A stretch of 31,529 nucleotides of DNA, taken from the IMG/VR virus record IMGVR_UViG_3300035070_004257, positions 1 to 31,529 of that record. One strand, 5' to 3'. Below are positions 1-31,529 of this stretch, piece by piece. How positions within the stretch are numbered: the first letter of the stretch is position 1; each line of letters opens with the position of its first letter. The DNA comes from a virus. A program made the position numbers and the translations under genes. Under the pieces are notes generated by a model. It had not been told where the DNA came from. It saw only the letters and a list, made by a program, of their open reading frames with translations, and made no database searches.

Positions 1-77
1 CACCGGCAGCACGTCGGGTGCTGGCGCGCAGGGAGCGTACAGAGTCGACTGTCATAAAATTGGATCGGTGCTGTCAT
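1..77 (-). CDS. Unknown protein, N-terminal fragment (cut by window edge)
   Basis: Only the first 25 codons are visible, starting MTAPIQFYDSRLC and running open to the window edge. The ATG overlaps the TGA of the upstream gene in an ATGA arrangement, which implies translational coupling and membership of the same leftward operon. Nothing in the visible part identifies a family. Confidence 0.5.
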   Translation of the reverse strand, partial: MTAPIQFYDSRLCTLPARQHPTCCR

Positions 78-262
78 GGTGTAGCTTCCTCCTCAAACAC
101 GCTGATCCAGCGGCGCTGGAGGCGGCGATAGGCGCGGCGGTGCAAGCGCTCCAGGCGGAGCATCGCCGCCCGGTGCGCCTCCGTGGGCTGGCGATGCATC
201 TGCCAGCGGGCGGTGGCAAGCCGCTCCGCCAGGCGATCCACTAGGACGGCGGCCTCTGTCAT
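74..262 (-). CDS. Small basic hypothetical protein (62 aa)
   Basis: The chosen ATG lies a few bases after a GGAGG ribosome binding site, so it is preferred to an upstream in-frame Met that has none. It overlaps the stop of the preceding gene by four bases. The protein is helical and rich in Arg, Leu and Ala (for example LERLHRRAYRRLQRRW), with no Cys and no membrane segment. An amphipathic, nucleic-acid-binding or scaffold-like small protein is possible, but no family is recognised. Confidence 0.6.
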   Translation of the reverse strand: MTEAAVLVDRLAERLATARWQMHRQPTEAHRAAMLRLERLHRRAYRRLQRRWISVFEEEATP

Positions 263-870
263 ACAGATTCCTCCAGGTGCTGCCGGATCAGCCCCGGCAG
301 ATCGGGCGCGTGCCACAGCTCCTGCCACGCCAGGTGGCAGGCCCGCTCTAGCGCGATCCCCTGCTGGGCCAGCTGGCAGCTGCGCCGCGCATACACCGTA
401 TTGATGGCATGCCGGGCGCGGCTCACATCATCGGCCCCGCCCATCCAGCCCGGCACCACCACCTCGCGCAGCGCCGCATGCACGCGGATGAGGAGCGCCT
501 CCGGCAGCGTGCCAATGGGCGGCGCGTCGGGGCGGGCGTCCTGATCCAGCGCGTCGCCCTCGCGCAGCATGGCGCGGTAGGCGAGGCTGTCCGCAAACAG
601 CCGCCAGGTGCGAGCGTCGGTCAGGCCTGGCAGGAACGGGCTGAGGCGTCCCACGAGCCAGCACGCGCCCCAGAGCGTTCGGCACAGCGCCACAGCCTGC
701 CCGGCTGCCGGATGGCACACTACCCAGCCGCCGCCGATGGCGGGGAGCAGGGTGCATGCGCCCAGCCGGAGCGCCTGGGCGTCCATGGGCCAGCGCTGAC
801 TATCCAGGCTGGCGACCATGCGCGCATCAGGCTGGGGCAAGGCGCGGGTTGTGGTATGTGGAAGCTTCAT
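259..870 (-). CDS. Hypothetical protein (203 aa)
   Basis: The start is set by an AAAGGAGG ribosome binding site eight bases before ATG. That ATG shares one base with the stop of the pentapeptide-repeat gene (TGATG). The protein has a hydrophobic stretch around residues 30-75 with several Trp and Cys residues, and a helical C-terminal half ending in LPGLIRQHLEESV. I recognise no domain. It sits in a run of tightly overlapping small genes, so it is probably an early or accessory phage protein. Confidence 0.6.
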   Translation of the reverse strand: MKLPHTTTRALPQPDARMVASLDSQRWPMDAQALRLGACTLLPAIGGGWVVCHPAAGQAVALCRTLWGACWLVGRLSPFLPGLTDARTWRLFADSLAYRAMLREGDALDQDARPDAPPIGTLPEALLIRVHAALREVVVPGWMGGADDVSRARHAINTVYARRSCQLAQQGIALERACHLAWQELWHAPDLPGLIRQHLEESV

Positions 871-1514
871 CACGCGACCTCCTTTGAGGCCGCTCGCCGA
901 AGGATCGCGGGGGCGGTATCCCCGTCCTGGATATAGGTCGCCAGGACGGAAACGGCCCACGCCCGCAGCTCGATATCCAGATCGAGCGAGGCGAACGCAG
1001 GCCAGCACCAGTCGCGGCTGATGATGACCAGGCCAGCGAGCTGGCGTTTGGCCTCGCAGTCCCCTGCGGCGCCAAACAGGATGGCGCTAACTAAATCGTG
1101 CGAGGCCCAGTTGAGCCTCGCACCCGTCAGGGTGGCACCCGTGAGAGTGGCCTTGAACAGGTTGGCCCTGGACAGGTTGGCCCTGGACAGGTTGGCCCCG
1201 GTCAGGTTGGCCCCGGTCAGGTTGGCCTCGGTCAGGTTGGCCCTCGTCAGGTCAGCCTCCGTCAGCCTGGCCCCCGCCAGGTTGGCCCTGAATAGGTCGG
1301 CCCTGTACAGGTTGGCCCTGTACAGGGTGGCTCCTGTCAGGGTGGCCCCCGTCAGCCTGGCCCCGGTCAGGTTGGCCCTGTACAGGTTGGCTCCTGTCAG
1401 GTCGGCCCCTGTCAGGTTGGCTCCTGTCAGGTTGGCCCTGTACAGGTTGGCTCCTGTCAGGTCGACCCCTGTCAGGTTGGCCCCCGCCAGGTTGGCAAAT
1501 GGTTTAATGTTCAT
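870..1514 (-). CDS. Pentapeptide-repeat protein
   Basis: Residues from about 8 to 135 are an almost unbroken series of A(N/D)Lxx pentapeptides (ANLTG, ADLTG, ANLYR and similar), the signature of a right-handed quadrilateral beta-helix. The DNA shows the same thing as repeated 15-bp units around AGGTTGGCCCTGTAC. A non-repeat tail of about 80 residues follows. Family members include the gyrase-protecting DNA mimics MfpA and Qnr, but many have no known role, so function is open. The start follows a GGAGG site. The last 13 codons plus the following ribosome binding site are nearly identical to the end of the neighbouring upstream gene, which suggests the gene was inserted by recombination or arose with a duplicated tail. 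Confidence 0.88.
   Translation of the reverse strand: MNIKPFANLAGANLTGVDLTGANLYRANLTGANLTGADLTGANLYRANLTGARLTGATLTGATLYRANLYRADLFRANLAGARLTEADLTRANLTEANLTGANLTGANLSRANLSRANLFKATLTGATLTGARLNWASHDLVSAILFGAAGDCEAKRQLAGLVIISRDWCWPAFASLDLDIELRAWAVSVLATYIQDGDTAPAILRRAASKEVA
874..912. repeat. Direct repeat, copy 1 (flanks the pentapeptide-repeat gene)
   Basis: This 39-bp segment matches 1515-1550 with the same bases except for a 3-bp ttt insertion. It covers the last codons, the stop region and the downstream ribosome binding site of the pentapeptide-repeat gene. Confidence 0.9.
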
Positions 1515-1720
1515 GCGACCTCCGAGGCCGCTCGCCGAAGGATCGCGGGGATGGGCTCTAGTGCGGGGTCGAGCAGGGGCGCGGCGTGCTGCGCCTGTTC
1601 GAGGCGCAGCTGGTCAAGCGTGACCTCAGCATCGTGATAGGTGCGAGCGAAGCCGACCAGTTCGCCATCGAGATACATGGCATAGTCGTGGGTTTCTTGA
1701 TCATAAACGACGTTAATCAT
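1511..1720 (-). CDS. Small hypothetical protein, paralogue of the 1982-2215 product (69 aa)
   Basis: It starts after an AGAGGA site and overlaps the downstream gene as ATGA. The core YDQETHDYAMYLDGELVGF followed by ARTYHDAEVTLDQLRLE aligns with YDRASRDYAVYVG...LGYAATRDTAEQTAEQYRFE in the gene two positions upstream, so the two are paralogues. The pattern suggests a small beta-hairpin plus helix fold. The last 13 residues match the end of the pentapeptide-repeat protein because of the direct repeat. No function is recognised. Confidence 0.7.
   Translation of the reverse strand: MINVVYDQETHDYAMYLDGELVGFARTYHDAEVTLDQLRLEQAQHAAPLLDPALEPIPAILRRAASEVA
1515..1550. repeat. Direct repeat, copy 2 (flanks the pentapeptide-repeat gene)
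   Basis: This 36-bp partner of 874-912 covers the tail of the 69-aa gene and the ribosome binding site of the pentapeptide-repeat gene. Both copies encode an AILRRAAS-type C-terminus. Confidence 0.9.
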
Positions 1721-1985
1721 GAGGGTGGTTCCTCTCTTCTTTCAGGCACCAATCGCACAGCTCGGTTGCCTGTGTATGCGGGATGAGATGCCCCCGACAG
1801 CCGCATTTGGCACACGTCCAGTGCTGCGGCGCGGGGATACCGCAGATCGGGCAGAGGACGTGTGACTGCCGTGGCGTGCCCTGACATCCAGTACAGACCG
1901 TACTGAAATGGCCAGAGGGCAGCACCGGAAAGGCCTCCAGGGCCTGCGCATCCAGGCAGCGGCGGCAGGTACGGGTGGGAGTCAT
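1713..1985 (-). CDS. Zinc-ribbon protein (90 aa)
   Basis: Cysteines occur as CxxC pairs at residues 7/10, 31/34, 45/48, 58/61 (plus 63) and 77/80, enough for two or three zinc sites. The first half (CRRC, then EAFPVLPSGHFSTVCTGC) resembles the zinc-ribbon often found in front of HNH or endonuclease VII-type nucleases, but no HNH motif follows. It starts ATGA-overlapped with the upstream gene after AAAGGGAG, and overlaps the next gene by eight bases. It is probably a nucleic-acid- or protein-binding accessory factor. Confidence 0.75.
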   Translation of the reverse strand: MTPTRTCRRCLDAQALEAFPVLPSGHFSTVCTGCQGTPRQSHVLCPICGIPAPQHWTCAKCGCRGHLIPHTQATELCDWCLKEERNHPHD

Positions 1986-2215
1986 TGCTCGCTCCCTTTT
2001 CGCCCAAGCCGCCAGTCTCGTAGGTACTCGAAGCGGTACTGCTCGGCGGTTTGCTCGGCGGTGTCACGGGTTGCAGCGTAGCCCAAAAATTGCTCCGCGC
2101 CGTTGATGCCGACATAGACGGCATAATCACGCGATGCACGGTCGTAGGCGATGCGGGAGGTCAGCATGGGCGCGCTGATGGGCTGGTCGCAGGTGGGGCA
2201 GGTATGGATGGTCAT
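1982..2215 (-). CDS. Small CxxC protein, first gene of the leftward operon (77 aa)
   Basis: The start MTIHTCPTCDQPIS is preferred to an upstream Met because a GAGAGG site precedes it and the operator-promoter cluster lies just upstream. An N-terminal CPTC knuckle is followed by the domain shared with the 69-aa gene at 1511-1720. It is the first gene after the strong operator-covered promoter at 2260-2288, so it should be the most promoter-proximal product of this operon. Function is unknown. Confidence 0.75.
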   Translation of the reverse strand: MTIHTCPTCDQPISAPMLTSRIAYDRASRDYAVYVGINGAEQFLGYAATRDTAEQTAEQYRFEYLRDWRLGRKGSEQ

Positions 2216-2245
2216 AGGTGGTGTTCCTCTCAAATCAATCAATTA

Positions 2246-2300
2246 GTACCTATAGGTACATAATAATACCTATAGGTACATTTGTCAATACCTATAGGTA
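2246..2300 (-). promoter_or_regulatory. Leftward promoter with three TACCTATAGGTA operators
   Basis: Read on the minus strand there is TTGACA (2283-2288), a 17-bp spacer and TATTAT (2260-2265). Three perfect copies of the 12-bp palindrome TACCTATAGGTA sit at 2247-2258, 2267-2278 and 2289-2300: just downstream of the -10, inside the spacer, and abutting the -35. Start-to-start spacings are 20 and 22 bp, about two helical turns, so bound dimers would lie on one face of the DNA and exclude RNA polymerase. Confidence 0.9.
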
Positions 2301-2337
2301 AATATTTTGAAAGATGGATGAAATTGAGAGGACATAT

Positions 2338-2553
2338 CTATGCCGCTTCCTGAATATCAAGGCGGCATCGCAACAGAGCAGCAATCAAGAGGCGATCAGT
2401 TCGTGTCCAGCGCCCATTACGAAGAAATGAAACGGTTTTGACAGAAAGACTGTAACGCTCAGCTAGTTGCTCAATTGTGTCAACGCCATGAATACGTTCG
2501 GCTTCGTCAAGAGCGCCTTTAACAAGCGCACGGGTATCCTGGCTTATATTCAT
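2338..2553 (-). CDS. Small HTH regulator, probable repressor binding the flanking operators
   Basis: The region TIEQLAERYSLSVKTVSFLRNGRW is a helix-turn-helix, preceded by a helix (TRALVKGALDEAERIHG). At 71 residues it is the size of a Cro- or Arc-like regulator. An upstream Met (2589) is rejected because it would lie at the transcription start predicted from the promoter at 2594-2621. The chosen ATG follows TAAGGC and leaves a leader of about 34 bases. Identical operator clusters lie on both sides of the gene, which is the classic layout of an autoregulated repressor that also controls the next operon. DNA binding to that palindrome is inferred. Confidence 0.75.
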   Translation of the reverse strand: MNISQDTRALVKGALDEAERIHGVDTIEQLAERYSLSVKTVSFLRNGRWTRTDRLLIAALLRCRLDIQEAA

Positions 2554-2582
2554 GAATTTAGCCTTATGGGTACAAATAAATA

Positions 2583-2659
2583 TACTCATAGGTATTATAT
2601 GCCTATGAGTAGAAAAGTCAATACCTATAGGTATTGGTTTTGTTGTTTACTTATGGGTA
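2583..2659 (-). promoter_or_regulatory. Promoter of the HTH gene with matching operators
   Basis: On the minus strand there is TTGACT (2616-2621), a 16-bp spacer and a perfect TATAAT (2594-2599). Operators have the same layout as the other cluster: a perfect TACCTATAGGTA at 2622-2633 abutting the -35, a degenerate copy in the spacer (2600-2611), and one overlapping the -10 edge (2583-2594). A fourth degenerate copy lies at 2648-2659, and its 10-bp half-site CTTATGGGTA recurs in the leader at 2563-2572. Confidence 0.87.
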
Positions 2660-2681
2660 ATACTGTTTTAGAATGGGAGAT

Positions 2682-2747
2682 ATGAGCGTGAAAGCAGTTG
2701 CAGCCTATTTTGATAGATATATTGAGCTACTCACACGAGAACACTGA
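2682..2747 (+). CDS. Possible 21-aa peptide (MSVKAVAAYFDRYIELLTREH)
   Basis: A short open frame follows GGGAG. The spacing suits the GTG at 2688 better than the ATG at 2682, giving 19 to 21 residues. It would form one amphipathic helix. It lies just downstream of a plausible rightward -35/-10 pair within the operator region. It could be a small peptide of the switch, or chance. Confidence 0.3.
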   Translation: MSVKAVAAYFDRYIELLTREH

Positions 2748-2760
2748 AACTACAATGCTG

Positions 2761-2856
2761 CCGGGCAGCTCGTCAGCGTCTGCCCGGATTAACCGTAAAC
2801 GCGCCGCCCTCTCCGCAACCTCTCACCGAAGCAGAGACGACGCGGCGCGTTCACGG
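2761..2856. repeat. Two intergenic hairpins
   Basis: CCGGGCAG (2761-2768) pairs with CTGCCCGG (2780-2787). A second, longer stem pairs CCGT-AACGCGCCGC (2793-2807) with GCGGCGCGTT-ACGG (2842-2856), with one mismatch and a 34-base loop. Neither is followed by a clear T-run, so they are structured RNA or DNA elements rather than proven terminators. No gene is seen here. Confidence 0.6.
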
Positions 2857-2865
2857 CATAGTGTA

Positions 2866-2919
2866 GCACAACTATAAACAAACACAATAAAGGTTCTTGT
2901 GTTTTCCTTATAGTTGTGC
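2866..2919. repeat. Large AT-rich imperfect palindrome upstream of the late operon
   Basis: A 12-bp perfect arm (GCACAACTATAA, 2866-2877, with its complement at 2908-2919) encloses a second 7-bp perfect arm (AACACAA, 2881-2887, with 2897-2903). It lies between the leftward regulator region and the rightward late genes. It could bind a late activator, terminate, or act in replication. Confidence 0.75.
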
Positions 2920-2983
2920 GACAATACTCCTGATACACCTCTCACCGACTTAGACCAATCGGTCTCATGATCGCGTTGAGAGG
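2897..2983 (+). promoter_or_regulatory. Possible late promoter and structured leader of the endolysin gene
   Basis: A weak promoter reads TTGTGT (2897-2902), 17 bp, GACAAT (2920-2925). Downstream, CCTCTCA (2938-2944) can pair with TGAGAGG (2977-2983), around an inner GACC/GGTC pairing. TGAGAGG is the ribosome binding site of the endolysin gene, so the hairpin would hide it. A 12-bp direct repeat ACCTCTCACCGA occurs at 2818-2829 and 2937-2948. Confidence 0.45.
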
Positions 2984-2991
2984 CGTTTTGT

Positions 2992-4176
2992 ATGGCCCAG
3001 GATTATCCCACAACTGGCATGCCCCCCATGATCGGCAAAATGCTCTCCATTCATGAATGGCTCAGCTATGTTGCTGCATATGCATTTACGAACCTCAAGG
3101 CAACCAAAGTGGTGTTGCATCATACATGGCGTCCAACCGTGGCCCAATGGAGCGGCCTCAAAACCATGCAAGGCATGCAGAACTATTATGCTGGCAAGGG
3201 ATGGACATCTGCACCCCATATCTATGTTGGCCCGGATGGCATCTGGCTGTTTACCCCACTCCGTGATATTGGCATTCATGCCAATGCAGGCAATGGAAGC
3301 CGTGCCGCAGGCTGGTACTCGATTGGGGTGGAGATGGTCGGTGATTATGACCATGTACGCCCGTCTGGCGCGATCTGGGAGGCAACCAAAGCCGTGCTGG
3401 GTGGGCTTTCCCGGAAACTTGGCATTGCGCCTCGGCAGCTCCTGTCCTTTCACCGTGATTATAATAATACGAAAAGTTGCCCTGGTTGGGCAATTACCAA
3501 GGAGTGGGTGTTTGCTGAAGTGGATGGATGGATGGCGGATCATCCCCATGTTCCCCTGTACGCCGCTGACAGTCCGCTCGTCGGGGACGCACACGACGCA
3601 CACGACGCCTATGTGGCTGCCTGGCAGCGCCGCTGCCCGCCGATCTGCTACGATGTGTCGGATATCCATCTGATTGCCAGCCAGTATTGGCTCCAGAGTG
3701 TTGCCGTGGGCCTCGATCCCTGGCTGGTTGCCGCGCAGTGCCTGCATGAGACGGCCCGTCTGACCAGCTGGTGGTGTGCTCGCCCCCGCCGCAATCCTGC
3801 CGGGATCGGGGTGACAGGCCAGACCCGCCCAGGCAACCCCGATCCGATGCCGCCCACCTGGGCTTACGATGAGGCCGAGCGGCTCTGGCGGCACGGCCTC
3901 AGCTTTTCCGCCTGGGTCACGCACAGCATCCCCGCACATCTGGGGCGGCTGCTGGCCTATGCGACGCCCCCCGATCAGCGCAGCCCGGTGCAGCAGCGCG
4001 CGGTCACGACCGCGCTCAGCTACCGGAGCCTGCCTGCCGCGCTGCATGGGAGCGCTCCCCAACTCAAAGCGCTCGGACGAGTGCATAACCCTTCCGGCCT
4101 TGGCTGGGCCAATCCCGGCGATCAGTATGGGGCGCACGTGGCGACGCTGGCAAACGTACTGCGAGGTGGCTCATGA
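2992..4176 (+). CDS. Bifunctional endolysin: N-acetylmuramoyl-L-alanine amidase plus glucosaminidase-like domain
   Basis: Residues about 30-175 form an Amidase_2/PGRP-type domain, which cuts the bond between MurNAc and L-alanine. Visible zinc ligands are H43 (VLHHTW), H154 (LSFHRDYNN) and C163 (TKSCPG). Residues about 205-330 look like a glucosaminidase-type glycosidase (SQYWLQSVAVGLDPWLVAAQ, then CLHETARLTSWW with a candidate catalytic Glu, then NPAGIGVTG). There is no signal peptide, so export would need a holin, and a membrane-anchored candidate lies two genes downstream. The gene opens the late operon. Its ribosome binding site GAGAGG lies in a potential hairpin. Confidence 0.88.
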   Translation: MAQDYPTTGMPPMIGKMLSIHEWLSYVAAYAFTNLKATKVVLHHTWRPTVAQWSGLKTMQGMQNYYAGKGWTSAPHIYVGPDGIWLFTPLRDIGIHANAGNGSRAAGWYSIGVEMVGDYDHVRPSGAIWEATKAVLGGLSRKLGIAPRQLLSFHRDYNNTKSCPGWAITKEWVFAEVDGWMADHPHVPLYAADSPLVGDAHDAHDAYVAAWQRRCPPICYDVSDIHLIASQYWLQSVAVGLDPWLVAAQCLHETARLTSWWCARPRRNPAGIGVTGQTRPGNPDPMPPTWAYDEAERLWRHGLSFSAWVTHSIPAHLGRLLAYATPPDQRSPVQQRAVTTALSYRSLPAALHGSAPQLKALGRVHNPSGLGWANPGDQYGAHVATLANVLRGGS

Positions 4177-4463
4177 GCCGCCATGATCCTCATCATCCTG
4201 ATCACCCGCTTCAGCACCCGCTGACCCGCGCCGTAGACGCGGTCATCACTGGAGTTGAGCATGTGCTGCATAGTCGCCAGGCGGACATGCTCCGGCATGC
4301 GCTCGATGATTTGCTCGTGCGAGTCTTTGAGCAGGTTGCCGCCACGAGTAGCCGCATGAGCGTGCTGGCGCACCAGCGGATCGAGACGCTGGCGGCCCGC
4401 GTCAATGACCTGGAGCAGCGCGTGAGCAGTCTGGAACAGCGTGCGCCGGAGGACGAATCGTAA
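4173..4463 (+). CDS. Hypothetical coiled-coil protein of the lysis cassette (96 aa)
   Basis: It overlaps the endolysin stop as ATGA. The N-terminus is His-rich (MSRHDPHHPDHPLQHP). The C-terminal third (RIETLAARVNDLEQRVSSLEQR) is a clear heptad coiled coil. There is no membrane segment. Sitting between the endolysin and a membrane protein, it could be a holin partner or antiholin, but this is only positional inference. Confidence 0.65.
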   Translation: MSRHDPHHPDHPLQHPLTRAVDAVITGVEHVLHSRQADMLRHALDDLLVRVFEQVAATSSRMSVLAHQRIETLAARVNDLEQRVSSLEQRAPEDES

Positions 4464-4834
4464 TGGCGGCCCGGATTGCGGCTGCTGAGCGCCGCCGCTA
4501 CGAAGAATTGGCGGTCAAGGTCGCCGAATTCGGCTATAGCACGCCGCCCGAAGTTCTGATGGAGTATCAGGAGCTGCGCGCCAAGCATGGCCCGATTGAG
4601 TTGATCGATGCGCCCCAGGCTCCGGTTCCGGAGCGCCGCCGCCGCCTGGAGTTGGATATTGATTGGCTCTCCTTTAACATGGAGAGTATGTTCCGGCGTC
4701 AAACTAAAATGGAGCAGAGTGTCCATTTGGGCCGCTGGCTGGATGTGATCCAGATCGGTCTGCTCCTGCTGCTGCTGCTCGCGCTGCTTGGCGTGGCGGC
4801 CCAATGGGTGGATCGGTTTGGGTGGTTGTGGTGA
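4463..4834 (+). CDS. Holin-like protein with one C-terminal membrane segment (123 aa)
   Basis: The start codon shares one base with the preceding stop (TAATG). Residues about 1-90 are charged and helical. Residues about 95-114 (VIQIGLLLLLLLALLGVAAQ) form a strong membrane helix with a short aromatic tail. Single-helix, tail-anchored proteins beside an endolysin are often holins or spanin-like factors, and no other membrane protein lies in the late operon. No family match is claimed. Confidence 0.55.
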   Translation: MAARIAAAERRRYEELAVKVAEFGYSTPPEVLMEYQELRAKHGPIELIDAPQAPVPERRRRLELDIDWLSFNMESMFRRQTKMEQSVHLGRWLDVIQIGLLLLLLLALLGVAAQWVDRFGWLW

Positions 4835-4877
4835 GGGATCGCAGCGCCTCATTCTATTGTTTCTATTGTTTCTAACA

Positions 4878-5243
4878 ATGCCATTTCAAAAAGGACAATC
4901 AGGGAACAAACATGGTCGCCCGCGCAAAGCAGAGAAGTTTGCGCGTCCCATTGCGCGTGCCGAAAAGCAGATCGTGGATAAGTTGCCGACGCTTCTTGCG
5001 CGCATGCTTGAGCTAGCTGATGGTGTGACGGTGCAGGAGGTCGAGAAAGATGGTGTGCGCATCTATACCCGCGCTCCTGACCGTGCTGCCCTGGAATATC
5101 TCGTCAATCGCGTCATGGGCAAGCCGACCGAGCGCCAGGAGCTGACCGGCGCGAACGGTGGCTTGCTTGCCCTGGCCCGTGAGGTGATCATTGAGGTACC
5201 TGCTGATGAGTCTGTGGACACAACCGACCCCGACGACCTATAA
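4878..5243 (+). CDS. Terminase small-subunit candidate (DUF5681-like N-terminus, 121 aa)
   Basis: The start MPFQKGQSGNKHGRPRKAEK carries the F-KGQSGN-GRP motif of DUF5681-type proteins, which commonly precede terminase large subunits. An upstream in-frame Met at 4788 lies inside the previous gene and is rejected. The Shine-Dalgarno is weak; instead the ATG lies in a small palindrome (ATTGTT-tct-AACAAT, 4865-4879) after a tandem TTCTATTG repeat. It overlaps the large subunit gene by 38 bases. Role in DNA recognition for packaging is inferred from position. Confidence 0.7.
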   Translation: MPFQKGQSGNKHGRPRKAEKFARPIARAEKQIVDKLPTLLARMLELADGVTVQEVEKDGVRIYTRAPDRAALEYLVNRVMGKPTERQELTGANGGLLALAREVIIEVPADESVDTTDPDDL

Positions 5244-6480
5244 AACGCGCTTCCATCCAGGTCAAAAACGCGCCTGGCAGAGCGACAAGCGCTTTGTGGT
5301 GGTGTTAGCAGGGACGCAAAGCGGCAAGACCAGCTGGGGGCCGTTGTGGCTGAAGCGTGAAATTGATCGGCGCGGGCCAGGAGATTATCTTGCGGCGACT
5401 GCCAGCTATGATCTGTTCAAGCTCAAAATGTTGCCTGCCCTGCGAGAGTGCTTCGAACAGGTGTATGGTCATGGGCGTTACTGGTCCGGGGATCGGCTGA
5501 TTGAGCTCGCCGATCCCCGTGGACACTTTTGGGCGCAGCGCGTAGACGACCCCATGTGGGGGCGCATTATCTTACGATCCGCCGAATCGGATGCGGGCTT
5601 GGAGAGCAGCACGGCGCTCGCGGCCTGGCTGGATGAGGCGGGGCATAGCAACTTTAGCCTGAGCAGCTGGGAAGCCATCTTGCGACGGCTCAGTCTTAGT
5701 GAGGGGCGAGCACTCTTGACGACGACGATTTACGATATGGGCTGGCTCAAGCATGCGTTGTATGATCGCTTTCCTGCCGATCCTGCTATTGATATTATCC
5801 AGTTCGATAGTATTGCCAATCCCGCCTTCCCGCGTGCGGAGTGGGAGCGTGCCCGCGCCACGCTGCCGCACTGGAAATTCAATATGTTCTATCGGGGTCG
5901 TTATGAGCGCCCGGCCGGGCTCATTTACGACAGCTTTGATGAGACTGCCGATGTGATTGACGCCTTCCCTATTCCAGCCAACTGGCCGCGCTTTTTGGGC
6001 CTTGACTTTGGCGGCGTGAATACCGCAGGGGTGTTTTACGCTGAAGAGCCTGGATCGCAGCCGCGCACGTTCCACGCGTATCGGGAGTATCTGGCGGGTG
6101 GGCGCACGGCGAGAGAACATGCTGGGGCGCTTCTCGCGGGTGAACGCCGCCCGATTTGTTTTGGCGGCGCAAGAAGTGAAGGCCAGTGGCGGCAAGAGTT
6201 TCTGTTTGGCGGCTTGCCGGTGCAGGTACCGTTGTTGAGTGATGTTGAGATTGGTATCCAGCGGGTCTACGGCGCGCATACCCAGCACCGCATCAAGGTG
6301 CATCGTCAGAGTTGCCCCGGCTACCTCAATCAAAAGCGCAGCTATCGGCGCAAACTCGATGTGCGCGGCGAGCCACTACTTGAGATTGAAGATAAGCACG
6401 CCTATCATTTTTTAGATGCGGAGCGGTATGTGCTGAGCTACCTCATGGCCCCGCTCAGCGATGGAGGCTTTTTACAATGA
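5206..6480 (+). CDS. terL: Terminase large subunit (packaging ATPase/nuclease)
   Basis: It pumps DNA into the prohead and cuts it. The ATPase domain has a Walker A at residues 36-42 (GTQSGKT) and a Walker B with catalytic Glu at 143-144 (AAWLDEAGH). The RNase H-like nuclease domain begins at about 263 with FLGLDFGG, whose D267 is a metal ligand. At 424 residues it is a normal, compact TerL. The start MSLWTQPT follows GAGG at good spacing, and an earlier Met has no ribosome binding site. It ends overlapping the portal gene as ATGA. Confidence 0.93.
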   Translation: MSLWTQPTPTTYKTRFHPGQKRAWQSDKRFVVVLAGTQSGKTSWGPLWLKREIDRRGPGDYLAATASYDLFKLKMLPALRECFEQVYGHGRYWSGDRLIELADPRGHFWAQRVDDPMWGRIILRSAESDAGLESSTALAAWLDEAGHSNFSLSSWEAILRRLSLSEGRALLTTTIYDMGWLKHALYDRFPADPAIDIIQFDSIANPAFPRAEWERARATLPHWKFNMFYRGRYERPAGLIYDSFDETADVIDAFPIPANWPRFLGLDFGGVNTAGVFYAEEPGSQPRTFHAYREYLAGGRTAREHAGALLAGERRPICFGGARSEGQWRQEFLFGGLPVQVPLLSDVEIGIQRVYGAHTQHRIKVHRQSCPGYLNQKRSYRRKLDVRGEPLLEIEDKHAYHFLDAERYVLSYLMAPLSDGGFLQ

Positions 6481-8579
6481 GCATCGAAACCCGCCTACGC
6501 TACAGTTTGGCCCACTGGCTGCTCAAAGCCAGCCAGATCCAGACCTTGAACACGCTGACCTTCCCCGGCTGGCAGCGCGCCAGTGATACGCTGCTGCGTG
6601 GCTTTGAGGCGCTGACCCGCGAGGGCTATCAAAAAAACGCGGTGGTGTTTGCGTGTCTTTCAGCGCTCGCTTTTGATTTTCCTGAGCCGCCGCTCCTGGT
6701 CTACGGAGAAGACAGCGACGACGCTAAGGCGCTCCCAAAGCACCCTTTACGAAAGCTCATCGCCCGGCCCAATGCCTTCATGGGTGAGCGTGAGCTGTGG
6801 ATGTATACGATGGTTTATTTGGGGATTGGGGGCAATGCCTACTGGCATAAGGTGCGGAATGCGCGTGGGCAGGTGATTGAGCTCTGGCCCTATCACACCC
6901 TGGCGATTCAGCCCTATACCGATCCGACCACACCCCACTGGATTGACCACTACCTGCATACGACCGCTGATGGTCGTCAAATCGCTGTCCCTGTTAAAGA
7001 TATTGTGCATTTCAAATGGCCTAGTGTTGATATGGCTCAGCCCTGGCTTGCCCAGCCGCCATTGTTGGCCGTCAGCGCGGAAGTCGGTGCGGATAATGAG
7101 ATGACCCTGTATCTCCAGTCGCTGATGCTCAACGATGCCATTCCGCGCACCATTTTGGTGCAAAATCCCAATCGCTTCATGTCGCCTGACGAAATCGACC
7201 GCGCCAAAAATCAGTTTATGGCGAATTACGGGAGCAACAAGCGCGGCGGGGTCATGATTTTGGAGGCAGGCACCGAAATCAAGCGCCTCGGCCTTGACTT
7301 GCAAGAGATGGCCTTTGATGCCATGCATAAGGTGCCAGAGAAGCGCATTGCCGCCGCGTTTCGGGTGCCGTTGAGCGTGGCGGGGATTGGCGACGATCCG
7401 ACCTACAGCAACTCAGAAGAAGCCTACAGCCGCTATATCCGCTCCACGCTTGCCCCGCTCTGGAAGCTGACCGATGATGAGGTGCAAAACAGCCTCGGTG
7501 ATGAATTCGGCGTGTGGGTTGAGCGTGATTTAACCAAAGTAAGCGCCCTGCAAGAAGATCAAAATCAGCTCTGGGGACGCGTGAATAGTGCATTTCAGGC
7601 GGGGCGGCTCACGCTCAATCAAGCTAATCAACTCTGTGGGTTGCCGCCTGTTCCTGGGGGCGACATGTATCTCTGGTCAGCGAGTGTCTTTCCTGTGCCC
7701 GCTGCGCAGGTAGGTGCGATGGCGACGGCTGAGGCAGAAGCGGCGCTCAGACCACCTACACCACCCGTGCAGGCGCTTCCTGCTCCCGATCCTACAAACA
7801 ACGAGACTGATCTGTCCAATGATAACGATGTGACCGATGTCCCCAAACAGGCTGAAAAGGCATCGCTGGCAACCGCGCGCCGCCTGGCCCGTGCGCTCCA
7901 GCGTATTCGGCGACGGATTGAGCCGCGCTGTGAGAAGGCGATTGCAGGGTATTTTGCTGACCTTGCTGAGGTCATGGTACAACGTGCCGAAAATAGCGCG
8001 AAAAATAATAACTTACCGACCATTGAGCAACTCTTTTTGGAAATTGACGGAGTCAAGCTCGTCGATCTGCTCCAGCGCTACTATCTTGAGATTATCCAGG
8101 CCAGTTGGGAAACCTGGAATATCAGCATTGGCATTGAAGCAGCGTTTGAGCAGACTGATCCCGCCGTCGTTGCAACACTTGCACATGCTGGCTTGCAAGT
8201 ACGCCAAATCAATGACACGACGCTAACCGCGCTGCGTGACCTGTTGCAGTATGGGGCCGATCAAGGATGGTCACTGGAGCAGCTCGTTGAAGGCACTGCC
8301 GATCATGTGGGTCTTCGAAAAATTATTACCGAAACGTATGCAGGTCGGGCGCGAACCATTGCGCGTACCGAATTAGGGACGGCGCAGCAACATTGTGCCA
8401 TTGAGCGCTATCACGCCGCAGGGATTGATCAGGTCTATGTCCATGATAATGGCATGGATGACAGCGATCCGCGCTGTACTGCCCTCAATGGCACAATACA
8501 GAGTTTGGACTGGGCACGCCAAAATCGGTTGCAGCATCCGAACTGTGTGCGCTGCTTTGCGCCGTATGTGGAGGAGTGA
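6477..8579 (+). CDS. Portal protein fused to a Mu gpF-like head morphogenesis domain
   Basis: Residues about 1-420 are an HK97-type portal, the dodecameric gate for DNA (for example VVFACLSALAFDFPEPP, LPKHPLRKLIARPN, GEREL, VPLSVAGIGDDPTYSNSEE). A Pro/Asp/Asn-rich linker covers about 430-475. Residues about 480-700 form a helical region ending in a MuF (SPP1 gp7-like) domain: RTELGTAQQH, DDSDPRCTALNG and the terminal HPNCVRCFAPYVEE. In most phages these are two genes. No stop or frameshift separates them here, so this is a real fusion. It shares its last base with the next start. Confidence 0.9.
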   Translation: MSIETRLRYSLAHWLLKASQIQTLNTLTFPGWQRASDTLLRGFEALTREGYQKNAVVFACLSALAFDFPEPPLLVYGEDSDDAKALPKHPLRKLIARPNAFMGERELWMYTMVYLGIGGNAYWHKVRNARGQVIELWPYHTLAIQPYTDPTTPHWIDHYLHTTADGRQIAVPVKDIVHFKWPSVDMAQPWLAQPPLLAVSAEVGADNEMTLYLQSLMLNDAIPRTILVQNPNRFMSPDEIDRAKNQFMANYGSNKRGGVMILEAGTEIKRLGLDLQEMAFDAMHKVPEKRIAAAFRVPLSVAGIGDDPTYSNSEEAYSRYIRSTLAPLWKLTDDEVQNSLGDEFGVWVERDLTKVSALQEDQNQLWGRVNSAFQAGRLTLNQANQLCGLPPVPGGDMYLWSASVFPVPAAQVGAMATAEAEAALRPPTPPVQALPAPDPTNNETDLSNDNDVTDVPKQAEKASLATARRLARALQRIRRRIEPRCEKAIAGYFADLAEVMVQRAENSAKNNNLPTIEQLFLEIDGVKLVDLLQRYYLEIIQASWETWNISIGIEAAFEQTDPAVVATLAHAGLQVRQINDTTLTALRDLLQYGADQGWSLEQLVEGTADHVGLRKIITETYAGRARTIARTELGTAQQHCAIERYHAAGIDQVYVHDNGMDDSDPRCTALNGTIQSLDWARQNRLQHPNCVRCFAPYVEE

Positions 8580-8770
8580 TGCTTGCACGTGCCAAACCAG
8601 CAACCCGCGCCGATGTACTCCGCATGGCTGAGAAGCTACGCCGTGCTTCACGGCTGCTCGAAGTCCATGCCAAGCGCTGTACCGAGATAGAAGCGCCAGC
8701 GCATGCCCAGGCCATGCGACAAGCCAGGTGCATGGTGCGCGCTGAGTTTGAGCAGCCTGAGCCAACCTAG
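8579..8770 (+). CDS. Small basic hypothetical protein (63 aa)
   Basis: ATG overlaps the portal stop by one base and follows GGAGGAG. An alternative GTG three bases upstream is less well placed. The protein is a single helical, Ala/Arg-rich chain with two Cys (HAKRCTEIEAP, QARCMVRAEF). It may be a minor head or scaffold factor given its place between portal and protease, but no family is recognised. Confidence 0.6.
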   Translation: MLARAKPATRADVLRMAEKLRRASRLLEVHAKRCTEIEAPAHAQAMRQARCMVRAEFEQPEPT

Positions 8771-8848
8771 ACAGATGTGTTATACTACTGGTAACAACTG
8801 AATGCCCGTTTTTTTTGAACCGGCCCTGTTTCTGTATCTGGGTATTGA

Positions 8849-8880
8849 CCCCGCTACAGCAGCGGGGCCTTTTTCGTTTC
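8849..8880 (+). terminator. Intrinsic terminator inside the late operon
   Basis: CCCCGCT (8849-8855), loop ACAGC, AGCGGGG (8861-8867), then CCTTTTTCGTTT. It stops ten bases before the protease start codon and immediately before its GGAG site. A TATACT at 8781-8786 could be the -10 of a promoter upstream, but its -35 is poor. Confidence 0.85.
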
Positions 8881-8890
8881 TGGAGTACCG

Positions 8891-9700
8891 ATGGAGCGTA
8901 AACATAGTCCGCAGTACGTGAAACAAATTCAGGGTCGCACGGTCACTGGTATTTTTAGCGTGTTTGGCAATCTCGACAGCTACAACGATGTCGTGTGGCC
9001 CGGTGCTTTTACCAAAACCATGCAGGAGCGGGCTGGGCGCATTGTGCATCTCTGGCAGCACGATATGGTCTCACCGCCGATTGCGAAGATTACGGGCCTG
9101 CGCGAGCTGAGTCGCGCTGAGTTGCCGACTGAGCTGCTGCGCGATTACCCTGAAGCGTCAGGCGGTGCCGAAGTCACTCGTGAGTATTTGGACACGCCGC
9201 GTGCTGATGAGGTGTTGAAGAATATCGCCGCTGGGGTGCCATTGCAGATGTCCTTCGCCTTTGATGCGGTCAAATACGATTTTCAGGAGCTGGACGGGGC
9301 AAAATACGACTGGGAGCAGCAGCGCAATGTGCGCGAAATTCGCCTCTGGGAAACCAGCGATGTCTTGTGGGGCGCGAATGAAGCGACCGTCGCCGCGAAA
9401 GCTGATAGCCCGCTACTGCTCCGACAGCTGCATGGCCTGGTGCAGCAGCTCACCCAGGCACACAAAGCCGGATCGCGCCATAGTGCGCAAGATATAGAGC
9501 TCATTAATCAGATTGTGGCATCAGGGATCGCGCTTGGGGCAACCAATGCCACGCTTATGCATAGGTTGGATGATTTGCTTGACGAGAGCGCCAAAAGTCG
9601 AGCCGCAGCGCCTGCACTCACTCGGAGCGATAGTCGTCACCTGTATCTCGCATGGCAGGAGCGCATGCATGCGCTCCGTGAAGCAGGAGTATTTGTATGA
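8891..9700 (+). CDS. HK97-family prohead maturation protease
   Basis: This serine protease digests the scaffold or delta domain and matures the capsid. Motifs typical of the family are visible: VTGIFSVFGNLDSYNDVVWPGAF, with the substrate-pocket fold following; the catalytic His in HLWQHD (H57); and the catalytic Ser in PLQMSFAF (S121). The C-terminal 100 residues are helical and may act as the scaffold part. The ribosome binding site GGAG directly follows an intrinsic terminator, and the gene overlaps the capsid gene as ATGA. Confidence 0.92.
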   Translation: MERKHSPQYVKQIQGRTVTGIFSVFGNLDSYNDVVWPGAFTKTMQERAGRIVHLWQHDMVSPPIAKITGLRELSRAELPTELLRDYPEASGGAEVTREYLDTPRADEVLKNIAAGVPLQMSFAFDAVKYDFQELDGAKYDWEQQRNVREIRLWETSDVLWGANEATVAAKADSPLLLRQLHGLVQQLTQAHKAGSRHSAQDIELINQIVASGIALGATNATLMHRLDDLLDESAKSRAAAPALTRSDSRHLYLAWQERMHALREAGVFV

Positions 9701-10962
9701 AAGAAAAATATCAGGCACTGCTCAAGCAGATTGGCACGCTCAATAGCGAAGTCAAGAGCATTTTTGACGCCGCTGGCGACGAGTCGCTGAGCGCTGAGCA
9801 GTACAAGACCGTGACGGAAAACAATCGCAAGATTGAAGAGCTGGAGCATCAGGCGAAAGAGCTGCTGGATCAGATCGGCATACGCGAAAGCACAGATCGC
9901 CGCGCTGCGCAGGATTCGCAGGCCGTTAATCGCTTAGGCCACAGCGCAACAGCCGACACACGCCAGCGCCCTGCTGCCACTATCGGCGAGGCGCTGTTTC
10001 AAGATGCGGAGTTTGCGACATGGCATAAGAAGGTTGCTGCCAATGGGGGCGTGAGTCGGGCGCAGTTCGGCAATAGCCCGGCGGCACAGCTGAAAACGCT
10101 GCTGACGGGGCTGAGCAGCACGAGCGCAGGGGCCTTTGTCGAAACGGAACGCCTTGGGATTGTGGATACAGGCACGTATTACCGTCCCTTGCGAGTCGTT
10201 GATTTGCTCACCCGTGGCAGCACCGGTAGTGACACGGTGGAGTATGTTCGTGAGGGTATGCATACCAACAACGCCGCTCCGGTGCCAGAGGCGACCGCAA
10301 CAACTGGCGTATCGGGTACGAAACCTGAAAGCGCGATGCTCTTTTCCGTGGTGACAGAGGCGGTCAAAACCATTGCCCACTGGATTCCCGCCACCCGCCG
10401 TGCCCTCGCTGATGCGGCTCAAATTCGCACCTTGATCGATAGCTTTTTGCGCTATGGCCTGGATGAGGCATTAGAGCGGCAAGTGCTCAATGGCGACGGG
10501 ATAGGTGAGAATTTTTTGGGTATTTTGGAGACCCCTGGCATTCAGGCGCAAGCCTACACCACCGACATTTTAGTTACGACTCGCAAAGCCCGTACCAAGG
10601 TGCTGCTGGGCGGGCGCACGAACCCGAACGCCTTCCTGATGCATCCGCTCGACTGGGAAGCCTTTGACCTCCTGAAAGACAACGAAGCCCGCTACTACTT
10701 CGGTGGGCCGAGTGTGTTGGGCAATCCCCGTTTGTGGGGCCTGCCAGTTGTTGAGACCGAAACCATTGCCCAGGGTGTGGCGCTCACGGCGAATTTTCGC
10801 TTCGCAGCGCTGTGGCTCCGCATGGCAGCGCAGATTCTTGTGTCTGATAGCCACGCCGATTTCTTCGTGCGCAACTTGATTGCCATTCTCGCAGAAGAGC
10901 GAGCCGCCTTCGGGGTCATTCGACCAGCCGCATTTGTAGAAATTGACTTGACTCCAACATAG
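9697..10962 (+). CDS. HK97-fold major capsid protein
   Basis: It is the building block of the icosahedral shell. Residues 1 to about 70 are a coiled coil (YQALLKQIGTLNSEV, NNRKIEELEHQAKELLDQI), the usual delta/scaffold domain. From about residue 130 the HK97 fold follows, with the E-loop and P-domain (DTGTYYRPLRVVDLLTRG; KTIAHWIPATRRALADA; LERQVLNGDG; ILVSDSHADFFVRNLIAILAEERAAF). At 421 residues it is the usual length. The protease directly upstream is consistent with cleavage near residue 110-130. Confidence 0.95.
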   Translation: MKEKYQALLKQIGTLNSEVKSIFDAAGDESLSAEQYKTVTENNRKIEELEHQAKELLDQIGIRESTDRRAAQDSQAVNRLGHSATADTRQRPAATIGEALFQDAEFATWHKKVAANGGVSRAQFGNSPAAQLKTLLTGLSSTSAGAFVETERLGIVDTGTYYRPLRVVDLLTRGSTGSDTVEYVREGMHTNNAAPVPEATATTGVSGTKPESAMLFSVVTEAVKTIAHWIPATRRALADAAQIRTLIDSFLRYGLDEALERQVLNGDGIGENFLGILETPGIQAQAYTTDILVTTRKARTKVLLGGRTNPNAFLMHPLDWEAFDLLKDNEARYYFGGPSVLGNPRLWGLPVVETETIAQGVALTANFRFAALWLRMAAQILVSDSHADFFVRNLIAILAEERAAFGVIRPAAFVEIDLTPT

Positions 10963-10976
10963 AAAAGGGTAGTGCT

Positions 10977-11483
10977 ATGGGCCTCGTGAGTGTTGCTGAG
11001 CTGCGCGCAGTCGTGACATCGGCGCTGACCGATGCGCAGCTGCAAACGGTGCTTGACCGCGAAGAGCGGGAAATGATCACACGCACGGGGCCGCATGGTG
11101 ACGGCGTGGACGGATTGACGCTTACGCTACGGAATCCGCTGGGACTGGTTATGCTCTTGCCACGCCCGTTGTCTCAGGTTATCAGCGTGGCAGAGCGCCA
11201 GCTCCCGAGTGATACACCAATGATTGTGCCATCAGATGGCTACTGGCTGGATTTTGGTAGTCTCAATCGTCTCAGCGGCGTGTGGGCTTCATTTGTGACC
11301 GTTGTTGGTATCCCTGCCGATCTGGATCGCCGTAAGAGCGTCCTGATCGAACTGGTGCGCCAGGCCTTGGAACAAACGGCGCTCAAAAGCGAAAGCGTGG
11401 CCGGGGAATATAGCTGGACAGCGCCGGACTGGGAGCGCCAGCGGGCTGATTTGTATCGTCGTTTGACCTTTATGAGTATCTAG
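10977..11483 (+). CDS. Head-tail connector / adaptor (HK97 gp6-like)
   Basis: It follows the capsid gene by 14 bases, in the position where connector proteins that bind the portal are found. The helical N-terminus (VSVAELRAVVTSALTDAQLQ) and the C-terminal helix with aromatic residues (ALEQTALKSESVAGEYSW) fit gp6/gp15-type adaptors. Length (168) is typical. The assignment rests on position and fold pattern more than on a diagnostic motif. Confidence 0.7.
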   Translation: MGLVSVAELRAVVTSALTDAQLQTVLDREEREMITRTGPHGDGVDGLTLTLRNPLGLVMLLPRPLSQVISVAERQLPSDTPMIVPSDGYWLDFGSLNRLSGVWASFVTVVGIPADLDRRKSVLIELVRQALEQTALKSESVAGEYSWTAPDWERQRADLYRRLTFMSI

Positions 11484-11484
11484 C

Positions 11485-11856
11485 ATGGCGCTCGGATCGC
11501 ATCTTAGTCACACCTGCATGATTGCACGAGCCGTGAGCACCACTGATGCCTACAATGCCCGCACAGTCGTGTATTCCGTGCATCACGCGGCGTGTCCCTG
11601 TCGATTGGTCACGCGCACGCAGCAGGCTCCACTGGGATCGCTGGCTGAGCGGCCCGTCAGCACCCGCTATACCCTGTTGGTGTTACCGGACACTGATCTG
11701 CGGGTGACGGATCGTATATGCGATGTCGTGTTTGATGACAGCACGAACGATGCTGGGCCGTTTACGGTGATCAGTGTCGTGGCCCGGCGTATCGCCCGGA
11801 AGGGTATCGTGCATCTCTCAGCAGAGCTAGAACGGGTAGGAGACAACTATGGATGA
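11485..11856 (+). CDS. Head closure / head-tail joining protein
   Basis: It starts one base after the connector stop. It is a small all-beta protein of 123 residues (TRYTLLVLPDTDLRVTDRIC, AGPFTVISVVARR), the pattern of SPP1 gp16-like head closure proteins that plug the connector. It contains several Cys (HAACPC). It overlaps the next start by eight bases. Confidence 0.65.
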   Translation: MALGSHLSHTCMIARAVSTTDAYNARTVVYSVHHAACPCRLVTRTQQAPLGSLAERPVSTRYTLLVLPDTDLRVTDRICDVVFDDSTNDAGPFTVISVVARRIARKGIVHLSAELERVGDNYG

Positions 11857-12079
11857 AACGGAGCTGGAACAGTTGCCTCGCTTGTATGCCTATGGGCGGG
11901 TATGTGTCGAGCTTGAAGCTGTTCGCAGGATCATTCGGCGGATTGGGCCAAGCGAGGTGAAAGATGGCGAACAGCACTCTCCATTGGCAGGGACCACAAG
12001 TATTGGAGCAGATCGTCAGTCAGCTGATCACGCGCCTCGACCGCGCCGACCTGCTGATCGAGGCGAAAGCGAAGGCTGA
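11849..12079 (+). CDS. Small overlapping hypothetical protein (76 aa)
   Basis: The ATG follows TAGGAG at good spacing and overlaps the preceding gene. The first 39 codons (MDETELEQLPRLYAYGRVCV, then a basic helix) are unique. The remaining half runs in another frame through the start of the gp10-like gene for 116 bases and is low-complexity (HAPRPRRPADRGESEG). The N-terminal half is probably the functional part. This unusually long overlap could be needed to couple translation of the next gene. Confidence 0.5.
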   Translation: MDETELEQLPRLYAYGRVCVELEAVRRIIRRIGPSEVKDGEQHSPLAGTTSIGADRQSADHAPRPRRPADRGESEG

Positions 12080-12284
12080 GCTGTATCCGGGGCACGGCAA
12101 AATCACAGGCACCTTGCAGCGCAGTATTCAGCACAACCCGGCTCGACGGCAGGGCATGCGGATTGTGGGTGGCGTCAAAACCGCAGGGGTGCCCTACGCC
12201 GCACTCATCCATCGCCGCTATCGCTATCTTCAGCAGGGTTTTCAAAAAGCGCGGCCCAGCTTTGCAGGAATCTTTCGATCATGA
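11964..12284 (+). CDS. HK97 gp10-like minor tail / neck protein
   Basis: It starts after GAGG inside the preceding frame. It is 106 residues with the short gp10-family pattern: a helical N-terminus (VLEQIVSQLITRLDRADLLI), then TGTLQRSIQHNPARR, YAALIHRRYRYLQQGF and a basic C-terminus. Proteins of this family sit between head closure and tail terminator in many siphophages, exactly as here. Confidence 0.65.
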   Translation: MANSTLHWQGPQVLEQIVSQLITRLDRADLLIEAKAKAELYPGHGKITGTLQRSIQHNPARRQGMRIVGGVKTAGVPYAALIHRRYRYLQQGFQKARPSFAGIFRS

Positions 12285-12739
12285 TTGACCCAGTTGCGAC
12301 GGTTATTGCCTATCTCATTGCTGCGCCAGAGCTGGCCACGCTGGAAGGTCGCATTGCCGCCAAGCACAAATTTGGTATGGTCAGCGACGCAGGGCTGCCC
12401 GTCGATGATCGCTGGACACTCGGTCAGCAAGCGCTCCGTATCCAGCCTATCGAGAGCGAAGCCGACAGCACGACAGCGCGTTATACGCTCGATCTCCTTG
12501 CAACCTGCTATGGGGCGAGCCAGCAAGAGGCGATGGCGGTGGCGCTGCACCTGATTGCGGTCTGTCGGCGGACTGGGCGCACGATGGTGGGTACTGACGC
12601 AGGCATGGCGCTGCTGTATTACCTGCTCACAGCTGGAGCGCCAACCTTTGGGTTTGAAAGTATCGGTGAGGCACACGGCAGTGATATGGTGACGTTGACT
12701 TTGCGTACTGCGATTGCTGAATGTCCCGTTGGAAACTAA
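12281..12739 (+). CDS. Tail terminator / tail completion protein
   Basis: It is ATGA-overlapped with the gp10-like gene. At 152 residues, with an N-terminal helix (IDPVATVIAYLIAAPELATL), central strands and a helical pair, it fits the tail-completion (lambda gpU / DUF3168-like) group by size and position just before the tail tube gene. No diagnostic motif is visible. Confidence 0.6.
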   Translation: MIDPVATVIAYLIAAPELATLEGRIAAKHKFGMVSDAGLPVDDRWTLGQQALRIQPIESEADSTTARYTLDLLATCYGASQQEAMAVALHLIAVCRRTGRTMVGTDAGMALLYYLLTAGAPTFGFESIGEAHGSDMVTLTLRTAIAECPVGN

Positions 12740-12749
12740 GGAGTTATGT

Positions 12750-13328
12750 ATGGCATGTATGGAACCCTTTGCCCAAATTACGGGCACCGCCAAAATCTAT
12801 TTAGCACCTGAGCGCACCGCACCGCCTGCGATTAATGCACAGCCAGGTGTTGATTGGATCTATCTCGGCGAAACCGATGGTGATCAAAGTGTGGAGCACG
12901 CAGGTGAGTTGACCATGTTCCGCACCAACGAGCGCACGGGGCCACTCAAAGCCATTCGCCCCGAAGAAGATGTGACCATTGGCTTTACGCTGGTTGAGAC
13001 CACGCTCGAAAATTACGCTCGCGTCCTGCATCATGCTGATCTTGTGACGAGCAGCGCCGTGCCGGTTCCCGCAAAGCGCATGCCGTTTAAGCGTGGCGCA
13101 TGTCCGACCGTCTACGCACTGCTAATGATCGGTGATGCGGATAGCCCCTATGGGCTGTATCCCGCGTACAACTATTTCCCACGTGTGGTAAGCGCTGCTG
13201 AGCCAGAAGTGACCCGTGCCAAAGATGATCGCCGCGCCCTGGAGTGTTCGTATATCGTCCTCGAAGATCCGCAGCAAACGGCGGGCGACGAGCTGGGGTG
13301 GGCCGTGGCCCAGACCGGAGCCGCATAA
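12750..13328 (+). CDS. Major tail (tube) protein
   Basis: The start MACMEPFAQITGTAKIYLAP follows AAGGAG. An earlier in-frame Met inside the previous gene is rejected. At 192 residues with alternating beta strands (VDWIYLGETDGDQSV, LTMFRTNERTGPL, EEDVTIGFTLVETTLENYA) it is a typical siphophage tail-tube subunit, forming hexameric rings around the tape measure. Its position directly before the frameshifted chaperone genes supports this strongly. The stop shares one base with the next ATG (TAATG). Confidence 0.8.
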   Translation: MACMEPFAQITGTAKIYLAPERTAPPAINAQPGVDWIYLGETDGDQSVEHAGELTMFRTNERTGPLKAIRPEEDVTIGFTLVETTLENYARVLHHADLVTSSAVPVPAKRMPFKRGACPTVYALLMIGDADSPYGLYPAYNYFPRVVSAAEPEVTRAKDDRRALECSYIVLEDPQQTAGDELGWAVAQTGAA

Positions 13329-13768
13329 TGAGTGACCGATCCTTTCGGCTCAGCGATCTTATTCCTGAGCCGCTCACCTTTACCGATGATATGGTTGGTG
13401 GGGATGGCACCGTCTATGATGTGCTGACCCTCGATCTCCTGAGTGAGCAGGATGTGTCCCGCATGTTTGTGCTCCAGCGCCGCATGACTCGTGCCTTTAC
13501 GGCAGAGCAACATGATGAAGCCTTGCAGGCGATCAATGAACTGATCCAAATGCTGGTACCAAAGCTGAGTGGTGATCGCGTGGCAGCAATACCACTCACC
13601 CTCAAAACACATTTTCTGGATTGGTGGCGACAGCAGCATCAACAGAAGCAGCAGGAGGCGCATGACCCAAAAGTGACAGGGGAGACGATCTCCCCGACCC
13701 GCGTCCAGCGCGGCAAGCGTTCGCCCGCCTCGTCGCCACCTACGGACTCGACCCCGCCCGACTCGTGA
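13328..13768 (+). CDS. Tail assembly chaperone, short form (gpG-like, 146 aa)
   Basis: It lies between tail tube and tape measure, where lambda G/GT-like chaperones are found. The N-terminal domain is compact (FRLSDLIPEPLTFTDDMV, ALQAINELIQMLVPKL). The zero-frame C-terminus after the slippery site is low complexity (SPASSPPTDSTPPDS), typical of an unselected tail. It contains a slippery heptamer and hairpin (13666-13695), so part of the ribosomes should shift to make the long form. Confidence 0.8.
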   Translation: MSDRSFRLSDLIPEPLTFTDDMVGGDGTVYDVLTLDLLSEQDVSRMFVLQRRMTRAFTAEQHDEALQAINELIQMLVPKLSGDRVAAIPLTLKTHFLDWWRQQHQQKQQEAHDPKVTGETISPTRVQRGKRSPASSPPTDSTPPDS

Positions 13769-14022
13769 GCATGCCGCGCTGGATGGTGATGGTATTAAGC
13801 GAGGAATTGCACGCCATTGAGGCAGGGCGCATGCGCCAGATGACGACAGCCAGTATTGCGCCGCATCTCACGCCACCAGCACGGCGCGATCTGCTCCGCA
13901 CGCTGGATCGGCTGTATCAGGGATCACGGGAGGTTCCGCTGCCAATGCCGAAGGTTGGCCATGATCCAGCAGCGGCAGCGGCCTATTTTGCAGCGCGGGG
14001 CATTCGTGTTCGTACAGGATAA
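13328..14022 (+). CDS. Tail assembly chaperone, -1 frameshift product (gpGT-like, 231 aa)
   Basis: Codons 114-115 are decoded CCA AAA within C CCA AAA (13666-13672). After slipping back one base the frame continues AGT GAC AGG without a stop to 14022, giving 115 + 116 residues. The new part (RQAFARLVATYGLDPARLV, SMPRWMVMVLSEELHAIEAG) looks like real protein, unlike the zero-frame tail. The T part is expected to bind the tape measure. A GTG at 13765 could start the second half alone, but no Shine-Dalgarno precedes it, so the frameshift is the better model. Confidence 0.85.
13666..13695 (+). promoter_or_regulatory. Programmed -1 ribosomal frameshift signal
   Basis: Slippery heptamer CCCAAAA (X XXY YYZ in the zero frame) at 13666-13672, a six-base spacer GTGACA, then the perfect hairpin GGGGAG (13679-13684), loop ACGAT, CTCCCC (13690-13695). 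Heptamer phase, spacer length and structure all match canonical -1 signals. Confidence 0.9.
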
Positions 14023-14027
14023 TTATC

Positions 14028-16013
14028 ATGGCAGGCTATAACCTTGGCGATGCTGAACTCACAACAAGCGTCAATTTAGATGGACTCAAAGGTGGGCTCC
14101 AAGACGCCGAGCGCACCGCAGAGGCAGGTGGGGAGCAGGCAGGCTCACGCCTGGGCAGCGGCATGGCACGCGGAATCGCCGCTGCCACAGGGGCCGCACT
14201 GGCGGCGGTCGGCGTGCTGATTGGACAGGGTATTGCCATGAATGCCGCTGCCGAACAAACGCAGGCCGCCTTTACGACTTTGCTGGGCAGTGCCGAAAAG
14301 GCGCAGTCGTTTCTTGATGATCTGCGTGACTTCGCGGCCTCCACCCCATTTGAATTTCCAGAATTAGCCGATAGTGCCAAGAAGCTGCTCGCCATGGGCT
14401 TTGCCGCCGAAGACATCATTCCGATGATGACGAGTATTGGCGATGCCGTGGGCGCACTGGGCGGTGGCTCGGCGGAAATTGACCGTGTGACGATGGCGTT
14501 GGGTCAAATGCGTGCCAAGGGGAAGGTCAGCGCGGAAGAGATGATGCAGCTCGCCGAACTGGGTATTCCGGCCTGGCAAATGCTCGCCGATAGTATGGGG
14601 CTTTCCACCGCAGAAGTGATGAAGCTTGCTGAGCAGGGCAAAATCACCGCCGATACGGCCATTCCTGCCCTGATCAATGGCATGAATCAAGCCTTTGGCG
14701 GAGCAATGCAAACCCAGGCAATGACATTCAATGGACTCCTGAGCACCCTCAAAGATACCGCCTCTATGGCTCTGATGGCCTTTACGGGGCCGCTTTTTCA
14801 ATTAGCAAAGGGTGGGCTCATTGAGCTGGGGAATCTCGTCTCTTCACCTACCTTCCAGCAATTTGCTAGTACGCTGGGGCAGCAGGTTGCGACGGCTATC
14901 AGCACTGTTGCCACGCTCCTGATGACCGTTATCCCACCTGCCATCGCATTGATAACGGGATTGTTTGCGCAAGGCAGCGCCAGCACGGGACAGTTCGGGA
15001 GCGCCTTTACCACCTTTCAGGGCGTTGTCGCCACGGTGATGCAGGCCGTGCAACTCGTCGTGAGTGCCGTGTTGACCCAAATGCAGCTCTTCTGGCAGGC
15101 CAATGGGGCCAGCATTATGGCGTTTGTTGCCACCACCTGGACACAAATTGGTACCATTATCCAAACCGCCCTCGCGCTCATTCAAGGGATTGTGATAGGC
15201 GTGCTTGCAATCGTCTTGGACTTTATCCAGCAGCACGGCGCACAAATTCAGCAGGTACTGACCGCTGCTTGGACAATCATCAGCAGTGTAATCACCGCCA
15301 CGCTGGCGCTGATTCAGGGCACGCTGAGCGCCGCACTCGCCATCTTCCAGGGCGATTGGGCAGGTGCGTGGCAGGCGATTCAGGCCATGAGTGCCACCGT
15401 GCTGGAGGCTATTCAGCGCATCATTACAAGTGTTTTAGAAATCATTGCCGCCTTTTTTGGCACGTCCCTCAGCGGGATTGCCAGTACCTGGTCGAGCAAT
15501 TTTGAAAAGATGCGATCAGCAGCGTCCACGATTTTTGAGACCATCAAAGCCACGATTACCACGATTGTTGGCGATATCCGCACCGCAGCGGAAACGCAAA
15601 TCGGAAGCATTCTGAATTTTGTGGAGGGGCTTGCGGGACGCGCTGCCGCAGCAGGACGGGCATTTATTGACAGTTTACGTGATGGCGTGATGGGGGCAAT
15701 TGACCGTCTGATTGCCGATGCCAAAGCGGCGTTGCAGGGCTTAAGCGACCTCCTGCCCGGCTCAGAGCCAAAAGACCCCAGCTCGCCGCTGCGCGGTCTT
15801 GCGGATCGCGGTCGGGCGATTATCACCAATATGCTCCCCGGCATGCAGGCGGGGTTTCTCGACGTCGATAATCTCATGCGTCAAAGCCTGGGCGCCATGA
15901 CCAATAGCATTGAATCATCCCAAACGAATATCAATCTCACAGCCCAGTACGGCTACCAACCAGAAAAACGCCTGCGGGATGATGTGCGGATGCTTCAACT
16001 GTTGCAAGGATAA
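14028..16013 (+). CDS. Tail tape measure protein
   Basis: It sets tail length and is threaded through the tube. Residues about 60-200 match the tape-measure N-terminal domain (AAFTTLLGSAEKAQSFLDDL, FEFPELADSAKKLLAMGF, KGKVSAEEMMQLAELGIPAW). The middle is hydrophobic with repeated amphipathic and membrane-like helices (VATAISTVATLLMTVIPPAI; LALIQGIVIGVLAIVLDFI), followed by a helical C-terminus (LPGSEPKDPSSPLRGLADRG). At about 1.5 Angstrom per residue, 661 residues suggest a tail near 100 nm (inference). Confidence 0.95.
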   Translation: MAGYNLGDAELTTSVNLDGLKGGLQDAERTAEAGGEQAGSRLGSGMARGIAAATGAALAAVGVLIGQGIAMNAAAEQTQAAFTTLLGSAEKAQSFLDDLRDFAASTPFEFPELADSAKKLLAMGFAAEDIIPMMTSIGDAVGALGGGSAEIDRVTMALGQMRAKGKVSAEEMMQLAELGIPAWQMLADSMGLSTAEVMKLAEQGKITADTAIPALINGMNQAFGGAMQTQAMTFNGLLSTLKDTASMALMAFTGPLFQLAKGGLIELGNLVSSPTFQQFASTLGQQVATAISTVATLLMTVIPPAIALITGLFAQGSASTGQFGSAFTTFQGVVATVMQAVQLVVSAVLTQMQLFWQANGASIMAFVATTWTQIGTIIQTALALIQGIVIGVLAIVLDFIQQHGAQIQQVLTAAWTIISSVITATLALIQGTLSAALAIFQGDWAGAWQAIQAMSATVLEAIQRIITSVLEIIAAFFGTSLSGIASTWSSNFEKMRSAASTIFETIKATITTIVGDIRTAAETQIGSILNFVEGLAGRAAAAGRAFIDSLRDGVMGAIDRLIADAKAALQGLSDLLPGSEPKDPSSPLRGLADRGRAIITNMLPGMQAGFLDVDNLMRQSLGAMTNSIESSQTNINLTAQYGYQPEKRLRDDVRMLQLLQG

Positions 16014-16016
16014 GAT

Positions 16017-16910
16017 ATGGCAACCGATCCACTGATTGAACTAATACGCGGAACAGACATCCTAAATCTCAATGATTTAGACACCTACTTGCGTATCGAA
16101 GAAGATGGTCTGGGGCTGCCTGACGTTCGTCGCATGACCGAGCGCGGCCCCTACCAGCACGGTGATACCGATCTGGATTTTCGCCTGGAGCCACGTATTA
16201 TCAATCTGGTGTGTGGTGTGTTTGGGGGCGATGTTGCCAGGTATTGGGCTGTGCGCCGCGCTTTACAGCGGCTCTTGCGTCCGAGTGGCGTACCGCTGGC
16301 GCTCCGTTACACCCTGCCCACAGGGGACATTCGCCAGATCGATGTCGTGTATGCTGGAGGGTTGACCTGGAGCAGTGAGGATCGCTTGATTACAGCCCAT
16401 CGCGCTGGGTTTCAATTGCGGGCTGCCGACCCGACCTTTTATGACCCCGCCATCATCAGCACCCGCTATGGGGTCGGCGGCGGCGGCGGCACCTGGGCCA
16501 TTCCGTGGGCCATTCCGTGGCAGATCGGAAGCGCCACGGTCAATCAGACGCAAGGTGTTACCACGCCTGGCGACTGGGAAAGTTATCCGATCATCGTGGT
16601 CATCGGGCCAATTCACAACCTCGTAATCACGAATGATGCCACGGGAGAAACGCTCGATTTTACTGGCTACAACGTAAGTGCTGGCAGCACGCTCACGATT
16701 GATACGCGCTATGGTATCAAAAGTGTGCTCGATAACACTGGCGCATCACAAATTCATCGCCTGTCTGATGCGAGCGATTTAGCAACGTTTCATTTGGTCG
16801 CGCATCCTGATACCGATCAGGGCATCAATCCGATTCGGGTCACGGGGAGTAACGCCACCAGTGCCACCGAAATTTATGTGCAATTTCAAGCGCGATTCAG
16901 CGCACTCTAG
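16017..16910 (+). CDS. Distal tail protein (Dit-like)
   Basis: It follows the tape measure by three bases. The N-terminal half has the Dit pattern (GDTDLDFRLEPRIINLVCGVFG, with RLLRPSGVPLALRYTLPTGD), then a linker and a galectin-like beta half. A tandem 12-bp duplication encodes WAIPWAIPW after a five-glycine stretch. Dit hexamers join the tail tube to the hub. Length (297) and gene order agree. Confidence 0.8.
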   Translation: MATDPLIELIRGTDILNLNDLDTYLRIEEDGLGLPDVRRMTERGPYQHGDTDLDFRLEPRIINLVCGVFGGDVARYWAVRRALQRLLRPSGVPLALRYTLPTGDIRQIDVVYAGGLTWSSEDRLITAHRAGFQLRAADPTFYDPAIISTRYGVGGGGGTWAIPWAIPWQIGSATVNQTQGVTTPGDWESYPIIVVIGPIHNLVITNDATGETLDFTGYNVSAGSTLTIDTRYGIKSVLDNTGASQIHRLSDASDLATFHLVAHPDTDQGINPIRVTGSNATSATEIYVQFQARFSAL

Positions 16911-16916
16911 GAGGAC

Positions 16917-17864
16917 ATGATGGCGGAATACTCCATGTTTTGGACAACGGGGACAACAGGGGACGGGGCCGCAGCAGGATACACCGAGGCGCAAACAACG
17001 GAGTTTTTTGGGGATATGTTCACGCCCAACACCGCTGCTGGGCCACACACCGCTGAGGGCGTGGTGCCCCGTGTCCTGGGCGAATTGGCAGTCACTGCGA
17101 GTAGTGGTCAGGTATCAGTTGCGGGTGGGCGCATGATTGGTGAAGGCTATGCCTATAAAAACACTGCTACGCTCACTGTGGCGATCCCGACCCCTGCGGC
17201 GAATACACGCATTGACCGTATCGTCCTCCGTGTCCAGCATGGCACGACGCGTACCGCCAGAGTGACACGCATCGCTGGCACCGAGGGCGCGGCAGCACCA
17301 AACCTGACACAGAACGCAGGAACTATCTGGGATGTGCCACTTGCACAGATCGGTGTGACGACCGCTGGAGTGATGACCGTCACTGATCAGCGCAGCTTTT
17401 GTCACTTTGCAACAAAAGTTAGCCAGGCCATGTTGGATAACAGCGCTGTTGGGGCAAATCAGATCATTGATGGCAGCGTCACAAGTGCCAAGATCGCCGA
17501 TGGGACGATCCAGACCACCGATCTGGCCAATGATACAGTAGATGATGCGAAAATTGGCGCACGGGTCCCGCAATTTATTCGCCGCCAAGGTGGGGATACC
17601 ACACAGTGGGGCACAGCGGGCACAACCAACATTACACCTGGCATGATCCGCATGCAAGCTGGTACGATCAATATCAATAATGTAGGCACATTAATATTTC
17701 CTATTGCTTTTAGTGGTACGGCGATTATCTTTGTAACATCAGCTGCGGGGCTCCGTGCGCTCGTTAGCACGGTTACAGCGTCATCGGCTACCATCATCCA
17801 TCGCAATCATGATGGCACGGTAGCTGCTGGTGATATTTTTTGGCTCGCTATCGGGCCAGAATAA
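16917..17864 (+). CDS. Baseplate / tail fibre-like structural protein (315 aa)
   Basis: It follows GGAGG; two adjacent ATGs (16917, 16920) are possible. The first 170 residues look like an upper baseplate or collar domain (VSVAGGRMIGEGYAYKNTAT, TRIDRIVLRVQHGTTRTARV). Residues about 180-215 are short degenerate repeats (NSAVGANQIIDGSVTSAKIA, then DGTIQTTDLANDTV), common in trimeric fibres. A beta-rich C-terminus follows. A role in host contact is likely from position; the receptor is unknown. Confidence 0.7.
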   Translation: MMAEYSMFWTTGTTGDGAAAGYTEAQTTEFFGDMFTPNTAAGPHTAEGVVPRVLGELAVTASSGQVSVAGGRMIGEGYAYKNTATLTVAIPTPAANTRIDRIVLRVQHGTTRTARVTRIAGTEGAAAPNLTQNAGTIWDVPLAQIGVTTAGVMTVTDQRSFCHFATKVSQAMLDNSAVGANQIIDGSVTSAKIADGTIQTTDLANDTVDDAKIGARVPQFIRRQGGDTTQWGTAGTTNITPGMIRMQAGTININNVGTLIFPIAFSGTAIIFVTSAAGLRALVSTVTASSATIIHRNHDGTVAAGDIFWLAIGPE

Positions 17865-17867
17865 CCT

Positions 17868-19016
17868 ATGAGTGCAAACTATTACATCCAATGGAAAAGT
17901 AGCACAGGTACCCGCAAGGCCATCCTCGCAGGTGCAGGATCAGGGCAGGGTGACACCGGAGGCGCGTATTTTACGCGCCTCGCGTATCGCAAGGAATTGA
18001 ACGCGCCCGGCTGGTTTCGTATTGATGTGCCTGCTCAGCTTCCAGCACACATTGGGATAAGCGATCGCGATCAGGTCGAAATCTATCGACGCGACAAGGA
18101 TGCAGGGATCGCCTGGGCAGTTGATTGTCATGGCATCTTTCGCGATGAGGCGATTGTTGATGATCGGGCAACCGGCCATGAGACCTTTCAAGCCAGTGGG
18201 CCAGGAGCATTGGCACGACTAAGTAGTTATCATGTGTTGTGGCCTGCCAATACAGCCAACCGCACAAGCTTTGCCAGCATACCTGCTGAAACGATTCTCA
18301 AAACGCTCGTTAGCTATAACGCTGTTTCAGCACTCGCAACCGTAGCGAATGGACGAGATCGCACAGCACCCGACTATGGGATCAGTGTCCAAACGGATAC
18401 GACCAGTGGGGCGGTTTTGACGCTTGTGACGGGAGAACGTAAAAATCTCTTGAGCGTTCTCCAAGATATGCAGCCACTTACGGGTGGCGACTTCGATCTT
18501 ATCAAAATTGCTGCAAATAGTTGGCAATTCCGTTTCTATCCTGGGCAACGCGGCACAGACCGCCGTAGCACGCTGCTTTTTAGCAAGCGTCTCGGCAATA
18601 TGGCCAATGTGCGCTATGAGCGCATGCGCAGTCGGGAGCGGACGGTTGCCGCCGTCGCAGGACAAGGAGAGGAGGCAGCGCGGCGTGTGGTGATTCGTAC
18701 GGGGCCAAACTACAGCGCCTGGAATGACAGTGAAATGCTGGTGAATGCGACCGATATCAAGCCAGGCGCCAGCGAAACTGCGCAACTCAACGCAAAAGGT
18801 GATACCGTACTCAAAGACATCGCGTCACGGGCCGTGTTTGCGTTTGATATTCTCCAAACACAATCATGTCGTTATGGTCGCGATTTTTTCTTGGGCGATC
18901 TGGCACAAGCCTATCATCCATGGATCGGCACGATTGACATTCAGATTACGGCCATTGAGGTGGAATACACGCCAGGTGATGGCGAGCAACTCACGGTGGA
19001 GGTCGCCATACGATGA
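17868..19016 (+). CDS. Baseplate hub / tail-associated protein (ReqiPepy6 Gp37-like)
   Basis: The 382-residue protein resembles siphovirus Gp37-like hub proteins. It has an N-terminal beta domain (FTRLAYRKELNAPGWFRIDV, VEIYRRDKDAGIAWAVDCHG), a central region (GERKNLLSVLQDMQPLTGG) and a C-terminus of the hub type (RYGRDFFLGDLAQAYHPWIG, then EVEYTPGDGEQLTVEVAI). These proteins cap the tail tube and carry fibres. It overlaps the next gene as ATGA. Confidence 0.75.
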   Translation: MSANYYIQWKSSTGTRKAILAGAGSGQGDTGGAYFTRLAYRKELNAPGWFRIDVPAQLPAHIGISDRDQVEIYRRDKDAGIAWAVDCHGIFRDEAIVDDRATGHETFQASGPGALARLSSYHVLWPANTANRTSFASIPAETILKTLVSYNAVSALATVANGRDRTAPDYGISVQTDTTSGAVLTLVTGERKNLLSVLQDMQPLTGGDFDLIKIAANSWQFRFYPGQRGTDRRSTLLFSKRLGNMANVRYERMRSRERTVAAVAGQGEEAARRVVIRTGPNYSAWNDSEMLVNATDIKPGASETAQLNAKGDTVLKDIASRAVFAFDILQTQSCRYGRDFFLGDLAQAYHPWIGTIDIQITAIEVEYTPGDGEQLTVEVAIR

Positions 19017-19543
19017 ATGCCGATAAACCATTCCTCACGGCAACTACAAGCGATCAGCTAGCGATGGAGCTTGCCGCACTCCGGCGACGGATCGAGCAGC
19101 TTGAAGGACGGGAGCAGTCTGTTTCGCAATCGGGCACCTGGGTGCCAACACTGTTTGGGGCTACGACAGCGGGCACGTTTACCTATGCATTGACAGGTGC
19201 GCAGTGGTCGCGACTCGGCGACCGTGTATTTGTTAACGGTCGCATCCTGACCTCAGGCGCATCTGTCGCACCTGCGGGAAACATGCAGATTAGTGGCCTC
19301 CCCGTCGTGCCAGGCGCGAGCACGAACAATGGCAATATCCTCGGGGGCGTCACAATCATCTGGTCAGCACTGCCGCTCGCGGCAGGCTACACATTCGTCA
19401 GCGGTGGAATTGTGGGAGGTAATGCAAATATCTATCTCTATAAATCGGGCATGAATGTCGCTCGCGCATTTGTAGCGCATACCGATCTACCCGCCTCATG
19501 GGCTGTTGATCTCTTTTTTTGGGGGATGTACAAAGTCGATTAA
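19013..19543 (+). CDS. Tail fibre / minor tail protein with C-terminal beta domain (176 aa)
   Basis: Residues about 15-40 form a coiled coil (LAMELAALRRRIEQLEGRE), suggesting a trimer stalk. From residue 44 a compact domain begins GTWVPTLFGATTAGTFTYAL with SRLGDRVFVNGRI, a pattern shared by many phage tail-tip proteins whose C-terminal domain contacts the host. It is the last certain gene of the late operon. Confidence 0.75.
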   Translation: MNADKPFLTATTSDQLAMELAALRRRIEQLEGREQSVSQSGTWVPTLFGATTAGTFTYALTGAQWSRLGDRVFVNGRILTSGASVAPAGNMQISGLPVVPGASTNNGNILGGVTIIWSALPLAAGYTFVSGGIVGGNANIYLYKSGMNVARAFVAHTDLPASWAVDLFFWGMYKVD

Positions 19544-19767
19544 GTTTCTTGTTCTTCTCCTCTTTGCTCGGCTGTGGCGCGGCGGGGACGATCACCCTCG
19601 GGCCGGGCGGGGACGTGCTGAGCCTGCCCCAAGGTGGCGGGGTCGTCACGCTGCGGGAGGAGGCGGCGCAGCGCGTGCTCGGGCAGGCGACGGTGCCACG
19701 GGTAGTGGTGACGTTGCCGGTGATAGCGCAGCCATGTCACCACAGCAAACGCCCCTGCGATCTGTAG
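19519..19767 (+). CDS. Possible small lipoprotein (82 aa, TTG start)
   Basis: It overlaps the fibre gene end. After a short N-terminus with Arg, a hydrophobic stretch LSFLFFSSLL leads to LLGC, an acceptable lipobox, then a Gly-rich mature part (AAGTITLGPGGDVLSLPQGG). No good Shine-Dalgarno is seen, so the start is uncertain and another TTG at 19549 is possible. The stop codon lies in the loop of the hairpin at 19744-19789. Phage lipoproteins at this place can block superinfection (as Llp of T5 does), but this is inference. Confidence 0.4.
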   Translation: MGDVQSRLSFLFFSSLLGCGAAGTITLGPGGDVLSLPQGGGVVTLREEAAQRVLGQATVPRVVVTLPVIAQPCHHSKRPCDL

Positions 19768-19789
19768 CACGATCGCAGGGGCGTTTGCT
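19744..19789. terminator. Large bidirectional hairpin between convergent operons
   Basis: An 18-bp perfect stem (AGCAAACGCCCCTGCGAT with its complement) encloses a 10-base loop. It lies where the rightward late operon meets the leftward accessory operon. There is no long T-run, so efficiency is uncertain. Confidence 0.75.
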
Positions 19790-19801
19790 AGTGGGGTCGA
19801 C

Positions 19802-20089
19802 TTACTGAAGGTGAACTTCGCCTGTGTCGGGGCGACGCAGGACGAGGATATCATTGCCGATTTGGAGTTCGAGTTCATCCCGACTGGCGCGGAGCACGCG
19901 CGCCAATTCGGGGCGATGAAAGGGCGGGTCGCCGCCGAGCGACTGGCGCTCGAGGATCAGGTACTCATCGCGCCGAAAGGCAGCGACCGACGGGCGGCGA
20001 CCCGCCCCTGGTCGCTGCCCGCCTCGACTGGTGGTAGAGATGCTACAATATCTCCCCGTCCCACGCTTCGACCGCCAGGAGCGGGGCAT
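19802..20089 (-). CDS. Hypothetical protein with GGxRPGAGRxP motif (start uncertain)
   Basis: The C-terminal 70 residues look real: TTSRGGQRPGAGRRPSVAAF, then RRDEYLILERQ, HRPELARVLRASRDELELQI and GNDILVLRRPDTGEVHL. The GG-RPGAGR motif usually lies close to the N-terminus of phage proteins, which would put the start near 20041, where only ATC is available in frame. The nearest ATG (20089, used here) overlaps the upstream gene by 47 bases. No family is named with confidence. It is the last gene of the accessory operon, ending just before the bidirectional hairpin. Confidence 0.55.
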   Translation of the reverse strand: MPRSWRSKRGTGRYCSISTTSRGGQRPGAGRRPSVAAFRRDEYLILERQSLGGDPPFHRPELARVLRASRDELELQIGNDILVLRRPDTGEVHLQ

Positions 20090-20288
20090 AGCACGCCTCA
20101 TACAATTCCTCGGCCTGCTCAGGGTTGCTGAACAGGAGGTCAATCATGAGCTGATCGCCCTCCCAGTCCAGGCCACTGGCGTTGATAGCGGCCCGTACCT
20201 CAAACAGGGTGCGGTCAGGGGTCGTTTCCGCCCGCAGTCGCGCAAAGGCTGCCCGCGTGAGGGGGGTCGGTGGTGGGGGGCGGCGCAT
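20043..20288 (-). CDS. Hypothetical protein (81 aa)
   Basis: It starts after AAAGGA. It has a basic, Pro-rich N-terminus (MRRPPPPTPLTRAAFARLRA) followed by an acidic helical body (DWEGDQLMIDLLFSNPEQAE, ELYEACYAPLLAVEAWDGE). Small acidic accessory proteins are common in anti-defence loci, but no family is recognised. Confidence 0.6.
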   Translation of the reverse strand: MRRPPPPTPLTRAAFARLRAETTPDRTLFEVRAAINASGLDWEGDQLMIDLLFSNPEQAEELYEACYAPLLAVEAWDGEIL

Positions 20289-20362
20289 CCTGGTTCCTTT
20301 CTTTTAATCGGGATCGTCCTGATTACACGCGGGCTTGTAACCGCCGTTGGCTGCATTACGAT

Positions 20363-20389
20363 GTGTGTCGCGTCCCAAGAGCGACACAC
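20363..20389. repeat. Hairpin between accessory genes
   Basis: GTGTGTCGC (20363-20371) pairs with GCGACACAC (20381-20389). It lies between the DUF1874-like gene and the next gene of the leftward operon and lacks a T-run, so it may be an RNA stability element or attenuator. Confidence 0.55.
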
Positions 20390-20397
20390 ACGACGAC

Positions 20398-20739
20398 TTA
20401 CCTGAGTGACCAGCGGCGAAATGTGATCTTCGCTGCCTCAACGGTTTGTTGGTTGTGTACCTCGCCCTCATTCAGGCGAGGCAGCTCGGCCTGAATGATA
20501 AGGAGCGTGTCACCAGGGGTGAGTACAACCTTTGGGGCGCGCTCAGGGATGGGGAGCGCGATGCCGAACTTTCGCACGATCACGTCCAACGTGCTCTTGT
20601 GTGACGGATTTAGTGCGCTGACGAAGCTGTCCGTGTGTAGTGCGTGCTGGACATCGGCGGGGAAAGCTTCGGACATATCGATGGTTCCATTAATAGGGAA
20701 CATGGTAGCGCTAGACGCTAGGCTAATGAATGTTGTCAT
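20398..20739 (-). CDS. DUF1874 / STIV B116-like protein, candidate AcrIII-1 ring nuclease
   Basis: At 113 residues it is the size of AcrIII-1 (SIRV1 gp29), a viral enzyme that degrades the cyclic tetra-adenylate (cA4) messenger of type III CRISPR systems. Visible matches to the family pattern are S41, then P45-S-H-K-S-T50, with H47 in the place of the catalytic His; R67 before a beta strand; TPGDTLLIIQ; and R88-L-x-E91-G. The start MTTFISLASS follows AGGAAG, and an earlier Met has no proper site. It sits in the middle of a small-gene operon with its own strong promoter. Family membership is likely; enzymatic activity is inference. Confidence 0.62.
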   Translation of the reverse strand: MTTFISLASSATMFPINGTIDMSEAFPADVQHALHTDSFVSALNPSHKSTLDVIVRKFGIALPIPERAPKVVLTPGDTLLIIQAELPRLNEGEVHNQQTVEAAKITFRRWSLR

Positions 20740-20776
20740 GGCAATCTTCCTTTCATGCCCCATCATCGCGGGGCGT

Positions 20777-21130
20777 TTACTCATCCTGCAGACGCTGCTC
20801 TAGCGTCTGCACTCGTGCGTCCAACTGTTGGAGCCACGCCGCGTGGCTCTCCAGGGTCATCGGCCCCTGCGGGTCAGCGTCGGGGTCAGCGTCGGGGCCA
20901 ACCTCCTGCTCCCACAGCCGCCGCACCGCGATCTTCACCAGGTCGGTCGCGGTCGGGGTGTCCAGATCGAGCGCCACGCCCCGTGCGTGGGGATCGGCCT
21001 GGAGCCACGCCAGGATCGCAACCGCCTCTTCAATCACGCCGGACATGGAGCGTCCGGTCGTGGTGGCCAGGGTGTCGAGCTGACCCCGGGTCATCCCCGA
21101 CACCGCGATCATCTGTTTTTGTTTTGCCAT
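20777..21130 (-). CDS. Ribbon-helix-helix-like protein with C-terminal coiled coil (117 aa)
   Basis: The start MAKQKQMIAVSGMTRGQLDT follows AAGGAG four bases away. The N-terminus (a strand MIAVSGM, then two helices with TTTGRSMSGVIEEAVAILAW) fits a CopG/Arc-like ribbon-helix-helix DNA-binding fold. A DPDADPDADP insert comes from a tandem 12-bp repeat. The C-terminus is a coiled coil (WLQQLDARVQTLEQRLQ). It is a candidate regulator of its own operon, perhaps binding the 30-bp palindrome at 21377-21406, much like Aca proteins in anti-CRISPR loci. Confidence 0.65.
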   Translation of the reverse strand: MAKQKQMIAVSGMTRGQLDTLATTTGRSMSGVIEEAVAILAWLQADPHARGVALDLDTPTATDLVKIAVRRLWEQEVGPDADPDADPQGPMTLESHAAWLQQLDARVQTLEQRLQDE

Positions 21131-21140
21131 CTCGCTCCTT

Positions 21141-21347
21141 CTAATCAAAAAATTCTCGTACCAATCCGATGAGCGCGAATTCAGTTTCTACCGTCTCATC
21201 AGACTCAATAAAATAGCGATTTATGCCATCAATGCAAACCTCGCCGCTCCCTGAGCGCCACACTTCGCTGTCACCAAGAGCGGCAGCATCGGCGTCGGAG
21301 AGTCCACGAACATAGGCGATTGCGTCGGAGAGTGAGTTGAAGAACAT
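21141..21347 (-). CDS. Small acidic hypothetical protein, first gene of accessory operon (68 aa)
   Basis: The start MFFNSLSDAIAYVRGLSDAD follows AAAGGA. Earlier in-frame Met codons lie in or before the promoter and are excluded. The protein is acidic (SDADAAALGDSE, YFIESDETVETEFALIG) with a compact alpha/beta pattern. Small acidic first genes are common for anti-defence proteins that mimic DNA, but no homology is recognised. Confidence 0.7.
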   Translation of the reverse strand: MFFNSLSDAIAYVRGLSDADAAALGDSEVWRSGSGEVCIDGINRYFIESDETVETEFALIGLVREFFD

Positions 21348-21376
21348 TGGGGTTTCCTTTCTGTTTTTGTATTTCT

Positions 21377-21415
21377 TATATAATGTATTATATAATACAT
21401 TATATACTTTGTCAA
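21377..21415 (-). promoter_or_regulatory. Consensus promoter on a 30-bp perfect palindrome
   Basis: On the minus strand there is TTGACA (21410-21415), 17 bp and TATAAT (21387-21392), all consensus. A perfect 30-bp palindrome (21377-21406) covers the -10 and most of the spacer, so a bound dimer or tetramer would block transcription. A weaker rightward TTGTAT-18-TATAAT overlaps it. Confidence 0.92.
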
Positions 21416-21439
21416 GAGGCAATGTGGTATGACGTTTGC

Positions 21440-21480
21440 GTGCAAAACAATGCCCCTGGATCACGCGTGATCCAGGGGCA
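21440..21480 (-). terminator. Intrinsic terminator of the membrane-protein operon
   Basis: A 30-bp perfect palindrome at 21451-21480 (half-site TGCCCCTGGATCACG) is followed on the minus strand by TTGTTTTG. It separates the leftward membrane operon from the next promoter. Confidence 0.85.
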
Positions 21481-21502
21481 TTCGTCCATGCTGAGGAGGG
21501 CG

Positions 21503-21667
21503 CTATGGCTCCCCCTCAGGCTTGACCAGCAGGGCCTCACCATCGCCGAGCCACGCCACACAATGGCGCAGGATACCCCACACCGTTTCGGGCGGGGTGC
21601 GGTCGTCTGTCCAGTAGCCCTCCCACGGGCAGGCCGGGCAGACAACTATTTTTTGTTCCTGGATCAT
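21503..21667 (-). CDS. Small Cys protein, zinc-knuckle-like (54 aa)
   Basis: It reads MIQEQKIVVCPACPWEGYWT, then DDRTPPETVWGILRHC and a short tail to TAG. The ATG follows TAGGAG, which overlaps the stop of the preceding gene. CPAC and a later HC could make a zinc site. It is too short for usual gene-size cut-offs, but spacing, ribosome binding site and composition support it. It is the last gene before the terminator. Confidence 0.65.
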   Translation of the reverse strand: MIQEQKIVVCPACPWEGYWTDDRTPPETVWGILRHCVAWLGDGEALLVKPEGEP

Positions 21668-21675
21668 AAAAACTC

Positions 21676-22233
21676 CTACCAATCCACCACGAGTTCATCC
21701 TTGCCGCCATTGACACGGATGACACGGGCAGGTGGGGGCGCGGCAACGGGCGCAGCCTCGCCCCGGACGCGGCGCACCTGAGCGATATTGTCCTCGACCC
21801 GCCCAGGAATGAATTTGCCGATCCGCGACTCGGCAAAGGCCCACTGCTCGCCCTGCTTGACCTGCGCCAATATGTCAAGTAGGGCACTATCGGAGAGGGT
21901 TCCCAGGAACGCAACAACCTGCGTATCGGCTGGGAACCCGTTCCCAGGAGTAGGTTCCCGATCGGGTTCCATGGCGTTCCCCTGCGGCGGAACCACGTTT
22001 TGGGAACCCTCCTTGGAATCGGTCACGTCCGTGACATAATCAGCAGCATCATCAGCCAATGTGCTCGCCAGTTGATTCACGCCATGCCACTGGAATTGGA
22101 CGTAGCGCCGCACGAAACTGCGCACGATCAGGCGCGCGTCGTCGCGATACTCCCACAGCCCACCGACAATAATAATGCTGAGCAGAAACAGCACGATGCT
22201 CAGCGCAATGGCGCGAATATCCGTCATGTCCAT
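21676..22233 (-). CDS. Membrane-anchored protein with helical C-terminal domain (185 aa)
   Basis: It starts after AAGGAG. Residues about 8-28 (IALSIVLFLLSIIIVGGLWE) form one membrane helix, followed by a basic segment, so the rest should be cytoplasmic. A disordered Pro/Asn linker (80-105) joins to a helical domain (SDSALLDILAQVKQGEQWAF, ESRIGKFIPGRVEDNIAQ) that could be a winged-helix or HTH. Its end overlaps the ribosome binding site of the next small gene. Function is unknown. The gene cluster looks like one membrane complex. Confidence 0.7.
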   Translation of the reverse strand: MDMTDIRAIALSIVLFLLSIIIVGGLWEYRDDARLIVRSFVRRYVQFQWHGVNQLASTLADDAADYVTDVTDSKEGSQNVVPPQGNAMEPDREPTPGNGFPADTQVVAFLGTLSDSALLDILAQVKQGEQWAFAESRIGKFIPGRVEDNIAQVRRVRGEAAPVAAPPPARVIRVNGGKDELVVDW

Positions 22234-22247
22234 GGCGATCTCCTTGG

Positions 22248-22290
22248 ATTACGGGGTCATAGCCCGCCGAATGAGGCGGTACCCCGTAAT
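22248..22290. repeat. Hairpin at a gene junction in the membrane operon
   Basis: ATTACGGGGT (22248-22257) pairs with ACCCCGTAAT (22281-22290), with an inner CCGCC/GGCGG pairing. It covers the stop codon of the upstream polytopic membrane gene and may adjust expression of the downstream gene. Confidence 0.65.
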
Positions 22291-22857
22291 CATAGCGCGG
22301 TCAGGCGCGAAGGTCAAGTAGATCGCCACAATCCCCCTCATCAAGGGGTCGGTCGTCGCCTGACGCGCCCACGCGGGCACGGAGGGTGGGAGCTGTGCCA
22401 GGCCCGCGTAGGTACTGGCAATGTCTGTTCCCGCGAGGAACAGCCAGGCTAGGATCGCCGCAGCGCTCATCACCATCAGGCGTCGGGCCTGCCAGCGCAC
22501 AGGAATGGCCTCGACCTCGATAATAGAATAGAGCAGACCCACCACAAAGGACAAGCCGAGAAACGGCCCGCCGCCGGACACCACGAGCGGCGCGAGACCA
22601 AACCAGCCCCGCCACGCGGAGAGCCAGCCCGCCCAACCCAGCACGGTTAAACTCGCGGCGGGGAGCCATTGCAGCCCCCCGAACAGGAGCAAGATGCCTC
22701 CAATGAGGAGACTCATGTGCCGGGCCAATCCCAGGCGCACCACGCGCCGGGGAGCACGATGACGAGCGGAGGGATCGTCTGGCCTGCCGCCGAGGGGCGC
22801 GTCCATGGGCGGGCCATCCATGGGCGGGGCATCTATGAGGGGGGATTTATGTATCAT
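22249..22857 (-). CDS. Polytopic membrane protein with N-terminal MDxPP repeats (202 aa)
   Basis: The ATG follows GAGGAGG and overlaps the upstream gene as ATGA. The N-terminus has a short repeat (APPMDGPPMDAP) encoded by 15-bp units. Four or so hydrophobic segments follow (about 48-66, 86-112, 128-148 and the region before). The related start METPPMETPP of the first gene in this operon suggests a shared targeting or interaction tail. No family is recognised. Confidence 0.7.
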   Translation of the reverse strand: MIHKSPLIDAPPMDGPPMDAPLGGRPDDPSARHRAPRRVVRLGLARHMSLLIGGILLLFGGLQWLPAASLTVLGWAGWLSAWRGWFGLAPLVVSGGGPFLGLSFVVGLLYSIIEVEAIPVRWQARRLMVMSAAAILAWLFLAGTDIASTYAGLAQLPPSVPAWARQATTDPLMRGIVAIYLTFAPDRAMITGYRLIRRAMTP

Positions 22858-23546
22858 GAAACCTCCTCGATTTGCGCCAGCTTGCGCCGGACACTTGATT
22901 CACTGATGTCAAAAACAACGGCAAGCTGGCGCGTCGTATAGCGCCGCCCCGCCACCACAATCGTTGGCGCGTCATCCGTGAGCTGCGCCTGCGCCACTTC
23001 CTGGCGCACCGTCATGATCTGCTGCGCATGCTCCTGACGCAGCATGAGTGCGGCCTGACGCGCCTGCGTTGTCTCCTGCTGTGCCTGCGTCAGCTGCTGG
23101 CGCAGCGCCGCCACCTCCTGCTCGGCGTGCGTCACCTGGAGCAGCGCCGCCTGCACCTCGTGCGCCACGCCCTGACGCACCGCCGCCAGATGGAGCATAA
23201 AGAGCGGCAGCACCACCGCATAGGCGGCATGCACAAACGGCATGCGCCAGGTGCTGACATCGAGCGCGATCAGGATCGCCGCCACCGCCGCGACCCCAAC
23301 GGTCAGCCCGGCCCACAGGCTGCGCCGCCCGTCGCGCATGGCCTGCACGGTTGCGACAATCGTCAGATCGAACGCCACAAACTGGATGATCGCAAACAGC
23401 GCCCGTATCCAGAGCCACGGGCCGCTCACGGCGTCACTGAGCGTCAGGCCCATCGCAAAGAGCAAAATGTTAAAAGCGTTCCCGGCCCCCAGCGCCAGGA
23501 GCGTGCCTTTTTCGAGTGAGGACAGGCGATCATGCGCGTGCGTCAT
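22854..23546 (-). CDS. Four-helix membrane protein with coiled coil and C-terminal HTH (230 aa)
   Basis: The start MTHAHDRLSS is chosen because its ATG overlaps the upstream stop as ATGA. Membrane helices lie at about 14-36, 45-69, 77-98 and 104-124. Residues 128-190 are a Gln/Ala-rich coiled coil. Residues about 200-226 (YTTRQLAVVFDISESSVRRK) form a helix-turn-helix. A membrane protein holding a DNA-binding head at the end of a coil could tether DNA to the membrane or act as a membrane-bound regulator. The layout recalls DUF2637/Spd-type plasmid proteins of actinobacteria, which is a loose comparison only. Confidence 0.72.
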   Translation of the reverse strand: MTHAHDRLSSLEKGTLLALGAGNAFNILLFAMGLTLSDAVSGPWLWIRALFAIIQFVAFDLTIVATVQAMRDGRRSLWAGLTVGVAAVAAILIALDVSTWRMPFVHAAYAVVLPLFMLHLAAVRQGVAHEVQAALLQVTHAEQEVAALRQQLTQAQQETTQARQAALMLRQEHAQQIMTVRQEVAQAQLTDDAPTIVVAGRRYTTRQLAVVFDISESSVRRKLAQIEEVS

Positions 23547-24376
23547 GGCTGCCCCCATGTTGATCCACCACTACTCCCACCCGGCCCGGCCTGCGCCGGA
23601 TCAAAGGTCAACGGGGCGGTGGGGCGGGGCAGCACGGTAGGTGCGGGCGTCGGCAGCGGGGCGTCCGGCGTTGCCCACTGCGTCCCGGCGGTGCCGTTGG
23701 CGCTGGGCAGCGCCATGTCCTGGGCGTCCACCATCGGCGGCGCAGGCGCATTGCCAGCACTTGGATGATCCGCGACGGGGGCGGGCGGCACCGAGGCCGG
23801 ACTGCGCAGCCAGAGCCGCCGTCCGTCACTCAGCTCAATTTCCTGCCACGGGCTGCCGTCCTGCACAATGCGGTATGTCCAGGAGCCAAGGTCAATCGTC
23901 GGCTCCTGATCGGGCGACCAGGCGGCGCGCCACCCAGCGGGTGGCGTCAGCTCATAGCGCACAGCGGGAGCCGCAGGCGCTCCGACCGGCGCAGCACCTG
24001 GCGCGTGCCGACTTACCGGGAGCGGGGGCGGAGCAACCTGTGCCGGGGCCTGACCGCTGGTCTCAGGAGACGGGGCGAGGAGCTGTGGGGGCAGCCATCC
24101 CAGCCACCGCGCGACAAGCATAGCAAACATGCCACAGGCAATCAGGGTCAGGATCGCCGTCAGCAGTTGGCTCACCTTGGAGGGACGCACCAGAACGAGT
24201 CCATCCGGGCGCGAGCGCTGGTACGGGCGGGGCGGATCAGCGGGTGGGCGGGCCTGCGCACGCTGCTCCAGCGCACGCTGCTCCATGGCGGCACGATGGG
24301 CATACAGCGCCGCCATCTCGTCATTGGTCAAATTCGCAATGGTGATAGGCGGGGTTTCCATAGGCGGGGTTTCCAT
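23543..24376 (-). CDS. Single-pass membrane protein with long Pro-rich domain (277 aa)
   Basis: It begins METPPMETPPITIANLTNDE (tandem 15-bp repeat). An upstream Met at 24388 is possible but lies on the Shine-Dalgarno itself. Residues about 69-93 (SQLLTAILTLIACGMFAMLV) form a membrane helix. The rest is Pro/Ala-rich with a folded island around 140-200 (GWRAAWSPDQEPTIDLGSWT; IVQDGSPWQEIELSDGRRLW). It heads the membrane operon, and its leader has two competing hairpins. Function is unknown; surface exclusion or a transfer-like envelope role is possible. Confidence 0.7.
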   Translation of the reverse strand: METPPMETPPITIANLTNDEMAALYAHRAAMEQRALEQRAQARPPADPPRPYQRSRPDGLVLVRPSKVSQLLTAILTLIACGMFAMLVARWLGWLPPQLLAPSPETSGQAPAQVAPPPLPVSRHAPGAAPVGAPAAPAVRYELTPPAGWRAAWSPDQEPTIDLGSWTYRIVQDGSPWQEIELSDGRRLWLRSPASVPPAPVADHPSAGNAPAPPMVDAQDMALPSANGTAGTQWATPDAPLPTPAPTVLPRPTAPLTFDPAQAGPGGSSGGSTWGQP

Positions 24377-24377
24377 A

Positions 24378-24428
24378 ATCGCACACATCCTTTCTTTGTG
24401 GGCAGATGTGCGATAATGGCATCTGCCC
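24378..24428 (-). promoter_or_regulatory. Leader with two mutually exclusive hairpins
   Basis: Hairpin A pairs GGGCAGAT (24400-24407) with ATCTGCCC (24421-24428). Hairpin B pairs ATCGCACA (24378-24385) with TGTGCGAT (24407-24414). They share bases, so only one can form. Hairpin B holds the ribosome binding site in its loop and ends one base before the start codon. Confidence 0.65.
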
Positions 24429-24448
24429 TGAATAACATCGGTTTAGTC

Positions 24449-24465
24449 AGGGTCGGGCCGGGCCG
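24449..24465. repeat. 17-bp direct repeat, copy downstream of the exonuclease gene
   Basis: AGGGTCGGGCCGGGCCG, identical to 25266-25282. A 10-bp perfect hairpin (24467-24476 with 24482-24491, GCTGCGAAGA) lies beside it. Confidence 0.85.
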
Positions 24466-24537
24466 TGCTGCGAAGAGGCCGTCTTCGCAGCTCCCGGTGA
24501 TGGTCTTTACTCCTCCTCTCCTTGCTCTGCCGGGAAA

Positions 24538-25242
24538 TCATCGGTCATCTGGTGTCTCCTCACGGCGGGTCTCGTAGGATGAGTCAGAGCTGATCCACAC
24601 GCGCAAATCGCCCTGCTCGCCGCGCTCAGGCCGCGCCGGACACAGCAGTCCGGTGGTCTGTGCCAGCTGCAACAAGTCAATGACCAGCTGGACATCCTCG
24701 CGGCAATAGGCCGCGGCCTGGCGTACCAGATCAGGATCGCCACTCCGCAACCATACCGCCGCGTCCTGTCCGGTGCCCGCCTTGCCGCGACCCAGGTTCG
24801 CCATACTGATATCCTGCAATTTGTACCAACGCTCCTTACCATAGGGCCGGGTTGCTCGCTTCAGGATGTCCATCAGGTCGATGATGGTCATGGGGTCAAG
24901 CCAGGGATCGCCGGGGTAGTCGGTTTCCGCATTCACATGCAGCATCAGGAAGGCGAGATCGAAGTCGAAGATATTCCAGCCCACGATGGTTTGATTGATC
25001 AGGCACCGCCAGAGATCGGCGAGATCGCCCGGCTCGTCGGGGCCATCCTCCCACGCGACTCGTCCGAGCGGATAGTGGACATCCGCAGGCCACCACTGCG
25101 ACCATGCTGCGCTGGGGATGGCCTGATCATTATAGAGCGTGGCGAGGCCGAAGCGCATGGCCCGCAGCTGCACCGGGCGCGGGAGATGCTTCAGCGCCGC
25201 ATCACCGAAAAAGTCCAACGTTTCAATATCGAGATACAGCAT
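24538..25242 (-). CDS. DEDDy 3'-5' exonuclease (DnaQ-like fold, 234 aa)
   Basis: It removes nucleotides from 3' ends, probably of DNA. All DEDDy motifs are present: D5/E7 in LYLDIETLDFF, D95 in GWNIFDFDLAFL, and Y179-x3-D183 in AAYCREDVQLVIDLL. There is no polymerase domain. AAGGA lies six bases before the ATG chosen, so the two Met codons further upstream are rejected. The gene is flanked by a 17-bp direct repeat with a neighbouring hairpin on each side, as if inserted as a unit. Confidence 0.88.
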   Translation of the reverse strand: MLYLDIETLDFFGDAALKHLPRPVQLRAMRFGLATLYNDQAIPSAAWSQWWPADVHYPLGRVAWEDGPDEPGDLADLWRCLINQTIVGWNIFDFDLAFLMLHVNAETDYPGDPWLDPMTIIDLMDILKRATRPYGKERWYKLQDISMANLGRGKAGTGQDAAVWLRSGDPDLVRQAAAYCREDVQLVIDLLQLAQTTGLLCPARPERGEQGDLRVWISSDSSYETRREETPDDR

Positions 25243-25265
25243 ATCCATTCCTTCTACTGTTTCGT

Positions 25266-25282
25266 AGGGTCGGGCCGGGCCG
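25266..25282. repeat. 17-bp direct repeat, copy upstream of the exonuclease gene
   Basis: AGGGTCGGGCCGGGCCG, identical to 24449-24465. A hairpin (CGGTGACGAGT pairing with ACTCATCACCG, one G-T pair) lies beside it at about 25282-25308, the same order as at the other copy. Confidence 0.85.
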
Positions 25283-25338
25283 CGGTGACGAGTCGCCACT
25301 CATCACCGACCCGGGATAGGCTCGGTATAATGACGAGA

Positions 25339-25860
25339 TTACAGCGCCTCGCCTTCCGGCGGCGTCATACGAGCCTGATACTCGGCCAGTGGGAGGCGCG
25401 TGCTTACAAGCGCCGCACCACCATGGCGGATTTCAACGACATCATCGCCATAGCGCCCGAACGTATTGACGATAAGTACATCGCCAACGTTGAACAGGGC
25501 AGCCCACGCTGCGGTGCTCTCGCAGGCAGACGATGCCCGCGCCGCCGCCAAAATATCGACCATTTGCGCGGAGCCACGCAAGAGCCTGACTCCGCCGCGA
25601 AAACCGCCCGCAATACTAATTAGACCCAAAACACGGTTCGTTGTGTCTTGGCCGGAGACGATCATGATTGTCCCCTTCTCTCGCGTGCGGATGATCTGAA
25701 AACTGCCTGTTTCCAGATCACCTTTTGGATCAGGCGTAACTCCCCTGACAGGAAGGAACGCCCGATCATGTTTATTGCGTCCGTGCCAAATGTTGGCACG
25801 ATACGCAGGGAATGGCTCTGCGCTGAATGTCCAAAGCTCGCCGACTCGTTGCAGCTTCAT
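25339..25860 (-). CDS. Hypothetical protein (173 aa)
   Basis: It starts MKLQRVGELWTFSAEPFPAY after GGAG. The body is beta-rich (FQIIRTREKGTIMIVSGQDT; ALFNVGDVLIVNTFGRYGDD; VVEIRHGGAALVSTRLPLAE) with no membrane segment. The ribosome binding segment TGGCTCCTTC is duplicated upstream (25866-25875 and 25911-25920). No family is recognised. The tRNA-like element and its terminator lie upstream, so its transcription may depend on read-through. Confidence 0.65.
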   Translation of the reverse strand: MKLQRVGELWTFSAEPFPAYRANIWHGRNKHDRAFLPVRGVTPDPKGDLETGSFQIIRTREKGTIMIVSGQDTTNRVLGLISIAGGFRGGVRLLRGSAQMVDILAAARASSACESTAAWAALFNVGDVLIVNTFGRYGDDVVEIRHGGAALVSTRLPLAEYQARMTPPEGEAL

Positions 25861-25927
25861 GGTTCTGGCTCCTTCTTTTTTTTGTTATACTTGTTTCTGG
25901 CGCGTTCGGTTGGCTCCTTCCGCGCCC

Positions 25928-25952
25928 GCCCTGCTTGGTGGTCAAGCAGGGC
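25928..25952. repeat. Hairpin in the leader of the 173-aa gene
   Basis: GCCCTGCTT (25928-25936) pairs with AAGCAGGGC (25944-25952) around a 7-base loop. Only a short ATGTTT follows in the plus direction. Between this and the terminator at 26050 no gene is seen. Confidence 0.6.
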
Positions 25953-26049
25953 ATGTTTACGACTCTTCGTATATGGACACGATCATGTGCTGAAAAATCG
26001 CTACATGCTGCACACGAATGAATCCTGTGCGTTGGATTCTGAAGCCAAT

Positions 26050-26079
26050 ACAAAAACGCCATCCATGACGGGTGGCGTT
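26050..26079 (-). terminator. Intrinsic terminator downstream of the tRNA-like element
   Basis: On the minus strand AACGCCACC, loop, GGATGGCGTT, then a TTTTT run (stem 26071-26079 with 26055-26064). The first arm overlaps the 14-bp outer stem of the tRNA-like element, so the two structures exclude each other. Confidence 0.85.
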
Positions 26080-26187
26080 GGAATGCGCTACAATTGGAGC
26101 CGATGGTCGGTCTCGAACCGACGACCTGCTGTTTACGAAACAGCTGCTCTCCATGCTGTTCGTCGCCTCCAACCGCATTCCAACGCC
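26074..26187 (-). other. tRNA-Thr(CGU)-like element inside a 14-bp inverted repeat
   Basis: On the minus strand 26153-26095 matches the 3' two-thirds of a bacterial tRNA-Thr: D-stem half GAGC, anticodon arm GCTGT-TTCGTAA-ACAGC (anticodon CGT), T-arm GTCGG-TTCGAGA-CCGAC, acceptor half CATCGGC, T and encoded CCA. The 5' part does not make a D-stem, and its acceptor half (GGCGACG) pairs only five of seven bases, so a working tRNA is unlikely. Instead TTGGAG pairs with CTCCAA beyond the CCA, and a perfect 14-bp inverted repeat (26174-26187 with 26074-26087) closes the structure. It could be a phage attachment site copied from a host tRNA gene, or a tRNA-mimic RNA. Confidence 0.75.
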
Positions 26188-26208
26188 CCAAACTCCAGCC
26201 GTACCACG

Positions 26209-26427
26209 TCACTCCTGGACAGTGTCCGCCCCATCTGGACGGTGCGAACGCACCGTTGAACGCACCAGGGCAAGATCGCCCGCAATGAGCGCCTCAAGCA
26301 AGAGGCGGATACTCCCCTCCCCCACCTGCGGTCCCTGGCGCTGAAGAAACCCCAACCGCGCAGCGAGGTGTTGGAGCGCGGTTGCTGTCTGAGGCGTGAT
26401 CCGAATGGCGCGTGTTCGTTCGTGCAT
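26209..26427 (-). CDS. Small ribbon-helix-helix-like regulator, leaderless (72 aa)
   Basis: The start MHERTRAIRITPQTATALQH lies seven bases after the -10 box and has no Shine-Dalgarno, so the mRNA is probably leaderless. A basic first strand (RAIRI) followed by two helices (ATALQHLAARLGFLQ and GEGSIRLLLEALIAGDLAL) fits a CopG/Arc-like fold. The 16-bp palindrome over its -35 suggests autoregulation. The tRNA-like element and a terminator follow 22 bases downstream, so both are probably on the same transcript. Confidence 0.65.
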   Translation of the reverse strand: MHERTRAIRITPQTATALQHLAARLGFLQRQGPQVGEGSIRLLLEALIAGDLALVRSTVRSHRPDGADTVQE

Positions 26428-26434
26428 ACCGGGA

Positions 26435-26463
26435 AGTATAGCACAGATTGTGTATATACACAA
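26435..26463 (-). promoter_or_regulatory. Promoter with 16-bp palindromic operator
   Basis: On the minus strand there is TTGTGT (26458-26463), 17 bp and TATACT (26435-26440), with the ATG at the expected start of transcription. TTGTGTATATACACAA (26448-26463) is a perfect palindrome over the -35. The adjoining CAAGAGGCAA (26461-26470) also occurs at the -35 of the 21410 promoter. Confidence 0.85.
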
Positions 26464-26608
26464 GAGGCAAAGAGCACCTATCCCTCAGCCGTGCGCCCCG
26501 CCTAATACTGCCCCAGCTTCTTTGAGTGTGCAAGCCGCGATCATCATGGCGCGATCCTCATATCGTTACGTCATACAATAGCCCGACTCACAGGCGTCAG
26601 GATCGGCC
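26464..26608. other. Intergenic region without recognised gene
   Basis: This stretch lies between the leaderless regulator promoter and the end of the DndC-like gene. I see no convincing open frame or strong terminator hairpin in it. Confidence 0.5.
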
Positions 26609-27826
26609 TCATCCCACGGCCTCATCGAGCGTTGCCAGCAGCCTCTGCTCAATCACATGATCATCTTCCTGATACACCTGCGGAATGAGTGCTGTGGCGT
26701 CAGGATCGGCATCGCTCCACTTCTGCGGGTATGTGCGCAGCGCAATCAATTCCCGAATACGCGCCTCTTCCTCTGCATTGATCAGATCAATACGAGGCCG
26801 CTCCTGGCGGTCGGCCATGCAATTGACTTCTAACTGGATGGTCAATACGCGCTCAAGCGCCCAGGCCCGCGCCTCCAGTGTCAACGGGCCTTTGCGATTT
26901 GGATTGCTGCTAAGACGGCCGTCTTTATTGGTTTCGCCTGCTTTTTGTTTGCGATGCACAAACTTGCGCAACTCGATATACAGCGGCCTGAGCTTCTTGA
27001 GCGGAGCCAGGTAGCTCCACTGCGGCAAACTGATCACATAGTCTAATGCCTGATCCTTTGTGGCGAGGGGGCAGCCAATACAACCCGTGCGCGCATTGAT
27101 CTCTTCAGCTTCATTCCCGCCGTAGACCTCCGCAACCAACGCGGTCGGCAATCCATGTTCCACGCTGTTAAAGGTCAACCAATCCCACACATGGCACACG
27201 CGCCAGTGCAGGAGCGGGGCCAGCGTGTCGGCAACGCTGGCGGGCGTCGTCTTTTGGAACCAGCCTTGCCCACATTCCGCCCCGTTTTTGCTGCAACTGA
27301 GCGCAATCCGCTGATCGCGGGCCGCGCTCTCTCCCATACGCACACCGGTCAACATGAGAAACTTTTCGCCGCGATCATCGCGCAGCTGCGTGAGTGCGTT
27401 GGTCATGGGTTCCACTTTGAGCTGGGGCGTACACCATCGTAGCGTATTGTTATTGGGCGGTGGCACGCCGCGACCGAGCATGTACACGAAGTAGCGATCA
27501 TCCAGTTTCGGCAGCACGACCCGCGCCTCAAAGCCGCGTGCCCGTACTGCGTCTAACATCTGCATGGCGCTGTAATACAGCGGTGGCAGTTCTTGGCGCG
27601 TATCGGCATACAGCACCATCAAGCTCGCTGGACGCGGAATCTGCTGCGTTTCGATCAGATGCAGCACCGCCGCGACCGTGGCGCTGGAATCCTTGCCGCC
27701 ACTATAGGCAATCGCCCAGTGGCGGTAGTCCAGGCCGTAGGCCAGCAGGCTCTGGCGTGTCAAATCAAGACTATCCTCCAGCGTCAGGCGCTGGTCGTCA
27801 AAATAGCTCAGTTGTTTACGATTCAT
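26609..27826 (-). CDS. DndC-like / PAPS reductase-family PP-loop enzyme (405 aa)
   Basis: The family activates substrates with ATP; DndC members insert sulfur into the DNA backbone together with DndA/D/E. The PP-loop SGGKDS is at 42-47 (IAYSGGKDSSATVAAVL). Typical followers are LYADTRQELPP, RWCTPQLKVEP (C132) and LTGVRMGESAARDQR. Further Cys (C178, C185, C249, C252 in TGCIGCPL) may hold an iron-sulfur cluster. The start MNRKQLSYFDD follows GGAGG, and the long in-frame upstream extension lies inside the preceding gene and is rejected. No other dnd gene is visible, so a phosphorothioate product cannot be assumed. It could serve another modification. Confidence 0.82.
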   Translation of the reverse strand: MNRKQLSYFDDQRLTLEDSLDLTRQSLLAYGLDYRHWAIAYSGGKDSSATVAAVLHLIETQQIPRPASLMVLYADTRQELPPLYYSAMQMLDAVRARGFEARVVLPKLDDRYFVYMLGRGVPPPNNNTLRWCTPQLKVEPMTNALTQLRDDRGEKFLMLTGVRMGESAARDQRIALSCSKNGAECGQGWFQKTTPASVADTLAPLLHWRVCHVWDWLTFNSVEHGLPTALVAEVYGGNEAEEINARTGCIGCPLATKDQALDYVISLPQWSYLAPLKKLRPLYIELRKFVHRKQKAGETNKDGRLSSNPNRKGPLTLEARAWALERVLTIQLEVNCMADRQERPRIDLINAEEEARIRELIALRTYPQKWSDADPDATALIPQVYQEDDHVIEQRLLATLDEAVG

Positions 27827-28214
27827 GCTCTTGTCCTCCAAGACTCGCGGGATCGATCCACAGCTGCCCGGTCGGACTGCGTCGCCAACTGCGCAGTCGC
27901 CCTGTTGTGGCAAACAGGCGTACCATCGTGTGCGAGTAGTGCATGCGCTGGGCGGCGTCGGCGACCGACACATAGCCCGGTGGCGGCTGCAGCGCGGTGC
28001 CGTAGCGCCGGGCCACCAGCTGCGCTTGATTGCAAGATCGGCAGCCATGCTTGACGCTGAGCATGGCCTCCACCGGCGCACAATGCTTGCCAACGCTGCA
28101 CCAGCGCCAGCCTGCGGCTTTGCAGGCCTCACACAGTTTGTTGGCGTTCGCCACGCCCCGCTGATGACAGCGGAGGCAGCGCTTGCGCGCCCCGATTAAT
28201 CGCCCACCGCGCAT
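27816..28214 (-). CDS. Zinc-finger protein with MerR/excisionase-type HTH (132 aa)
   Basis: The N-terminal half has Cys pairs (CLRCHQRG, LCEAC, WCSVGKHC, CRSC) fit for two zinc sites. The C-terminal half (GYVSVADAAQRMHYSHTMVR followed by a GRLRSWRRS wing) is a winged helix-turn-helix as in excisionases and MerR-like regulators. ATG follows GGAGGAGG and overlaps the methyltransferase end by 19 bases. It is a DNA-binding accessory or regulatory protein; the partner is unknown. Confidence 0.75.
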   Translation of the reverse strand: MRGGRLIGARKRCLRCHQRGVANANKLCEACKAAGWRWCSVGKHCAPVEAMLSVKHGCRSCNQAQLVARRYGTALQPPPGYVSVADAAQRMHYSHTMVRLFATTGRLRSWRRSPTGQLWIDPASLGGQEHES

Positions 28215-28948
28215 CGTGCCTCCTCCTGTGCCAGAATCATCTGCCCAATCAGCTCCGCGACCTGGGGCACCACGGCGTTCCCCAGCGCTTTTAATCGCTT
28301 GCCTTTGTCCAATCCTCTGGAAAACCCATCAGCCATTCGACAAAGCGAATCGGCACCGGGATGCCAAAACGCGCTTTGTACGCATCGGTCACGTTGATCT
28401 GGTGCGTCGTCTCGCCTCGACCCACTTTCGCCGATCCCCCGCCAGTCGCATCCGACGCGTTGGGCGTGGGCCACAAGAAACAGGCGCTCCCGTGCGTGTG
28501 GGGCACCCAGGGCGCACGCCGAGAGCACACTCCATGCTGCATCGTACCCGAGCGTGGCCAGGTCTGCGAGTATGCCTCCGAAGAACCGTCCAGCATCTGT
28601 TGAGAGTAGCCCTGGCACATTTTCTGCCACGACCCATCGGGGCTTAAGCTCGCAAAGGATGCGGCGGTATTCGGGCCAGAGATCGCGCTCATCGCCCGAT
28701 CCGTTGCGTCGCCCTGCCAGGCTGTGGGGCTGGCAGGGGAAGCCGCCGCAAATGAGGTCAACGGGGGCAAGATTGTGCGCTCCACAGGCGCGGATGTCGT
28801 CGTATTTGGGCACGTCGGGCCAGTGTCGTCGTAACACTCGTTGGGCATAGTCATCGATCTCGCATTGCCAAACGACTCGCATTCCCGCTCTTTCAAGTCC
28901 AAGTTCTAGCCCTCCTATCCCGCTAAAGAGACTGCCTACGGTGAGCAT
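28196..28948 (-). CDS. DNA (cytosine-5) methyltransferase, Dcm-type (250 aa)
   Basis: It transfers methyl groups from SAM to cytosine. Motifs in order: I (SLFSGIGGLELGLERAG), IV with catalytic Cys (GGFPCQPHS), VI (VVAENVPG), VIII (HARERLFLV) and X (LGNAVVPQVAELIG). The target recognition region between VIII and X is only about 60 residues, so it is a compact phage form. ATG shares one base with the RusA stop and follows GGGAGG. A conserved second frame covers its C-terminal half. It probably protects phage DNA from restriction. Confidence 0.92.
   Translation of the reverse strand: MLTVGSLFSGIGGLELGLERAGMRVVWQCEIDDYAQRVLRRHWPDVPKYDDIRACGAHNLAPVDLICGGFPCQPHSLAGRRNGSGDERDLWPEYRRILCELKPRWVVAENVPGLLSTDAGRFFGGILADLATLGYDAAWSVLSACALGAPHARERLFLVAHAQRVGCDWRGIGESGSRRDDAPDQRDRCVQSAFWHPGADSLCRMADGFSRGLDKGKRLKALGNAVVPQVAELIGQMILAQEEARCAVGD
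28291..28902 (-). CDS. Overlapping-frame protein of the phage 'WPTPxASD / EWLMGFP' family
   Basis: This frame is shifted by one base against the methyltransferase and lies wholly inside it. From about residue 85 it reads like a known phage family associated with cytosine methyltransferases: SLSPDGSWQKMCQGYSQQML, EAYSQTWPRSGTMQHG, CFLWPTPNASDATGG and RFVEWLMGFPEDWT. The methyltransferase frame over the same bases also keeps its motifs. Start is uncertain; the ATG at 28692 would give a 133-residue core. Either a true overprinted gene, a frameshift product, or a fossil of an ancient frame change. Confidence 0.5.
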   Translation of the reverse strand: MDLKERECESFGNARSMTMPNECYDDTGPTCPNTTTSAPVERTILPPLTSFAAASPASPTAWQGDATDRAMSAISGPNTAASFASLSPDGSWQKMCQGYSQQMLDGSSEAYSQTWPRSGTMQHGVCSRRAPWVPHTHGSACFLWPTPNASDATGGGSAKVGRGETTHQINVTDAYKARFGIPVPIRFVEWLMGFPEDWTKASD

Positions 28949-29421
28949 CACGTGGCCTCCCAGGCCTGGATCGTGATTTCGCAGGCGGGGCGCTTCGGAT
29001 CAGCCCCCGTGCGCTCCACCACGAGGCGAGCTACCCGGCAATCATCAAAGCCGAGCGCCAGGGCGACGGCGTCCAGCGCGGCCTTGATGCGATTATCAAT
29101 ATCCATCCGCGCCCGACTCCCAAAGGTCAGGCGGATCGTGACCTGGAGATCGCCGGGTGGGACAACCCACCCTTCCCGCTGCGCCTGGCAGGTCACATCG
29201 CGGATGACCAGCGCCCGAAATGTCCGGGCGTCCTCCGTCAACACCCGCTGCCCGTGCTGGCGTCCAGGCCGATAGAGATGGTTGACGCTCGGCGGGAGCA
29301 TCGGCAGCCACATGACGAGCGGCATGGGCGATCCCGCTGACGGTGCAGGCTCCAGCACCTGGCGGTTGGCACTCCCCACGGGCGTCTGGGCGAGTTGGGC
29401 GGCGGTCATACGGGGTGGCAT
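28948..29421 (-). CDS. rusA: RusA-family Holliday junction resolvase
   Basis: It cuts four-way DNA junctions in recombination or before packaging. The body reads PPSVNHLYRPGRQHG, then LTFGSRARMDIDNRIKAALD and GFDDCRVARLVVERTG: the DIDN-xxK-xxxD motif and the later DD are the family's metal site and DNA-binding core. The first 40 residues are an extra Pro/Ala-rich stretch. The start MPPRMTAAQL follows GGAG within the end of the Dam-like gene (16-base overlap). Confidence 0.88.
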   Translation of the reverse strand: MPPRMTAAQLAQTPVGSANRQVLEPAPSAGSPMPLVMWLPMLPPSVNHLYRPGRQHGQRVLTEDARTFRALVIRDVTCQAQREGWVVPPGDLQVTIRLTFGSRARMDIDNRIKAALDAVALALGFDDCRVARLVVERTGADPKRPACEITIQAWEAT

Positions 29422-30266
29422 TCGCGTAACTCCAATCGTAATTGCTGCGTATCCTGGGCCACACATGCCGCATTGAGCCAGAGGCATTCCATGCGGCGCG
29501 CATTCGATTCGCCGCGCGCCGCCGTCGAGACCATGTGCCAGTGGGGCAGCCGCGCGGCATACACATCATTCTGATAGCCACTCAGCATGACCGGGCCGGG
29601 ATGGGCGTCCAACGCGTCCAGCAGATCGTGGTGATCGGCGTCCGTCATTTCATGCTGGTACAGCGCCCGACGAGTCCCATGGACGGTCGTGCGGATATAT
29701 GGCGGATCACAGTAGAGCAGCGTCTCAGGCGTCGCATAGCGCCCGATGATCGTCAGCGCAGGCAGGCACTCTAGCTCGGCATGGCGTAAACGCTCCGCCA
29801 CGACGGCAAGGCGATCGGGCAATTGAGTCCACACCTCGTAGGTACCTGCGCGTCCGTGCTTTGACCCCTTGTTCCGCCAGCCCGTGCGCCCAGACTGATC
29901 ACCCTTTTGGCCCTGCCAGGATCGCACAAGAAAACGCCGCGCCCGCTCCACCGGATCGGTCGTGGGGGTAGTAGGGGCGCGACACGACAGATACTCCGTG
30001 CGGCTCCAGGGCGTCAGCGCCACGGCCGCGCACAACTGGGGACGCAGCACGGGATCGCGCAACACAACAAACAGGGTGTAGGCCTCCTGATGCCGATCGT
30101 TGTAGACGAGATGCGACGGCTGATAGGCCAAGGTCAGACAAAACGCGCCCGAACCGCCGTAGACATCGACGACGCGATCCATGCGGGGCGTCCACCGCTG
30201 AAGCCATGGGGCCAGTCGCCACTTCGCGCCAGGATAGCGGAGGATGGGGGCGGGTATGGGTGGCAT
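29406..30266 (-). CDS. DNA adenine-N6 methyltransferase, D12/Dam class (286 aa)
   Basis: Motif order is of the Dam (alpha) group: PILRYPGAKWRLAPWL (N-terminal FxGxK-like motif X), then DVYGGSGAFCLTL (SAM binding, motif I), then LLYCDPPYIRTT (catalytic DPPY, motif IV). The start MPPIPAPIL shares one base with the stop of the DpdA-like gene; an earlier Met is rejected. Methylating adenine would add another layer of protection from host nucleases. The target site cannot be read from the sequence. Confidence 0.9.
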   Translation of the reverse strand: MPPIPAPILRYPGAKWRLAPWLQRWTPRMDRVVDVYGGSGAFCLTLAYQPSHLVYNDRHQEAYTLFVVLRDPVLRPQLCAAVALTPWSRTEYLSCRAPTTPTTDPVERARRFLVRSWQGQKGDQSGRTGWRNKGSKHGRAGTYEVWTQLPDRLAVVAERLRHAELECLPALTIIGRYATPETLLYCDPPYIRTTVHGTRRALYQHEMTDADHHDLLDALDAHPGPVMLSGYQNDVYAARLPHWHMVSTAARGESNARRMECLWLNAACVAQDTQQLRLELRECHPV

Positions 30267-31204
30267 CAGTCCACCCCCCACAGGTCGTGGCTACTGATGA
30301 CGCCGTAGGTGCCCCAGGTGACGGCCTTGCCCTCGGCGTCCACCTCCAGCCACTGCGCATAGCGCAAAATATTGTCATGTGCCAAATCACACGGATGATA
30401 GCCGCCTGGCTGTAATTTTTGCGCTTTGGTGTAGGTCGCTTTTTGTCGACCTTGATGATAAGTATTGCCGAATATAGCGGCTCGCTCAGGAGCGCTGCTA
30501 TCCGTAGAGCAGGTAATCTGGTAGTGCGCTTCTAGTTGCTGCACAACCCGAATGGCCTCTGGCACACAGACACCAAGGATGTGGACTCGCTGCACGCCAT
30601 ACGTCGCAAGTAACGGAAAGACCGCCTCCAGCGTGGCCTGGAAAATCGGCAGCATTGTTCCGCGCTGCATGCCCGTGATGCATAGGCCACCGAATGCGAA
30701 CCAGTCGCGCCCTGACCGCAGTAGCGGCAGGATCTGTCTTGCACATGCGAGATACTGCGCCGTGCTCACGCCCTGACAGGCGTAGGCAATCGCGCCCGCT
30801 ACCCGATCCCGTAGCGCGCGGTAGATATGCGCGCTCCGAATCGTCTCTTGCACAGCTCGACTTGCCGTTACATCGGTGCCGCGCTGTTTGATACGTCCGG
30901 CCTCGGTCAGCGTCTCATCCACGCCGTCTAGCATGTCATAGCTGATCAGCGCTTCAGCGTACGCGGGGCCATTATGATAGGCAATCCAGCGCTCTAATTT
31001 GAGCTGGCGATCTAAGGCCTGCCAGGGCTGAAGGCGCTTCTTCATATCGCGCTCCTGGAACGCGCCACTATCAATGATGTAGCGCGTTCCAGGAGCAAGC
31101 TGGACACGGTAATGCGGATTGACCATCGCCGTTCCAGTAACGACCTCTGGCATGAAGGGCTTTGCATTGAGCCGATTATTATTTTTTGAAGGATAGAACA
31201 TCAT
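30266..31204 (-). CDS. dpdA: DpdA-like DNA guanine transglycosylase (TGT fold, 312 aa)
   Basis: DpdA swaps guanine in DNA for a 7-deazaguanine such as preQ0. TGT-family motifs are in order: IIDSGAFQ (45-50, like DSGGFQ with the catalytic Asp), ISYDMLDG (88-94), YACQG (141-145, like VQGG), FGGLC (171-175, like GGLAV), HILGV (208-212, like MGVG), and STDSSAPER (233-241), where D235 takes the place of the nucleophile. No tRNA-binding PUA domain follows. ATG shares one base with the VRR-NUC stop. No preQ0 synthesis genes (folE, queC, D, E) are in the window; they may lie outside or the host may supply the base. Confidence 0.85.
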   Translation of the reverse strand: MMFYPSKNNNRLNAKPFMPEVVTGTAMVNPHYRVQLAPGTRYIIDSGAFQERDMKKRLQPWQALDRQLKLERWIAYHNGPAYAEALISYDMLDGVDETLTEAGRIKQRGTDVTASRAVQETIRSAHIYRALRDRVAGAIAYACQGVSTAQYLACARQILPLLRSGRDWFAFGGLCITGMQRGTMLPIFQATLEAVFPLLATYGVQRVHILGVCVPEAIRVVQQLEAHYQITCSTDSSAPERAAIFGNTYHQGRQKATYTKAQKLQPGGYHPCDLAHDNILRYAQWLEVDAEGKAVTWGTYGVISSHDLWGVD

Positions 31205-31455
31205 CACAACCCCACCAGTGTCTCCGCTGCTGCCACGCTCTCCACAATCCACACATCGCCCTGCCAGGCCTGATGAAGCTGGGCCTCATCCGCCGTCAGT
31301 GTTGCGCCCGGCATCTTGATCTCGATGAGCCAAGATCGCCGCAGGCCGGTGCGCCGATCTATCCCAATGACCAGCACATCGGGACAGCCGTTCCCCAGCT
31401 GGTCGGTCGTGACGTCGCGCACGACGTAGTTGGTTTTCGGTTTGCGGTGGGTCAT
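31204..31455 (-). CDS. VRR-NUC domain nuclease (83 aa)
   Basis: Stand-alone VRR-NUC proteins are small PD-(D/E)xK nucleases common in phages, often active on branched DNA. Visible: GNGCPDVLVIGI (Asp of PD), SWLIEIKMPGATLT (ExK) and the following AQLHQAW (Gln motif). It overlaps the upstream gene as ATGA. With RusA it could process recombination intermediates. Confidence 0.85.
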   Translation of the reverse strand: MTHRKPKTNYVVRDVTTDQLGNGCPDVLVIGIDRRTGLRRSWLIEIKMPGATLTADEAQLHQAWQGDVWIVESVAAAETLVGL

Positions 31456-31529
31456 AGGAGTGCCTCGCACTGCTGCACCCACGCCATGGTCGTGGCGTAG
31501 CTGTCGCCTGCATCCTGATAATCGAGCCA
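31452..31529 (-). CDS. Unknown protein, C-terminal fragment (cut by window edge)
   Basis: The last 25 codons read without a stop from the window edge to TGA, ending TTMAWVQQCEALL. The stop overlaps the VRR-NUC start as ATGA, so it belongs to the same operon. Too little is visible for a family call. Confidence 0.6.
   Translation of the reverse strand, partial: WLDYQDAGDSYATTMAWVQQCEALL

Follow-up and report, generated by a model that had tools for sequence, protein, structure and literature searches.

A site on the minus strand of the window, the 31,529-base stretch of DNA analysed here, is very probably a phage attachment site (attP), by which a tailed phage would insert itself into a Chloroflexota host at the tRNA-Thr(CGU) gene. 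Direct support comes from the sequence identity of its tRNA part, the restorability of a tRNA gene in silico, a terminator, and a target gene shared with other elements. Read from 5′ to 3′, the site has five layers, namely a P-side arm, an inner arm, a 55-nt tRNA part, a P′-side arm and an intrinsic terminator beginning within that last arm (Table 1), and it sits between a 72-aa and a 173-aa open reading frame on the same strand. The window spans an IMG/VR record in full; as a contig it is linear and possibly not complete. Its plus strand holds the head and tail module of a tailed phage (terminase, portal, protease, capsid, tape measure), and its minus strand carries genes for replication and modification together with others of unknown role. 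The assignment points to Chloroflexota as the probable host group, and to tRNA-Thr(CGU) as the insertion gene, of a phage known from a metagenome alone.

Table 1. Features of the proposed attP and its two neighbouring reading frames, in minus-strand order
Feature	Sequence	Positions	Strand	Remark
72-aa ORF directly upstream of the site		26427-26209	(-)	possible ribbon-helix-helix-like regulator
P-side (upstream) arm of the 14-bp inverted repeat	GGCGTTGGAATGCG	26187-26174	(-)	
Inner arm	TTGGAGGCGA	26172-26163	(-)	partner TCGGCTCCAA at 26103-26094
3′ part of tRNA-Thr(CGU)	GAGCAGCTGTTTCGTAAACAGCAGGTCGTCGGTTCGAGACCGACCATCGGCTCCA	26149-26095	(-)	proposed attP core, identity block
Anticodon loop	TTCGTAA	26139-26133	(-)	presumed crossover region (anticodon-class site)
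Anticodon	CGT	26137-26135	(-)	
P′-side (downstream) arm of the 14-bp inverted repeat	CGCATTCCAACGCC	26087-26074	(-)	
Intrinsic terminator (AACGCCA..TGGCGTT + TTT)	AACGCCACCCGUCAUGGAUGGCGUU-UUU	26079-26052	(-)	
173-aa ORF downstream of the site		25860-25339	(-)	without known family

The 55-nt block comprises the 3′ strand of the D-stem, the anticodon arm, the variable loop, the T arm, the 3′ strand of the acceptor and the CCA, and is identical at 54 of 55 positions to the Chloroflexota tRNA-Thr(CGT) of L115. The match to host tRNAs runs from the D-stem 3′ strand to exactly the CCA, with unrelated sequence on the 5′ side, and a one-sided match of this kind follows the pattern of an attP in a tRNA gene. 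By blastn, the tRNA part also matches annotated phage tRNA-Thr genes. When the phage 3′ part was grafted onto seven 5′ halves taken from host tRNA genes, ARAGORN called tRNA-Thr(cgt) in 7/7 chimeras, so that joining a host 5′ half restores the gene in silico. An earlier sequence-only reading of this DNA had described a tRNA-Thr(CGU) 3′ part lying within a perfect 14-bp repeat and followed by a terminator on the minus strand, a description borne out by the coordinates and by the host match. The inner TTGGAG/CTCCAA pairing that it reported (26172-26167 with 26099-26094) is likewise present, and at 9/10 pairs is longer than had been claimed.

The element is not a tRNA gene, as it lacks the complete cloverleaf of D arm and acceptor stem. 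ARAGORN called no tRNA on the phage site alone, and the Rfam tRNA model gave 26.5 bits with the D arm unpaired and 5/7 acceptor pairs, a score that falls below the curated cut-off of 29 bits because the D arm is missing; on these two results a functional or decayed tRNA gene was rejected. The full Rfam model nevertheless aligns across the site, as might be expected of a phage-encoded tRNA-Thr gene in decay (a pseudo-tRNA), yet decay would not be expected to stop at one point, leaving a near-perfect 3′ part beside an unrecognisable 5′ part, and other phages, as well as an integrated element, have the same 3′-only block. We regard a pseudo-tRNA as very improbable.

A tDNA attP contains the 3′ part of the gene it targets, and integration thereby restores that gene (PMC4383910). 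Anticodon-centred tDNA sites have been defined (PMC4383910), the Williams sublocation classes of such sites are cited in PMC2647930, and a published parallel is the putative 53-bp att site of a cyanophage (PMC2784084). For the site described here, we infer a site-specific crossover at the anticodon loop that would connect the host 5′ tRNA half with the phage-borne 3′ half. The host would thereby retain a working tRNA-Thr, whose restored transcript would stop at the terminator just past the CCA. The P and P′ arms are linked by the 14-bp inverted repeat, which would serve either as a recombinase accessory feature or as a transcription feature.

The same tRNA gene is used by other elements of this host group. 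The exact tRNA-fragment pattern had no match in viral contigs or genomes, and looser patterns found the tRNA-Thr(CGU) 3′ block in three viral contigs, L221 (IMG/VR 3300037484_001098), L222 and L223 (IMG/VR 3300043331_001395). Their blocks run from the anticodon loop or stem to the CCA, starting at the loop in L221 and L222, and a tyrosine integrase gene adjoins the block in L221 and L223. Contig L194 of the genome G027 (Chloroflexi SRR2107179_bin.52) holds an intact tRNA-Thr(CGT) and, behind it, a terminator, a tyrosine integrase gene and an HTH_17 (excisionase-like) gene; a displaced tRNA-Thr 3′ fragment, starting at the anticodon stem, lies on another contig (L193). L194 and L193 share a 20-bp repeat, AGGGGGCCAATGAGGGGGCC, as would be expected of the two ends of a single integrated element. 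Tyrosine integrases in the host group thus target this tRNA gene (G027, L221, L223), which serves as an insertion point for several unrelated elements. Downstream of the displaced fragment, positions 1541-19189 of L193 encode GmrSD, an Eco57I-type methylase and AAA/PD-(D/E)XK proteins, likely a defence island at the tRNA-Thr gene. Around integrases of distant relatives (neighbourhoods L183-L192), Rfam found no tRNA fragment.

The terminase and head genes of the window are syntenic with regions in three Chloroflexota genomes, whose terminases are 53-54% identical to that of the phage. Their tRNA-Thr differs (about 77% identical), and these genomes are therefore not hosts of this phage. No integrated copy of the phage was found, and a search for the CCA plus arm pattern across 400 Chloroflexota genomes matched G027 only, in a different element. 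A prophage/host boundary (attR) within the contig was rejected, since phage genes stand on both sides of the site. Pfam profiles detected no tyrosine or serine recombinase in the 31.5-kb contig, a profile built from related integrases detected none in any frame of the window, and no recombinase gene flanks the site, in contrast to L221 and L223. An integrase supplied by the element itself is a usual, not an invariable, trait of tDNA attP sites. As the contig is linear and possibly incomplete, the integrase gene of this phage may be missing from it, may have been lost, or may come from another element.

The terminator lies 15 nt past the CCA and combines a GC-rich hairpin of -11.8 kcal/mol with UUUUU. 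Its position suggests that it would end the tRNA-Thr transcript once integration replaces the native downstream sequence, and terminators close behind the CCA are also found in L223 and in the G027 element (L194). The sequence-only reading had proposed that the long stem and the terminator cannot coexist. Folding reproduced the competition, with the competing structures at -70.0 and -76.8 kcal/mol, 6.8 kcal/mol apart. The proposed geometry holds in outline, and strict exclusion does not: the terminator takes only the outer 6/14 pairs of the long stem, which is therefore partly compatible with it. Once its second arm has been made, and before the second arm of the terminator exists, the long stem has a predicted probability of 0.99. 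For the terminator pairs, folding of the attP transcript with an unaltered P arm predicts a probability of 0. Replacing the P side by a host 5′ half raises this to ~0.5-0.6 if the transcript stops at the U run and to ~0.1 if it is 5 nt longer, and shuffling of the P arm raises it to a mean of 0.67.

These predictions are what would be expected if the attP were a switch that reports the integration state. In the free phage, the P/P′ repeat would sequester the first arm of the terminator, and transcription of the 72-aa gene would run on into the 173-aa gene; in the prophage, the arms would be parted to opposite ends and the terminator would fold behind the restored tRNA-Thr. By such an arrangement a phage could, in a simple manner, tie gene expression to the integrated state. 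The rise in terminator pairing on loss of the P arm and the early predominance of the long stem both favour it. Against it, the long stem and the terminator can partly coexist, the model presupposes transcription across the site, and none of the four comparator sites has the inverted repeat, so that compensatory changes lend the switch no support. We consider the switch unlikely.

The inverted repeat itself is well beyond chance. Local shuffling predicts ~0.03 perfect 14-bp inverted repeats with arms 20-150 nt apart per window, and 3 were found, that of the site among them; the 114 nt enclosed at the site fold at -57.6 kcal/mol (z = -6.4), with 0/200 shuffles as good. A second perfect 14-bp repeat, ATTGTGCCATTGAG, lies in the 3′ part of the portal gene (8392-8405 / 8484-8497) and folds strongly on both strands. 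A third strong inverted repeat, GGCGGGTCGCCGCC, occurs at 19923-20006, soon after the tail-module ORF 19013-19543, and has no clear U run.

The usual arrangement at such sites is a set of direct arm repeats bound by the N-terminus of the integrase (PMC8074189). The comparators follow it: L221, L222, L223 and the virtual G027 attP all have direct repeats of 9 to 23 nt in both arms (p by shuffling ~0.08, ~0.04, 0 and 0, respectively), and none of the four (0/4) has a significant inverted repeat. The window site shows the 14-nt inverted repeat (0/200 shuffles) and no significant direct repeat, its longest being 7 nt; direct arm-type repeats on both sides are a typical, not a defining, trait of tDNA attP sites. 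Near the tRNA-Thr end of L221, L222, L194 and L128, the arm repeats are paired ~12 bp apart (for example ATGACACAAAGATGACACA, GGGGGCCAATGAGGGGGCC), which suggests one style of integrase with changing recognition sequences.

The inverted arms may themselves be binding sites for a recombinase or accessory protein, quasi-symmetric about the anticodon loop, with the recombinase encoded off the contig. Their distances from the loop are 33 nt on the upstream and ~45 nt on the downstream side, the other sites are also flanked by arm repeats, though direct ones, and L193 has a similar stretch of 17 nt next to its tRNA-Thr fragment; the sequence behind that displaced fragment agrees with the P′ arm at 13/14 positions. 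A match to the CCA plus arm pattern in L202, inside a coding ORF, was discarded as chance. The arm motif thus also occurs by chance in coding DNA, and the L193 match is therefore meaningful only by its position beside the CCA. The arms are inverted here and direct in the comparators, no recombinase was found in the contig, and a search for the opposite arm in G027 gave chance-level matches only. We regard the binding-site explanation as a tentative possibility. The exact P/P′ inverted repeat was found in no other viral contig.

The 72-aa product is possibly a ribbon-helix-helix-like regulator, as its structural model, of low-to-moderate confidence, places helices at 12-30, 37-49 and 52-61; a Pfam search with it gave nothing above the cut-off. 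The palindrome-like sequence TGTATATACACA at 26449-26460, just upstream of TATACT and the 72-aa ORF, is a possible operator of a self-regulated gene. Farther upstream, a PAPS-reductase-like gene (26609-28132) is common among phages, with relatives in at least 80 viral contigs (roughly 50-76% identical), and the tRNA-Thr site is absent around those in L002-L081. The product of the 173-aa ORF is neither ThrS nor a recombinase and matches none of the known families, and a search of viral contigs found no relatives. The leader of this gene contains a perfect 10-bp hairpin, GCCCTGCTTG/CAAGCAGGGC, at 25928-25952, without a U run.

The sequence-only reading had inferred that a tRNA-Thr mimic, compared with that of the thrS leader, could control read-through into the 173-aa gene. 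A mimic of this kind, whether thrS-leader-like or T-box-like, could draw on the intact anticodon arm, T arm and CCA, and on a geometry that resembles an antiterminator. The downstream gene, however, encodes no aminoacyl-tRNA synthetase and no thrS lies nearby, the Rfam T-box and other leader families gave no match, and the tRNA fragment adjoins integrases elsewhere without the hairpin. L221, L222, L223 and the G027 element all keep the tRNA part and lack the 14-bp repeat, the very combination that the sequence-only reading had named as its refutation, and it speaks against a conserved tRNA-mimic switch. A thrS leader or T-box was rejected on the absent Rfam match and the wrong downstream gene, the tRNA part being better explained as attP tDNA, and we consider a regulatory mimic extremely improbable.

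The E. coli thrS leader, which carries a tRNA-Thr-like anticodon arm and acts on the translation of thrS mRNA, is the known RNA that the site recalls. The anticodon arm is the shared feature; the window has no thrS downstream, and the E. coli leader acts on translation and has no tDNA block ending in CCA. The attP sites of L221 and L223 have the tRNA-Thr(CGU) 3′ block in common with the window, and L223 also has the terminator just behind the CCA; both differ in their adjacent integrase, their direct arm repeats (23 bp in L223) and their lack of the 14-bp inverted repeat. The G027 element shares the target gene, the terminator after the CCA and a displaced fragment followed by CGCATTNCAACGCC-like sequence, and differs in its tyrosine integrase and HTH_17 genes and in the 20-bp direct repeats of both arms. 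Compared with the tDNA attP of known tyrosine-integrase prophages and islands (Islander, PMC4383910), the window has no integrase in the contig, its arms are inverted rather than direct, and integration is not observed; it resembles them in its anticodon-centred position and in a fragment that reaches from about the anticodon stem to the CCA and makes the host gene whole again. In all, the site is very probably an attP in tRNA-Thr(CGU), of a kind already known, and its inverted repeat is the unusual part.
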